From NCBI GenBank assembly GCA_937930535.1, contig CALGKJ010000041.1, forward strand, positions 1 to 42,177: DNA of 42,177 bases, in the 5' to 3' direction. The notes below the pieces were generated by a model. It was not told the DNA's origin. It was given only the letters and a program-made list of their open reading frames with translations, and did not search any database. Shown here piece by piece: positions 1-42,177 of the stretch. The stretch's first letter is position 1. Each line of letters opens with the position of its first letter. Both the position numbers and the translations under genes were made by a program. This DNA is from an uncultured Clostridia bacterium (GTDB lineage: Bacteria > Bacillota > Clostridia > Lutisporales > Lutisporaceae).

Positions 1-514
1 TAATACTGAGTTAAACCACGATGAAGATATTTTAAATGGTTTTAGAAGGTTTGATATTGAAAGAGTTGAAAATTTAATAAGCTATATTGCTGATAAAGTA
101 GATAATCTATATAAAACGAGCTTAAACAAATATTTATGGTATATTGATTTTACAAACTTTAAGGAAAATGTACGGTCTATTACTGGTTTAAGATATGTTA
201 AGCAGCAATACGGACCTGTGATCGAAAACCGTGGATATGAGCAAATAATTGATTTGCTTGATGATAAATTTGCTAAAGAAGAAACTGAGGATAAAAATTG
301 GACTAAAGTTAAGCTAACAAGCAAAAAAAACTATGATATATCTATATTCAGTGAGGAAGAAATGGAAGTAATAGACTCGGTTATATATAGACTCAAAAAT
401 ATGAGTTGCGGAGATATATCTAATGAGTCTCACAAAGAAGCTGGTTGGATTGAGAATAATATTAATGAATTTATATCCTATGACTATGCGGAAGAATTGA
501 AAATGCACTTGTAG
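1..514 (+). CDS. Panacea/SocA-like (DUF4065) antitoxin, 3' part
   Basis: The open frame runs in from the left edge, so the N-terminus is missing. About 170 residues remain. Visible family features of the Panacea (DUF4065, SocA-type) domain are the helix ending LNKYLWYIDFTNFKE, then RSITGLRYVKQQYGPVIEN (in the family: hydrophobic-D-F then G-x-x-I-T-G...YGPV), and a C-terminal FSEEEMEVIDSVI...GDISNESHKEAGW block. Panacea domains are known as promiscuous antitoxin domains that neutralise many unrelated toxins. The segment before the domain (GFRRFDIERVENLI) resembles the linker seen when a YgiT/MqsA-type zinc finger and helix-turn-helix precede Panacea, so a DNA-binding N-terminus outside the window is likely but not seen. 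The next gene is an MqsR-like toxin, which supports the antitoxin role. Confidence 0.8.
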   Translation, partial: NTELNHDEDILNGFRRFDIERVENLISYIADKVDNLYKTSLNKYLWYIDFTNFKENVRSITGLRYVKQQYGPVIENRGYEQIIDLLDDKFAKEETEDKNWTKVKLTSKKNYDISIFSEEEMEVIDSVIYRLKNMSCGDISNESHKEAGWIENNINEFISYDYAEELKMHL

Positions 515-543
515 AAAAGTTAAAGTTATTTGGAAAAATTATC

Positions 544-598
544 TTGATTTATAATTATCAGTGTTATATAATGTATTTATGTAGGTATACACCTACAT
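544..598 (+). promoter_or_regulatory. Promoter and palindromic operator of the MqsR-like toxin gene
   Basis: TTGATT (544-549), a 17-nt spacer and TATAAT (567-572) make a near-consensus sigma-A promoter in the gap between antitoxin and toxin genes. The predicted start (about 579) falls on an inverted repeat, ATGTAGGT (579-586) and ACCTACAT (591-598) with a 4-nt spacer. MqsA-type antitoxins bind palindromes of the AACCT/AGGTT kind; the AGGT/ACCT halves here are similar. Autoregulation by the upstream antitoxin is inference. Confidence 0.6.
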
Positions 599-665
599 GT
601 TTTTTACAAATATTTTGTGCGATACGAAGGGTATACCGAAAGGAGGAATTATTATAAGAAATAAA

Positions 666-1007
666 ATGTTTAATGATCAGTTAAAGGAACAATTATTTAA
701 TAGTCACCTCAAAGATATTAAAAAAATGGTTGCTAAACGTAAGTTTGAATTTGTAGGTGAGAGAAAAAAGAATAAAAAGTTTATGAATGACAGGGGATTA
801 AATATAGACGATGTAAGAGAAGAGATATTTAGGTTGTCTATTAAGGATTATGTGGCGGGACCAGAAGCTGATAGGGACAGAGGACGGTCGGGTTATGTAT
901 ACAAATTTAAATCTAGATATATAACAGATGAGGTTATATATATAAAGATTAGGTATGACCCACCTAAAGAGGTGGTATGTATATCATTTCATGAAGATCA
1001 ACCTTAA
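666..1007 (+). CDS. MqsR-family toxin (predicted mRNA interferase)
   Basis: This small basic protein (113 aa from ATG 666) matches the MqsR family in its C-terminal half: LSIKDYVAGPEADRD, then YVYKFKSRYI, then VIYIKIRYDPPKEVVCISFH, the family's VYxKI...V.ISF strand pair. MqsR proteins are RelE-fold ribonucleases that cut mRNA (GCU-specific in E. coli) and are about 98-115 aa long. The gene directly follows a Panacea antitoxin and lacks a separate MqsA. The start is uncertain. The frame opens at ATG 597 without a Shine-Dalgarno; the only strong one (AAAGGAGG, 639-646) lies 19 nt before ATG 666 and 7 nt before an in-frame ATA at 654. A weak or rare start could keep toxin output low. Confidence 0.7.
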   Translation: MFNDQLKEQLFNSHLKDIKKMVAKRKFEFVGERKKNKKFMNDRGLNIDDVREEIFRLSIKDYVAGPEADRDRGRSGYVYKFKSRYITDEVIYIKIRYDPPKEVVCISFHEDQP

Positions 1008-1060
1008 AATATTTTTTTAGATTCGAGCATTCTCGTACGCTAAGTATACTGGAGGGAATT

Positions 1061-2989
1061 ATGAATAGACATAAACAATATTTAATTGACAAACTTCATC
1101 ATATTACAAGAGAATTTTGTGATACATTAAGATTACAAACTCAACAGGAAGATATTTGTTTTCTTCCTGTTGGCATACTTCTAATGAAGTGGATTGTTGA
1201 TTCAGAAGAAAGATTTAATTGGCATATTAATAATGAGCTAAAAGAATTATTTTTAGATACTAAGCTGCATGATATACTATACGGTAGTAATTACATTGAA
1301 AGGCTTATAGAGTTAGTAGCTGAACTAGAGGAAAATAATCCTGTATTAGCTGGAATATTTACAACTTTATGTCTCAGCTATCTAAATCATGTTAATGAAA
1401 AATATTTAAAAGATATTATTTATGCTTACAGTCAATTTAAGTTTGATGATGAACATATAGACGAGGGTATTGGTGGATTATTTTTTGAATCTTTTTTGCA
1501 AAGTTTAAGTGAAGACTCAAACACCTATTCATTTATTACACCTAAGTCTATTAGTGAGATAGTATCTAAGTTATTTAATTTAAGAGAGTACGATCGTATA
1601 GCTGATATTACAGCAGGCACATGCGGAATTCTGAACGAGGTAGCTAAAGAATACCATAAAAATAAATTAAGTGGTGATAATATATACCTTTATGGGCAGG
1701 ATATAAATTTTAAGACGGTTCTCATTGGCAAAATAAACTTGCTGCTTCATGGAATAAAAGATTTTGAAATAGTTGCAAAAGACACATTAAGGCAATCTGT
1801 TTTAAAAGACAGTACTATAGATATACCATTTAAGCTTATCCTGTCCAATTTGCCCCTAGGTCTTAACTGGGATAGGTATGAACTAGAATATACCAGCGAG
1901 TTTAAATATGATTTTCCGAATAAAGTAAATGCTGATTGGCTATTTATACAAAGAGCTATTGCGGCACTTGAAAAATGCGGTAAAGCCGCATTCATAGTAA
2001 GTAAGGGAACGCTGACACGTGCTAGTGAAACTCACATTAGAAAAAAGATAATACTAGAAGAAGATTTGATTGAGGCAGTAATATCATTACCAGCTAACTT
2101 ATATGGCTCTAAAACTATGCCTGTGGAAATATTAATTATAAATAAAAATAAGGAGCAGTACAGAAAAAACAAGATTTTCTTTATTGATGCAAGCAAAGAA
2201 TATAACAAAAAGGACAGGGGAAGAAATGAATTATCAAATGAGCATATTAATAAGATTATTACAACATATCATAAATGGAATGAAATTGATAATTACAGCA
2301 AAATTATTAGTATTGAGGAAATTATAGATAATGAATTTCGATTAGATAGTACAAGATATATAAATACTCAGCTTATGCCTTCTGGACAAAGTAAAACGGT
2401 TAAATTAAAAGAAGTAGCGGAGATAAGGAGAGGTCTACAAGTACTTAAAACTGATACGGAGAAGGAAGTTGTGGCAGAAGATAAGTCACACTATTATATC
2501 AAAATAAGTGACATAAATGAAGGAAATATAGCATTTACAGAGCAAATTAAGTATATTCCTGAGAATAAAATTGCAGCATATGAGCTTAAGCCAAATGATA
2601 TAATAATATCGGCGAGGGGGGTACTTATTAAAACTGCTATCTATGAGGAAAACATGCCACCAAGTATAATTTCTGGAAATATTATGTTTATTCGAACAAA
2701 TAAAAACTATAACCCATATTTTTTAAAATATTATTTAGATAGTCCAAAAGTAAGAGAGTTGATACAAAATATGCAGGGAGGAAGCACTATAACTGCATTG
2801 AATCATTCAAAATTTCAGGAATTATTAGTACCTGATATAAGCATAGACATACAAAATAAGCTGGCAGAAAGAATAAAGCAAAATGAAGTGAATTATAAAT
2901 CAATAATTGAACATGCAAAGAGAATGTACGAACAAAATCTGGACATAATTAACAACGAAATATTTGAAAATTATATTGTATCTGAATAA
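1061..2989 (+). CDS. HsdM-HsdS fusion, N6-adenine methylase-like, degenerate motif IV
   Basis: 642 aa. Residues 1-150 are helical and HsdM-like. The Rossmann core follows with motif I ADITAGTCG (about 181-189, compare DPACGTGG) and the acidic strand YLYGQDIN. Motif IV, normally NPP(Y/F), reads SNLPLG at about residue 263, so the second Pro-aromatic pair that contacts the flipped adenine is not conserved. From about residue 445 the protein becomes a single HsdS-type target-recognition half: VKLKEVAEIRRG, ISDINEGNI, LKPNDIIISARG, then GSTITALNHSKFQELLVP. This is the M-S layout of type IIG/I enzymes but without a nuclease domain, and no hsdR is nearby. It could be an orphan methylase, or a DNA-binding protein that has lost catalysis. 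GGAGGG at 1051-1056 precedes the ATG. Confidence 0.8.
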   Translation: MNRHKQYLIDKLHHITREFCDTLRLQTQQEDICFLPVGILLMKWIVDSEERFNWHINNELKELFLDTKLHDILYGSNYIERLIELVAELEENNPVLAGIFTTLCLSYLNHVNEKYLKDIIYAYSQFKFDDEHIDEGIGGLFFESFLQSLSEDSNTYSFITPKSISEIVSKLFNLREYDRIADITAGTCGILNEVAKEYHKNKLSGDNIYLYGQDINFKTVLIGKINLLLHGIKDFEIVAKDTLRQSVLKDSTIDIPFKLILSNLPLGLNWDRYELEYTSEFKYDFPNKVNADWLFIQRAIAALEKCGKAAFIVSKGTLTRASETHIRKKIILEEDLIEAVISLPANLYGSKTMPVEILIINKNKEQYRKNKIFFIDASKEYNKKDRGRNELSNEHINKIITTYHKWNEIDNYSKIISIEEIIDNEFRLDSTRYINTQLMPSGQSKTVKLKEVAEIRRGLQVLKTDTEKEVVAEDKSHYYIKISDINEGNIAFTEQIKYIPENKIAAYELKPNDIIISARGVLIKTAIYEENMPPSIISGNIMFIRTNKNYNPYFLKYYLDSPKVRELIQNMQGGSTITALNHSKFQELLVPDISIDIQNKLAERIKQNEVNYKSIIEHAKRMYEQNLDIINNEIFENYIVSE

Positions 2990-3040
2990 AAAGTCAAAGA
3001 GATGGTGTAAATAGTATAATTACCATCTCTTTGACTTTTT
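2988..3040. terminator. Bidirectional terminator between methylase and cyclophilin genes
   Basis: A perfect 19-bp inverted repeat (2988-3006 with 3022-3040) has A5 on the left and T5 on the right, so it can terminate both convergent genes. The left arm begins inside the methylase stop codon and the right arm overlaps the cyclophilin stop. Confidence 0.9.
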
Positions 3041-3704
3041 ATTCCTCTATAACCGTAATACTTTCAATAACCACATCAGACAAAGGCTTACTATTTTCAT
3101 CCACACCAACAGCGGCTATTTTATCTACCACATCCATACCTTCAATTACATGACCAAACACAGTATGTCTGTTATCAAGCCATGGTGTACCGCCTATTTT
3201 TCTGTATTCCTCAATAAGCTTCATATCAAAGCCGTTTTTCTCGAAAAACTGCATTTCCTCATCGGTAAAAGGTCCTTTTTGAACTATAAAAAACTGGCTA
3301 CCATTAGTATTTGGACCCGAGTTTGCCATAGATAGTGCTCCTCTGATATTATGGAGCTTATCGCTGAATTCATCCTCAAAAGGTGCATTCCAGATGCTTT
3401 CACCGCCTCTGCCTGTGGCTGTAGGGTCTCCGCCCTGTATCATAAATTGGTTTATGACCCTGTGAAACTTTATTCCGTTATAATATCCGTTTTTGGCATG
3501 AGTGATAAAATTTTCTACAGCCTTTGGAGCTTCATTAGGAAAAAACTTTACTTTGATATCTCCCATATTTGTTTTCATAATAGCAGTAGTATCTTTTTTA
3601 GCAGGAGCCTTAGTCTGATAGCCGAAGATGCCTAAAGCCTTGCCGCCGCATCCCACGGCGAAAACTAATACTAAGCATAACAACAGTGATATCTTTTTAA
3701 CCAT
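3039..3704 (-). CDS. Lipoprotein peptidyl-prolyl isomerase (cyclophilin type)
   Basis: 221 aa, cis-trans proline isomerase predicted to sit on the outer face of the membrane. ATG at 3704 is chosen because it has a GAGGGGG ribosome site and starts a signal peptide [19 protein letters not shown], with a lipobox ending at Cys19. A longer frame extends to 3815 but adds only AT-rich sequence. The cyclophilin core is complete: [15 protein letters not shown] with the catalytic Arg and Gln, [19 protein letters not shown], and [17 protein letters not shown]. It is a single-gene unit convergent with the methylase. A role in folding secreted proteins is inferred from family and location. Confidence 0.93.
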
Positions 3705-3917
3705 ATTATTCCCCCTCGTTTTATTATTGTTTTTCGTAAGTAAAATATATAGTATTATTATTTTATCCAAAATAATAATACTATAATATTGGTGCTCTAT
3801 CAAATAAAAGTTCATTTATCCAAAGATGATAAATCAATAAAAGCGACATATGGAATATCATAACGTATTTTGCAGCAACTATATGTTGGTGAAATTTATA
3901 AATAGTAGTATTATTGA

Positions 3918-3987
3918 AACATAGGGTTTCTAACATAAAGTTTCTAACACAGGGTTTTTAGCAGGAAGTTTTAAAACATAAAGTTTA
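3918..3987. repeat. Tandem 14-bp repeat, five degenerate copies
   Basis: The units begin at 3918, 3932, 3946, 3960 and 3974. The first three are AACATAGGGTTTCT, AACATAAAGTTTCT and AACACAGGGTTTTT; the last two are more diverged. The array lies in the 391-bp gap between the divergent cyclophilin and nfeD genes. The rest of that gap is plain AT-rich DNA, with a TATAAT at 4069-4074 upstream of nfeD but no convincing -35 box. Confidence 0.65.
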
Positions 3988-4095
3988 AAATTACTTGTAT
4001 TTGTTTGGTAAAAATATTATCTTTAAATTCATAGCGCAACTATTTAAAATATTTTGCGTTATACTTAATATAATAGGTAAGGGGAGGGAGCATAT

Positions 4096-4668
4096 ATGCT
4101 AAAGTTATTTCAGGTGTGCTTTTTTACAGGCTTGTTTTATGCAATAATTTCATTCCTTTTAGGACATATTTTTGAATTTGCAGGTGTAGATGCTGATGTT
4201 GACATAGATGGCGGAGTTGATATAGATGTAGATTTAGACGGCGGCTTTTCAGCCGGAAGCGTATCACCCCTTAAACCTATCGTTATAGCATCCTTCGTGC
4301 TGGTGTTCGGCGGAGTCGGCATAATATGCTTAAAGAAAAGTCTGACAGAGTTTGTGGCTTTGATACTAGCACTTTCTATAGGATTTTTGATAGCCTTCAT
4401 TTTATACAGATTCTTGGTTGTACCACTTTATAGAGCACAAAACACCAGTGCCGTATCTCATAGAGAGCTGATTGGTACAATGGCAAAGGTTACACTAGCC
4501 ATAAAAGGGAAAGCTTACGGCAAGATACAATATATAGTAAATGGCAATACCTACGGTGCCCCAACCAAATCAGTAGATGATACTGATATAGAAAAAGGCG
4601 CAGACGTAGTTATTATAGAAATAAATAAAAACACATTCTATGTGAAAAAAATTAAAGGGGGTATTTAA
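4096..4668 (+). CDS. NfeD-like membrane protein (YuaF type)
   Basis: 190 aa. One N-terminal membrane segment (about 4-27) is followed by an acidic Asp/Gly stretch (VDADVDIDGG, DIDVDLDGG), two membrane segments (about 60-80 and 87-112) and a C-terminal OB-fold domain (about 125-187: RELIGTMAKVTLAIKGKAYGKI...VDDTDIEKGADVVIIEI). This is the NfeD1b/YuaF plan without a ClpP-like protease domain. NfeD proteins of this type are encoded beside flotillin and are thought to partner it in membrane microdomains. Its TAA is followed with no gap by the flotillin ATG, so the two are surely co-translated. GGGGAGGG lies just before the start. Confidence 0.88.
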   Translation: MLKLFQVCFFTGLFYAIISFLLGHIFEFAGVDADVDIDGGVDIDVDLDGGFSAGSVSPLKPIVIASFVLVFGGVGIICLKKSLTEFVALILALSIGFLIAFILYRFLVVPLYRAQNTSAVSHRELIGTMAKVTLAIKGKAYGKIQYIVNGNTYGAPTKSVDDTDIEKGADVVIIEINKNTFYVKKIKGGI

Positions 4669-6210
4669 ATGGATGTACCAATTTATGTAATTGGAATACT
4701 TGGAGGCTTGTTTTTACTAATACTAATGGTTCTTACAATGTGGAAAAAGGTTTCTCAAGATAAGGCATTAGTAGTAACTGGTCTTAGAAAACGAGTTATA
4801 TCAGGAGGCGGGGGATTTGTTATCCCGCTGTTAGAAAAAACTGACCAAATTTCACTTGAAAATATGAAAATTGAAGTCAGAACAGACGGTGCTCTTACAG
4901 AGCAAGGCGTAGACATCAAAGCAGACGGTGTTGCAGTAATCAAGGTTAAATCAGACAAAGAATCAATATTATCAGCAATGGAGCAGTTCAATACTGGCAG
5001 AGAAAAAGAAACTATCAATGTAATAAAAGATACTGCAAAAGACGTATTGGAAGGTAAGCTTAGAGAAATCATATCAAAAATGACTGTAGAGGAAATATAT
5101 AAGGACAGAGAAAAATTTGCTTCACAGGTGCAGGAAGTTGCAGCACTGGATCTTGCTGATATGGGACTTGAAATAAAAGCATTTACAATAAGAGACATAA
5201 GTGATAACAATGGTTATTTGGAAGCTCTAGGTAAAAAACGTATTGCAGAAGTAAAAAGAGACGCTCAAATAGCAGAAGCTGAAGCAAACAAGGAAACAAA
5301 GATAAAAACAGCAGAAGCTAACAGAGAAGGAGAAGCGGCAAGGCTTATTTCTGAAACTCAAATTGCAGAATCAACAAAACAAAAAGAACTTAAAGTTCAA
5401 GCCTACAGAAAAGATCAGGAAACTGAAAAAGCTAAAGCTGACTTGGCTTATGAAATAGAAGCAAGTAAGGTTCAACAGGAAGTTGAAAAGGAAAAGATGC
5501 AGGTTCAAATAGTAAGAAAGCAAAAGGAAATCGAGCTTGCAGAAGAAGAAATGAAAATACAAATAGTAAGAAAGCAAAAAGAAATAGAAATAGCTCAACA
5601 AGAAGCATTGCGTAAAGAGCAAGAGCTTGAAGCAAGCGTTGTAAAGGCAGCAAATGCTGATAAGTACAACGTAGAAAAGAAAGCAGACGCAGACAAATAC
5701 AGCATAGAAAAAAGAGCAGAAGCAGAAAAATACAGAGAAATCCAAGATGCTATGGCGGAAGCAGAAGCAATTAAGCTTAGAGGTAATGCAAGTGCAGAAG
5801 CTAGGCGTGCAGAAGGTATGGCAGAAGTAGAAATCATCAGGGAAAAAGGTATGGCAGAAGCAGAAGCTATGATGAAAAAAGCAGAAGCATATAAGCAATA
5901 CAATGATGCTGCTGTTACTCAAATGATTATCGAAAGACTTCCAGAGCTGGCAAGAGCAATAGCTGAGCCATTAGCTAAGACAGAAAAGATAGTAATAGTT
6001 GATTCTGGCAATGGTCAAGGCAAAGGTGCTGCTAAGGTATCAGGCTATGTAACGGATATACTTTCATCTTTGCCTGAAACAGTAAATGCATTAACTGGAA
6101 TAAACCTAAACGACATACTAAAGGGCAAGACAGTACCTCAGGAAGACAAAACAGCTCAACCAACAGTAAAGACTATCCCTGTAGAAAAGGTTGAAGAAAC
6201 TAAAGCATAA
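4669..6210 (+). CDS. floT: Flotillin (FloT/YuaG type)
   Basis: 513 aa scaffold of membrane microdomains. One N-terminal hydrophobic segment (about 5-25) anchors it; the SPFH/PHB domain follows (about 28-190, with GGGGFVIPLLEKTDQISLE and EVRTDGALTEQGVDIKADGVAVIKV). Residues about 190-420 are a long Glu/Ala/Lys coiled coil rich in AEAE repeats, including an 18-residue internal duplication (QIVRKQKEIE twice, DNA period 54 bp at 5506 and 5560). A less charged tail ends in PVEKVEETKA. Length and order fit bacterial flotillin. It is the second gene of the nfeD-flotillin unit and is followed by a strong terminator. Confidence 0.95.
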   Translation: MDVPIYVIGILGGLFLLILMVLTMWKKVSQDKALVVTGLRKRVISGGGGFVIPLLEKTDQISLENMKIEVRTDGALTEQGVDIKADGVAVIKVKSDKESILSAMEQFNTGREKETINVIKDTAKDVLEGKLREIISKMTVEEIYKDREKFASQVQEVAALDLADMGLEIKAFTIRDISDNNGYLEALGKKRIAEVKRDAQIAEAEANKETKIKTAEANREGEAARLISETQIAESTKQKELKVQAYRKDQETEKAKADLAYEIEASKVQQEVEKEKMQVQIVRKQKEIELAEEEMKIQIVRKQKEIEIAQQEALRKEQELEASVVKAANADKYNVEKKADADKYSIEKRAEAEKYREIQDAMAEAEAIKLRGNASAEARRAEGMAEVEIIREKGMAEAEAMMKKAEAYKQYNDAAVTQMIIERLPELARAIAEPLAKTEKIVIVDSGNGQGKGAAKVSGYVTDILSSLPETVNALTGINLNDILKGKTVPQEDKTAQPTVKTIPVEKVEETKA

Positions 6211-6225
6211 CATTTAATGATAGAG

Positions 6226-6256
6226 GCTGTGTGATTTTAAGTCACACAGCTTTTTT
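6226..6256 (+). terminator. Terminator of the nfeD-flotillin operon
   Basis: GCTGTGTGA (6226-6234) pairs with TCACACAGC (6242-6250) and is followed by T6 (6251-6256). Confidence 0.88.
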
Positions 6257-6311
6257 AGTTTGCTGATTTAATATGAAATCTGGATATTACAAATTCATAC
6301 TATTAAAAATA

Positions 6312-6368
6312 TTGCAAATATAAGACATGTATTGTAGTATTAAATTATGAAAGCCTTTTCATAATTTA
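6312..6368 (+). promoter_or_regulatory. Promoter plus perfect 12-bp inverted repeat upstream of the secreted hydrolase
   Basis: TTGCAA (6312-6317), 17 nt, TAGTAT (6335-6340) form a plausible promoter. Immediately after comes TAAATTATGAAA (6341-6352) and its exact inverse TTTCATAATTTA (6357-6368), separated by GCCT. The repeat would sit at the transcript 5' end, either as an operator or as a protective mRNA hairpin; the sequence does not decide which. Confidence 0.45.
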
Positions 6369-6385
6369 TAAAAGGGGGTATACCT

Positions 6386-7510
6386 ATGAAAAAGAACATG
6401 TCTAGGATTTTAGTCTCGGTGCTGATAATAGCACTATGCATTTCCATGACAAGCTTTTTGACTGCTTTTGCTAATCAGCAACAAGGGTTGGACTATGGGT
6501 TGTATTGGTTCGGACTCGGTGATGTATCACAAAAGTTTATTGCAGGACAGCAAAATCCGTACTATGACCCTGCAAAGCCTACAGTAATATTTGTGCATGG
6601 CTGGCAGAAAGGAACTACCGTAAGCGGCTATAGAACAACCTTTAACTATCTGAAAAATGATTCAACCTATGGGGTAAATGTAGATGCAGCGGATGCATGG
6701 ATCAAAAAAGGATGGAATATAGGTATATTTTACTGGAATCAGTTTGCTGACGAAGACGAGGTTACAGATGCAGAAGCTAAAATATGGTCAGCAAATGGAC
6801 CAAAACAAATGAGATGGCGTAAAAGTGACGGAACATATTCTAATGAATTTACACCAAATAAAAGTGCAGGAGACTTGTTCTATGACACATTTGTAGCGGC
6901 AATGTCCGGCTATAAAGGAAATAATATTAGAATAGCAGGACACTCTCTGGGAAATCAAATGGCTGTCAGATTAGCAAAGATGGTAAGTGACAGCGTTGAT
7001 AATGGTACACTTCCAAGCAACCTGCGTCCCAAAAGGGTAGCACTGCTGGATCCCTTCTGGTCTAAATATGGTAAAGACTATCTAAATGGAAAAACCACAG
7101 GAGAAACAGTCAGAACCTACACCTCTGCTTTAATAAGCAAGGGAGTAGTATTTGAACAGTATAGAAGCTCAGGCATTAATGCCGTAGGTATTGGTGATGC
7201 CAATACAGAGATTGAAAAGCTGACCTGCTTTGTCAATATGGCTCCATGGTATGTGCCATCACATGATTTGGCAGGCAAGCACTCAGCAGCATACAACCTG
7301 TACTTTTTATCTTTTGGATCAGAGCCACCAAAGGAATGTACAATTAATTGGTTAAACCAACGCAAACTAACAGGAAAATCAGCTGCATCAGCTTCAACAT
7401 CTGATGAGAGAATAAAGGAAATGATGGTAGCAGACAAAGAATGGACACAAGTAGAAGGAAGATATACCCAAAGTACAGATGATGATTGGTACGAGGTTAA
7501 ATCCAGATAA
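6386..7510 (+). CDS. Secreted alpha/beta hydrolase (lipase-like)
   Basis: 374 aa. Residues 1-29 form a signal peptide (basic MKKNMSR, hydrophobic core, cut near TAFA-NQ). The alpha/beta-hydrolase core shows the oxyanion-side HGW at residue 71 (VIFVHGWQKG) and the nucleophile elbow GHSLG with Ser187. A likely catalytic Asp is in RVALLDPFW, and a His is in VPSHDLAGKHSAAY. The overall look is of a pancreatic-lipase-like esterase, but the substrate is not evident. It is a single-gene unit with its own promoter and terminator; GGGGG precedes the ATG. Extracellular lipid or ester hydrolysis is inference from fold and signal peptide. Confidence 0.8.
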   Translation: MKKNMSRILVSVLIIALCISMTSFLTAFANQQQGLDYGLYWFGLGDVSQKFIAGQQNPYYDPAKPTVIFVHGWQKGTTVSGYRTTFNYLKNDSTYGVNVDAADAWIKKGWNIGIFYWNQFADEDEVTDAEAKIWSANGPKQMRWRKSDGTYSNEFTPNKSAGDLFYDTFVAAMSGYKGNNIRIAGHSLGNQMAVRLAKMVSDSVDNGTLPSNLRPKRVALLDPFWSKYGKDYLNGKTTGETVRTYTSALISKGVVFEQYRSSGINAVGIGDANTEIEKLTCFVNMAPWYVPSHDLAGKHSAAYNLYFLSFGSEPPKECTINWLNQRKLTGKSAASASTSDERIKEMMVADKEWTQVEGRYTQSTDDDWYEVKSR

Positions 7511-7515
7511 TTGCC

Positions 7516-7550
7516 AGAGAGCCAGCCTGAAAAAGGAGGCTCTCTTTTTT
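7516..7550 (+). terminator. Terminator after the hydrolase gene
   Basis: AGAGAGCC (7516-7523) pairs with GGCTCTCT (7538-7545) and runs into a T tract ending at 7550. Confidence 0.85.
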
Positions 7551-7657
7551 ATGGGATAAAGAAGAAGCTGTATGCTATAATAACCCTATAACGCTAAACA
7601 ATCACTGTATAAACAGTGTTTCGTATTTGTATATGACATATTAGAGAGGGGTTTATT

Positions 7658-9028
7658 ATGCATATTTCAGAAATTCAAAGACAATACTTTAAAAATGGAG
7701 AAACTAAAAGCATAAGCTTTAGAATCCAACAATTGCAAATACTGCAACAAGCTATTCTTAAAAACGAATCACGCATATATGAAGCTTTAAAAGCTGACCT
7801 AGGAAAATGTCAAATGGAAGGATATTTGACAGAGGTGGGTTTTACATTAAACGATATAGATTTTATGATAAAAAATATACGAAAATTTGCCAAGCACAAG
7901 AAAGTTAAAACACCTGCTATTTTTTTAGGAGGTTCCAGCTTTATTATACCAGAGCCTTATGGAACAGTATTAATAATCGGTCCTTGGAACTACCCGTTCC
8001 AGTTGGTAATGGTTCCGCTGATTGGCGCAATAGCAGCCGGAAACTGTGCAGTTGTAAAACCGTCAGAGCTGACACCCAATGTATCAAGGGTAATAGCTGC
8101 TATTATTAATGATACCTTTAAAAGTGAGTATATAGCTGCCATTGAAGGCGGCGTTGAGGAATCACAGAAGCTGCTAACACAGAAATTTGACTATATATTT
8201 TATACCGGAAGCACAACTGTCGGAAGGATAGTAATGACAGAAGCTGCAAAAAACCTAACTCCAGTAACACTGGAACTTGGGGGGAAAAGCCCATGCATCA
8301 TTGATAAGGACACTAATATTAAAAATGCTGCAAAGAGAGTTGTATGGGGAAAGTTTTTAAACTGCGGTCAAACCTGCGTAGCTCCTGATTATGTATTGGT
8401 TCACAAAAATATTAAAGAGGAATTTATAACAAACGCCATAGCTGCAATTAATGAATTTTATGGCAGTGATCCACTAGAAGCTGAACAATATCCTCATATT
8501 GTAAATGAAAGGCACTTTGACAGATTGCTGTCATTAATGAATGATGGCAATATTCTATATGGCGGAAAGAACAATCGTGAAAAGCTATATATACAACCAA
8601 CGCTCATAGATTCAGTTTCGCAAGACAGCAGTATAATGCAGGAAGAAATATTTGGACCAATAATGCCGATACTGGAATTTGATAATTTAGATACTGTTAT
8701 ATCCTTCATCAATGAAAGACCCAAGCCCCTGGCACTATACTATTTTTCAAGCAATAAGAGCAATATAGCCAAGGTGTTAAATGAAACCTCCTCAGGAGGA
8801 ACATGCATAAACGATACCATCAACCACATTACTACTTCCAGCCTGCCCTTTGGCGGCGTTGGGGACAGCGGCATGGGCAGCTACCACGGCAAAGAAACCT
8901 TTGAAACATTTTCCCATAGAAAAAGTGTGCTGCACAATCAGATAACCTATGATTTTAAACTAAAATATCCACCCTACAAGGTTACTATTAATTTGATGAA
9001 AAAGGTGTTTAGGTTTTTACTCAATTAA
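7658..9028 (+). CDS. Aldehyde dehydrogenase, class 3 type (YwdH-like)
   Basis: 456 aa, NAD(P)-dependent oxidation of aldehydes to acids. The general base Glu206 is in VTLELGGKSP, and the catalytic Cys240 is in NCGQTCVAPDYV. The cofactor-binding PEPYGTVLIIGPWNYPFQL and AVVKPSELTPN are intact, as is the EEIFGPIMPI box. The short N-terminus and the C-terminal tail (KYPPYKVTINLMKKVF, hydrophobic and basic) are typical of the ALDH3 group, which acts on medium and long-chain or aromatic aldehydes, often at membranes. The start is supported by GAGAGGGG before the ATG. It stands alone; no substrate is indicated by neighbours. Confidence 0.95.
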   Translation: MHISEIQRQYFKNGETKSISFRIQQLQILQQAILKNESRIYEALKADLGKCQMEGYLTEVGFTLNDIDFMIKNIRKFAKHKKVKTPAIFLGGSSFIIPEPYGTVLIIGPWNYPFQLVMVPLIGAIAAGNCAVVKPSELTPNVSRVIAAIINDTFKSEYIAAIEGGVEESQKLLTQKFDYIFYTGSTTVGRIVMTEAAKNLTPVTLELGGKSPCIIDKDTNIKNAAKRVVWGKFLNCGQTCVAPDYVLVHKNIKEEFITNAIAAINEFYGSDPLEAEQYPHIVNERHFDRLLSLMNDGNILYGGKNNREKLYIQPTLIDSVSQDSSIMQEEIFGPIMPILEFDNLDTVISFINERPKPLALYYFSSNKSNIAKVLNETSSGGTCINDTINHITTSSLPFGGVGDSGMGSYHGKETFETFSHRKSVLHNQITYDFKLKYPPYKVTINLMKKVFRFLLN

Positions 9029-9143
9029 GAAGTATTACTAAATGGCAAAATATAATGTATAACCATAAGTGGGTTAGTTTAAAGCACGCTTTTTTCGTTT
9101 TATATTAAGATATCTCAACCGAATGGAAAAATTGGAGGTTTCT

Positions 9144-9665
9144 ATGTTTCTGACAAGACCAAGAGCAATATATAAAGACAGCTATCTTGCCGCTCTAAGA
9201 GAGCTTCAAGCAGAAGGGCTGAGTCTTAAGTATGATATCAGTACACTGGAGAAGGATTTCGATAGTTTTGTAAAAGAGCTTAGAGAAAAAGAAAATTTAG
9301 TAAAACAGCAGGCTGTACCTGAAACAATACTATGGCTGATTGATAAAAGTGAATATATCGGAAGGATCAGCATAAGGCATAAGCTTAATGAACGATTGCT
9401 AAGCAGTGAGGGCAATATAGGCTATGAAATCCGCCCATCTAAAAGAGAAAGCGGCTATGGGAGGGCAATACTCACGCTTGGACTAAAGGAAGCAAAAGAG
9501 CTTGGAATGTCTGAGGTTCTTATTACATGTGACTCTGAAAATACTGCTTCTAAAAGGATAATAGAAGCAAATGGCGGAGTATTTGAAAATGAGGTATGGG
9601 TGGAGAAGGAGAAAGTCTATGTATTGAGGTATTGGATATATTTGCAGGTAGATGTTATATTTTAA
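9144..9665 (+). CDS. GNAT-family N-acetyltransferase
   Basis: 173 aa from ATG 9144, which lies 5 nt after TTGGAGG; an in-frame ATG at 9123 has no ribosome site. The GNAT fold is shown by the strand ETILWLIDKSEYIGRISIRH, the acetyl-CoA loop RPSKRESGYGRAILTLGL (R-x-x-G-x-G/A), and the C-terminal VLITCDSENTASKRIIEANGG block. Members acetylate small molecules or protein amino groups; the substrate here cannot be predicted. An unusual tail LRYWIYLQVDVIF ends the protein. It stands as a single gene at the edge of the decayed island. Confidence 0.88.
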   Translation: MFLTRPRAIYKDSYLAALRELQAEGLSLKYDISTLEKDFDSFVKELREKENLVKQQAVPETILWLIDKSEYIGRISIRHKLNERLLSSEGNIGYEIRPSKRESGYGRAILTLGLKEAKELGMSEVLITCDSENTASKRIIEANGGVFENEVWVEKEKVYVLRYWIYLQVDVIF

Positions 9666-9770
9666 AATTTGTACGCTTAATATGACTGTTGTATTTTATG
9701 TAAACACATGGCATGTTTAATTGATTGAATTTTGCAGAAGAACATTAAATATTTAGGAAGGGGATACAGA

Positions 9771-10567
9771 TGAATAAAATACTGCTCGTTAAAGAACCTA
9801 TTGTTAAAACGTATTTATTTGAGGCGTATCCATTGACTATTATGGCTGCTTATGGTAATGAATATGAGCCTTGGTTACTAAGCAATTATATACATATTGA
9901 TTGTAATAATGATATTAATGATTTATGGATACGATAATGACAAAAAGATATATAATGTTATTGGATATAATGATGAGTTTATTTATGATACAAGTATAAT
10001 TACGTACGAGGAATTTAAAAATGCATTTATTAGCAATGATGTGGATAAGGAGGAAAATCCTTGGGCAGATCAGATCTTGATGCTAAAGTACAATCATAAT
10101 GCAGAATATACATTTAATCTGCAATTAGTTAAGGACTCAATTGCTGATTATCTTGATTCAAAAAATCATTACGAAAGTACAAATCCATTTAAAAATCCAA
10201 GCACTAATAAGGTATATGGTATAAGCACCATTAATAAATTGATGGAATATACAGCAGAATATAAAAAAACAATAGTATAAACTCAGATATACTAGATTTG
10301 CGGGTATTCAGAATAATGAAAGAATATTGTGAAATAATGTTAAAAAGAGTAAAGTATATTTCTGCTAATATAATAGAGGTTAAGAATTTAACACTTGTCT
10401 TTGGAAGAATTGAAGCAATATCCGATAAATGCTTTAATTTCTGTATCAAATACAATCTTACATTCAATAAGTCTATTTTGGACAATATATATAGATGCTT
10501 GTACGATTTAAAAGAACTTCAAGAAAATTTATTAAAAGAATTACTTGTTCTATTAAAAGGAGTATAA
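9771..10567 (+). pseudogene. Broken gene resembling an uncharacterised peptide-cluster protein family
   Basis: Three pieces in different frames line up as one protein. Piece one (ATG 9771 after AGGAAGGGG) reads MNKILLVKEPIVKTYLFEAY to a stop at 9936-9938. Piece two (about 9897-10280) reads MIYGYDNDKKIYNVIGYNDE and on to YKKTIV. Piece three (about 10271-10567) reads INSDILDLRVFRIMKEYC to LLVLLKGV. The switch between two and three is at an A7 run (10263-10269), and the switch between one and two lacks roughly 50-60 residues that I would expect between the N-terminal block and the IYGYDN motif. From memory the whole resembles roughly 300-residue proteins seen in Firmicute natural-product loci (BtrH_N/C39-like); that link is tentative. 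Decay is supported by two independent lesions. Confidence 0.55.
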
Positions 10568-10850
10568 GTGAAAAATAAGGTTCAATAATGAATTTTGTGA
10601 TAAAAGCTTGAATACCGTTAACTACGAAACTCATTGATGAGCCTTTATTATGTAAGAATTCCAAATAAAATATGTTTATCTATTATTGTTTACATAAATT
10701 ATTCGCTGGTAATTTATTCATGTGGAATGTGAGTTATTAATATTGGTTATTGTTATTCTAATGTTATAAGCGTTGAAATAACTTGCTTAGGTCATATATT
10801 TATACACAAAAACAAAAATTCAAATATTAAACAAATAGGGGCGTGTTATT

Positions 10851-10990
10851 ATGTTAGAATTATTCAAGATTAATAAGATGCAAAATATAGTACTAATAAT
10901 ATGGAAGAAATAAGAAAGGAAGTATAAGCTATCAAGGCTAATGAAACAGAGAATTTAAGATTGATAGAGGGAAGATATAAGGATAATTAA
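10851..10990 (+). pseudogene. Small coding remnant with a frameshift and a stop
   Basis: ATG 10851 opens MLELFKINKMQN. In the next frame the sequence continues STNNMEEIRKEV, a TAA at 10925-10927, then AIKANETENLRLIEGRYKDN to a TAA at 10988. Joined, it reads like a short charged helical protein with one frameshift and one nonsense codon. The family is not recognised. The rest of 10568-11189 is AT-rich; a 40-codon open stretch at 11005-11127 encodes one hydrophobic segment (MYCICVIVWCIGFLSSILYI) but has no ribosome site, and I do not call it a gene. Confidence 0.35.
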
Positions 10991-11189
10991 AGTATAGATT
11001 GCTTATGTACTGTATATGTGTAATTGTATGGTGCATAGGCTTTCTTTCCAGCATATTATATATTATAGAACTTCCTACAAAATATAAATTGATTTTAGAA
11101 AAATTATATGATAATGTATATAAATGAAAAAGTTGATTTATAATTACCACAGTTGGGCATAATATTAATTCATCTATTAAATTATATTG

Positions 11190-11218
11190 TTGACATGACG
11201 TGACGTGTGTACTATAAT
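11190..11218 (+). promoter_or_regulatory. Consensus promoter of the type III antitoxin RNA
   Basis: TTGACA (11190-11195), 17 nt, TATAAT (11213-11218): both hexamers match the sigma-A consensus exactly with ideal spacing. It is the best promoter in the window and drives a non-coding leader, as expected when an RNA antitoxin must exceed its toxin. Confidence 0.85.
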
Positions 11219-11224
11219 ATAATT

Positions 11225-11365
11225 GAAAGATATAAAAATATCTTTTAAGAAAACGCTTATCGTGTGGCGTAATAAATAAGCGATTTGAGTGAATACGCTT
11301 ACTACTCGGCGTGATAAATAGGTAGTTTGAAGAAAACTCTTTGTAATTTACAAAGAGTTTTTCTT
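11225..11365 (+). ncRNA. Type III antitoxin RNA: tandem repeats plus leaky terminator
   Basis: Two 42-nt direct repeats lie at 11249-11290 and 11291-11332, with the start of a third (GAAAAC, from 11332) running into the terminator. Shared blocks are GAAnACGCTTA, GGCGTnATAAATA and TTTGA. The differing blocks compensate: unit positions 11-15 and 32-36 read ATCGT/GCGAT in copy one and ACTAC/GTAGT in copy two, so pairing is kept while sequence changes. A terminator hairpin, AACTCTTTGTAA (11335-11346) with TTACAAAGAGTT (11348-11359), then T-rich DNA, separates the repeats from the toxin gene. This is the type III layout (promoter, repeats, terminator, toxin), in which the toxin nuclease cuts its own antitoxin into repeat-length pseudoknots. 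Confidence 0.75.
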
Positions 11366-11381
11366 ATGCATGGGGGATTTT

Positions 11382-11876
11382 ATGCTAGAAAATGGATTTT
11401 ATAAAATATCTCAAGATTTTGTTAATTTGATAAGAAATCTTGGGGGTACATATCAAGATGCAAAGGAAAGACCAATATTTTGTTGTATTAAAGACAAAGA
11501 TATTGATGAACTATATTGGGCAATTCCGACGAGTGATTTATCACACAGAAATAAAGACGTAATGGATAAAATTGAAAATTATATTAATTTACCTGAAAGA
11601 GATATTAGATCATGTTGGTATCATATAGGACATACTAACAGACCTGCATTATATAGAATAAGTAATTGCTTTCCAATTATAGCTAAATATATTGATAGTA
11701 TATATACTTCAAATGGAAAACATCTTATGTTAAAAAATAAAAAAGAAATAGAAATTATAAAAAGTAAGTTGTCAAGAGTTTTGTTTGATGAAAGTAGACA
11801 TAAAGATAAATACGAACAGCATATATCAAGTATTAAACAATATTTAATAAAAGAATTATCAGATAAAAAACAATAA
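11382..11876 (+). CDS. Type III toxin, ToxN/CptN-like endoribonuclease
   Basis: 164 aa from ATG 11382, placed 4 nt after GGGGGA; an in-frame ATG at 11370 lies upstream of that site and is disfavoured. The N-terminus MLENGFYKISQDFVNLIR resembles type III toxins, which begin with a strand of the FYxI(S/D) kind. The middle holds RPIFCCIKDKDIDELYWAIP(T)SD, matching the family's RP...YWxIPxSS core, and SCWYHIGHTNRPALYRISNCFPI. The C-terminus is a charged helix. Members are PemK-fold RNases inhibited by their RNA repeats. The assignment rests on fold-level motifs and the upstream repeat-terminator architecture; which subfamily (CptN, ToxN or TenpN) is not certain. It lies in a decayed island, as such addiction or anti-phage modules often do. 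Confidence 0.72.
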   Translation: MLENGFYKISQDFVNLIRNLGGTYQDAKERPIFCCIKDKDIDELYWAIPTSDLSHRNKDVMDKIENYINLPERDIRSCWYHIGHTNRPALYRISNCFPIIAKYIDSIYTSNGKHLMLKNKKEIEIIKSKLSRVLFDESRHKDKYEQHISSIKQYLIKELSDKKQ

Positions 11877-12195
11877 GTAAAATAAATCAACTAATCAATG
11901 CACCTGTATTTGTATGGGTGTATTTTTCTATTTTTTGATTAATATTGAGGTGGTCTTAAAGGAATGATTGAAACTATGTTAGATAAGCTGGTTGTTATTG
12001 ATATGGTTGAATATAGAACGAAAATCAAGAGAATAAATTAAGTACAAATCTAATATGTTTATGGTATAATATAAACCAAGCAGTGCGGAAGTTAAAAGTC
12101 CCTGCAAAAAATGGAAGCACTCCATTGCAAGCATCCCTAAATAATAGTATCCTTTTTAGTGACCAAACTGAAAAAGAGACTAGGAGGTGTTAACA
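11877..12195. other. Gap between type III toxin and IS21 stub
   Basis: No supported gene. A weak hairpin GCACC...GGTGT followed by T5 (about 11901-11928) may terminate the toxin transcript. A 25-codon frame at 11964-12041 (MIETMLDKLVVIDMVEYRTK) looks like the tail of a longer protein, possibly a recombinase or transposase, but is too short to assign. A TATAAT lies at 12065-12070 without a clear -35. Confidence 0.4.
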
Positions 12196-12345
12196 ATGGA
12201 GCAAACATATCATATCAACCATTTGAAGAAATTTGAAGGGAAAAGTTTAAGAAAGATATCAAATATTACACACCATGACTTTGAAACGGTAAAGAAATAT
12301 ATTAAAAAAGACAATTTTAACATAGAAAGAGGTGGAATTATATGA
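12196..12345 (+). pseudogene. IS21-family IstA transposase, N-terminal stub
   Basis: A 49-residue frame starts at ATG 12196 with GGAGG at 12183-12187. MEQTYHINHLKKFEGKSLRK followed by ISNITHHDFETVKKYIKKDNF matches the N-terminal helix-turn-helix of IS21 IstA (the Y-I-x-x-L...GKSLR-I...G-x-x-x-x-TVKKY pattern). The rest of IstA (DDE domain) and IstB are absent. The stub's TGA (12343-12345) overlaps the ATG of the next gene, so any translation would be coupled to it. Confidence 0.7.
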
Positions 12346-12965
12346 CGCTTTTAGTTTTCATGTTATCAGCAGTAGTAGCTATTATTGTGTTACCTATAGT
12401 GGGGAATGCCCAGAATAAGAAAAGTGCATCTAATTTAGGTATTATTTTACATGAACAGGCAATTCATGTTGAGGGAGTTGGATATTTAGAAACGGGTATC
12501 AATGTTCATTTGTTTTGTTACAGAGATAAGTTAGGATTTGATACTACTACTTATAAGCATCAAGAACATAATCTTATTGCTCAAAAAGAGCTTCAAGAAG
12601 TAACTTTTGCAAAGGGATGTCAAGACGCTTACCAGTTGCCTTATGAAAGAATACAAAAAATTGAATTAAGAAGAATGAGTAAGTTAACAGATAAGCATAA
12701 GTCTGTTCTTATGAGAGGAGTAATAGGAGGTTCTTTAGCTGGAACTTCCGGTGCTATAATAGGAAGTATGTCTGGTTTGAAAGACACAAAAATACAAAAA
12801 GACTTTAATGTACTTGTTATCCAATATAAAACTAAAGATAATCAAGAAAAAAAGGCCTTATTTATTAATGATAACCCATTAAGCTTTCGCCAATTGCCTA
12901 AACTACTTGCAGAAAAGATTGGACAAACTGAACATTATGAAAAAATAGGTACTCAAGAATTATAG
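12342..12965 (+). CDS. Membrane-anchored protein of unknown function with glycine zipper
   Basis: 207 aa; not recognised. Residues 2-22 form a membrane segment (LLVFMLSAVVAIIVLPIVG). Residues 30-115 look like a PH-like beta domain (LGIILHEQAIHVEGVGYLET, LPYERIQKIELRRMS). Residues about 126-147 form a glycine-zipper stretch (RGVIGGSLAGTSGAIIGSM), and residues 155-200 are beta strands ending in a helix (FNVLVIQYKTKDNQEKKALF, FRQLPKLLAEKIG). Such layouts recur in hypothetical bacterial PH-domain proteins. The ATG overlaps the TGA of the IS21 stub (ATGA), and AGAGGTGG precedes it. The gene sits between two transposase remnants, which suggests horizontal gain. The reading frame is intact. Confidence 0.65.
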   Translation: MTLLVFMLSAVVAIIVLPIVGNAQNKKSASNLGIILHEQAIHVEGVGYLETGINVHLFCYRDKLGFDTTTYKHQEHNLIAQKELQEVTFAKGCQDAYQLPYERIQKIELRRMSKLTDKHKSVLMRGVIGGSLAGTSGAIIGSMSGLKDTKIQKDFNVLVIQYKTKDNQEKKALFINDNPLSFRQLPKLLAEKIGQTEHYEKIGTQEL

Positions 12966-12967
12966 AT

Positions 12968-13357
12968 ATTGCCCTTCTTTACAAATAATTAGAGCTGAGT
13001 ATCCAAGAAAGATATGAAAAAAGATTAGAAGAAAGCAAGCCTGTACTAGAGGCTTATTTGGGATGGCTTAAAGCGGCAGAACCTAAAGTTGTAAGAAAAA
13101 GTAAGTTAGGACAAGCAATTGCATACAGTTTGTCAAATTGGGAGCTTCTAACGAACTTTTTAAAGGATGGGCAGTGCGAGCTCAGTAACAACAGAGCTGA
13201 ACGTGCAATAAAGCCATTTGTAATAGGCAAAAAGAACTATCTGAAAATAAATCTTAATGTTTTCGGTATAAAGGCAGGGGGAAGGGGATTTTCCAGTACG
13301 TTATGCAGTATCATAAGCGAGCTTGATAGTATGGACAATTGCTATTGGACATGGTAG
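12968..13357 (+). pseudogene. IS66-family transposase C-terminal remnant, fused to an addB fragment
   Basis: In one frame the sequence reads IALLYK, stop (12986-12988), then LELSIQERYEKRLEESKPVL, then LGQAIAYSLSNWELLTNFLK and LSNNRAERAIKPFVIGKKNY. These are the ERxxxRxxxSKPxL and NNxAERAIxPFVxGRKN signatures near the C-terminus of IS66 transposases. The upstream two thirds are missing and a stop interrupts the linker. After residue GKKNYLK the frame continues without break into addB-like sequence (from about 13241) and ends at 13355-13357. An open stretch from GTG or ATG near 13058 could be mistaken for a real 99-residue gene. Confidence 0.75.
13241..13326 (+). repeat. Diverged duplicate of an internal addB segment
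   Basis: The segment aligns without gaps to 14977-15062 inside addB; the core 13251-13324 differs from 14987-15060 at about 11 of 74 positions by eye (roughly 85% identity). It encodes LNVFGIKAGGRGFSSTLCSI against AddB LNVFGMTAGRRGFSSTLCSI, in the same reading frame as AddB. It lies 1.7 kb upstream of the real gene, in the same orientation. Confidence 0.8.
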
Positions 13358-13380
13358 TTGAAATATCAGAGACAGAATAC

Positions 13381-13425
13381 AAAAAGGGTCAGTGAACTGC
13401 GGTATACAGTTTGCTGACCCTTTTT
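13381..13425 (+). terminator. Long hairpin terminator
   Basis: AAAAAGGGTCAG (13381-13392) pairs with CTGACCCTTTTT (13414-13425), and the inner GAACTG/CAGTTT extends the stem. T5 closes the 3' side and A5 the 5' side, so it can act in both directions. It marks the right edge of the decayed island. Confidence 0.8.
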
Positions 13426-13568
13426 ATATTAACCAAGATGCATAAAATCACATTGTGATGGATTTGAGAGTATTATTAATCAGCGTAATAAGTTAAGCAA
13501 TGGATATTTATCGGCTTATTAAAACACATTTTTAGAAGTCGAATGTGGGTAATAATATCAATGTGTAT

Positions 13569-14429
13569 TTAGTTAATATCTTTTAACGCTTCAATTGCTT
13601 TATTCCACTCATTTGAATTATCTTTACGAATAATGCTTCCTTTTCTTGAAGTTAAAACTAAACTACCTTCTGAATTTGTCAAAAATAATAGGTATTCTTT
13701 TTCAACTTTTGAATCAGAAGGGAGCATAAACCTATCTATTTGAGCTATATCACCTTTATACTGATGAGTTACATTTACTTGAACATCAGCAACATATTTG
13801 TTAACCTTTGTTACTTCCTTAGTTGTGATTTGAATTACATAGTCAGAAGCCACAATAAGTTCTTTTATGTTTGCAAATTCATTTTTCACATTATAAGTTT
13901 TTTTGTTGTTGGAATTTATGCTTGGACTTTTTTCAATGCTTTTAATTATAGTTTCTAGGGTGTGATTTTTTTCTCCAAATTTATTTCGGCTAATTAGTTT
14001 GCCATTAGCGACCTCAATAATGCAATCTTTATCCATGGAAGTATATACTTCTCTAGGATATAATGCTGAATCAAAATAGCCTACGAATAGAATGTATTGT
14101 TTACCAACTTCTAATGCATTTTTTGTCTCATAAACATCTATATCTGTAGAACTTAAATCACCTTTGAGACTCTTATCTATAAAAACTATATATTTAGTTA
14201 AAGATTCATCAATCTCGTCTTTACTTATAACAGTTCCTATAATTACCTTGTCTGAGTATTTAATTATGTCGTCCATAGTGTTCATTTTATTCATGTGTGA
14301 TGTGAATTCAATATTGTCTGTGTTTTTACTACTTGTTATATTTTTGTTTACTATAAGACTAGCACTTGTGAGTATAAAGGTTATTGCTAGAACAAACAGC
14401 AATAATTGCACTCTATTTATTTTTTTCAT
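13569..14429 (-). CDS. Membrane-anchored or secreted protein with an internal duplication
   Basis: 286 aa; not recognised at family level. An N-terminal hydrophobic segment (about 8-27, after MKKINR) acts as an anchor or signal. Two similar halves follow: about 50-118 (IIKYSDKVIIGTVISKDE, DKSLKGDLSSTDIDVYE, LEVGKQYILFVG) and about 190-255 (LIVASDYVIQITTKEVTK, HQYKGDIAQIDRF, VEKEYLLFLTN). Each has the pattern A-x-x-V-I-x-(G/T)-x-V, YKGD, then GKxYLLFL, known from many extracellular Firmicute proteins of unknown role. AAAGGAGG precedes the ATG. The gene is transcribed toward the IS66 scar, alone. Confidence 0.6.
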   Translation of the reverse strand: MKKINRVQLLLFVLAITFILTSASLIVNKNITSSKNTDNIEFTSHMNKMNTMDDIIKYSDKVIIGTVISKDEIDESLTKYIVFIDKSLKGDLSSTDIDVYETKNALEVGKQYILFVGYFDSALYPREVYTSMDKDCIIEVANGKLISRNKFGEKNHTLETIIKSIEKSPSINSNNKKTYNVKNEFANIKELIVASDYVIQITTKEVTKVNKYVADVQVNVTHQYKGDIAQIDRFMLPSDSKVEKEYLLFLTNSEGSLVLTSRKGSIIRKDNSNEWNKAIEALKDIN

Positions 14430-14673
14430 TAACTTGTCCTCCTTTATAGTTTAGAAATAATTGAATTAATTCTTACTGTATTTGTGCAAAAAGATACTCC
14501 TAAGTTCTATTTCCACCACTTACCCCTTAGAAGGATTTAGAGCCATATTTGTTCCAAGTATGGAAAAAACTATTAGCTAATAGGAAATATTACCCTACTA
14601 CTCCCCCACCCCCCACTATGCTATAATATTCCTATATAACAAGATACCATCAAAAGCAAAGGCGGTATATCAC

Positions 14674-17600
14674 ATGAGCTTACGAATAATATACGGACGA
14701 GCAGGCAGCGGCAAAAGCTATTTCTGCCTTGAAGATATAAAAAACAAATTAAACCAAAAATCAGATACTCCCCTGATACTAATAGTGCCAGAGCAGTTCT
14801 CCCTGCAAGCGGAAAGAAGCCTTGTAAAAACCATGGGAGCAAGCGGCTTTAACAAAGCTGAGGTACTAAGCTTTAAAAGACTGGCTTACAGAATCTTTTC
14901 AGAGGTTGGGGGAAGCTGCCGCAAAAGGATCAGCCAGCCTGGAAAATGTATGCTGATATTTCATATACTGGATAAGCTGAAGCCAGATCTTAATGTTTTC
15001 GGCATGACAGCAGGGCGAAGGGGTTTTTCCAGTACTTTATGCAGCATTATAAGCGAGTTTAAAAGATATAGCGTTACACCGCAAATATTAAATCAGGCAA
15101 GCAAGAGCATTAAGGGCAATCAGCAGCTTATTGATAAGCTGGAGGATATTGGCAGAGTTTATGAACAATATGAAAATGAGCTTGGAGTGAGATATGCAGA
15201 TTCGGATGATGACCTGACAGTGCTTTGCAGAAAGCTTGATGACAGCAGCTACATCAATGGAGCTGAAATCTGGATAGATGGATTTTCCGGCTTTACGCCC
15301 CAGGAATATGCAGTAATAGAAAAGCTGCTTACAAAGGCAGTTAATGTAAACATAACTCTTTGCACAGACTGTATAGAGGATGAGTATAACCTGTCAGGAG
15401 TGGAGCTGTTTGCCCCATCAAGAGCAACTGCCGCAAAGCTTATTAAGATAGCAAGGCAAAAGGGTGTCGGTATACTAAAGCCAGTAGCCTTAAATAACAA
15501 GCACAGCAGATATATAAGTGATGAATTAAAGCACTTGGAGCAGAATGTTTTTTCCTTCTGTCCCAGTACATATAAAGAAAAACTAAAGGATATAAATGTT
15601 TACAGAGCCACCAGCTTATATAATGAGATTGAGGAAACAGCCAGAGACATAGTAAGACAATGCAGGGAAAACGGCTTCCGATACAATGATATTGCGGTAG
15701 TATCTGGCAATCTTGCAAGGTATAAGAAAATAATAAGTGCTGTATTTACACAATATGAAATCCCATTTTTTATAGACAATAAAAGGGACGTAATGGGACA
15801 TCCTTTGATAATGCTGGTTCTGTCCATATTACGTATATACCCCTCCAATTGGTCCTACGAAGCGGTATTCAGATATTTGAAAACAGGACTTACAGGAATA
15901 GAAAGAAATGATGTAGATTTAATAGAAAACTATGTGCTGGCACATGGCATAAAGGGCAGTAAATGGACTGCCGAGCAGGAATGGAGATACGGCATTTATT
16001 CAAGCTTCAAGGATAACAGTACAGACTATGAGCTGATGATATCAGAAAAGGTCAACGAAATTAGACAAGCTGTAGTTATGCCGCTAAGTATATTCCATGA
16101 GAAAACCAAGGGCAGAAAAAAGGTTGAAGAAACCTGCTCTGCTTTATTTGATATGCTTTGTGACATAGGTATACCAGAAAGAATAGAAGCACTGGTGCAA
16201 AGGTATAAGGACAGCGGACAGCTTGAGCAGGCAAACGAGTATAGTCAGATTTGGAACATGATAATTGATATACTTGATCAAATGGTGGAAGCTGTAGGAA
16301 AAGAAACTATGACCATAGACAAATTTTCCGAGCTTTTAGAAATAGGCTTGACAGAAAGCAAGATGGGTCTTATACCTCCTGCTTTGGAGCAGCTAACAGT
16401 AGGAAGCACAGATAGATCCAAAAGTCATAATGTAAAGGCTATGTATATAGTAGGTGTAAATGACGGAGTTTTTCCTACGGTAGAAAAGGATGAAGGCTTG
16501 TTGACAGATATGGAGCGGGATGAGCTGAAGGAGCTGGGCATAGAGCTTGCACCTGACACCAGAAGCAAAACCTTTGAACAGCAGTATATAGCATATTCAG
16601 TGCTTTGTGCTTCCTCCCAGTATATTCGCATAAGCTATCCTGTATCCGACGGTGAGGGAAAGACCTTAAGACCCTCCAATATTATTTCCAGACTTAGGAG
16701 AGTTTTTCCATGCTTGAGTATACAAAGTGAAATATCCAGAGAAAACACCGAAAAAGACTTAGCCAAAATATGCACCCCTTCACCTACCTTCAATGAAATG
16801 ATATCAGTTATGAGAGCTGGAACAGAAGGCAGGGAGATAAATCCTATATGGAAGAATATTTATGATTGGTATATTTCAAAGGAAGAATGGAAGGAAAAGT
16901 GCAGACAAGCACTATATGCATTTAAGCATACTAATCAGGTTAAGGAAATAAACAGAGAAAAAACAAGAAGATTATATGGAAGTAATATACATACAAGTGT
17001 TTCGAGATTAGAAAAATATGCTTCCTGCCCCTTCTCCTACTATGTAGAGTATGGGTTAAAGGCACAGGAACGTAAAATATTTAAGCTGAGTGCACCAGAT
17101 ATGGGAAGCTTCTTACATCAGGTACTTGACAGATTTTCAAAATATATTTATGATAATGGCTTAAGCTGGAGAGGACTGGAAAAAGCTTGGTGTATTGATA
17201 AGATAAATCAGATCGTAGATGAGCTTTTGGAGGAACTGAAGGAAACAGTTTTTACAGGCTCAAGAAGATATAAGTATCTGACAGAAAGGCTAAAGCGTGT
17301 ACTAATAAGAGCAGTATGGGTAATAGCAGAGCAGATTAAAAGGGGAGGCTTTGAGCCTGTGGGATACGAGGTAGGCTTTGGGGCAAATGAACAGCTTCCC
17401 CCTATTACTATAGAGCTTCCCACGGGGGAAAGCATTATACTGAATGGTAGAATAGACAGGGTTGATGCACTAAAAACCGAAGAAGGCACATATTTGAGAA
17501 TAATAGACTACAAGTCGGGGAATAAATCCTTTAAGCTTTCCAATGTTTACTACGGCTTGCAAATACAGTTGGTTACATACCTTGACGCCATATGGCAGGG

Positions 17601-18123
17601 GGGCTTGCCTGATAATAAGGATAATATCACACCTGCTGGAATGTTCTACTTTAAAATTGATGACCCCATAATCAAGGGTAATAACACTGTTACTGACGAA
17701 TATATCGAAAAATCAATTATGAAGCAGTTAAAAATGAGGGGACTTCTGCTTTCTGATGTTAAAATAATCAGAGAAATGGACAGACAAATATCAGGAGACT
17801 CCGACATAATACCTGCAAGAATAAACAAGGATGAAAGCTTGGGCAGATCAACCTCTGCAACTCTTGAACAGTTTGAAAGCCTGAGAGCACATGTAAAAAG
17901 ACTGCTTGGTAAAATAGGACAGGAGATGCTGAAGGGCAATATAAGCATCAGTCCCTATAAGAACAAGAAGGCTACTCCCTGTGTTTATTGCAGCTATCAA
18001 GCAATATGCCAGTTTGACAGCAGTATGAAAAACAACAAATATAGAATATTAACAGATAAAAAAGACCATGAGGTTTGGGAAATGGTAGGTGGTATAGCTG
18101 ATGAGCAAAGCAAACTGGACTAA
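14674..18123 (+). CDS. addB: ATP-dependent helicase/nuclease subunit AddB
   Basis: 1149 aa subunit of the AddAB complex, which resects double-strand breaks for RecA. N-terminal Walker A IYGRAGSGKS (residues 6-15) is intact. The C-terminal nuclease holds IDYKSG with the catalytic Asp-x-Lys, and the iron-sulfur cluster ligands are all present: Cys785 (ASCPFSYY) and Cys1103, Cys1106 and Cys1112 (PCVYCSYQAICQF). Length matches the family. The start at 14674 gives the expected first strand MSLRIIYGRAG. The gene overlaps addA by 23 bp. The 244-bp upstream gap has TATAAT at 14622-14627 but no clear -35; a C-rich tract (14601-14616) precedes it. Confidence 0.97.
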   Translation: MSLRIIYGRAGSGKSYFCLEDIKNKLNQKSDTPLILIVPEQFSLQAERSLVKTMGASGFNKAEVLSFKRLAYRIFSEVGGSCRKRISQPGKCMLIFHILDKLKPDLNVFGMTAGRRGFSSTLCSIISEFKRYSVTPQILNQASKSIKGNQQLIDKLEDIGRVYEQYENELGVRYADSDDDLTVLCRKLDDSSYINGAEIWIDGFSGFTPQEYAVIEKLLTKAVNVNITLCTDCIEDEYNLSGVELFAPSRATAAKLIKIARQKGVGILKPVALNNKHSRYISDELKHLEQNVFSFCPSTYKEKLKDINVYRATSLYNEIEETARDIVRQCRENGFRYNDIAVVSGNLARYKKIISAVFTQYEIPFFIDNKRDVMGHPLIMLVLSILRIYPSNWSYEAVFRYLKTGLTGIERNDVDLIENYVLAHGIKGSKWTAEQEWRYGIYSSFKDNSTDYELMISEKVNEIRQAVVMPLSIFHEKTKGRKKVEETCSALFDMLCDIGIPERIEALVQRYKDSGQLEQANEYSQIWNMIIDILDQMVEAVGKETMTIDKFSELLEIGLTESKMGLIPPALEQLTVGSTDRSKSHNVKAMYIVGVNDGVFPTVEKDEGLLTDMERDELKELGIELAPDTRSKTFEQQYIAYSVLCASSQYIRISYPVSDGEGKTLRPSNIISRLRRVFPCLSIQSEISRENTEKDLAKICTPSPTFNEMISVMRAGTEGREINPIWKNIYDWYISKEEWKEKCRQALYAFKHTNQVKEINREKTRRLYGSNIHTSVSRLEKYASCPFSYYVEYGLKAQERKIFKLSAPDMGSFLHQVLDRFSKYIYDNGLSWRGLEKAWCIDKINQIVDELLEELKETVFTGSRRYKYLTERLKRVLIRAVWVIAEQIKRGGFEPVGYEVGFGANEQLPPITIELPTGESIILNGRIDRVDALKTEEGTYLRIIDYKSGNKSFKLSNVYYGLQIQLVTYLDAIWQGGLPDNKDNITPAGMFYFKIDDPIIKGNNTVTDEYIEKSIMKQLKMRGLLLSDVKIIREMDRQISGDSDIIPARINKDESLGRSTSATLEQFESLRAHVKRLLGKIGQEMLKGNISISPYKNKKATPCVYCSYQAICQFDSSMKNNKYRILTDKKDHEVWEMVGGIADEQSKLD

Positions 18124-21100
18124 GGAGCAGTTGGATGCCATACAAGCGAGAAATTGCAATTTGCTTGTAGCGGCAGCCGCAGGAGCAGGCAAGACTGCGG
18201 TATTGGTGGAAAGAATCATTAAGAAAATAACAGAGGGTAATAAACCAGTAGATATAGACAAGCTGCTTATAGTAACCTTTACCAATGCTGCCGCCGCAGA
18301 AATGCGTGAGAGAATAGGTGAGGCAATTTCCAAGGAGCTTGAAAAGCAGCCGGATTCTCAGCTTCTGCAAAAACAGCTTTTACTGCTGAATAGAGCAAGC
18401 ATAACCACTATACATTCCTTTTGCATGGAAGTAATAAGAAGCAATTTTCATTGTCTGGACATAGACCCTGCTTTTCGTATAGCAGATGAAACCGAGGCAC
18501 TGCTGATGAAGCTGGATGCCGTTGAGGAGGTTTTTGAAGCAAAATACGAGGAGGAAAATATAGATAAGGACTTTATAAGGCTTATGGAGTGCTATGGCGG
18601 AAGCAAGGATGACAGCATATTGCAGGATATAGTATTAAGCATATATGAGTTTGTGCAAAGTGATCCATGGCCAAATAAGTGGCTGGAAAATGCTTATAGT
18701 GCTTTTATTTTAGATAATAATTCAAACTTTATAAATACCAAATGGGCTGAAACACTTATTAAAAGCATGGCGATTGAGCTTAGAGGCATGAGGGATATGC
18801 TTGTGTATGCAATAGAGCTGTCCCAAAGAACCGAGGGGCTGGAAGCATATTGCGAGACGCTGAAAAATGATTTAGTAAGCCTTGATGATATAATAAGCTG
18901 CTGCTCCGACAGTGCAGGGAACTGGGATATAGTAACCGGCGCATTTGCAGACATATCCTTTGACCGGTTAAAGCCCTGTAAAAAGGATGTAGACAAGGAA
19001 AAGCAGGAAGCAGTAAAAGCAATAAGAAACGAAATAAAGGATAAGCTGAAAAAATATAAAGCAGAGCTGCTTTATGCAGGCAATGAAGAAGTAATACAGG
19101 AAATGAGAAGCATGTATCCTGTATTCAAAGCCTTATGTACGCTGGTAGCAGAGTTTAGTGAGCTGTATTCCAGCAAAAAGAAGGAAAAGGGAATAATAGA
19201 TTTTAATGACCTTGAGCACTTCTGCCTTAAGCTGTTGTTTACAGAGGATGGGGAAGGGCATAGCATACCCAGCAATATAGCATTACAGCTTAGAGAACGC
19301 TATGAGGAAATATATATTGACGAGTATCAGGACAGCAATGAGGTGCAGGAGCTTATGCTTACGACAATATCAAGAAATGAAAATGGTCAGCCTAATCTAT
19401 TTATGGTTGGTGATATAAAGCAGAGTATATACAGATTCAGACAAGCAAAGCCTCAGATTTTTAACAATAAAAAAGACAGCTATTCAGAAAAACACGGGGA
19501 AGCAAACAGAAAGATACTGCTAAATAAAAATTTTAGAAGCAGAAAAGAAGTGTTAAATGCAGTCAACTATATCTTCAAAATGACTATGTCCAAAAGCATA
19601 GGTGAGGTAGAATACAACCAAAGCGAGGAGCTGAATACAGGCTCGCAATATGAGGATTTCATAGAAAATGGATTAGCAGGCGGTGCGGTGGAGCTGCACA
19701 TAGCAGATCTTGAAGAAGATGAAAAAGAGGAGCTTCCAATCAGCGATGATCTGGAAAACACTGAGAACGAGGAAGAACCAGCAGAGGATGAAGAAGAGCT
19801 TACAGCAGTTCAGACAGAAGCGAGACTGGTGGCTTCGAGAATAAAAAGCTTATTATCAGAGCAGGAAAAACCCTTTAAGGTATATGATAAGTCAGAAGGC
19901 AGATATAGAAGAGTAGAATACAGAGATATAGTAATACTGCTTAGAACCACAAAAAACTGGGCTGAGGTATTTAGCGACGAGCTTTCCCTTGCAGGCATAC
20001 CTTCCTTTGCAGATATCGGAAGCGGATATTTTAACACAGTTGAAATTTCAACCATAATGTCGCTTTTGCAAATAATAGACAACCCCATACAGGATATACC
20101 CCTTCTGGCGGTATTAAAATCACCCATAGCAGTCTTTAGTCCCGAGGAGCTTATTGACATCAGACTATGGGATCGTTCAGTACCCTTTTATGAGGCAATG
20201 AGAAAGCTTGCAGCAAATGACAGTGACTTAGCCATAAAGGTTCAAAAGTTTTTGGCACGGCTGGAAGCTTGGAGGGAAAAGGCGGAGTATATGGCGACGG
20301 ACGAGCTGATATGGCAGCTTTACAATGATACCGGCTATTACAGCTTTGCAGGTGCAATGGCAGGAGGAGTACAAAGGCAGGCAAATCTCAGAGTGCTATT
20401 TGACAGGGCAAGACAATACGAAGAAACCAGCTTTAAAGGACTTTTTAACTTTATAAACTTTATAAACAAGCTGAAAAGCAGCAGCGGAGACATAGGCAGT
20501 GCCAAGCTGGCAGGTGAAAACGACAATATTGTCAAGCTTATGAGCATACACAAAAGCAAGGGGCTTGAGTTTCCTGTAGTTTTTGTCTGCGGCATGGGTA
20601 AGGGCTTCAATCTTATGGATATGAATAAAAGTATCCTGCTGCATCAGGAGCTAGGCTTTGGACCGGACTATATAGATCATGAAAGAAGAATATCCTATCC
20701 AACCATAGTAAAGCATGCAATAAAGCACAAAATCAAGTTGGAGAGTCTTTCGGAGGAAATGCGTATACTATACGTTGCCCTTACCAGAGCCAAGGAAAAG
20801 CTCATAATAACAGGTACAGTAAAAAGCTTAAATAAGGCTGTGAAAAAATGGTGCGGTATCAGAATAGATGCTGACAGCGTACCACAGTATCAGATACTAA
20901 AGGGAAAATGCTTTTTTGACTGGATATGTCCGGCACTTATACGCCATAAGGATGGTATAATAATAAGACAGATAAAAGAAGCATCAGAATGTGAAGCCGA
21001 TCATACTCCGAACCAGAGGTATGAGCTTAAAGATGATGAGTCTGTATGGGATATCAGGCTGTGGAGCAAGCAAGAGCTTATAAAAGCAGGAGATGAGCTG

Positions 21101-21892
21101 GCGGCAGAAAGCGAAGAATTTATGGAGGAATTTGCTGCTTTGGATTTTCAGGAGCACTCTGATAAAGACAGCTTAAACCAATTGCAAGAGCTTATTATCA
21201 AACGCTTGGAATGGAAATATCCTTATATCAAGGCAGGACAGTTCCCGGTAAAGCTTACTGTAACAGAGCTGAAGCGTTTGTTCGCAGTTTCGGCAGAGGA
21301 TGACTACAACCCGATGTACATACCTGCGCTGATTAAAAAGCCGAGGTTTTTAGAAAGCAGCAGTAATATGTCTGCCGCTGAAAAGGGCACGATACTGCAT
21401 TATGTACTACAGCATTTGGATCTAAGCAGAGTAGAAAGCCGTCAGGAAATACAAAATCAGGTAAGTCATATGGTAGCGGCAGAAATGCTTACCGATGAAC
21501 AGACAAAGGTTTTGAATATAAATAAAATACTAAAGTTTTTTGATTCGCCATTGGGGAAAAGACTGCTGAAGGCGCAAAGAATATACAGAGAAATACCCTT
21601 TAACATCGAATTAAGTGCCTCAGAGGTATTTAAGGAGCTGTCAATTGAAGCTTATGAAGAGCAAAAAGTACTGCTTCAGGGAGTAATAGACTGCTGTTTT
21701 ATAGAAAACGATATGATAATATTATTGGACTATAAAACAGATTATGTACCTGATGGAAAAACAGATGAGCTAAGGGAAAAATACAGTATACAGCTTGAAT
21801 ACTACAAAAAAGCCTTGGAGCAAATCACAAATATGAAGGTTAGTGAAAGATATATTTATCTGTTCTGGAATGATGAAATACTATCAATATAA
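18101..21892 (+). CDS. addA: ATP-dependent helicase/nuclease subunit AddA
   Basis: 1263 aa SF1A helicase-nuclease, partner of AddB. Motifs in order are Walker A AAAAGAGKT (about 24-32), motif II DEYQD (about 407-411), motif III GDIKQSIYRFRQ, motif V LMSIHKSKGLEFPVVF, and motif VI YVALTRAKEKL (about 889-899). The C-terminal RecB-like nuclease shows GTILHYVLQHLD, QGVIDCCF and LLDYKTDYV (about 1210), so Asp and Lys of the active site are present. ATG 18101 lies inside the end of addB, so translation is coupled. A UUCG-capped terminator follows directly. An acidic insert (about 545-565, ENEEEPAEDEEEL) is a mild oddity of the linker. Confidence 0.97.
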   Translation: MSKANWTKEQLDAIQARNCNLLVAAAAGAGKTAVLVERIIKKITEGNKPVDIDKLLIVTFTNAAAAEMRERIGEAISKELEKQPDSQLLQKQLLLLNRASITTIHSFCMEVIRSNFHCLDIDPAFRIADETEALLMKLDAVEEVFEAKYEEENIDKDFIRLMECYGGSKDDSILQDIVLSIYEFVQSDPWPNKWLENAYSAFILDNNSNFINTKWAETLIKSMAIELRGMRDMLVYAIELSQRTEGLEAYCETLKNDLVSLDDIISCCSDSAGNWDIVTGAFADISFDRLKPCKKDVDKEKQEAVKAIRNEIKDKLKKYKAELLYAGNEEVIQEMRSMYPVFKALCTLVAEFSELYSSKKKEKGIIDFNDLEHFCLKLLFTEDGEGHSIPSNIALQLRERYEEIYIDEYQDSNEVQELMLTTISRNENGQPNLFMVGDIKQSIYRFRQAKPQIFNNKKDSYSEKHGEANRKILLNKNFRSRKEVLNAVNYIFKMTMSKSIGEVEYNQSEELNTGSQYEDFIENGLAGGAVELHIADLEEDEKEELPISDDLENTENEEEPAEDEEELTAVQTEARLVASRIKSLLSEQEKPFKVYDKSEGRYRRVEYRDIVILLRTTKNWAEVFSDELSLAGIPSFADIGSGYFNTVEISTIMSLLQIIDNPIQDIPLLAVLKSPIAVFSPEELIDIRLWDRSVPFYEAMRKLAANDSDLAIKVQKFLARLEAWREKAEYMATDELIWQLYNDTGYYSFAGAMAGGVQRQANLRVLFDRARQYEETSFKGLFNFINFINKLKSSSGDIGSAKLAGENDNIVKLMSIHKSKGLEFPVVFVCGMGKGFNLMDMNKSILLHQELGFGPDYIDHERRISYPTIVKHAIKHKIKLESLSEEMRILYVALTRAKEKLIITGTVKSLNKAVKKWCGIRIDADSVPQYQILKGKCFFDWICPALIRHKDGIIIRQIKEASECEADHTPNQRYELKDDESVWDIRLWSKQELIKAGDELAAESEEFMEEFAALDFQEHSDKDSLNQLQELIIKRLEWKYPYIKAGQFPVKLTVTELKRLFAVSAEDDYNPMYIPALIKKPRFLESSSNMSAAEKGTILHYVLQHLDLSRVESRQEIQNQVSHMVAAEMLTDEQTKVLNINKILKFFDSPLGKRLLKAQRIYREIPFNIELSASEVFKELSIEAYEEQKVLLQGVIDCCFIENDMIILLDYKTDYVPDGKTDELREKYSIQLEYYKKALEQITNMKVSERYIYLFWNDEILSI

Positions 21893-21894
21893 TG

Positions 21895-21930
21895 AAAAAA
21901 CGATATACCTTCGGGGGTATATCGTTTTTT
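21895..21930 (+). terminator. Terminator of the addBA operon
   Basis: AAAAAACGATATACC (21895-21909) pairs with GGTATATCGTTTTTT (21916-21930), with a TTCG-type loop and a long T run. Confidence 0.92.
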
Positions 21931-22011
21931 TCTATAGCATCTTTAATTATGATTAATCGTATTCATGTGATAAAATATATAAATAAAGCCAGTTTAAGCT
22001 GAGGTGATGTT

Positions 22012-22773
22012 ATGAATGTAAAAGAGACGGTGGAAATAGCCATGACAGCAGGTGAAATACTGTTATGCAGCGGTTCGGAGATATATAGAGTAGAAGACAC
22101 AATAACAAGGATTTGCTCTGCTTATGACATAGAATGTGAAGCCTTTGTGATGCCTACAGGGATATTTATATCGGGGAAAAGCATAAGTAACCCTATTGAT
22201 ACAATATCACTAATAAAACGAATAAAAAAAAGAACCATAGATTTACACTGTATAGAGCTGATTAATACCTTCTCAAGAGGTATTTCACTCAACCCCCTTA
22301 CCTATAGTGAGGCTATAAAACAGCTTAATGCAATTAAAAAGCCGCCCTATTTCAAGCTTATGGGCAGATTGATAGCAGCAGCAATTACAGCATTTGCATA
22401 CTGTATACTTTTTAAGGGGAATATTGCAGATGGCATTACTGCTGCTGGCATTAGTGCTTTAATTTACTACTTGAAGGATGTTATTAACAAAGCAGGATTT
22501 ACGCAGTTTTTTGAATATCTTGCTTCTGGCTTGATAGCAGGCGGAATAAGCCTTATAGCGGCTCGTTTGTTTCCTGTACTCCATATGAATGAGATAATAA
22601 TAGGGGCGATAATGATTCTTGTACCGGGTGTTACAATTACTAATGGTATAAGAGATGCACTGCATGGGGACTTGGTGGCAAGCATTGCAAGATTGGGTGA
22701 AGCACTATTTATAGTAACGGCGGTAGGTGCAGGAGTTGGATTTACATTAGCAATAGGAATGAATTGGATGTGA
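22012..22773 (+). CDS. ThrE/YjjP-type exporter, large subunit
   Basis: 253 aa. The N-terminal cytosolic domain (about 1-115) has the DUF1212 pattern: AGEILLCSGSEIYRVEDTI, then EAFVMPTGIFIS. Residues about 120-250 hold five membrane segments, with LVPGVTITNGIRDALHGDL as the most conserved stretch. The family includes the threonine/serine exporter ThrE of Corynebacterium and E. coli YjjP, part of a succinate exporter; substrate here is not known. GAGGTGAT precedes the ATG. The gene overlaps the small subunit by 10 bp, which fits a two-protein transporter. Confidence 0.85.
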   Translation: MNVKETVEIAMTAGEILLCSGSEIYRVEDTITRICSAYDIECEAFVMPTGIFISGKSISNPIDTISLIKRIKKRTIDLHCIELINTFSRGISLNPLTYSEAIKQLNAIKKPPYFKLMGRLIAAAITAFAYCILFKGNIADGITAAGISALIYYLKDVINKAGFTQFFEYLASGLIAGGISLIAARLFPVLHMNEIIIGAIMILVPGVTITNGIRDALHGDLVASIARLGEALFIVTAVGAGVGFTLAIGMNWM

Positions 22774-23207
22774 TGAATTTGATGGATATTGTTATGGCAT
22801 TTTTAGGAAGCTATTGTCCAGCCATACTTTTTAATATAGAAAGAAAAAATCTGATATGGGCGGGCTTGTGCGGTGCGCTTGGCTGGGTTGTATATTCAAG
22901 CTTGTACAAATATACTAATAACACTGTGTTATCTGTTATGCTGGCATCAATAACTATCAGCTTGTATGGTGAGCTTATGGCAAGACAATTAAAGACTCCT
23001 GCTACAGTCTTTTATATACCTAGTATTTTTCCCTTGGTACCGGGAATATCTGCATATGATACAGTTTTATTTATAAGTCAGAATAAGCTTGATGAGGCAA
23101 TGTACAAAGCAGTTGATACAATTGCAACAGCAGGTGCAATCGCTTTTGGAATTATGCTTGTCTCCACTATATTTCATTACATAAACAAAAAACAAAATTC
23201 TAACTGA
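22764..23207 (+). CDS. ThrE/YjjB-type exporter, small subunit (DUF3815)
   Basis: 147 aa with four to five membrane segments. FYIPSIFPLVPGISAYDTVL (about residues 87-106) is the signature stretch of the DUF3815/YjjB half. The two-gene form replaces the single fused ThrE polypeptide. Possible starts are ATG 22764, 22773 and 22782 (MDVMNLMDI); the first overlaps the upstream gene by 10 bp and is used here. The product should act only with the preceding protein. Confidence 0.85.
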   Translation: MDVMNLMDIVMAFLGSYCPAILFNIERKNLIWAGLCGALGWVVYSSLYKYTNNTVLSVMLASITISLYGELMARQLKTPATVFYIPSIFPLVPGISAYDTVLFISQNKLDEAMYKAVDTIATAGAIAFGIMLVSTIFHYINKKQNSN

Positions 23208-23233
23208 TTATACAGTTAATGGCTAATAGCCCT

Positions 23234-23264
23234 AATAAAAGCACGCATTAGACGTGCTTTTATT
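23234..23264. terminator. Bidirectional terminator, exporter operon and zinc-ribbon gene
   Basis: AATAAAAGCACG (23234-23245) pairs with CGTGCTTTTATT (23253-23264); A- and T-rich flanks serve both convergent transcripts. The right arm overlaps the stop codon of the minus-strand gene. Confidence 0.88.
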
Positions 23265-23670
23265 ATCTTCTGCCATGGGTATGCCTTGTATGCATTCTGA
23301 CACCCTTTGAGCTGCCAGTGTCCTTATATGACGAGGAGGCTCTTCTCAGCTCAATTTCTATTTGTTTTCTGCAATCCTCACAATAATTGCCTGAGGAAAT
23401 AGGCTTGCCGCACTTTTGGCAGTCCAGCAATGATGCGCTTGCATTATTTACTGCTATTAGTCTATCTTCACGAAGATACTTTTTGATTTTTTCTATTGAA
23501 ATACCGGTTGCTTCAGCGACTTCCGAGATATTTTTATTAGGATTCTCATATAAATATTCTCTGATAGCTCTAAAGTCCTCTTCATTTTTTTCCCAACACT
23601 CTGGACATACCATTCTTATTTCATTGTAATTAAATATTTTTCCACAATCAGGGCAGTTCTTTATAGACAT
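23263..23670 (-). CDS. Zinc-ribbon helix-turn-helix protein (YvyF/TIGR03826-like)
   Basis: 135 aa. Cys6-x2-Cys9 and Cys22-x2-Cys25 (NCPDCGK, VCPECWE) form one zinc site. A MerR-like helix-turn-helix follows (NPNKNISEVAEATGISIEKI, then KKYLREDRLI, about 44-73). A second Cys pair set lies in DCQKCGKPISSGNYCEDCRK. The tail is basic with His/Arg. This matches the YvyF family, usually found in late flagellar operons; here no flagellar gene is close. AAAGGAGGAG precedes the ATG at 23670. Regulatory role is inferred, target unknown. Confidence 0.78.
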   Translation of the reverse strand: MSIKNCPDCGKIFNYNEIRMVCPECWEKNEEDFRAIREYLYENPNKNISEVAEATGISIEKIKKYLREDRLIAVNNASASLLDCQKCGKPISSGNYCEDCRKQIEIELRRASSSYKDTGSSKGVRMHTRHTHGRR

Positions 23671-23761
23671 ACTAGACTCCTCCTTTATTACTATAAAAAT
23701 AGTCCAAATTTACCATAGTGTTACACTTATATATGAGTATGTTTTAATGTATAATTATTGT

Positions 23762-23868
23762 TATAGCTAAGACACTTTAAAGTTGAAAAATATTTTTCAA
23801 CTAAAAGTCTCTAAGCTATATAGAGAAACAACTGGAAATATCAGATTATGAAGTTGTTTCTCTATATA
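23762..23868. repeat. Dispersed two-hairpin element, complete copy A
   Basis: Hairpin 1 (23762-23820) is an imperfect stem of about 30 bp from TATAGCTAAGACACTTTAAA to its near inverse, closing on AAATATTT. Hairpin 2 is a perfect 17-bp stem, TATATAGAGAAACAACT (23817-23833) with AGTTGTTTCTCTATATA (23852-23868), around an 18-nt loop GGAAATATCAGATTATGA. The element lies 115 bp upstream of sigI. Related copies are at 34144, 36366, 26974 and 38504. Confidence 0.85.
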
Positions 23869-23877
23869 AAAGTAGTC

Positions 23878-23905
23878 TTGCAGTTTACATATATTTTTAT
23901 ATAAA
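23878..23905 (+). promoter_or_regulatory. Possible promoter of sigI
   Basis: TTGCAG (23878-23883), 16 nt, TATAAA (23900-23905). No SigI-type (CCCCA-like) promoter is evident in the 114 bp between the repeat element and the gene. Confidence 0.3.
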
Positions 23906-23982
23906 ACGCCTGTTATATTATTTCGCAGGGAATAGTGTAATATTAGGGTAATTTTAAAAAAATCTGGGGGGAGGTGTTAATC

Positions 23983-24714
23983 TTGAATAATTTTAATGAA
24001 ACATTAAATGAAAAGGTAGTCAGAATTAAGTTTTCCAAGGAAGATAGAAACAATTTTATTCAGGATTACAAGCCCTTTATTGCCGCCGCTGTTGAAAAGT
24101 GTGTGGGAAAGTATGTTGTATATGGTGAAGACGATGAGCTAAGCATTGGACTTATGGCATTTGAAGAAGCTATAAAGCAGTATGAACAATCAAAGGGAAG
24201 CTTTTTAAGCTTTGCTCAGACTGTTATAAAAAGGAGATTGATAGATTATTACAGGAAAGAAAAAAAGCATAAGGAAGTAACCTTTCTTAATGATTATGGC
24301 AGCGACAGCAGTGATAGTGAAGAAATGTACGAATATGCAGTTACAAATCAGCAGGCACAAAACAAATATCAGGAAAAGGAAATAAATGAGCTTAGAAGAA
24401 TAGAGCTTGTCCAGCTAAAGGAGGAGCTGAATAAATATCAGCTAACCTTCAATGACATTGCTAAAAGCTCTCCAAAGCATAAAAATACAAAAAAAGCTTA
24501 TCTGGATATAGTAAAATATATAATAGACAATCCAGAGCTGGTAAAAAAAATAAAGACAAAAACCTATCTTCCTGTAGCTGAAATTGAATCGGGCACAAAA
24601 CTACCCCGAAAAACTATAGAGAGAGCACGAAATTATGTAATAGCAGCAACAGTAATATTAACTGGTGACTATTATTGCATAAGAGAGTTTATAGATTGGG
24701 GGTGGCAAAAGTGA
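23983..24714 (+). CDS. sigI: RNA polymerase sigma factor SigI
   Basis: 243 aa from TTG 23983, which lies 9 nt after GGGGAGG; a GTG at 23974 overlaps that ribosome site and is disfavoured. The region-2 part reads FIQDYKPFIAAAVEKCVGKY, then DDELSIGLMAFEEAIKQYEQ, then GSFLSFAQTVIKRRLIDYYR, all typical of SigI. The C-terminal SigI-specific domain ends with LPRKTIERARNYVIAATVIL, the DNA-binding helix region. SigI directs heat-stress or cell-envelope/polysaccharide genes in Bacillus and Clostridium and is held by RsgI. The stop codon overlaps the rsgI start. Confidence 0.95.
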   Translation: MNNFNETLNEKVVRIKFSKEDRNNFIQDYKPFIAAAVEKCVGKYVVYGEDDELSIGLMAFEEAIKQYEQSKGSFLSFAQTVIKRRLIDYYRKEKKHKEVTFLNDYGSDSSDSEEMYEYAVTNQQAQNKYQEKEINELRRIELVQLKEELNKYQLTFNDIAKSSPKHKNTKKAYLDIVKYIIDNPELVKKIKTKTYLPVAEIESGTKLPRKTIERARNYVIAATVILTGDYYCIREFIDWGWQK

Positions 24715-25841
24715 AAGGCATAGTAGCTGAGCTTCATAATAATTATATGATAGTAATAACACAAAAAGGAGACTTTGTTAGGCAGAGAAAACAGGCGGGC
24801 TGCAACATTGGTGATGAAGTTACTATAAATACAGTAAATATTAACAAATATATGAGACAAATATCAGCTATGGCGGCATCCCTTATATTAATTGCTATGC
24901 TTATTACAGGTGCTTACGCTTATTATTCACCGTACAGCTATATAAGTGTTGATATAAATCCAAGTCTGGGTTTATCAATCAACAGGTTTGAAAGGGTAAT
25001 AGCTGTTAAAGCATTAAATGAAGATGCTGAAAAGCTTTTAAAATCATCAGGAGGCATTAATAATAAGAATCTAAACACTGCTGTATCAAAAATACTGGAG
25101 ACAGCATATGATAGTGGTTATTTGAAAGACAATGAGGAAAACAGTGTAATGTTTACTGTTTCTACGGAAAATGAAAGCAAGCAATTAAAAATAACAGAAG
25201 AAATCAACAAGGTGTCCTCGGAGGAGCTGTCAAAGCTCAGTAGCAATTATACTATTATTTTAGAAAAGGTTGAAGTAGAAGACTATAAAAAGGCAGTAAC
25301 AGAAAATATATCTCCTGGAAAAGTTATTTTAATAGAAAAAATAAAAGAAGCCAAGCCAGGAATTCAGATAGAAGAAGTCAAACAAATGTCAGTAAAACAA
25401 GTGCTAGATGTCATTAAGGATACAAAAAAGGAAGAAAAGAAGCATGACAAGGATGCAAAAAAACAGGAAGAGAAAAGTCAGCAGGATAAAGATAACAAAA
25501 AAGAAGATAAAAAAGATCAAGATAAGAAAAATGACCATAAAAATATAGATAGCTCAAACAATGGAAATGGCAAGGGTAATGATAATAAAGCTGATGACAG
25601 TAAAAAAGAAGATAAGAAGGAAGACAAAAACAAAGATAAAGAGGTAAGCAATCCGTCAGAAGGGAAAAAAACTGATTCTGAGGATGTAAAGGAAAACAAA
25701 CAGAACAATAACAGTAATAGTAAAGATAACAAGGATAATAACAAGGACGAAAAAGGCAACAAAGAAAGCAAGGACAATAAAAGCTCAAGCAGTAGTGATA
25801 ACAGCAGCAAAGGCAATAATAACAATAACAAGAAAAAGTAA
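24711..25841 (+). CDS. rsgI: Anti-sigma-I factor RsgI with Lys/Asp/Asn-rich tail
   Basis: 376 aa. GTG 24711 is chosen because GGGGGTGG (24698-24705) precedes it and it overlaps the sigI stop (GTGA). The cytosolic RsgI-N domain (1-50: VKGIVAELHNNYMIVITQKG) binds SigI. A membrane segment follows (about 52-71). The external juxtamembrane domain contains SVDINPSLGL with Asn83-Pro84, the position of autoproteolysis in studied RsgI proteins. From about residue 235 to the end the protein is low complexity (Lys, Asp, Glu, Asn, Ser), with no carbohydrate-binding or enzyme module. Signalling by regulated intramembrane proteolysis is expected; the sensed signal is unknown. An unstructured tail suggests wall passage rather than ligand binding. 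Confidence 0.93.
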   Translation: MKGIVAELHNNYMIVITQKGDFVRQRKQAGCNIGDEVTINTVNINKYMRQISAMAASLILIAMLITGAYAYYSPYSYISVDINPSLGLSINRFERVIAVKALNEDAEKLLKSSGGINNKNLNTAVSKILETAYDSGYLKDNEENSVMFTVSTENESKQLKITEEINKVSSEELSKLSSNYTIILEKVEVEDYKKAVTENISPGKVILIEKIKEAKPGIQIEEVKQMSVKQVLDVIKDTKKEEKKHDKDAKKQEEKSQQDKDNKKEDKKDQDKKNDHKNIDSSNNGNGKGNDNKADDSKKEDKKEDKNKDKEVSNPSEGKKTDSEDVKENKQNNNSNSKDNKDNNKDEKGNKESKDNKSSSSSDNSSKGNNNNNKKK

Positions 25842-25865
25842 ATATGCTGTATAAATGATACTTAT

Positions 25866-25903
25866 AAAAGCTGTAAAATCCAATAGGATGTGCAGCTTTT
25901 TTT
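25866..25903 (+). terminator. Terminator of sigI-rsgI
   Basis: AAAAGCTG (25866-25873) plus ATCC pairs with GGAT plus CAGCTTTT (to 25900), followed by T3. Confidence 0.82.
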
Positions 25904-25983
25904 ATCGAACTCACGTTATATAATAATTGCTGTAAAGCTGATTTTAAAGTAGTATTAAAATAAAAGGTGAGGTGAGGTTATTT

Positions 25984-26790
25984 ATGAAGCCAAAAAAGAG
26001 ATCAAGCTTGAGGATTAAGCTGGGAAAACTGTACTATACCAGCAGACGATATATTACGTGGTATTTAGGCAGTAAAAAATATGCTCTGAATCGTCAGGAC
26101 AGCTTATTGCCATATACCGTATTTAATCACAAAACTCCATTACTGAGAAAGCTTAAAGATGTAGATATGCAGCTTCAGCATAATAAAATAATTAATTTGA
26201 AAATTGCAATAAGCAAGCTGAATGGAGTTATCATCAATCCGGGAGAAACCTTCTCATATTGGAGGCTCATAGGAAAGCCTGCCGCAAAAAAGGGCTACAA
26301 AAACGGCATGGTGCTTTTCTACGGCGGCTTTAAAGCAGGAGTAGGAGGCGGCTTATGCCAGTTATCCAATTTGATATATTGGATGACACTACATACCCCG
26401 CTGACGGTTACTGAGCGGCATAGGCACAGCTATGATGTATTTCCTGACTCCAACAGGACACAGCCCTTTGGCAGCGGAGCTACCTGTTCATACAACTATA
26501 TGGACTTGCAAATATTAAACGAAACAACTCAGCCTTATCAACTGCATCTATATATGGATAAGGAAAATCTTTCAGGTGAATGGAGATGCGTAAGCGACCC
26601 ACTGGTCAGATATAATATATATGAGGAAAAGCATTGGATTAATCATGAAATATGGGGAGGATATACAAGACATAATATAATCTGCCGCAAAACATTTGAT
26701 ATCAATGATTTATTAATTGCAGATGAATGCGTAGCAGAAAACCACGCCATTATGATGTATCAGCCCTTTTTAAGCGAAGGAAACAAATAA
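25984..26790 (+). CDS. VanW-family protein
   Basis: 268 aa from ATG 25984, 6 nt after GGTGAGG; GTG at 25972 is the alternative. The VanW domain (about 75-200) is shown by INPGETFSYWRLIGKPAAKK, then GGFKAGVGGGLCQLSNLIYW, then ERHRHSYDVFPDSNRTQPFG. There is no clear signal peptide; the N-terminus is basic (MKPKKRSSLRIKLGK). VanW occurs in some vancomycin-resistance clusters and widely as a stand-alone gene in Clostridia; its biochemical function is not established. No van genes are near, so resistance should not be inferred. It forms a single-gene unit after the sigI-rsgI terminator. Confidence 0.9.
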   Translation: MKPKKRSSLRIKLGKLYYTSRRYITWYLGSKKYALNRQDSLLPYTVFNHKTPLLRKLKDVDMQLQHNKIINLKIAISKLNGVIINPGETFSYWRLIGKPAAKKGYKNGMVLFYGGFKAGVGGGLCQLSNLIYWMTLHTPLTVTERHRHSYDVFPDSNRTQPFGSGATCSYNYMDLQILNETTQPYQLHLYMDKENLSGEWRCVSDPLVRYNIYEEKHWINHEIWGGYTRHNIICRKTFDINDLLIADECVAENHAIMMYQPFLSEGNK

Positions 26791-26866
26791 TGTCATAAAT
26801 TGGTTAAATGATACGGTTAATTGGAAATTGTATTGAACCCCAAAATATTATAAACTGATTATATAT

Positions 26867-26975
26867 ATATAAATACCGACAAAAATCTTACATTTACTAA
26901 GGTGCGAAGCGGTATTTATATTTGATAGAACACGTACATAGCAACTGACTAATGTAATTTCTTTAACGTGTTCTA
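26867..26975. repeat. Two facing hairpins with related loops
   Basis: First: ATATAAATACCG (26867-26878) and CGGTATTTATAT (26910-26921), a perfect 12-bp stem around 31 nt. Second: TAGAACACGT (26926-26935) and ACGTGTTCTA (26966-26975), a perfect 10-bp stem around 30 nt. The interior of the first matches the reverse complement of the second's interior (shared core TTACATT), so the two look like inverted copies. A third relative is at 34491-34537. Confidence 0.55.
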
Positions 26976-27005
26976 TATAGCTAAGACACTTTAAAGTTAG
27001 AAATT
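26974..27005. repeat. Dispersed element, half copy (hairpin 1 left arm)
   Basis: 26974-26998 repeats the left arm of copy A (TATAGCTAAGACACTTTAAA then GTT) exactly and continues AGAAAT as in copy B. The right arm is absent; sbcD begins at 27021. Confidence 0.7.
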
Positions 27006-27020
27006 ATAGGGGGACACTAT

Positions 27021-28286
27021 ATGCGTATACTTCATACATCTGACTGGCATTTGGGCAAGACCCTTGAAAATGTCAGCAGAATAAATGAACAAAAGGAATT
27101 TATTAATGAGCTTTGCGAAATAACGGAACGTGAAAGCATTGATATGATAATAATTGCAGGAGACATATTTGATACACATAATCCTTCCTCTGCCGCAGAA
27201 GAGCTTTTTTATGAGGCAGTAGAAAAACTTAACAACAAGGGCACACGAGCCATAGTCATTGTTGCAGGCAACCATGACAGCCCGGACAGACTTTGTGCGG
27301 CAAGCCCTCTTGCATACAAAAACGGAATATTGCTGTTAGGCTATCCTGCCAGTGATGCAGGCATTTACAGATGCGAAACTGACCATATAAAAATAACAGC
27401 CTCCGGGCGTGGATGGCTCGAGCTTAAGCTTTCTAAATATGAATATAGTACAGTAATATTAACACTTCCATATCCCTCGGAAGCAAGACTGGAAGAGGTA
27501 ATAACATATGAAACCAGCGAGGAAAAACTGCAAAAAGCTTATTCCGACAGGATTACAGAGCTGCTGATGCAGTTAAGCCAGAACTATAGAAAGGATACAG
27601 TAAATCTGATGGTCAGCCATATTTATATGCGAGACGGCAAAATATCTGACTCTGAAAGACAGTTGGGGGGAGCATTAATAGTAGAGCCGGAGGCTATTCC
27701 TTCCAATGCACATTACGTCGCTCTGGGACATCTGCATAGACCCCAGAAAATAAAAGCTGCACCAGTACCCGCATACTACTCTGGTTCACCCCTTGCATAC
27801 AGCTTTTCTGAGACTAACTACTCAAAGGCAGTATTTGTTATAGATGCAGAACCTGAAAAAGAAGCAGAGGTCAGCGAAATATACTTAAAGTCAGGCAAGC
27901 CCCTAAAACAGTGGATTGCTAAAAATGGCATAGAGGAAGCCATGGCTTGGTGTGAAGAGGGGAAGGATCAGAATTGCTGGATAGATCTTGAAATACATAC
28001 CGACAGGATTATTACACCAGAGGAACAAAAAAAGCTGAGAGAGCTTAACACTGGAATCATAAATATCCGACCTGCCTTAAAAACCCAGCAGGATAATAAT
28101 ATTACATATATAAATCGTGAAACAAGAAGAATAGATGAGCTGTTCAAGGACTTCTTCATACACAAAATGGGAATAGAAATGTCAGAGGAAATCATGGATG
28201 TTTTTCTTGAGGTTATAAATGAACAAAACGAAAGAAACAGTGAAACAGAAATAAGAGGTGAGGACTATGAGACCAAGATATCTTAA
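27021..28286 (+). CDS. sbcD: Nuclease SbcCD subunit D
   Basis: 421 aa Mre11-type phosphoesterase that, with SbcC, opens DNA hairpins and trims blocked ends. All metal-binding motifs are present: TSDWHLGK (residues 6-13), GDIFDTHN (about 48-55), GNHDSPDR (about 83-90), SHIYMRDG, and GHLHRPQ. A C-terminal domain of about 130 residues binds SbcC. AGGGGGAC precedes the ATG. The gene overlaps sbcC by 20 bp. The inverted repeats just upstream are themselves the kind of structure SbcCD cuts. Confidence 0.96.
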   Translation: MRILHTSDWHLGKTLENVSRINEQKEFINELCEITERESIDMIIIAGDIFDTHNPSSAAEELFYEAVEKLNNKGTRAIVIVAGNHDSPDRLCAASPLAYKNGILLLGYPASDAGIYRCETDHIKITASGRGWLELKLSKYEYSTVILTLPYPSEARLEEVITYETSEEKLQKAYSDRITELLMQLSQNYRKDTVNLMVSHIYMRDGKISDSERQLGGALIVEPEAIPSNAHYVALGHLHRPQKIKAAPVPAYYSGSPLAYSFSETNYSKAVFVIDAEPEKEAEVSEIYLKSGKPLKQWIAKNGIEEAMAWCEEGKDQNCWIDLEIHTDRIITPEEQKKLRELNTGIINIRPALKTQQDNNITYINRETRRIDELFKDFFIHKMGIEMSEEIMDVFLEVINEQNERNSETEIRGEDYETKIS

Positions 28287-31200
28287 GGTAGAGGGCTTGC
28301 AAAGCTTCGTGGATATGCAGTGCATAGATTTTGACAAGCTGGGAGAAATGGGGCTCTTTGGTATATTTGGTCCTACCGGCAGCGGAAAATCTACAATATT
28401 GGATGCAATCACTTTAGCTTTATACGGAAACGTACAGCGAGCTAACAGAGGCACACAGGGCATAATAAATACAGCATTAAACGATATGAGGGTTTCCTTT
28501 ACCTTTGATTTAGCCAAAGAGGGAGCTAGAAAAACCTATAGAGTTGAAAGAGTATACAAAAGAAAAAAGGACTCGGAAATTTCGGCAGAGTCAAAGCTGG
28601 CGAGAATTTTTGAAGTAATAGGAGACGAGGAATACATAGTTGCAGATAAGCCTGTAGATGTAAACGCACAAATAATAGAGCTTATTGGATTGCAGTTTGA
28701 TGACTTTACCCGCTCTGTAGTTTTGCCCCAAAACAAGTTTCAGGAGTTTCTGCTGTCGCCCAAGGCTGAGAAAACTAAAATGCTGGAGCGGATATTTTAT
28801 CTTGAAGAGTATGGGAAACTATTAGGGGAGAAGGTAAATAAAAAGCTAAGCAGTATAAGGCATAAACATTCAAATCTTGAAGGAGCTATGAGCACACTAG
28901 GAAATGCATCCGCAGAAGCACTTATTAACGCAGAGCAGGGAATGAAGGAAGCTCTGGATAATAAGCATAGACTGGATGAGCAATACAGCTTAGCAGAAGC
29001 TCAATTTCAGCAATCCAAGGAAATATGGGAGCTTAATCAGGAGCTAAGTCAGATATCTGCAAAAGAACAGCAGCATTTATTAGGTATGGACAAGATAAAC
29101 ACTAAAAAGCAGATACTGGATAAGGCAATAAAGGCAAATGCAATACTGCATTTAATAACTGCTTACAGCACTACAAAAGCAAAGCTTGAAAATACAATAA
29201 GCAAACTTCAAGCCTCGGAGCAAGGCTTGGAAGCAGCAAGAGCTGAGCTTGCAAATACACAAAAGGATTATGAGCAAAAAAATCATAAGCTAAAATCTGA
29301 GCTGCCAATACTAATAGAAAAAAAGACAAAGCTTAACAATGCATTAAGCTTATCAGAAGAAATAAAAAACATTGAGAACAAGCTTCAAGTAATCAGAGAG
29401 AACTATAAAAAGCAAAAAATGGAAATGCAAAGCTGTGAGCTGAAAATAAGTACATATAAAGAAAAGCTGGACAATATAAGTCAGACAATATCAGCACATA
29501 AAAACAGCATAGAAGGCTTAAAGCTTTCACTGGACTATAAAAAAGCTGTCCAAAATGCTATAGCCTATCAGCACGACTTTAACAAGGCAGTTAAGGATAT
29601 GACTCAAATAGAAGCTAAATACAATGAAATGCTGGCTAGTGTTAACAAATTAAAGGCGGAGCTAAATATCATATTAGCTAATGAGGAAAAAATAGAAGAA
29701 GAATCAAAAAATATAAGCTTAATGCAGGAAATGCATATGAATAATAAGCCAATGAACAAAACACAGCTTTCTGCATATGAAGAGCATTACCATAAGGTTA
29801 GGTCTATAGCTGACAAGCTTAAGCTAAAGAATAGAGATATTGCTGAACTAAAGCAGCGTCTCATAAATACAGAAGCTCAAATGAAATCAGAGAAAGCTAA
29901 GGATATCAGCATAATAGAACAGCTTAACAAATATCAACAGTCAAAGCTGGATATACAGCAGCAAATTGATCAGCATTTATCCATAAAAGAAAGCTGCGGT
30001 GCATATGAAATAGCAAAAGGGCTAACAGTTGGAGAGCCATGTCCCGTTTGCGGCTCTAAGGATCACCCCAGCCCAGCCTTAGAAGTAAATGAGGCTTTAA
30101 TAAATGATACCCTGAATAATATTAAAAAACTGCAAGAAGAAAACAGCAGAATAGAAAACAGCATAAGAAGCCTTGAAAGCCAGCTTATAAGAATAGATGC
30201 CCAATGTAAAGCTTTTTCAGACAATTACAAGCAAGCTCAAGAGGATCTGGAGCTTAAAATAAAAGATTACGACCAGCTTCAAGCAGAGCTGCCAGATGAG
30301 TATAAAGAAGCTGACCTGCCTGACATCGAAGCTAAGCTGATACAACTACAAAGCCGAAATGCAGAAGCCTTAAAGGAAATAGAAAAATGGGAAGCTAAAA
30401 ACAAGGACTTGGAACAAACACTAAAGATCTGTCAGGAAAAGCTTCATAAGCATAAGATAACAGAAAGCAGTACTAAGGCACAGCTAGACATTAGCATACA
30501 AAGTCTCAGCAAGCTTGAGCTGGAAAAAACCGATATTTACCAAACGGTAAAAATAAAAACAGAAGAATATAATAGCTGCTTAGAAAGGCTAGGTATACAA
30601 GATCCATCCATAGAGCTGGAAAAAATACAGCAAAAGGAGAGTACAACAGAGAAGCTTAATAAAGACATAGAAAAGCTGCAAAAAGAAGAACAGCAAATAA
30701 GAATAGAGCTTGAACAGACAGTTGAGAAAAAAAACACATGCTCAAATGTTCTATCTGATATGGAAGCGGAAGGCAGAGGTCTGAAAGAACAAAAGGATGA
30801 TAAGGAAAACCTGATTAAAGCCGTAACAGATAAAGCAGATATTAACTCAGAAATCAATAGTATTGAGAATAGTATAAAGCTGATAGAAAAGGAAGAAAAA
30901 TATGCTCTGGAATACCTTAATAAAGCACGAACTGATCATAATTCAATAACTGCCAGCATTCAGAGTCTTAAGGATCAACAGCGAATATTTGAAGAAAAGC
31001 TGGATAGTGACTTTAGCAGTCTCCAAAAGGGGTTACAAGATAAAGGCTTTTCAACTGTTAATGAGGCAGAACTATCTATAATAAAACAGGAAGCTGTAAT
31101 ACAGCTTGAAGAAGATATAAAAAGCTATGAAGAAGCGGCAAAAAATCTGCAAATGAAAAAATCCATACTTATAGAAAAGCTTAGAGGGAGAGTTATAGAG

Positions 31201-31875
31201 GAACAACAGTGGCAGCAAATCAAGGAAGCCTTTGAGAATCTGCAAAAGGAAAAGGAAAACAGCATATCACTGCTGGAAGCTGCAAAAAACACATATTACA
31301 GCATAAAAAGCAGCTATGAAAAATGGATTGTGCTTGATAAAGAAATGAAGCTGATTAAGAAAAAGAAGGAAATACTCGAGCAAATCCAAAAGCTTATGAA
31401 GGGAAACAGCTTTATTGAGTTTATATCTGAGGAAAGGTTGAGATATATAGCCAGAGAAGCTTCAGAAACCTTAGGAGAGCTTACCAAGTACAGATACTCA
31501 CTGGAGCTGGATACAGAAAACGGCTTTATGATAAGAGATAATGCCAACGGAGGAGTATTGAGAATGGTAACAACATTATCAGGAGGCGAAACCTTCCTGA
31601 CATCCTTATCCCTAGCCTTAGCATTATCCTCACAGCTTCAATTAAAGGGACAGAGTCCACTGGAATTCTTTTTCCTAGATGAAGGCTTTGGTACACTGGA
31701 CAATAATTTGCTGGATATAGTTATAGACTCCTTGGAAAGACTCAGCAGCTCTAAGCGTGTAATAGGACTCATCAGTCATGTTCCAGAGCTTAAAAGCAGA
31801 CTATCAAGGAGACTTATTGTAGATGCCCCTACAAAAGAGGGACAAGGCAGCAGGGTTAGCATAGAAAAGGCTTAA
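28267..31875 (+). CDS. sbcC: Nuclease SbcCD subunit C (Rad50-like ATPase)
   Basis: 1202 aa SMC-type ATPase. Walker A GPTGSGKST lies at residues 35-43; the coiled coil runs from about 180 to 1050, broken near residue 592 by the zinc hook CPVCGSKDHP. The C-terminal ATPase half has the signature LSGGETFLTSLSLALAL and Walker B LEFFFLDEGFGTLD. ATG 28267 is chosen over GTG 28258, because the GTG lies within the Shine-Dalgarno (AGAGGTGAGG). Translation is coupled to sbcD by overlap. Confidence 0.96.
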   Translation: MRPRYLKVEGLQSFVDMQCIDFDKLGEMGLFGIFGPTGSGKSTILDAITLALYGNVQRANRGTQGIINTALNDMRVSFTFDLAKEGARKTYRVERVYKRKKDSEISAESKLARIFEVIGDEEYIVADKPVDVNAQIIELIGLQFDDFTRSVVLPQNKFQEFLLSPKAEKTKMLERIFYLEEYGKLLGEKVNKKLSSIRHKHSNLEGAMSTLGNASAEALINAEQGMKEALDNKHRLDEQYSLAEAQFQQSKEIWELNQELSQISAKEQQHLLGMDKINTKKQILDKAIKANAILHLITAYSTTKAKLENTISKLQASEQGLEAARAELANTQKDYEQKNHKLKSELPILIEKKTKLNNALSLSEEIKNIENKLQVIRENYKKQKMEMQSCELKISTYKEKLDNISQTISAHKNSIEGLKLSLDYKKAVQNAIAYQHDFNKAVKDMTQIEAKYNEMLASVNKLKAELNIILANEEKIEEESKNISLMQEMHMNNKPMNKTQLSAYEEHYHKVRSIADKLKLKNRDIAELKQRLINTEAQMKSEKAKDISIIEQLNKYQQSKLDIQQQIDQHLSIKESCGAYEIAKGLTVGEPCPVCGSKDHPSPALEVNEALINDTLNNIKKLQEENSRIENSIRSLESQLIRIDAQCKAFSDNYKQAQEDLELKIKDYDQLQAELPDEYKEADLPDIEAKLIQLQSRNAEALKEIEKWEAKNKDLEQTLKICQEKLHKHKITESSTKAQLDISIQSLSKLELEKTDIYQTVKIKTEEYNSCLERLGIQDPSIELEKIQQKESTTEKLNKDIEKLQKEEQQIRIELEQTVEKKNTCSNVLSDMEAEGRGLKEQKDDKENLIKAVTDKADINSEINSIENSIKLIEKEEKYALEYLNKARTDHNSITASIQSLKDQQRIFEEKLDSDFSSLQKGLQDKGFSTVNEAELSIIKQEAVIQLEEDIKSYEEAAKNLQMKKSILIEKLRGRVIEEQQWQQIKEAFENLQKEKENSISLLEAAKNTYYSIKSSYEKWIVLDKEMKLIKKKKEILEQIQKLMKGNSFIEFISEERLRYIAREASETLGELTKYRYSLELDTENGFMIRDNANGGVLRMVTTLSGGETFLTSLSLALALSSQLQLKGQSPLEFFFLDEGFGTLDNNLLDIVIDSLERLSSSKRVIGLISHVPELKSRLSRRLIVDAPTKEGQGSRVSIEKA

Positions 31876-31929
31876 TAATGCAGGAAACGACATAAAATAT
31901 TTCCCGGGCGATTTTTTGAAATACAGAAG

Positions 31930-31973
31930 CTGCAATGCTTACAATAGTTTTGTAAACATTGCAGTTTTTTTTT
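31930..31973 (+). terminator. Terminator of sbcDC
   Basis: CTGCAATGCTTACAA (31930-31944) pairs with TTGTAAACATTGCAG (31950-31964) with one mismatch, followed by T9. Confidence 0.92.
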
Positions 31974-31987
31974 AATAGTAGTATAAT
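31959..31987 (+). promoter_or_regulatory. Promoter of the tryptophanase unit
   Basis: TTGCAG (31959-31964), 17 nt, TATAAT (31982-31987). The -35 box is the end of the sbcDC terminator arm. The predicted start is about 31994. Confidence 0.55.
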
Positions 31988-31996
31988 ATAGATAGT

Positions 31997-32080
31997 ATGC
32001 CAATATTAAATAATAATTGGTATAACCGTATTTTAAAGCCAGTGTGGGGTTATTATAGCTTAGCTGATATAATTAAGTAG
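31997..32080 (+). CDS. Possible TnaC-like leader peptide
   Basis: A 27-codon frame, MPILNNNWYNRILKPVWGYY and seven more residues, ends 11 bp before tnaA. It holds two Trp codons and a W-Y-N...P arrangement loosely like the W-F-N-I-D...P of enterobacterial TnaC, which induces tryptophanase by tryptophan-dependent ribosome stalling. Against it: there is no Shine-Dalgarno, the predicted transcript start is only about 3 nt upstream, and the length of the frame could be chance. Confidence 0.3.
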   Translation: MPILNNNWYNRILKPVWGYYSLADIIK

Positions 32081-32091
32081 GGGGTTGAAAA

Positions 32092-33465
32092 ATGAGAAAG
32101 GCAGAACCGTTTAAGATTAAGATGGTGGAGCCGATTAATCTTATTTCCAAGGAAGAAAGACAGGCGGCACTTATAAGGGCGGGCTACAACGTATTCTCTT
32201 TAACAGCAGACGAAATATATATTGATGTTTTAACTGATAGCGGAACAGGGGCAATGAGTGACAGACAGTGGGCAGGCATAATGATGGGAGACGAGTCCTA
32301 TGCAGGCAGCAGAAGCTTTTTCAAGCTGGAAAAGTCAGCTCAGGACATAATCGGGTATAAATACATAATACCTACTCATCAGGGAAGAGGTGCTGAACAG
32401 GTATTTTTCCCATTGATGGTAAAAAAGGGTCAGGATGTAATAGGAAATATGCACTTTGATACTACCATGGCACATATAGAGCTGGCAGGGGGAAGGGCAG
32501 TAAATCTTATACATGACAGAGCTTTTGACACTCAGACTCCTCATCCCTTCAAAGGTGATTTTGACCTTGAAAAGCTAGACAGCTATATTACAACAAGAGG
32601 TGTTGAAAATATAGCTGTATGTATAATAACAATAACCTGCAACAGTGCTGGAGGACAGCCTGTTTCCATGGAAAATATAAAGGCTGTCAGCGAAATATGT
32701 AAAAAGCATGGTATAAGAGTATTTATAGACGCAGCAAGATACGCTGAAAATGCTTATTTTATAAAACAAAGAGAAAAAGGCTATGAAAACAAATCCATAA
32801 AAGACATAGTAAGAGAAATGTTTTCATATGCCGAAGGCTTTACAATGAGTGCCAAGAAGGACGGTCTTGTAAACATAGGCGGTCTTCTAGGTGTAAGAGA
32901 TGACGAGGAATTATATGTGGCTCTAAGATCCATGATTGTTCCATTTGAAGGCTTCCCAACCTATGGAGGTTTGGCAGGCAGAGATTTGGAAGCATTAGCT
33001 ATAGGCTTGCAGGAAGGTGTAGAGGAAGCATACCTTGAATATAGAATAGGACAGATCGAGTACCTTGGCAAAAGATTAATGGAAGGTGGAGTACCAATCC
33101 AGACTCCTACTGGAGGACATGCGGTATTTGTTGATGCAAAAAAGATGCTGTCCCATATTCCATATCATCAATTCCCTGCTCAGGTACTGGCAAACGAGCT
33201 GTATCTTGAAGGTGGAGTAAGAGGCGTTGAAATAGGCTCTTTCCTGTTGGGCAGAAATGTAGAGACAGGAGAACAGCTAGAGTCCCCAATGGAGCTTTTA
33301 AGACTCACCATACCAAGAAGAGTATACACAGACAGACACATGGACTATATTGCTGATGCGTTAATAGCAATAAATCAAAGAGCACATACACTAAAGGGAC
33401 TTGAAATTGTATATGAACCAAAGGTATTAAGACACTTTACCGCAAAGCTAAAACCAGTAGAATAA
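32092..33465 (+). CDS. tnaA: Tryptophanase
   Basis: 457 aa PLP enzyme cleaving tryptophan to indole, pyruvate and ammonia. The family is shared with tyrosine phenol-lyase, so diagnostic positions matter. Asp123 in HFDTTMAH matches tryptophanase (Thr in tyrosine phenol-lyase), His448 in LRHFTAKL matches tryptophanase (Phe in the other), and [11 protein letters not shown] replaces the Arg-bearing segment of tyrosine phenol-lyase. The PLP lysine is Lys256 (SAKKDG). [11 protein letters not shown] and THQGRGAEQ are intact. GTAGGGGGTT precedes the ATG. No aromatic permease follows, so uptake must be encoded elsewhere. A hairpin with weak T-run (33472-33501) follows. Confidence 0.92.
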
Positions 33466-33471
33466 TATTTT

Positions 33472-33508
33472 ACCCCGTTCGGTCTTATGGCAGTACGGGG
33501 TTTGATTT
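33472..33508 (+). terminator. Probable terminator of tnaA
   Basis: ACCCCGT (33472-33478) pairs with ACGGGGT (33495-33501) around a 16-nt loop; the T tract after it is interrupted. Confidence 0.6.
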
Positions 33509-33572
33509 ACATAAGACAGATAATTTATATAGCAGTATAAGAGGGACTAATTATGAAGTTGGAGGTTATGCA

Positions 33573-34139
33573 ATGGGTAAGATAGTATGCTTTATTTATA
33601 ATGAAATGGCAGATTTTGAAATGACTCTTGCTACTCATATTCTAGGGATGTCAGGAAAGGAAATAGTATTAGTAGCTTATGAAAAGGAAGTAATCACAAG
33701 CAAGCCGGGAGTTACATATTTTCCAAAACTTACAGTACAGGAAGCACTTTTGCTTGATGATGTGGAAGGACTCATTATACCCGGCGGTTGGGTACGAGAG
33801 CTAAAACAAGAGCTAAAAGAGCTGATATGCAGACTCGATGCTGATAAGAAGCTCATAGCAGCTATATGCGCCGGCCCTGAGTATCTTGCAAAGGCTGGAA
33901 TATTAGAAGCACATAAATATACCACAACACTGACAGAAGAATATCTCCAGCAAATAGGAGCGGAAGATGTATTTCCACGAAGCAGCTATGTTAAGGAAAA
34001 CGTAGTAAGAGACGGTAATCTAATAACAGCAGTAGGAAATGCATTTGTAGATTTTGCAATAGAGGTTGTAGACTGGTTCGGATTATTTAAGAATGAGGAA
34101 CAGAAGGAAGGCTATAGAAAAAACTATAAGTGTCTATAG
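33573..34139 (+). CDS. DJ-1/PfpI-family protein
   Basis: 188 aa of the class I glutamine-amidotransferase-like fold. The nucleophile elbow AAICAGPEYLAKAG places Cys99; the family Glu is not where PfpI proteases have it with certainty. VEGLIIPGGW is the usual strand-loop before it, and GNLITAVGNAFVDFAIEVVD closes the domain. Members include deglycases, chaperones and peptidases; function here is open. GGAGG precedes the ATG at 33573. A copy of the dispersed hairpin follows within 5 bp of the stop and may serve as its transcript end. Confidence 0.88.
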   Translation: MGKIVCFIYNEMADFEMTLATHILGMSGKEIVLVAYEKEVITSKPGVTYFPKLTVQEALLLDDVEGLIIPGGWVRELKQELKELICRLDADKKLIAAICAGPEYLAKAGILEAHKYTTTLTEEYLQQIGAEDVFPRSSYVKENVVRDGNLITAVGNAFVDFAIEVVDWFGLFKNEEQKEGYRKNYKCL

Positions 34140-34143
34140 TCTG

Positions 34144-34191
34144 TATAGATAACCAACTGGAAAGTTTTAATTTTGAAGTTGGTTATCTATA
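34144..34191. repeat. Dispersed element, hairpin 2 alone (copy C)
   Basis: TATAGATAACCAACT (34144-34158) pairs perfectly with AGTTGGTTATCTATA (34177-34191) around the 18-nt loop GGAAAGTTTTAATTTTGA. Stem bases differ from copy A on both sides while pairing is kept; the loop ends GGAAA and TGA are the same. Confidence 0.82.
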
Positions 34192-34214
34192 ATACAAACT
34201 TTCATTAATATATC

Positions 34215-34243
34215 TTGCATTTTTCGCTGCTTTGATATAAAAT
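34215..34243 (+). promoter_or_regulatory. Promoter of the riboswitch transcript
   Basis: TTGCAT (34215-34220), 17 nt, TAAAAT (34238-34243); predicted start about 34250, some 19 nt before the aptamer. Confidence 0.5.
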
Positions 34244-34268
34244 AGCTATAAGTGAATAAATGAATTAT

Positions 34269-34343
34269 ACAGCTTGTATATGTTTAGAGATACGGTCTAA
34301 GCGTTTCTACCAGACAGCCATAAATTGTCTGACTACAGGTTGT
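34269..34343 (+). promoter_or_regulatory. Purine riboswitch aptamer, guanine type
   Basis: P1 pairs ACAGCTTGTA (34269-34278) with TACAGGTTGT (34334-34343), allowing two G-U pairs. P2 is TTAGA/TCTAA with loop GATACGG (family GATATGG). The junction GTTTCTACC (34302-34310) is exact. P3 is CAGACA/TGTCTG with loop GCCATAAAT (family CCGTAAA). J3/1 reads GACTA, so the specificity base is C, which selects guanine or hypoxanthine; adenine switches have GATTA. All core elements of the xpt-class aptamer are present. Confidence 0.92.
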
Positions 34344-34381
34344 TTATATAAGGATTTATCTATGTTAATAAATTTGAGTAT

Positions 34382-34423
34382 AAACTCCCTGATTGTGTGC
34401 AATTATGGGAGTTTTATTTTTTC
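34382..34423 (+). terminator. Riboswitch terminator
   Basis: AAACTCCC (34382-34389) pairs with GGGAGTTT (34407-34414), then a T-rich run. The P1 3' strand CAGGTTGTTTA can pair instead with TAAACTCCCTG (two mismatches), a plausible antiterminator, so ligand binding would favour termination. Confidence 0.85.
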
Positions 34424-34752
34424 GCTTTTTAAACAAGTTAATATAATCCTAGAGCTTCAACCCCCAAACCCGGTAATCAACTTTTCCCCCACATATTATA
34501 CCTTATTGTGTTACATTTACAGATTCGTATAATGTGTACACGCCAGAGGTGGTGGTTACACATAAGGAGGATAATCCCGAATCTGATTTGCCCTGGAAGC
34601 TCTAGGCTTTTATATTTTTTGACTTTTAAAAAAATATGTAATAGAATGGTTAATATAACAAACTAAAATAAGGAATTCTAGGCTTATAGAAATAAAATTA
34701 AGCTTTAGGGTTTCTTATTTATATGTACCACTTAATTTGGGAGGGGTTATAA
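34424..34752. other. Non-coding stretch with competing hairpins upstream of the carboxypeptidase gene
   Basis: No gene is supported in these 329 bp. Stem X pairs ACATATTATA (34491-34500) with TATAATGTGT (34528-34537) around 27 nt holding TTACATTTAC. Stem Y1 pairs CAGATTCG (34520-34527) with CGAATCTG (34578-34585) and encloses Y2, TGTGTA (34533-34538) with TACACA (34557-34562). X and Y2 share bases 34533-34537, so they exclude each other. The stretch does not match a riboswitch class I know. A TATAAT at 34528-34533 has a weak -35 (TTGTGT, 34506-34511). Confidence 0.4.
34619..34647 (+). promoter_or_regulatory. Promoter of the carboxypeptidase gene
   Basis: TTGACT (34619-34624), 17 nt, TAGAAT (34642-34647), about 105 bp before the start codon. 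It lies downstream of the riboswitch terminator. Confidence 0.6.
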
Positions 34753-36273
34753 TTGGAAAAAAACTTTGATACCATGGTTGCAGACTTTAAAGACTATATC
34801 AAAAGAATAAAGCAGTACAACGACGCTCTTGGAATTATATTCTGGGACTTAAGAACAGGTGCACCAAAGAAAGGTGCCTCTGACAGAGCAGAGGTTATAG
34901 GAATGCTTTCAACAGAAATGTTTAGGTTGGCAACCTCCGATGAAATGGCAAAATACATAGACTATTTCACCATGTCTGAGCAAAATGAAAAGCTTGATAA
35001 TATAATGAAGGTTCTGGTTAATGAAAGCAAAAGAGAATATGATAAATTTAAGAAAATACCAGAAGCAAAATATAAGGAATATGTAATATTAACCTCTGAA
35101 GCAGAGACAATATGGGAAGAAGCAAAAAATACAAATAACTTTGCATTGTTCAGCCCATATCTCGAAAGAATAGTTAACTTTAATATTGAGTTTATTGATA
35201 TATGGGGCTACAAGGACAATAAGTATAATACACTGCTTGACTACTATGAGCCTGGAATGACTGTAGATAAGCTGGATAAAATATTCGGAGAGCTAAGAGC
35301 AAAGATTGTCCCACTGGTAGCAAGCATTAAGGCTTCGGAATTCCAGCCTGACGATTCAATATTTACCAAGGATTTTGACGTTAAAAAGCAGGAAGAATTC
35401 AGCATATATATATTAGAAAAAATGGGATATGACTTTGAAGCAGGAAGACTTGATGAAAGCGAGCATCCTTTTACAATAGGCATAACTCCCGGAGATGTAA
35501 GAATAACTACTCATTACTACCCAAATTTGTTCAGCAGTGCATTATTTAGTTCAATCCACGAAGGCGGTCATGCTCTATATGAACAAAATATCAGCAATAA
35601 TCTGAATGGTACTACTTTATGTACAGGTACATCAATGGGAATACATGAATCACAGTCAAGATTCTGGGAAAACCTTGTGGGAAGAAGCTATAGCTTCTGG
35701 AAGTGCTATTATCAGGAGCTGTTGAGTATATTCCCTGAACAGTTTGAAGGAATAGCTGTTGAGGAATTCTACAAAGCTATAAATAAGGTTGAGGCATCAC
35801 TTATCAGGGTAGAAGCAGATGAGCTTACATATAATCTGCATGTAATGATAAGATATGAAATAGAAAAGGCTCTTATTAACCAGCAGATAAAGGTTGCCGA
35901 TCTTCCTGAAATATGGAACAAAAAGATGGAGGAATATTTAGGAGTAGTACCTCCCAATGATGCTAAGGGTGTATTGCAAGACGTACACTGGTCTGGCGGC
36001 AGCTTTGGCTATTTCCCATCCTATACACTAGGCAACATATACTCAGCACAGTTCTGCAACGCTATAAGAAAAGAAATGCCTGATTTTGATGAAATGATAG
36101 GCAGAGGCGAAATGCTGAAAATAAAAGAATGGTTAAGCGAAAAGATACACAAGTACGGAAAGCTTTTAACACCTGCTGAGATACTAATGGATGTTACTGG
36201 CGAGGAAATAAACCCAGAATATTTAGTTGAATATTTGGAAAGCAAGTACAAGGCTATTTACAATTTAAAATAA
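34753..36273 (+). CDS. Metallocarboxypeptidase, M32 family (carboxypeptidase Taq)
   Basis: 506 aa cytosolic zinc carboxypeptidase that removes C-terminal residues from peptides. The zinc site is HEGGH (His269-His273), with Glu299 in IHESQSRFWEN as third ligand. The M32 hallmarks HPFTIGITPGDVRITTHYYP, GTSMGIHESQSRFWENLVGR and the C-terminal GSFGYFPSYTLGNIYSAQ are all present. Length is normal for the family. The start is TTG 34753, preceded by GGGAGGGG. It has its own promoter and a strong terminator. Confidence 0.96.
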   Translation: MEKNFDTMVADFKDYIKRIKQYNDALGIIFWDLRTGAPKKGASDRAEVIGMLSTEMFRLATSDEMAKYIDYFTMSEQNEKLDNIMKVLVNESKREYDKFKKIPEAKYKEYVILTSEAETIWEEAKNTNNFALFSPYLERIVNFNIEFIDIWGYKDNKYNTLLDYYEPGMTVDKLDKIFGELRAKIVPLVASIKASEFQPDDSIFTKDFDVKKQEEFSIYILEKMGYDFEAGRLDESEHPFTIGITPGDVRITTHYYPNLFSSALFSSIHEGGHALYEQNISNNLNGTTLCTGTSMGIHESQSRFWENLVGRSYSFWKCYYQELLSIFPEQFEGIAVEEFYKAINKVEASLIRVEADELTYNLHVMIRYEIEKALINQQIKVADLPEIWNKKMEEYLGVVPPNDAKGVLQDVHWSGGSFGYFPSYTLGNIYSAQFCNAIRKEMPDFDEMIGRGEMLKIKEWLSEKIHKYGKLLTPAEILMDVTGEEINPEYLVEYLESKYKAIYNLK

Positions 36274-36278
36274 AGCTT

Positions 36279-36314
36279 AAAAGCATTTGCGGATATCTCT
36301 GCAAATGCTTTTTT
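36279..36314 (+). terminator. Terminator after the carboxypeptidase gene
   Basis: AAAAGCATTTGC (36279-36290) pairs perfectly with GCAAATGCTTTT (36301-36312), then more T. Confidence 0.92.
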
Positions 36315-36365
36315 CAAAATATATTATATTCTTCAAAACTTTTTGCTGTATACTTCGTATTATAT

Positions 36366-36475
36366 ATATAGTTAAGAAACTTTAAAGTTAGAAATACTTC
36401 TAACTAAAACTTTCTAAACTATTTGGATGAACAAACTGGAAATTTAAAATTATGAAGTTTATTCGCTATATAGCT
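36366..36475. repeat. Dispersed two-hairpin element, complete copy B
   Basis: Hairpin 1 (36366-36423) runs from TATAGTTAAGAAACTTTAAA to its near inverse ending TCTAAACTAT. Hairpin 2 (about 36420-36475) has an imperfect stem around ACT-GGAAATTTAAAATTATGA-AGT, the same 18-nt loop framework as copies A and C. Where copy A has GTTGAAAA/TTTTCAAC, copy B has GTTAGAA/TTCTAAC: both arms changed together. It lies 22 bp upstream of the next start codon. Confidence 0.82.
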
Positions 36476-36497
36476 TAACAAATAGGGAGGTAATAGC

Positions 36498-37310
36498 TTG
36501 GTTAGTTGGTTATCAATAGTTATGATGTGTTTATCCTTGCTTTTGGCAATAGGGTTTCCGCTAGCTCTGGCAATATATTTTTACAAAAAGAATAAATACA
36601 GCATTAGTGCTGTTTTTATTGGGGCTTTATGTTTTGCCATATTTCAGGTATTTACAAGAATACCGCTGATTACTTATTTGAGCAATCAACCATGGTTTAC
36701 TCAGACAGTTAGTTCCAATGTATTAGCAGCTTCAATATTTGCCGCAGGTACAGCCGGACTGTTTGAAGAGGTGGGCAGATTCATACTATATAAAACCCTT
36801 ATGAAAAGGAAGTTAAGCTGGGAAAATTCTATAGCCTTTGGAATAGGTCATGGAGGCATTGAAGCTTTTCTGCTTTTGGGTATGACTATGGCATTGAACC
36901 TATACTATAGTATAACAATAAACACTGGTTACTTTGATTCTGTTTTGGCTCAAAGTATGCCAGCTATGACAGCAATAGGTATAAGAGGTGCACTTATAAG
37001 CACGCCATCTTATCTGTTTATTATTGGAGGCATCGAAAGAGTCTTAACCATTATAGTTCATATAGGTTTTTCGGTTACCGTAATGTATGGCGTAATGTCC
37101 AACAAGCTTAGATATCTTGCATATGCAATACTGGCTCATGCTCTGCTGAATTTTCCTATAGGACTAGTAATTAATCAGAGGTATGGCATATTAATAATTG
37201 AGCTGTATTTGGCTGCATTGGCTATTGTAAGCTTAGTATGTATAGTAAGATTCAGAAAAATGCTTTGGGCTAAGCAAGGGGAAGAAGCTCATAGTTGTTT
37301 ACCGCAATAG
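36498..37310 (+). CDS. YhfC-type intramembrane metalloprotease-like protein
   Basis: 270 aa with seven to eight predicted membrane segments. The conserved polar sites lie inside them: GLFEEVGRFILYKTLMKRK (about 90-108) and FGIGHGGIEAFLLLG (about 115-129), the EE-x-x-R and H pattern of the YhfC family, related in logic to CPBP/Abi glutamic intramembrane proteases. A further conserved His occurs near VHIGFSV and LAHALLNF. Start TTG 36498 follows GGGAGG by 7 nt. Substrate is unknown. The gene converges on the next with only 8 bp between stops and no terminator seen. Confidence 0.8.
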   Translation: MVSWLSIVMMCLSLLLAIGFPLALAIYFYKKNKYSISAVFIGALCFAIFQVFTRIPLITYLSNQPWFTQTVSSNVLAASIFAAGTAGLFEEVGRFILYKTLMKRKLSWENSIAFGIGHGGIEAFLLLGMTMALNLYYSITINTGYFDSVLAQSMPAMTAIGIRGALISTPSYLFIIGGIERVLTIIVHIGFSVTVMYGVMSNKLRYLAYAILAHALLNFPIGLVINQRYGILIIELYLAALAIVSLVCIVRFRKMLWAKQGEEAHSCLPQ

Positions 37311-37318
37311 GTAACATG

Positions 37319-38389
37319 CTAATATTTCTTTCCAAGCTTATGTATCTGGCTTCCAAAGCTATATAATATCTGAAATATAAGAAACATAGACAGTGCCCCG
37401 TAAAGGGGGTAAAAAAGAGCTACCAGCTTTTTAAAATCTATAAAAGACAATGGAATACAAGCCGTTACAACAACGGCGGCAATAACCTTATAAAGTGCAG
37501 GTCTATTTCTGCTGATGCGATTAGCCAAGCTGAAGGCATTGGATATTGCAGTCGAAAATACAGCACACCATATGCATACAGCAACAGCAAGCTTTATGAG
37601 CGGATGATAGCTCTTGATTATGTACAAAATGGGAATAGACAGCTTAAATACATGTGGGACTCTTGTAAGCAGGCAAAAATTAAGTGAAAGAGACAGAACC
37701 ATAAGCCCCAAGCCCCCTATGAAGGCTCCATTTCTCAGCACCTTTACATCACGGATATTTTCAGCAAAGGCACTTAAAACGCCCAAAGATAAAACAACAT
37801 TATAGGAGCAGTAAAACATAAATGCAAATACAGGTCTGAACAAATTGTCAGGCTTCATAGCTGATAAGTTGACAAATAGCTTATTTATATTTTCGTTATT
37901 AATATTGAAGCAGAATATTAATACTATAGTTCCTATCAATACAGGTACAATGACGGAATTGATACTCAGTATACCCTTGACTGAGCGTAAAACTACAATA
38001 ATAGTTAATAATGCTATTATCAGTACTCCAACTATATGAGGAAGCATAAAGTTCTCCTTAAACACTGCACCGCTTCCTGAGAACATAATAGAAGTACCTA
38101 GAAAAAGAAACAGGCTGATAATGATATCGTATATTACAGCCAGTCTGCTGCCGCATATCTTATGTATATAATCATTATAGTTGTAGGCACGAAAATGACT
38201 GGAAGTAAAAAAAATAGCATATCCAGTAAACATAAAAAATAATCCCGATAAAAATAAAGTTATAAGCCCTAAAGAGCCATAGGGAGTAAAAAAGTACATG
38301 ATTTCCTGTCCAGAGGCAAAGCCTGCACCTATTACTGTACCAATATAAGCTGCGCCAATTTGCCAGGATAGATGGTTTTTATTCTTCAT
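37319..38389 (-). CDS. YkvI-like membrane protein, LeuT-fold transporter relative
   Basis: 356 aa with about ten to eleven membrane segments. ATG 38389 is chosen because AAAGGAG precedes it (reading minus strand); a longer frame to 38464 adds a non-hydrophobic, unlikely leader. The first segment IGAAYIGTVIGAGFASGQEI carries the unwound GAGFASGQE motif found in YkvI-type and related amino-acid/cation symporters. No substrate is indicated. The RFRPVF..FMFYCSYNVVLSLG region (about 205-225) is the second polar break. Confidence 0.8.
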   Translation of the reverse strand: MKNKNHLSWQIGAAYIGTVIGAGFASGQEIMYFFTPYGSLGLITLFLSGLFFMFTGYAIFFTSSHFRAYNYNDYIHKICGSRLAVIYDIIISLFLFLGTSIMFSGSGAVFKENFMLPHIVGVLIIALLTIIVVLRSVKGILSINSVIVPVLIGTIVLIFCFNINNENINKLFVNLSAMKPDNLFRPVFAFMFYCSYNVVLSLGVLSAFAENIRDVKVLRNGAFIGGLGLMVLSLSLNFCLLTRVPHVFKLSIPILYIIKSYHPLIKLAVAVCIWCAVFSTAISNAFSLANRISRNRPALYKVIAAVVVTACIPLSFIDFKKLVALFYPLYGALSMFLIFQILYSFGSQIHKLGKKY

Positions 38390-38503
38390 ATTGATTTCTC
38401 CTTTATATGGAATATAAATGCAGTTATGGGGTTTTAACATGAAATATCTATAAGTGTAATACATTTATATAGGATGTATATTATAAACAACCCATCATTA
38501 TGA

Positions 38504-38537
38504 TATATAGAGAAACAACTTCATAAAATGATTGACC
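38504..38537. repeat. Dispersed element, inverted partial hairpin 2
   Basis: 38504-38525 is the exact reverse complement of 23847-23868 in copy A (22 nt: stem arm plus loop end). The following TAAAATGATTGACC still resembles the inverted loop; the second arm is missing, so this is a truncated copy in the opposite orientation. The remaining gap to lemA holds AAAGGAGGTGAT (38570-38581) with no open frame after it. Confidence 0.7.
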
Positions 38538-38649
38538 GCGGCGGTATAAAAAATATGTACAAATCAGTAAAAGGAGGTGATTTCAAGGGAGAATAGCTAT
38601 AACCTATAATAAAAATACTAAATACAATATATAGGAAAGAGGTATAATA

Positions 38650-39210
38650 ATGAAAAGTAAATCACTTATAGCAATAATTTTAGTTATTGTTTTATTGGGA
38701 GTATATGCCATAGGCACTCAAAGAAGCTTAGTTAATCTAAGTGAGGACGTAAATGCGGCATGGAGCGATATAGAAGTTCAGTATCAAAGAAGAGCTGATT
38801 TGATACCAAATATAGTAGAGACAGTTAAGGCTCAGGCAATAAAGGAGCAGGAAATATTTACAGAAATAGCTGAGGCAAGGGCAAAGCTTGCAGGAGCAGG
38901 AACTATGGATCAGAAAATTGCAGCTAATGAAAGTGTTACATCAGCACTTGGGAGACTGCTGGTAATAACAGAAAATTATCCTCAGCTAAAGCAAAATGAA
39001 GCCTTCCAGGATCTTAGAGTACAACTTGAAGGAACAGAAAATAGAATCGCTGTGGCACGTAAGCTTTATAATGATAATGTTAAGGTTTTTAATAAAAAGA
39101 TAAAAGTATTTCCAACCAACATAGTATCAGGTCTGTTGGGCTTTAATGATGAGTTTCCGTATATAAAAGCAGATGCAGGGGCTGAAAATGCACCTAAGGT
39201 TAATTTTTAG
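38650..39210 (+). CDS. lemA: LemA-family protein
   Basis: 186 aa. One N-terminal membrane segment (about 4-22, SLIAIILVIVLLGVYAIG) leads into the all-helical LemA domain: VNAAWSDIEVQYQRRADLIP, NIVETVKAQAIKEQEIF, then ENYPQLKQNEAFQDLRVQLE and ENRIAVARKLYNDNVKVFN, all highly typical. The C-terminus is exposed according to family topology. LemA genes are very often followed by a TPM-domain gene, as here. Function is poorly defined (membrane or envelope stress). AAGAGG precedes the ATG. Confidence 0.95.
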   Translation: MKSKSLIAIILVIVLLGVYAIGTQRSLVNLSEDVNAAWSDIEVQYQRRADLIPNIVETVKAQAIKEQEIFTEIAEARAKLAGAGTMDQKIAANESVTSALGRLLVITENYPQLKQNEAFQDLRVQLEGTENRIAVARKLYNDNVKVFNKKIKVFPTNIVSGLLGFNDEFPYIKADAGAENAPKVNF

Positions 39211-39233
39211 TACTATATAAATGCAGGTTATGT

Positions 39234-39269
39234 TAAGAGCAATAGGAGTTTTATCTCTTATTGTTCTTA
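39234..39269. other. Hairpin between lemA and the TPM gene
   Basis: TAAGAGCAATAGGAG (39234-39248) pairs with CTCTTATTGTTCTTA (39255-39269) with G-U pairs in the plus-strand RNA only. There is no T-run, so it may set relative expression of the two genes or protect an mRNA end rather than terminate. Confidence 0.5.
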
Positions 39270-39350
39270 TTTGCAGGAATGAGATTATAATATAAGAAAA
39301 ACTATAAAAGTGATTAAAAAAGTTTATGGAGGAATGAAAGGAGGGTTAAG

Positions 39351-40181
39351 ATGAAGTATAAAAATCCAATAAAAGGGTTTGTATGTTTTGCTATTATTAT
39401 TTTTACTATATTTCTCATGACCTTTAGTACTGCTTTTGCATACTCAGCAGCTTATGAGCCAAAGCTTCCCAAACCAACTACAGAGTTTTACTGCAATGAT
39501 TTTGCAGATGTTTTAAACTCCAGCATAGAGCAAGATATAGTAAGGCTTGGAGAACGAACAAAGAATGTAACTGACGGCGGTCAGATAGTATTTGTCAGTG
39601 TAAAATCTCTTGAGGGAAATACAATTGAAGAATATGCAAATACTTTGTTTAACAACTGGAAAATAGGTACAAAGGACAAGGGAGTCCTATTCATATTAAG
39701 CATGGAGGAAAGACGATCAAGGATTGAAGTAGGCTATGGATATGAAGGCACCCTTACAGACCTTGAGACCTATAAGCTTTTGGAGAAGTTTTCAAGCATT
39801 AACCAAGAAGAAGGCTTGAACAAAGCGGTTTTTACAATATACTCTGATATATGCAAGATAGTATCAGGTGAGGAATATGATTTGAATTATAAAGGCAGTT
39901 ATGACTATAACTCACAAAATAACTATTCAAGGAACGGAAGTTCTAATACTAAAAACCAACAGATTATTAAGTTTATATTGGAGCACCCAATTGTATTGCT
40001 GTTATTTGTAATACTCATAATCCTTGACCTTATACTAACAAGGGGTCGTATTACCAGATTTATATTCCGCATGATGGCATCAGGATCCAGACGCGGGGGC
40101 AGAGGCGGAGGCTGGGGCGGCGGAGGAAACTCCGGCGGTGGCGGCAGATCAGGGGGCGGAGGCTCATCCTCTAGGTTTTAA
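39351..40181 (+). CDS. TPM-domain membrane protein (YgcG type) with Gly-rich tail
   Basis: 276 aa. A signal peptide (about 1-28, ending in TAFAYSA) is followed by the TPM domain (about 40-170): FYCNDFADVLNSSIEQDIVR, NTIEEYANTLFNNWKIGTKD, GVLFILSMEERRSRIEVGYG. A membrane segment lies near 205-223 (PIVLLLFVILIILDLIL). The last 25 residues are Gly/Ser-rich (GGRGGGWGGGG and so on, ending SSSRF), a usual tail of this family. The TPM fold binds metal or has weak acid phosphatase activity in plant TLP18.3. AAAGGAGGG precedes the ATG. It forms a pair with lemA. Confidence 0.93.
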   Translation: MKYKNPIKGFVCFAIIIFTIFLMTFSTAFAYSAAYEPKLPKPTTEFYCNDFADVLNSSIEQDIVRLGERTKNVTDGGQIVFVSVKSLEGNTIEEYANTLFNNWKIGTKDKGVLFILSMEERRSRIEVGYGYEGTLTDLETYKLLEKFSSINQEEGLNKAVFTIYSDICKIVSGEEYDLNYKGSYDYNSQNNYSRNGSSNTKNQQIIKFILEHPIVLLLFVILIILDLILTRGRITRFIFRMMASGSRRGGRGGGWGGGGNSGGGGRSGGGGSSSRF

Positions 40182-40520
40182 TATTACTTTATGTATTGAT
40201 AATTTGTTATTGCATATAAGAAAGTTATAACGTAATTGTTCTAATGATATGGCGGTTTATGTCGGATATTGCGATTTATATTTCTTGCACAATTATATAT
40301 ATATATAATTACATTTAGGTGCACCAAATATTATATCTGGGGATAAAGGACGAAGTCACAATTGCGGATAGACTTATATATATTAATTTTGCTTTACATG
40401 GGCAAGATACTATTCCATTAATGATTTTCATATCTCTCTGTAATCTCCATGATGTAAACAAAAACAAAATCAGTTTATAGGCAATATTTGTCTTGGATAT
40501 TAGAAAGGAATGACATAAAC
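40182..40520. repeat. AT-rich gap with a 20-bp AT palindrome
   Basis: No gene is seen. 40291-40310 is a perfect palindrome built of alternating AT, and GCAC (40287-40290) and GTGC (40320-40323) flank it. The base composition drops here, marking the passage to accessory DNA. Confidence 0.45.
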
Positions 40521-41822
40521 ATGAGAAAATCTGTTTTAAGTATATTACTAGTAGCTTTAATATTGGTATCTAGCATTAATGTTGGATTTGCAGAAGATAG
40601 TATAAAAAAAGGGCTTAAATTTAATGCTTACTGCATTGAGAATTATGATGATTATGGTAAGAATTTAAACTTGGATAATTCAATTGATTGTGAAATGAAT
40701 ATTGATTTATTTAAAATAATAGGTGACAAGGTATATATAGAAGGATTTGTAGATAGAAATGACAAAAAAGAGTTCAAACTACAAGGCGGTTTAGGATTAA
40801 GTAGAATAAGCAATTCAAAATATGTGGGTAATTTAAAGGACGATAACAATAATTACGAAGTTGTTTATTTCGGTATAGAAAATGATCCTAAAGCTTCATT
40901 ATCATTTGATAAAAAACTAAAACTATATAAAGCTCCATTAACTAAAATATACCTAAAGGATATGGAAAATAACAACCTTATTATTCTAGAATCAGATAAA
41001 ATTATAAAACAAAATGAAATTGGGGATATAGCAACTAAAATAGTTGATATAGCACAACATACAGATGAATATTGGTATGCTAAAATTCTGAAACCTTATG
41101 ATACACAAATTATAGATTTACCATTAGAGTCCGATTCTGATTCACCGATGAGAATAGCAGTACCTAAAAGTACTACAAGACTATATAAACATTTATATAA
41201 TTGGATGGGCTATGATTTTGAAGAAAGGTTTACATTAGCATTTGATGTTGTAGGAGTAAGTGAAATTACACAGAGCAATTTAATTACAAGTACAATGAGA
41301 CTTGCAGGTGAAGAAACTCTATGTCCAAATAATCCAGCTTGGAATAGTACAGATACTAGTTTTGTAGTTGGTCTTGAAAAAGATACAGAGGTTACTTTTA
41401 ATGTAGGAAGTCCTAATGTAGGTATAATAAAAGCAACGTGGTCAACTACTTACTATAAACCACCTGTGGTAACAGCTAAGGTTAGTTGAGGATGGAATTC
41501 ATATGATTATAATGTTGGACCTGTTAATTTCAACATTGGATATACTGCGGAGGACACTTGCGTTCAGGATGGCTACTTTGAGAATTTGCAATCCATAACT
41601 AAACAATATGGACATAAAAGAAATACTTATGTACAGATTAAAGATACAGTTCACAAATTTTATACTAACGTATATGTTAGCAACTTTGGTAGTAATACTC
41701 AGTATACATCATCCTATTTCACTATTAAGTTTAATTATAATGTTACTAACGGAGCAGGTGGTTCTACGTTTTCTGTAAATGATTCTGTATCTTTACAATT
41801 TTATTATACAGTATCTCAATAG
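40521..41822 (+). pseudogene. Secreted protein of unknown function interrupted by an in-frame TGA
   Basis: ATG 40521 (after GAAAGGA) opens a signal peptide MRKSVLSILLVALILVSSIN, cut near GFA-ED. The frame runs 322 codons to TGA 41487-41489, then continues open in the same frame for 110 more codons to TAG 41820-41822. Both parts look coding and alike in style: before the stop KATWSTTYYKPPVVTAKVS, after it GWNSYDYNVGPVNFNIGYTA and a C-terminal beta-rich YVQIKDTVHKFYTNVYV and SVSLQFYYTVSQ. A TGG to TGA change would explain it. The family is not recognised. Without the second part the first still forms a full secreted domain, so it may remain functional. Confidence 0.6.
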
Positions 41823-41829
41823 TTCAAAG

Positions 41830-41864
41830 AGCAAGCTCGATATTTTTATCGCGCTTGCTTTAGT
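41830..41864 (+). terminator. Terminator after the interrupted gene
   Basis: AGCAAGC (41830-41836) pairs with GCTTGCT (41853-41859), with an inner CGAT/ATCG extension. It follows the TAG at 41822, not the inner TGA, which supports the two parts having been one gene. Confidence 0.75.
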
Positions 41865-41958
41865 TTAATAAGAAAAGAATTAATAATATGATTAGTTCGT
41901 ATGAGCGTCATATTATAAGATTTTGATATATAACATATATAAGGAGTTGAATTTTATT

Positions 41959-42177
41959 ATGTTAGTACCACTTATTTACTTTGGATGGTTTCTATTATTG
42001 TTTATTATCATTGGTATTACCAGAAATAAGGATAGACAATATATAAAACAAACTTTTTTCTCATTAATTATACTTTCAATTTTAGTTGCCTTAATATTTT
42101 TACAGGATGAGCAGCGATATATATATTTTGAAATCAGTATATATGTAGGTGTGTTTTCATTGATTGGATATATATTC
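41959..42177 (+). CDS. Small membrane protein, 3' end outside window
   Basis: ATG 41959 follows AAGGAG (41941-41946). The 73 visible codons hold three hydrophobic segments: LIYFGWFLLLFIIIGIT, FFSLIILSILVALIFL and YVGVFSLIGYIF, separated by short charged loops (RNKDRQYIK, QDEQRYIYFE). No family is recognised and no stop is reached before the window ends. Confidence 0.65.
   Translation, partial: MLVPLIYFGWFLLLFIIIGITRNKDRQYIKQTFFSLIILSILVALIFLQDEQRYIYFEISIYVGVFSLIGYIF

What the first reader, a model, noticed from the sequence alone, without database searches (positions are those of the whole stretch)
34215..34752. Complete guanine riboswitch with no evident target gene
Seen: promoter, aptamer with exact GTTTCTACC and C-type J3/1, and a terminator, followed by 330 bp with no gene; the next gene is an M32 carboxypeptidase with its own promoter (34619-34647). 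Known: guanine switches normally govern purine uptake or synthesis genes. Either a purine gene was lost here, the switch controls carboxypeptidase by read-through, or the terminated short RNA has its own use.
Basis: partly seen in the sequence, partly recalled or inferred. Interest (0 to 1): 0.65.

Follow-up and report, generated by a model that had tools for sequence, protein, structure and literature searches.

The report
Guanine riboswitch gating a noncoding RNA
A guanine-sensing RNA switch that seemed to control nothing sits, in seven related bacterial species, ahead of a strongly conserved small-RNA-like element instead of (or, in one species, in addition to) a purine gene, which suggests that guanine shortage here switches on a regulatory RNA rather than an enzyme.

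Summary
The riboswitch is real (RF00167, 83.2 bits, window 34254-34355), with promoter, terminator and no protein gene before the M32 carboxypeptidase at 34753. The "empty" 330 bp is not empty: 34448-34606 holds an element with 11-nt complementary arms (CCTAGAGCTTC / GAAGCTCTAGG), a C-rich motif (CTTTTCCCCCAC) and a U-rich tail. A covariance model finds it in 7 of 22 family genomes (E at most 3e-18; next unrelated hit 7e-4), in two genera, always after a purine riboswitch and before M32. Its arms are 93-98% identical between genera, while fourfold sites in the adjacent gene are 31-46% identical. An outgroup has the same neighbouring genes but neither riboswitch nor element. Only one congener has xpt between them; the window genome has no xpt. 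M32 keeps its own conserved promoter.

Best reading: an OFF-type guanine riboswitch gates a noncoding RNA made when guanine is scarce. It would work like the B12-riboswitch RNAs EutX and Rli55 but is not shown to be related. "Purine gene lost" is partly right (xpt is in the congener) but does not explain why the switch persists in six species without xpt. Transcription, ligand binding and targets are untested; a search for conserved targets found none.

The parts
34215..34243 (+). Promoter of the riboswitch unit, TTGCAT-N17-TAAAAT
   Evidence: Read from the sequence; TTGCTT-N17-TATTAT at the same place in congener G001. In the sister genus TTGCAA-N17 spacing is likewise present.
34254..34355 (+). 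Purine (guanine-type) riboswitch aptamer; core P1-P3 about 34268-34345
   Evidence: RF00167, 83.2 bits, E 1.2e-13; 91% identical to the G001 aptamer and clusters with the five sister-genus aptamers at the same site.
34346..34423 (+). Expression platform: intrinsic terminator AAACTCCC..GGGAGTTT with U-tract (34382-34423); candidate antiterminator pairs the P1 3' strand (CAGG..GTTTATAT) with GTATAAAC..CCTG
   Evidence: Fold -45.1 kcal/mol, z -4.8. CCTG (CCTTG in G008) complementary to the P1 3' strand lies in the terminator 5' arm of all seven species. The antiterminator itself is inferred; it is the predicted fold only in G008.
34434..34447 (+). Segment just before the element; conserved within each genus (AGTTAATATAAYC here, AGCTATCTGCA in the sister genus)
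   Evidence: 86% identity within each genus, 47% between.
34448..34606 (+). Conserved noncoding-RNA-like element: arm 34448-34458, arm 34596-34606, between them C-rich motifs (34461-34465; CTTTTCCCCCAC 34481-34492) and a hairpin (34520-34527 / 34578-34585)
   Evidence: Covariance model R2: 7 of 22 family genomes, E 1.1e-27 to 3.4e-18; arms 98% and 93% identical between genera; region fold z -4.4. No Rfam family.
34607..34622 (+). U-rich tail after the element (second terminator)
   Evidence: CTTTTATATTTTTTGA; T-rich tail after the 3' arm in all seven species.
34619..34647 (+). Separate promoter of the M32 carboxypeptidase gene, TTGACT-N17-TAGAAT
   Evidence: TTTTGAC(T/A)T..TAATA(A/G)AAT also in G001, the five sister-genus species and outgroup G003, which lacks the riboswitch.
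34753..36273 (+). M32 carboxypeptidase (Peptidase_M32), the next gene; judged not to be the switch's target
   Evidence: PF02074, E 2.4e-188.

Best explanation
The unit is a metabolite-gated noncoding RNA gene. SHOWN by sequence: promoter, guanine-type aptamer, intrinsic terminator, then a conserved C-rich element with complementary arms and a U-rich tail, with no protein gene, before an M32 gene that has its own promoter; kept in two genera. INFERRED: with guanine (or hypoxanthine) bound, P1 is stable, the terminator forms and only a roughly 170-nt leader is made. When guanine is scarce the P1 3' strand pairs with the terminator's 5' arm, polymerase reads through, and the conserved element is transcribed and ends at its own U-tract. 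INFERRED, weaker: the element acts in trans by presenting unpaired UUUUCCCCCAC, either to G-rich ribosome-binding sites (as RoxS or FsrA do) or to a protein. In congener G001 the same transcript also carries xpt, so xpt mRNA and the element would be co-regulated there.
For: Riboswitch 83.2 bits. Element found in 7 of 22 family genomes by model R2 with a clean gap in E-value (3.4e-18, then 7e-4 for unrelated places), always downstream of an RF00167 hit and upstream of M32. Arms 98%/93% identical between genera and TTTTCCCCC shared by all seven, while fourfold sites of the neighbouring M32 gene are 31-46% identical between genera. No shared 8-mer in any of 200 shuffles. Outgroup G003 has the same flanking genes but neither riboswitch nor element. 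The aptamers show no decay: 72-83 bits in the six species without xpt, against 65 for the window genome's own guaB switch. C-rich motif unpaired in all five sister-genus folds. Terminator 5' arm keeps complementarity to the P1 3' strand in all seven.
Against: No RNA data of any kind. No compensatory double changes support the arms or inner hairpin in the sister genus (0 pairs); the arms are conserved as sequence. In six of seven species the equilibrium fold keeps the terminator even with P1 blocked, so the antiterminator must be kinetic. Exact search for complements of GUGGGGGAAAA found no conserved target. The inner parts differ greatly between genera (24% identity). In the window and G001 folds the last two residues of CCCCCAC are mostly paired.
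Confidence: 0.6

Rival explanations
1. Orphaned switch: xpt stood here in the ancestor, was deleted in this species (and separately in the sister genus), and riboswitch plus 3' terminator are leftovers.
For: G001 has xpt exactly here, with 91% identical aptamer and matching sequence up to the terminator and again from the xpt stop codon on. The site aptamers cluster near xpt-type aptamers (weak supports). Window genome has no xpt.
Against: Six species without xpt keep a high-scoring aptamer and the element although neutral sites are saturated; a leftover should have decayed. The element is conserved better than the aptamer between genera.
Confidence: 0.2
2. The switch controls the M32 carboxypeptidase by read-through of both terminators.
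For: M32 is the next gene in all seven species, on the same strand.
Against: M32 has its own conserved promoter, present also in the riboswitch-less outgroup, and a second U-tailed hairpin element separates them. No known purine link of M32 (general knowledge); no paper in the held library has 'guanine riboswitch', 'carboxypeptidase' and 'Clostridi' together.
Confidence: 0.1
3. The element is only a conserved transcription terminator or insulator (or a DNA-level protein site) protecting the M32 promoter; the switch is retained for the short terminated RNA or as a transcriptional pause/insulator.
For: The element ends in a U-tract and lies directly before the M32 promoter; both arms are conserved as sequence without covariation, as expected of a DNA site.
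Against: An insulator does not need an invariant unpaired C-rich loop or invariant arms; terminator 1 in the same unit is free to vary (platform 42% identity between genera).
Confidence: 0.1

Closest known systems
Guanine riboswitch, guanine-I type (Rfam RF00167)
   Same: Aptamer architecture, J2/3 GUUUCUACC, C-type J3/1, transcription terminator, predicted OFF logic.
   Different: No purine gene downstream in six of seven species; a conserved noncoding element follows instead. Sister-genus copies have lost the C54-G72 pair and vary at A73 (mapped by hand to the B. subtilis xpt numbering).
B12-riboswitch-controlled sRNAs EutX (Enterococcus) and Rli55 (Listeria) (PMC7602753)
   Same: A riboswitch whose ligand prematurely terminates transcription of a downstream trans-acting RNA; RNA made when ligand is absent.
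   Different: Different ligand class; no sign of the paired hexaloop ANTAR site (recalled motif) that captures EutV; here the conserved feature is a C-rich motif with a basal stem.
C-rich sRNAs of Firmicutes, RoxS/RsaE and FsrA (PMC10433868)
   Same: Unpaired C-rich stretches and a terminal hairpin with U-tail.
   Different: Preceded by a riboswitch; no Rfam match; no target identified.
SAM-I riboswitch controlling an antisense RNA (described in Barrick and Breaker 2007, PMC2258182)
   Same: Metabolite switch with OFF logic on a noncoding transcript.
   Different: There the RNA is antisense to the operon beside it; here nothing is encoded on the opposite strand of the element.

Membership tests
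Purine/guanine riboswitch (RF00167) | Three-stem aptamer matching the covariance model over its full length | tested here: met
   1-102 of 102, 83.2 bits, gathering 37
Purine/guanine riboswitch (RF00167) | Ligand-contact residues of the guanine type, including C in J3/1 | tested here: met
   GUUUCUACC and GACUAC in the window; criterion as in PMC9295807 and PMC11477304
Purine/guanine riboswitch (RF00167) | Binds guanine | not testable with these tools
   Needs in-line probing
Purine/guanine riboswitch (RF00167) | Lies upstream of a purine gene (usual, not strictly defining) | tested here: not met
   No purine gene in the window or in five sister-genus species; xpt only in G001
Riboswitch-controlled sRNA (kind: EutX/Rli55) | Conserved noncoding sequence with own terminator directly downstream of the riboswitch terminator | tested here: met
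Riboswitch-controlled sRNA (kind: EutX/Rli55) | Ligand-dependent transcript and action in trans | not testable with these tools
   No RNA-seq or genetics available
EutX/Rli55 family proper | B12 riboswitch and EutV-binding ANTAR hairpins | tested here: not met
   Riboswitch is RF00167, not cobalamin; sister-genus hairpin loops are about 10-11 nt, not paired hexaloops (ANTAR motif recalled)
RoxS/RsaE/FsrA-type C-rich sRNA | Unpaired C-rich seed | tested here: met
   P(unpaired)=1.0 for CCCCCAC in five sister-genus species; first four C's 0.7-1.0 in window and G001
RoxS/RsaE/FsrA-type C-rich sRNA | Pairs with G-rich ribosome-binding sites of target mRNAs | tested here: inconclusive
   Exact complement GTGGGGGAAAA gives 0-2 sites per genome besides the element, none orthologous or at a clear RBS; shorter pairing not tested
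6S RNA (RF00013) | Matches the 6S covariance model | tested here: not met
   Two 6S genes elsewhere in the genome; the element has no match

The most novel reading that the evidence does not exclude
A previously undescribed family of guanine-riboswitch-gated, trans-acting C-rich small RNAs: guanine limitation induces the sRNA, which represses a set of mRNAs, making it a purine-limitation counterpart of EutX/Rli55 with base pairing instead of protein capture.
Probability: 0.4. Interest if true: 0.75.

Novelty: new variant of a known kind. Interest (0 to 1): 0.6.

Why it matters
[quoted passage not shown] Here comparative genomics separates the two: in six species without the purine gene the switch and the element after it have both been kept. 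If the RNA is confirmed, the guanine switch, one of the best studied riboswitches, would directly control a regulatory RNA, and the unit would be a clean test case for metabolite-gated sRNAs.

Tried and rejected
6S RNA as the gap element: the genome's two 6S genes are elsewhere. Known Rfam family: none, even at E up to 10 for the window or E up to 1 for a sister-genus copy. Mobile or repeated element: a single copy in the genome. Match to a nucleoside ABC transporter gene in G016 as an sRNA target: the window's own genome has no such site within 3 mismatches, so chance. GAPDH-like gene in JAHJRI010000489.1 sharing 20 bases: chance, coding. Class-wide low-scoring model hits (E 0.003-0.01): no riboswitch beside any of them, so chance. 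Perfect 10-nt complement between the element (TTCAACCCCC) and the RBS of the tryptophanase-like gene at 32080-32089: not conserved in G001 (GGGAGGGGCAG), so not claimed. xpt phylogeny to decide gain versus loss: inconclusive.

Full report
OBSERVATION. Rfam places one purine riboswitch in the window, 34254-34355 on the + strand, full length, 83.2 bits. A promoter (34215-34243) precedes it and an intrinsic terminator (34382-34423) follows. The next protein gene is an M32 carboxypeptidase at 34753 with its own promoter at 34619-34647.

THE GAP IS NOT EMPTY. Folding 34440-34615 gives -50.7 kcal/mol, z -4.4. It has 11-nt complementary arms, CCTAGAGCTTC (34448-34458) and GAAGCTCTAGG (34596-34606), followed by CTTTTATATTTTTT. 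The element is a single copy in the genome and belongs to no Rfam family.

CONGENER. The only other held genome of the genus, G001 (record CALJSV010000196.1, 'uncultured Clostridia bacterium'), has the same order: SbcC-like, tryptophanase-like, DJ-1, purine riboswitch, terminator, then xpt (TIGR01744, 252.9 bits), then the element, then M32. The aptamer is 91% identical. About 80 nt of the element (5' part) are nearly identical although the flanking proteins are only 70% (DJ-1) and 76% (M32) identical. The window genome (97% complete) has no xpt anywhere: its best hits are distant phosphoribosyltransferase-fold proteins at 26-30% identity. The window sequence resumes its match to G001 at the xpt stop codon (TAAACAAGTTAATATAA against TAAAAAAGTTAATATAA). 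So either xpt was deleted in the window's species or gained in G001.

SISTER GENUS. A model of the element found a hit in G002 next to a purine riboswitch. Reading the loci shows that all five held species of a sister genus have SbcC, (DJ-1 in two), purine riboswitch, terminator, a short version of the element, M32, and no xpt at this site. Four of the five have xpt-like genes elsewhere; the one in G002 is interrupted by a stop or frameshift. A second model (R2) finds the element in exactly these seven genomes of 22 in the family, E 1.1e-27 to 3.4e-18, with other genomic places at 7e-4 or worse (weaker hits on the opposite strand of the same element excluded). In 391 genomes of the class nothing else convincing appears, and the weak hits have no riboswitch beside them. 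The outgroup G003 has SbcC, DJ-1 and M32 in the same order with neither riboswitch nor element. Riboswitch and element are thus present or absent together in the loci examined.

CONSERVATION. Between the genera the arms are 98% and 93% identical, the aptamer 70%, the platform 42% and the interior of the element 24%. Fourfold degenerate sites of M32 are 31-46% identical between genera. CTACAGGTT (P1 3' strand) and TTTTCCCCC (element) are the only 9-mers shared by all seven units; none of 200 shuffles shared even an 8-mer. This is strong purifying selection on arms and C-rich motif. No compensatory changes are seen, so the stem itself is supported by complementarity and energy, not by covariation.

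MECHANISM. The terminator's 5' arm keeps a stretch complementary to the P1 3' strand in all seven species (CCTG or CCTTGTAG), the usual design of an OFF switch. At equilibrium the antiterminator wins only in G008; elsewhere it would have to form during transcription. With guanine, transcription would stop near 34423; without it, the element would be made and end near 34615. The M32 promoter is conserved even where the riboswitch is absent, so M32 is unlikely to be the target. In the sister genus the C-rich motif sits in the loop of an A/U stem and is fully unpaired, as in the seed regions of RoxS and FsrA (PMC10433868). A search for exact complements of the motif found no conserved mRNA target, so action in trans is an inference.

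PRECEDENT. B12 riboswitches control the sRNAs EutX and Rli55 with the same logic (PMC7602753). Barrick and Breaker raised the possibility that unplaced riboswitches control trans-acting RNAs (PMC2258182). No paper found in the held library describes a guanine switch on a noncoding RNA; that library is incomplete.

HISTORY. Site aptamers of both genera cluster together, nearest to xpt-type aptamers (supports moderate). The unit may have begun as an xpt leader with a 3' element and lost xpt twice, or xpt may be a gain in G001. The data do not decide, and the conclusion does not depend on it.

Noticed in passing
L090, L091, L092, L095, L099 (riboswitch of the sister genus at this site): These aptamers keep the ligand contacts but have lost the first P3 pair (C54-G72) and vary at A73 and in J1/2 (UAUAGG), unlike xpt- or guaB-linked aptamers of the same genomes; ligand preference may differ.
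   Followed up: partly
window 32080-32089: The RBS of the tryptophanase/tyrosine phenol-lyase-like gene (GGGGGTTGAA) is a perfect 10-nt complement of the gap element (34456-34465); not conserved in the congener.
   Followed up: yes
L094 and L098 (G002:C5, G014:C305): Purine riboswitches upstream of genes that look like xanthine dehydrogenase subunits (FAD-binding, 2Fe-2S, molybdopterin; judged from the translated start only) in the sister genus, an association PMC9295807 calls atypical for guanine switches.
   Followed up: no
L012 6061-6161 (own genome, contig C183): The genome's second purine riboswitch precedes a guaB (IMP dehydrogenase)-like gene and has an unusual J3/1 (GACATGAG), only 65 bits.
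   Followed up: no
window 34670-34710: A further inverted repeat (CTAGGCTTA..TAAGCTTTAG) lies in the M32 5' untranslated region of the window only.
   Followed up: no
G000 contigs C167 and C91: Two 6S RNA genes in the genome.
   Followed up: no
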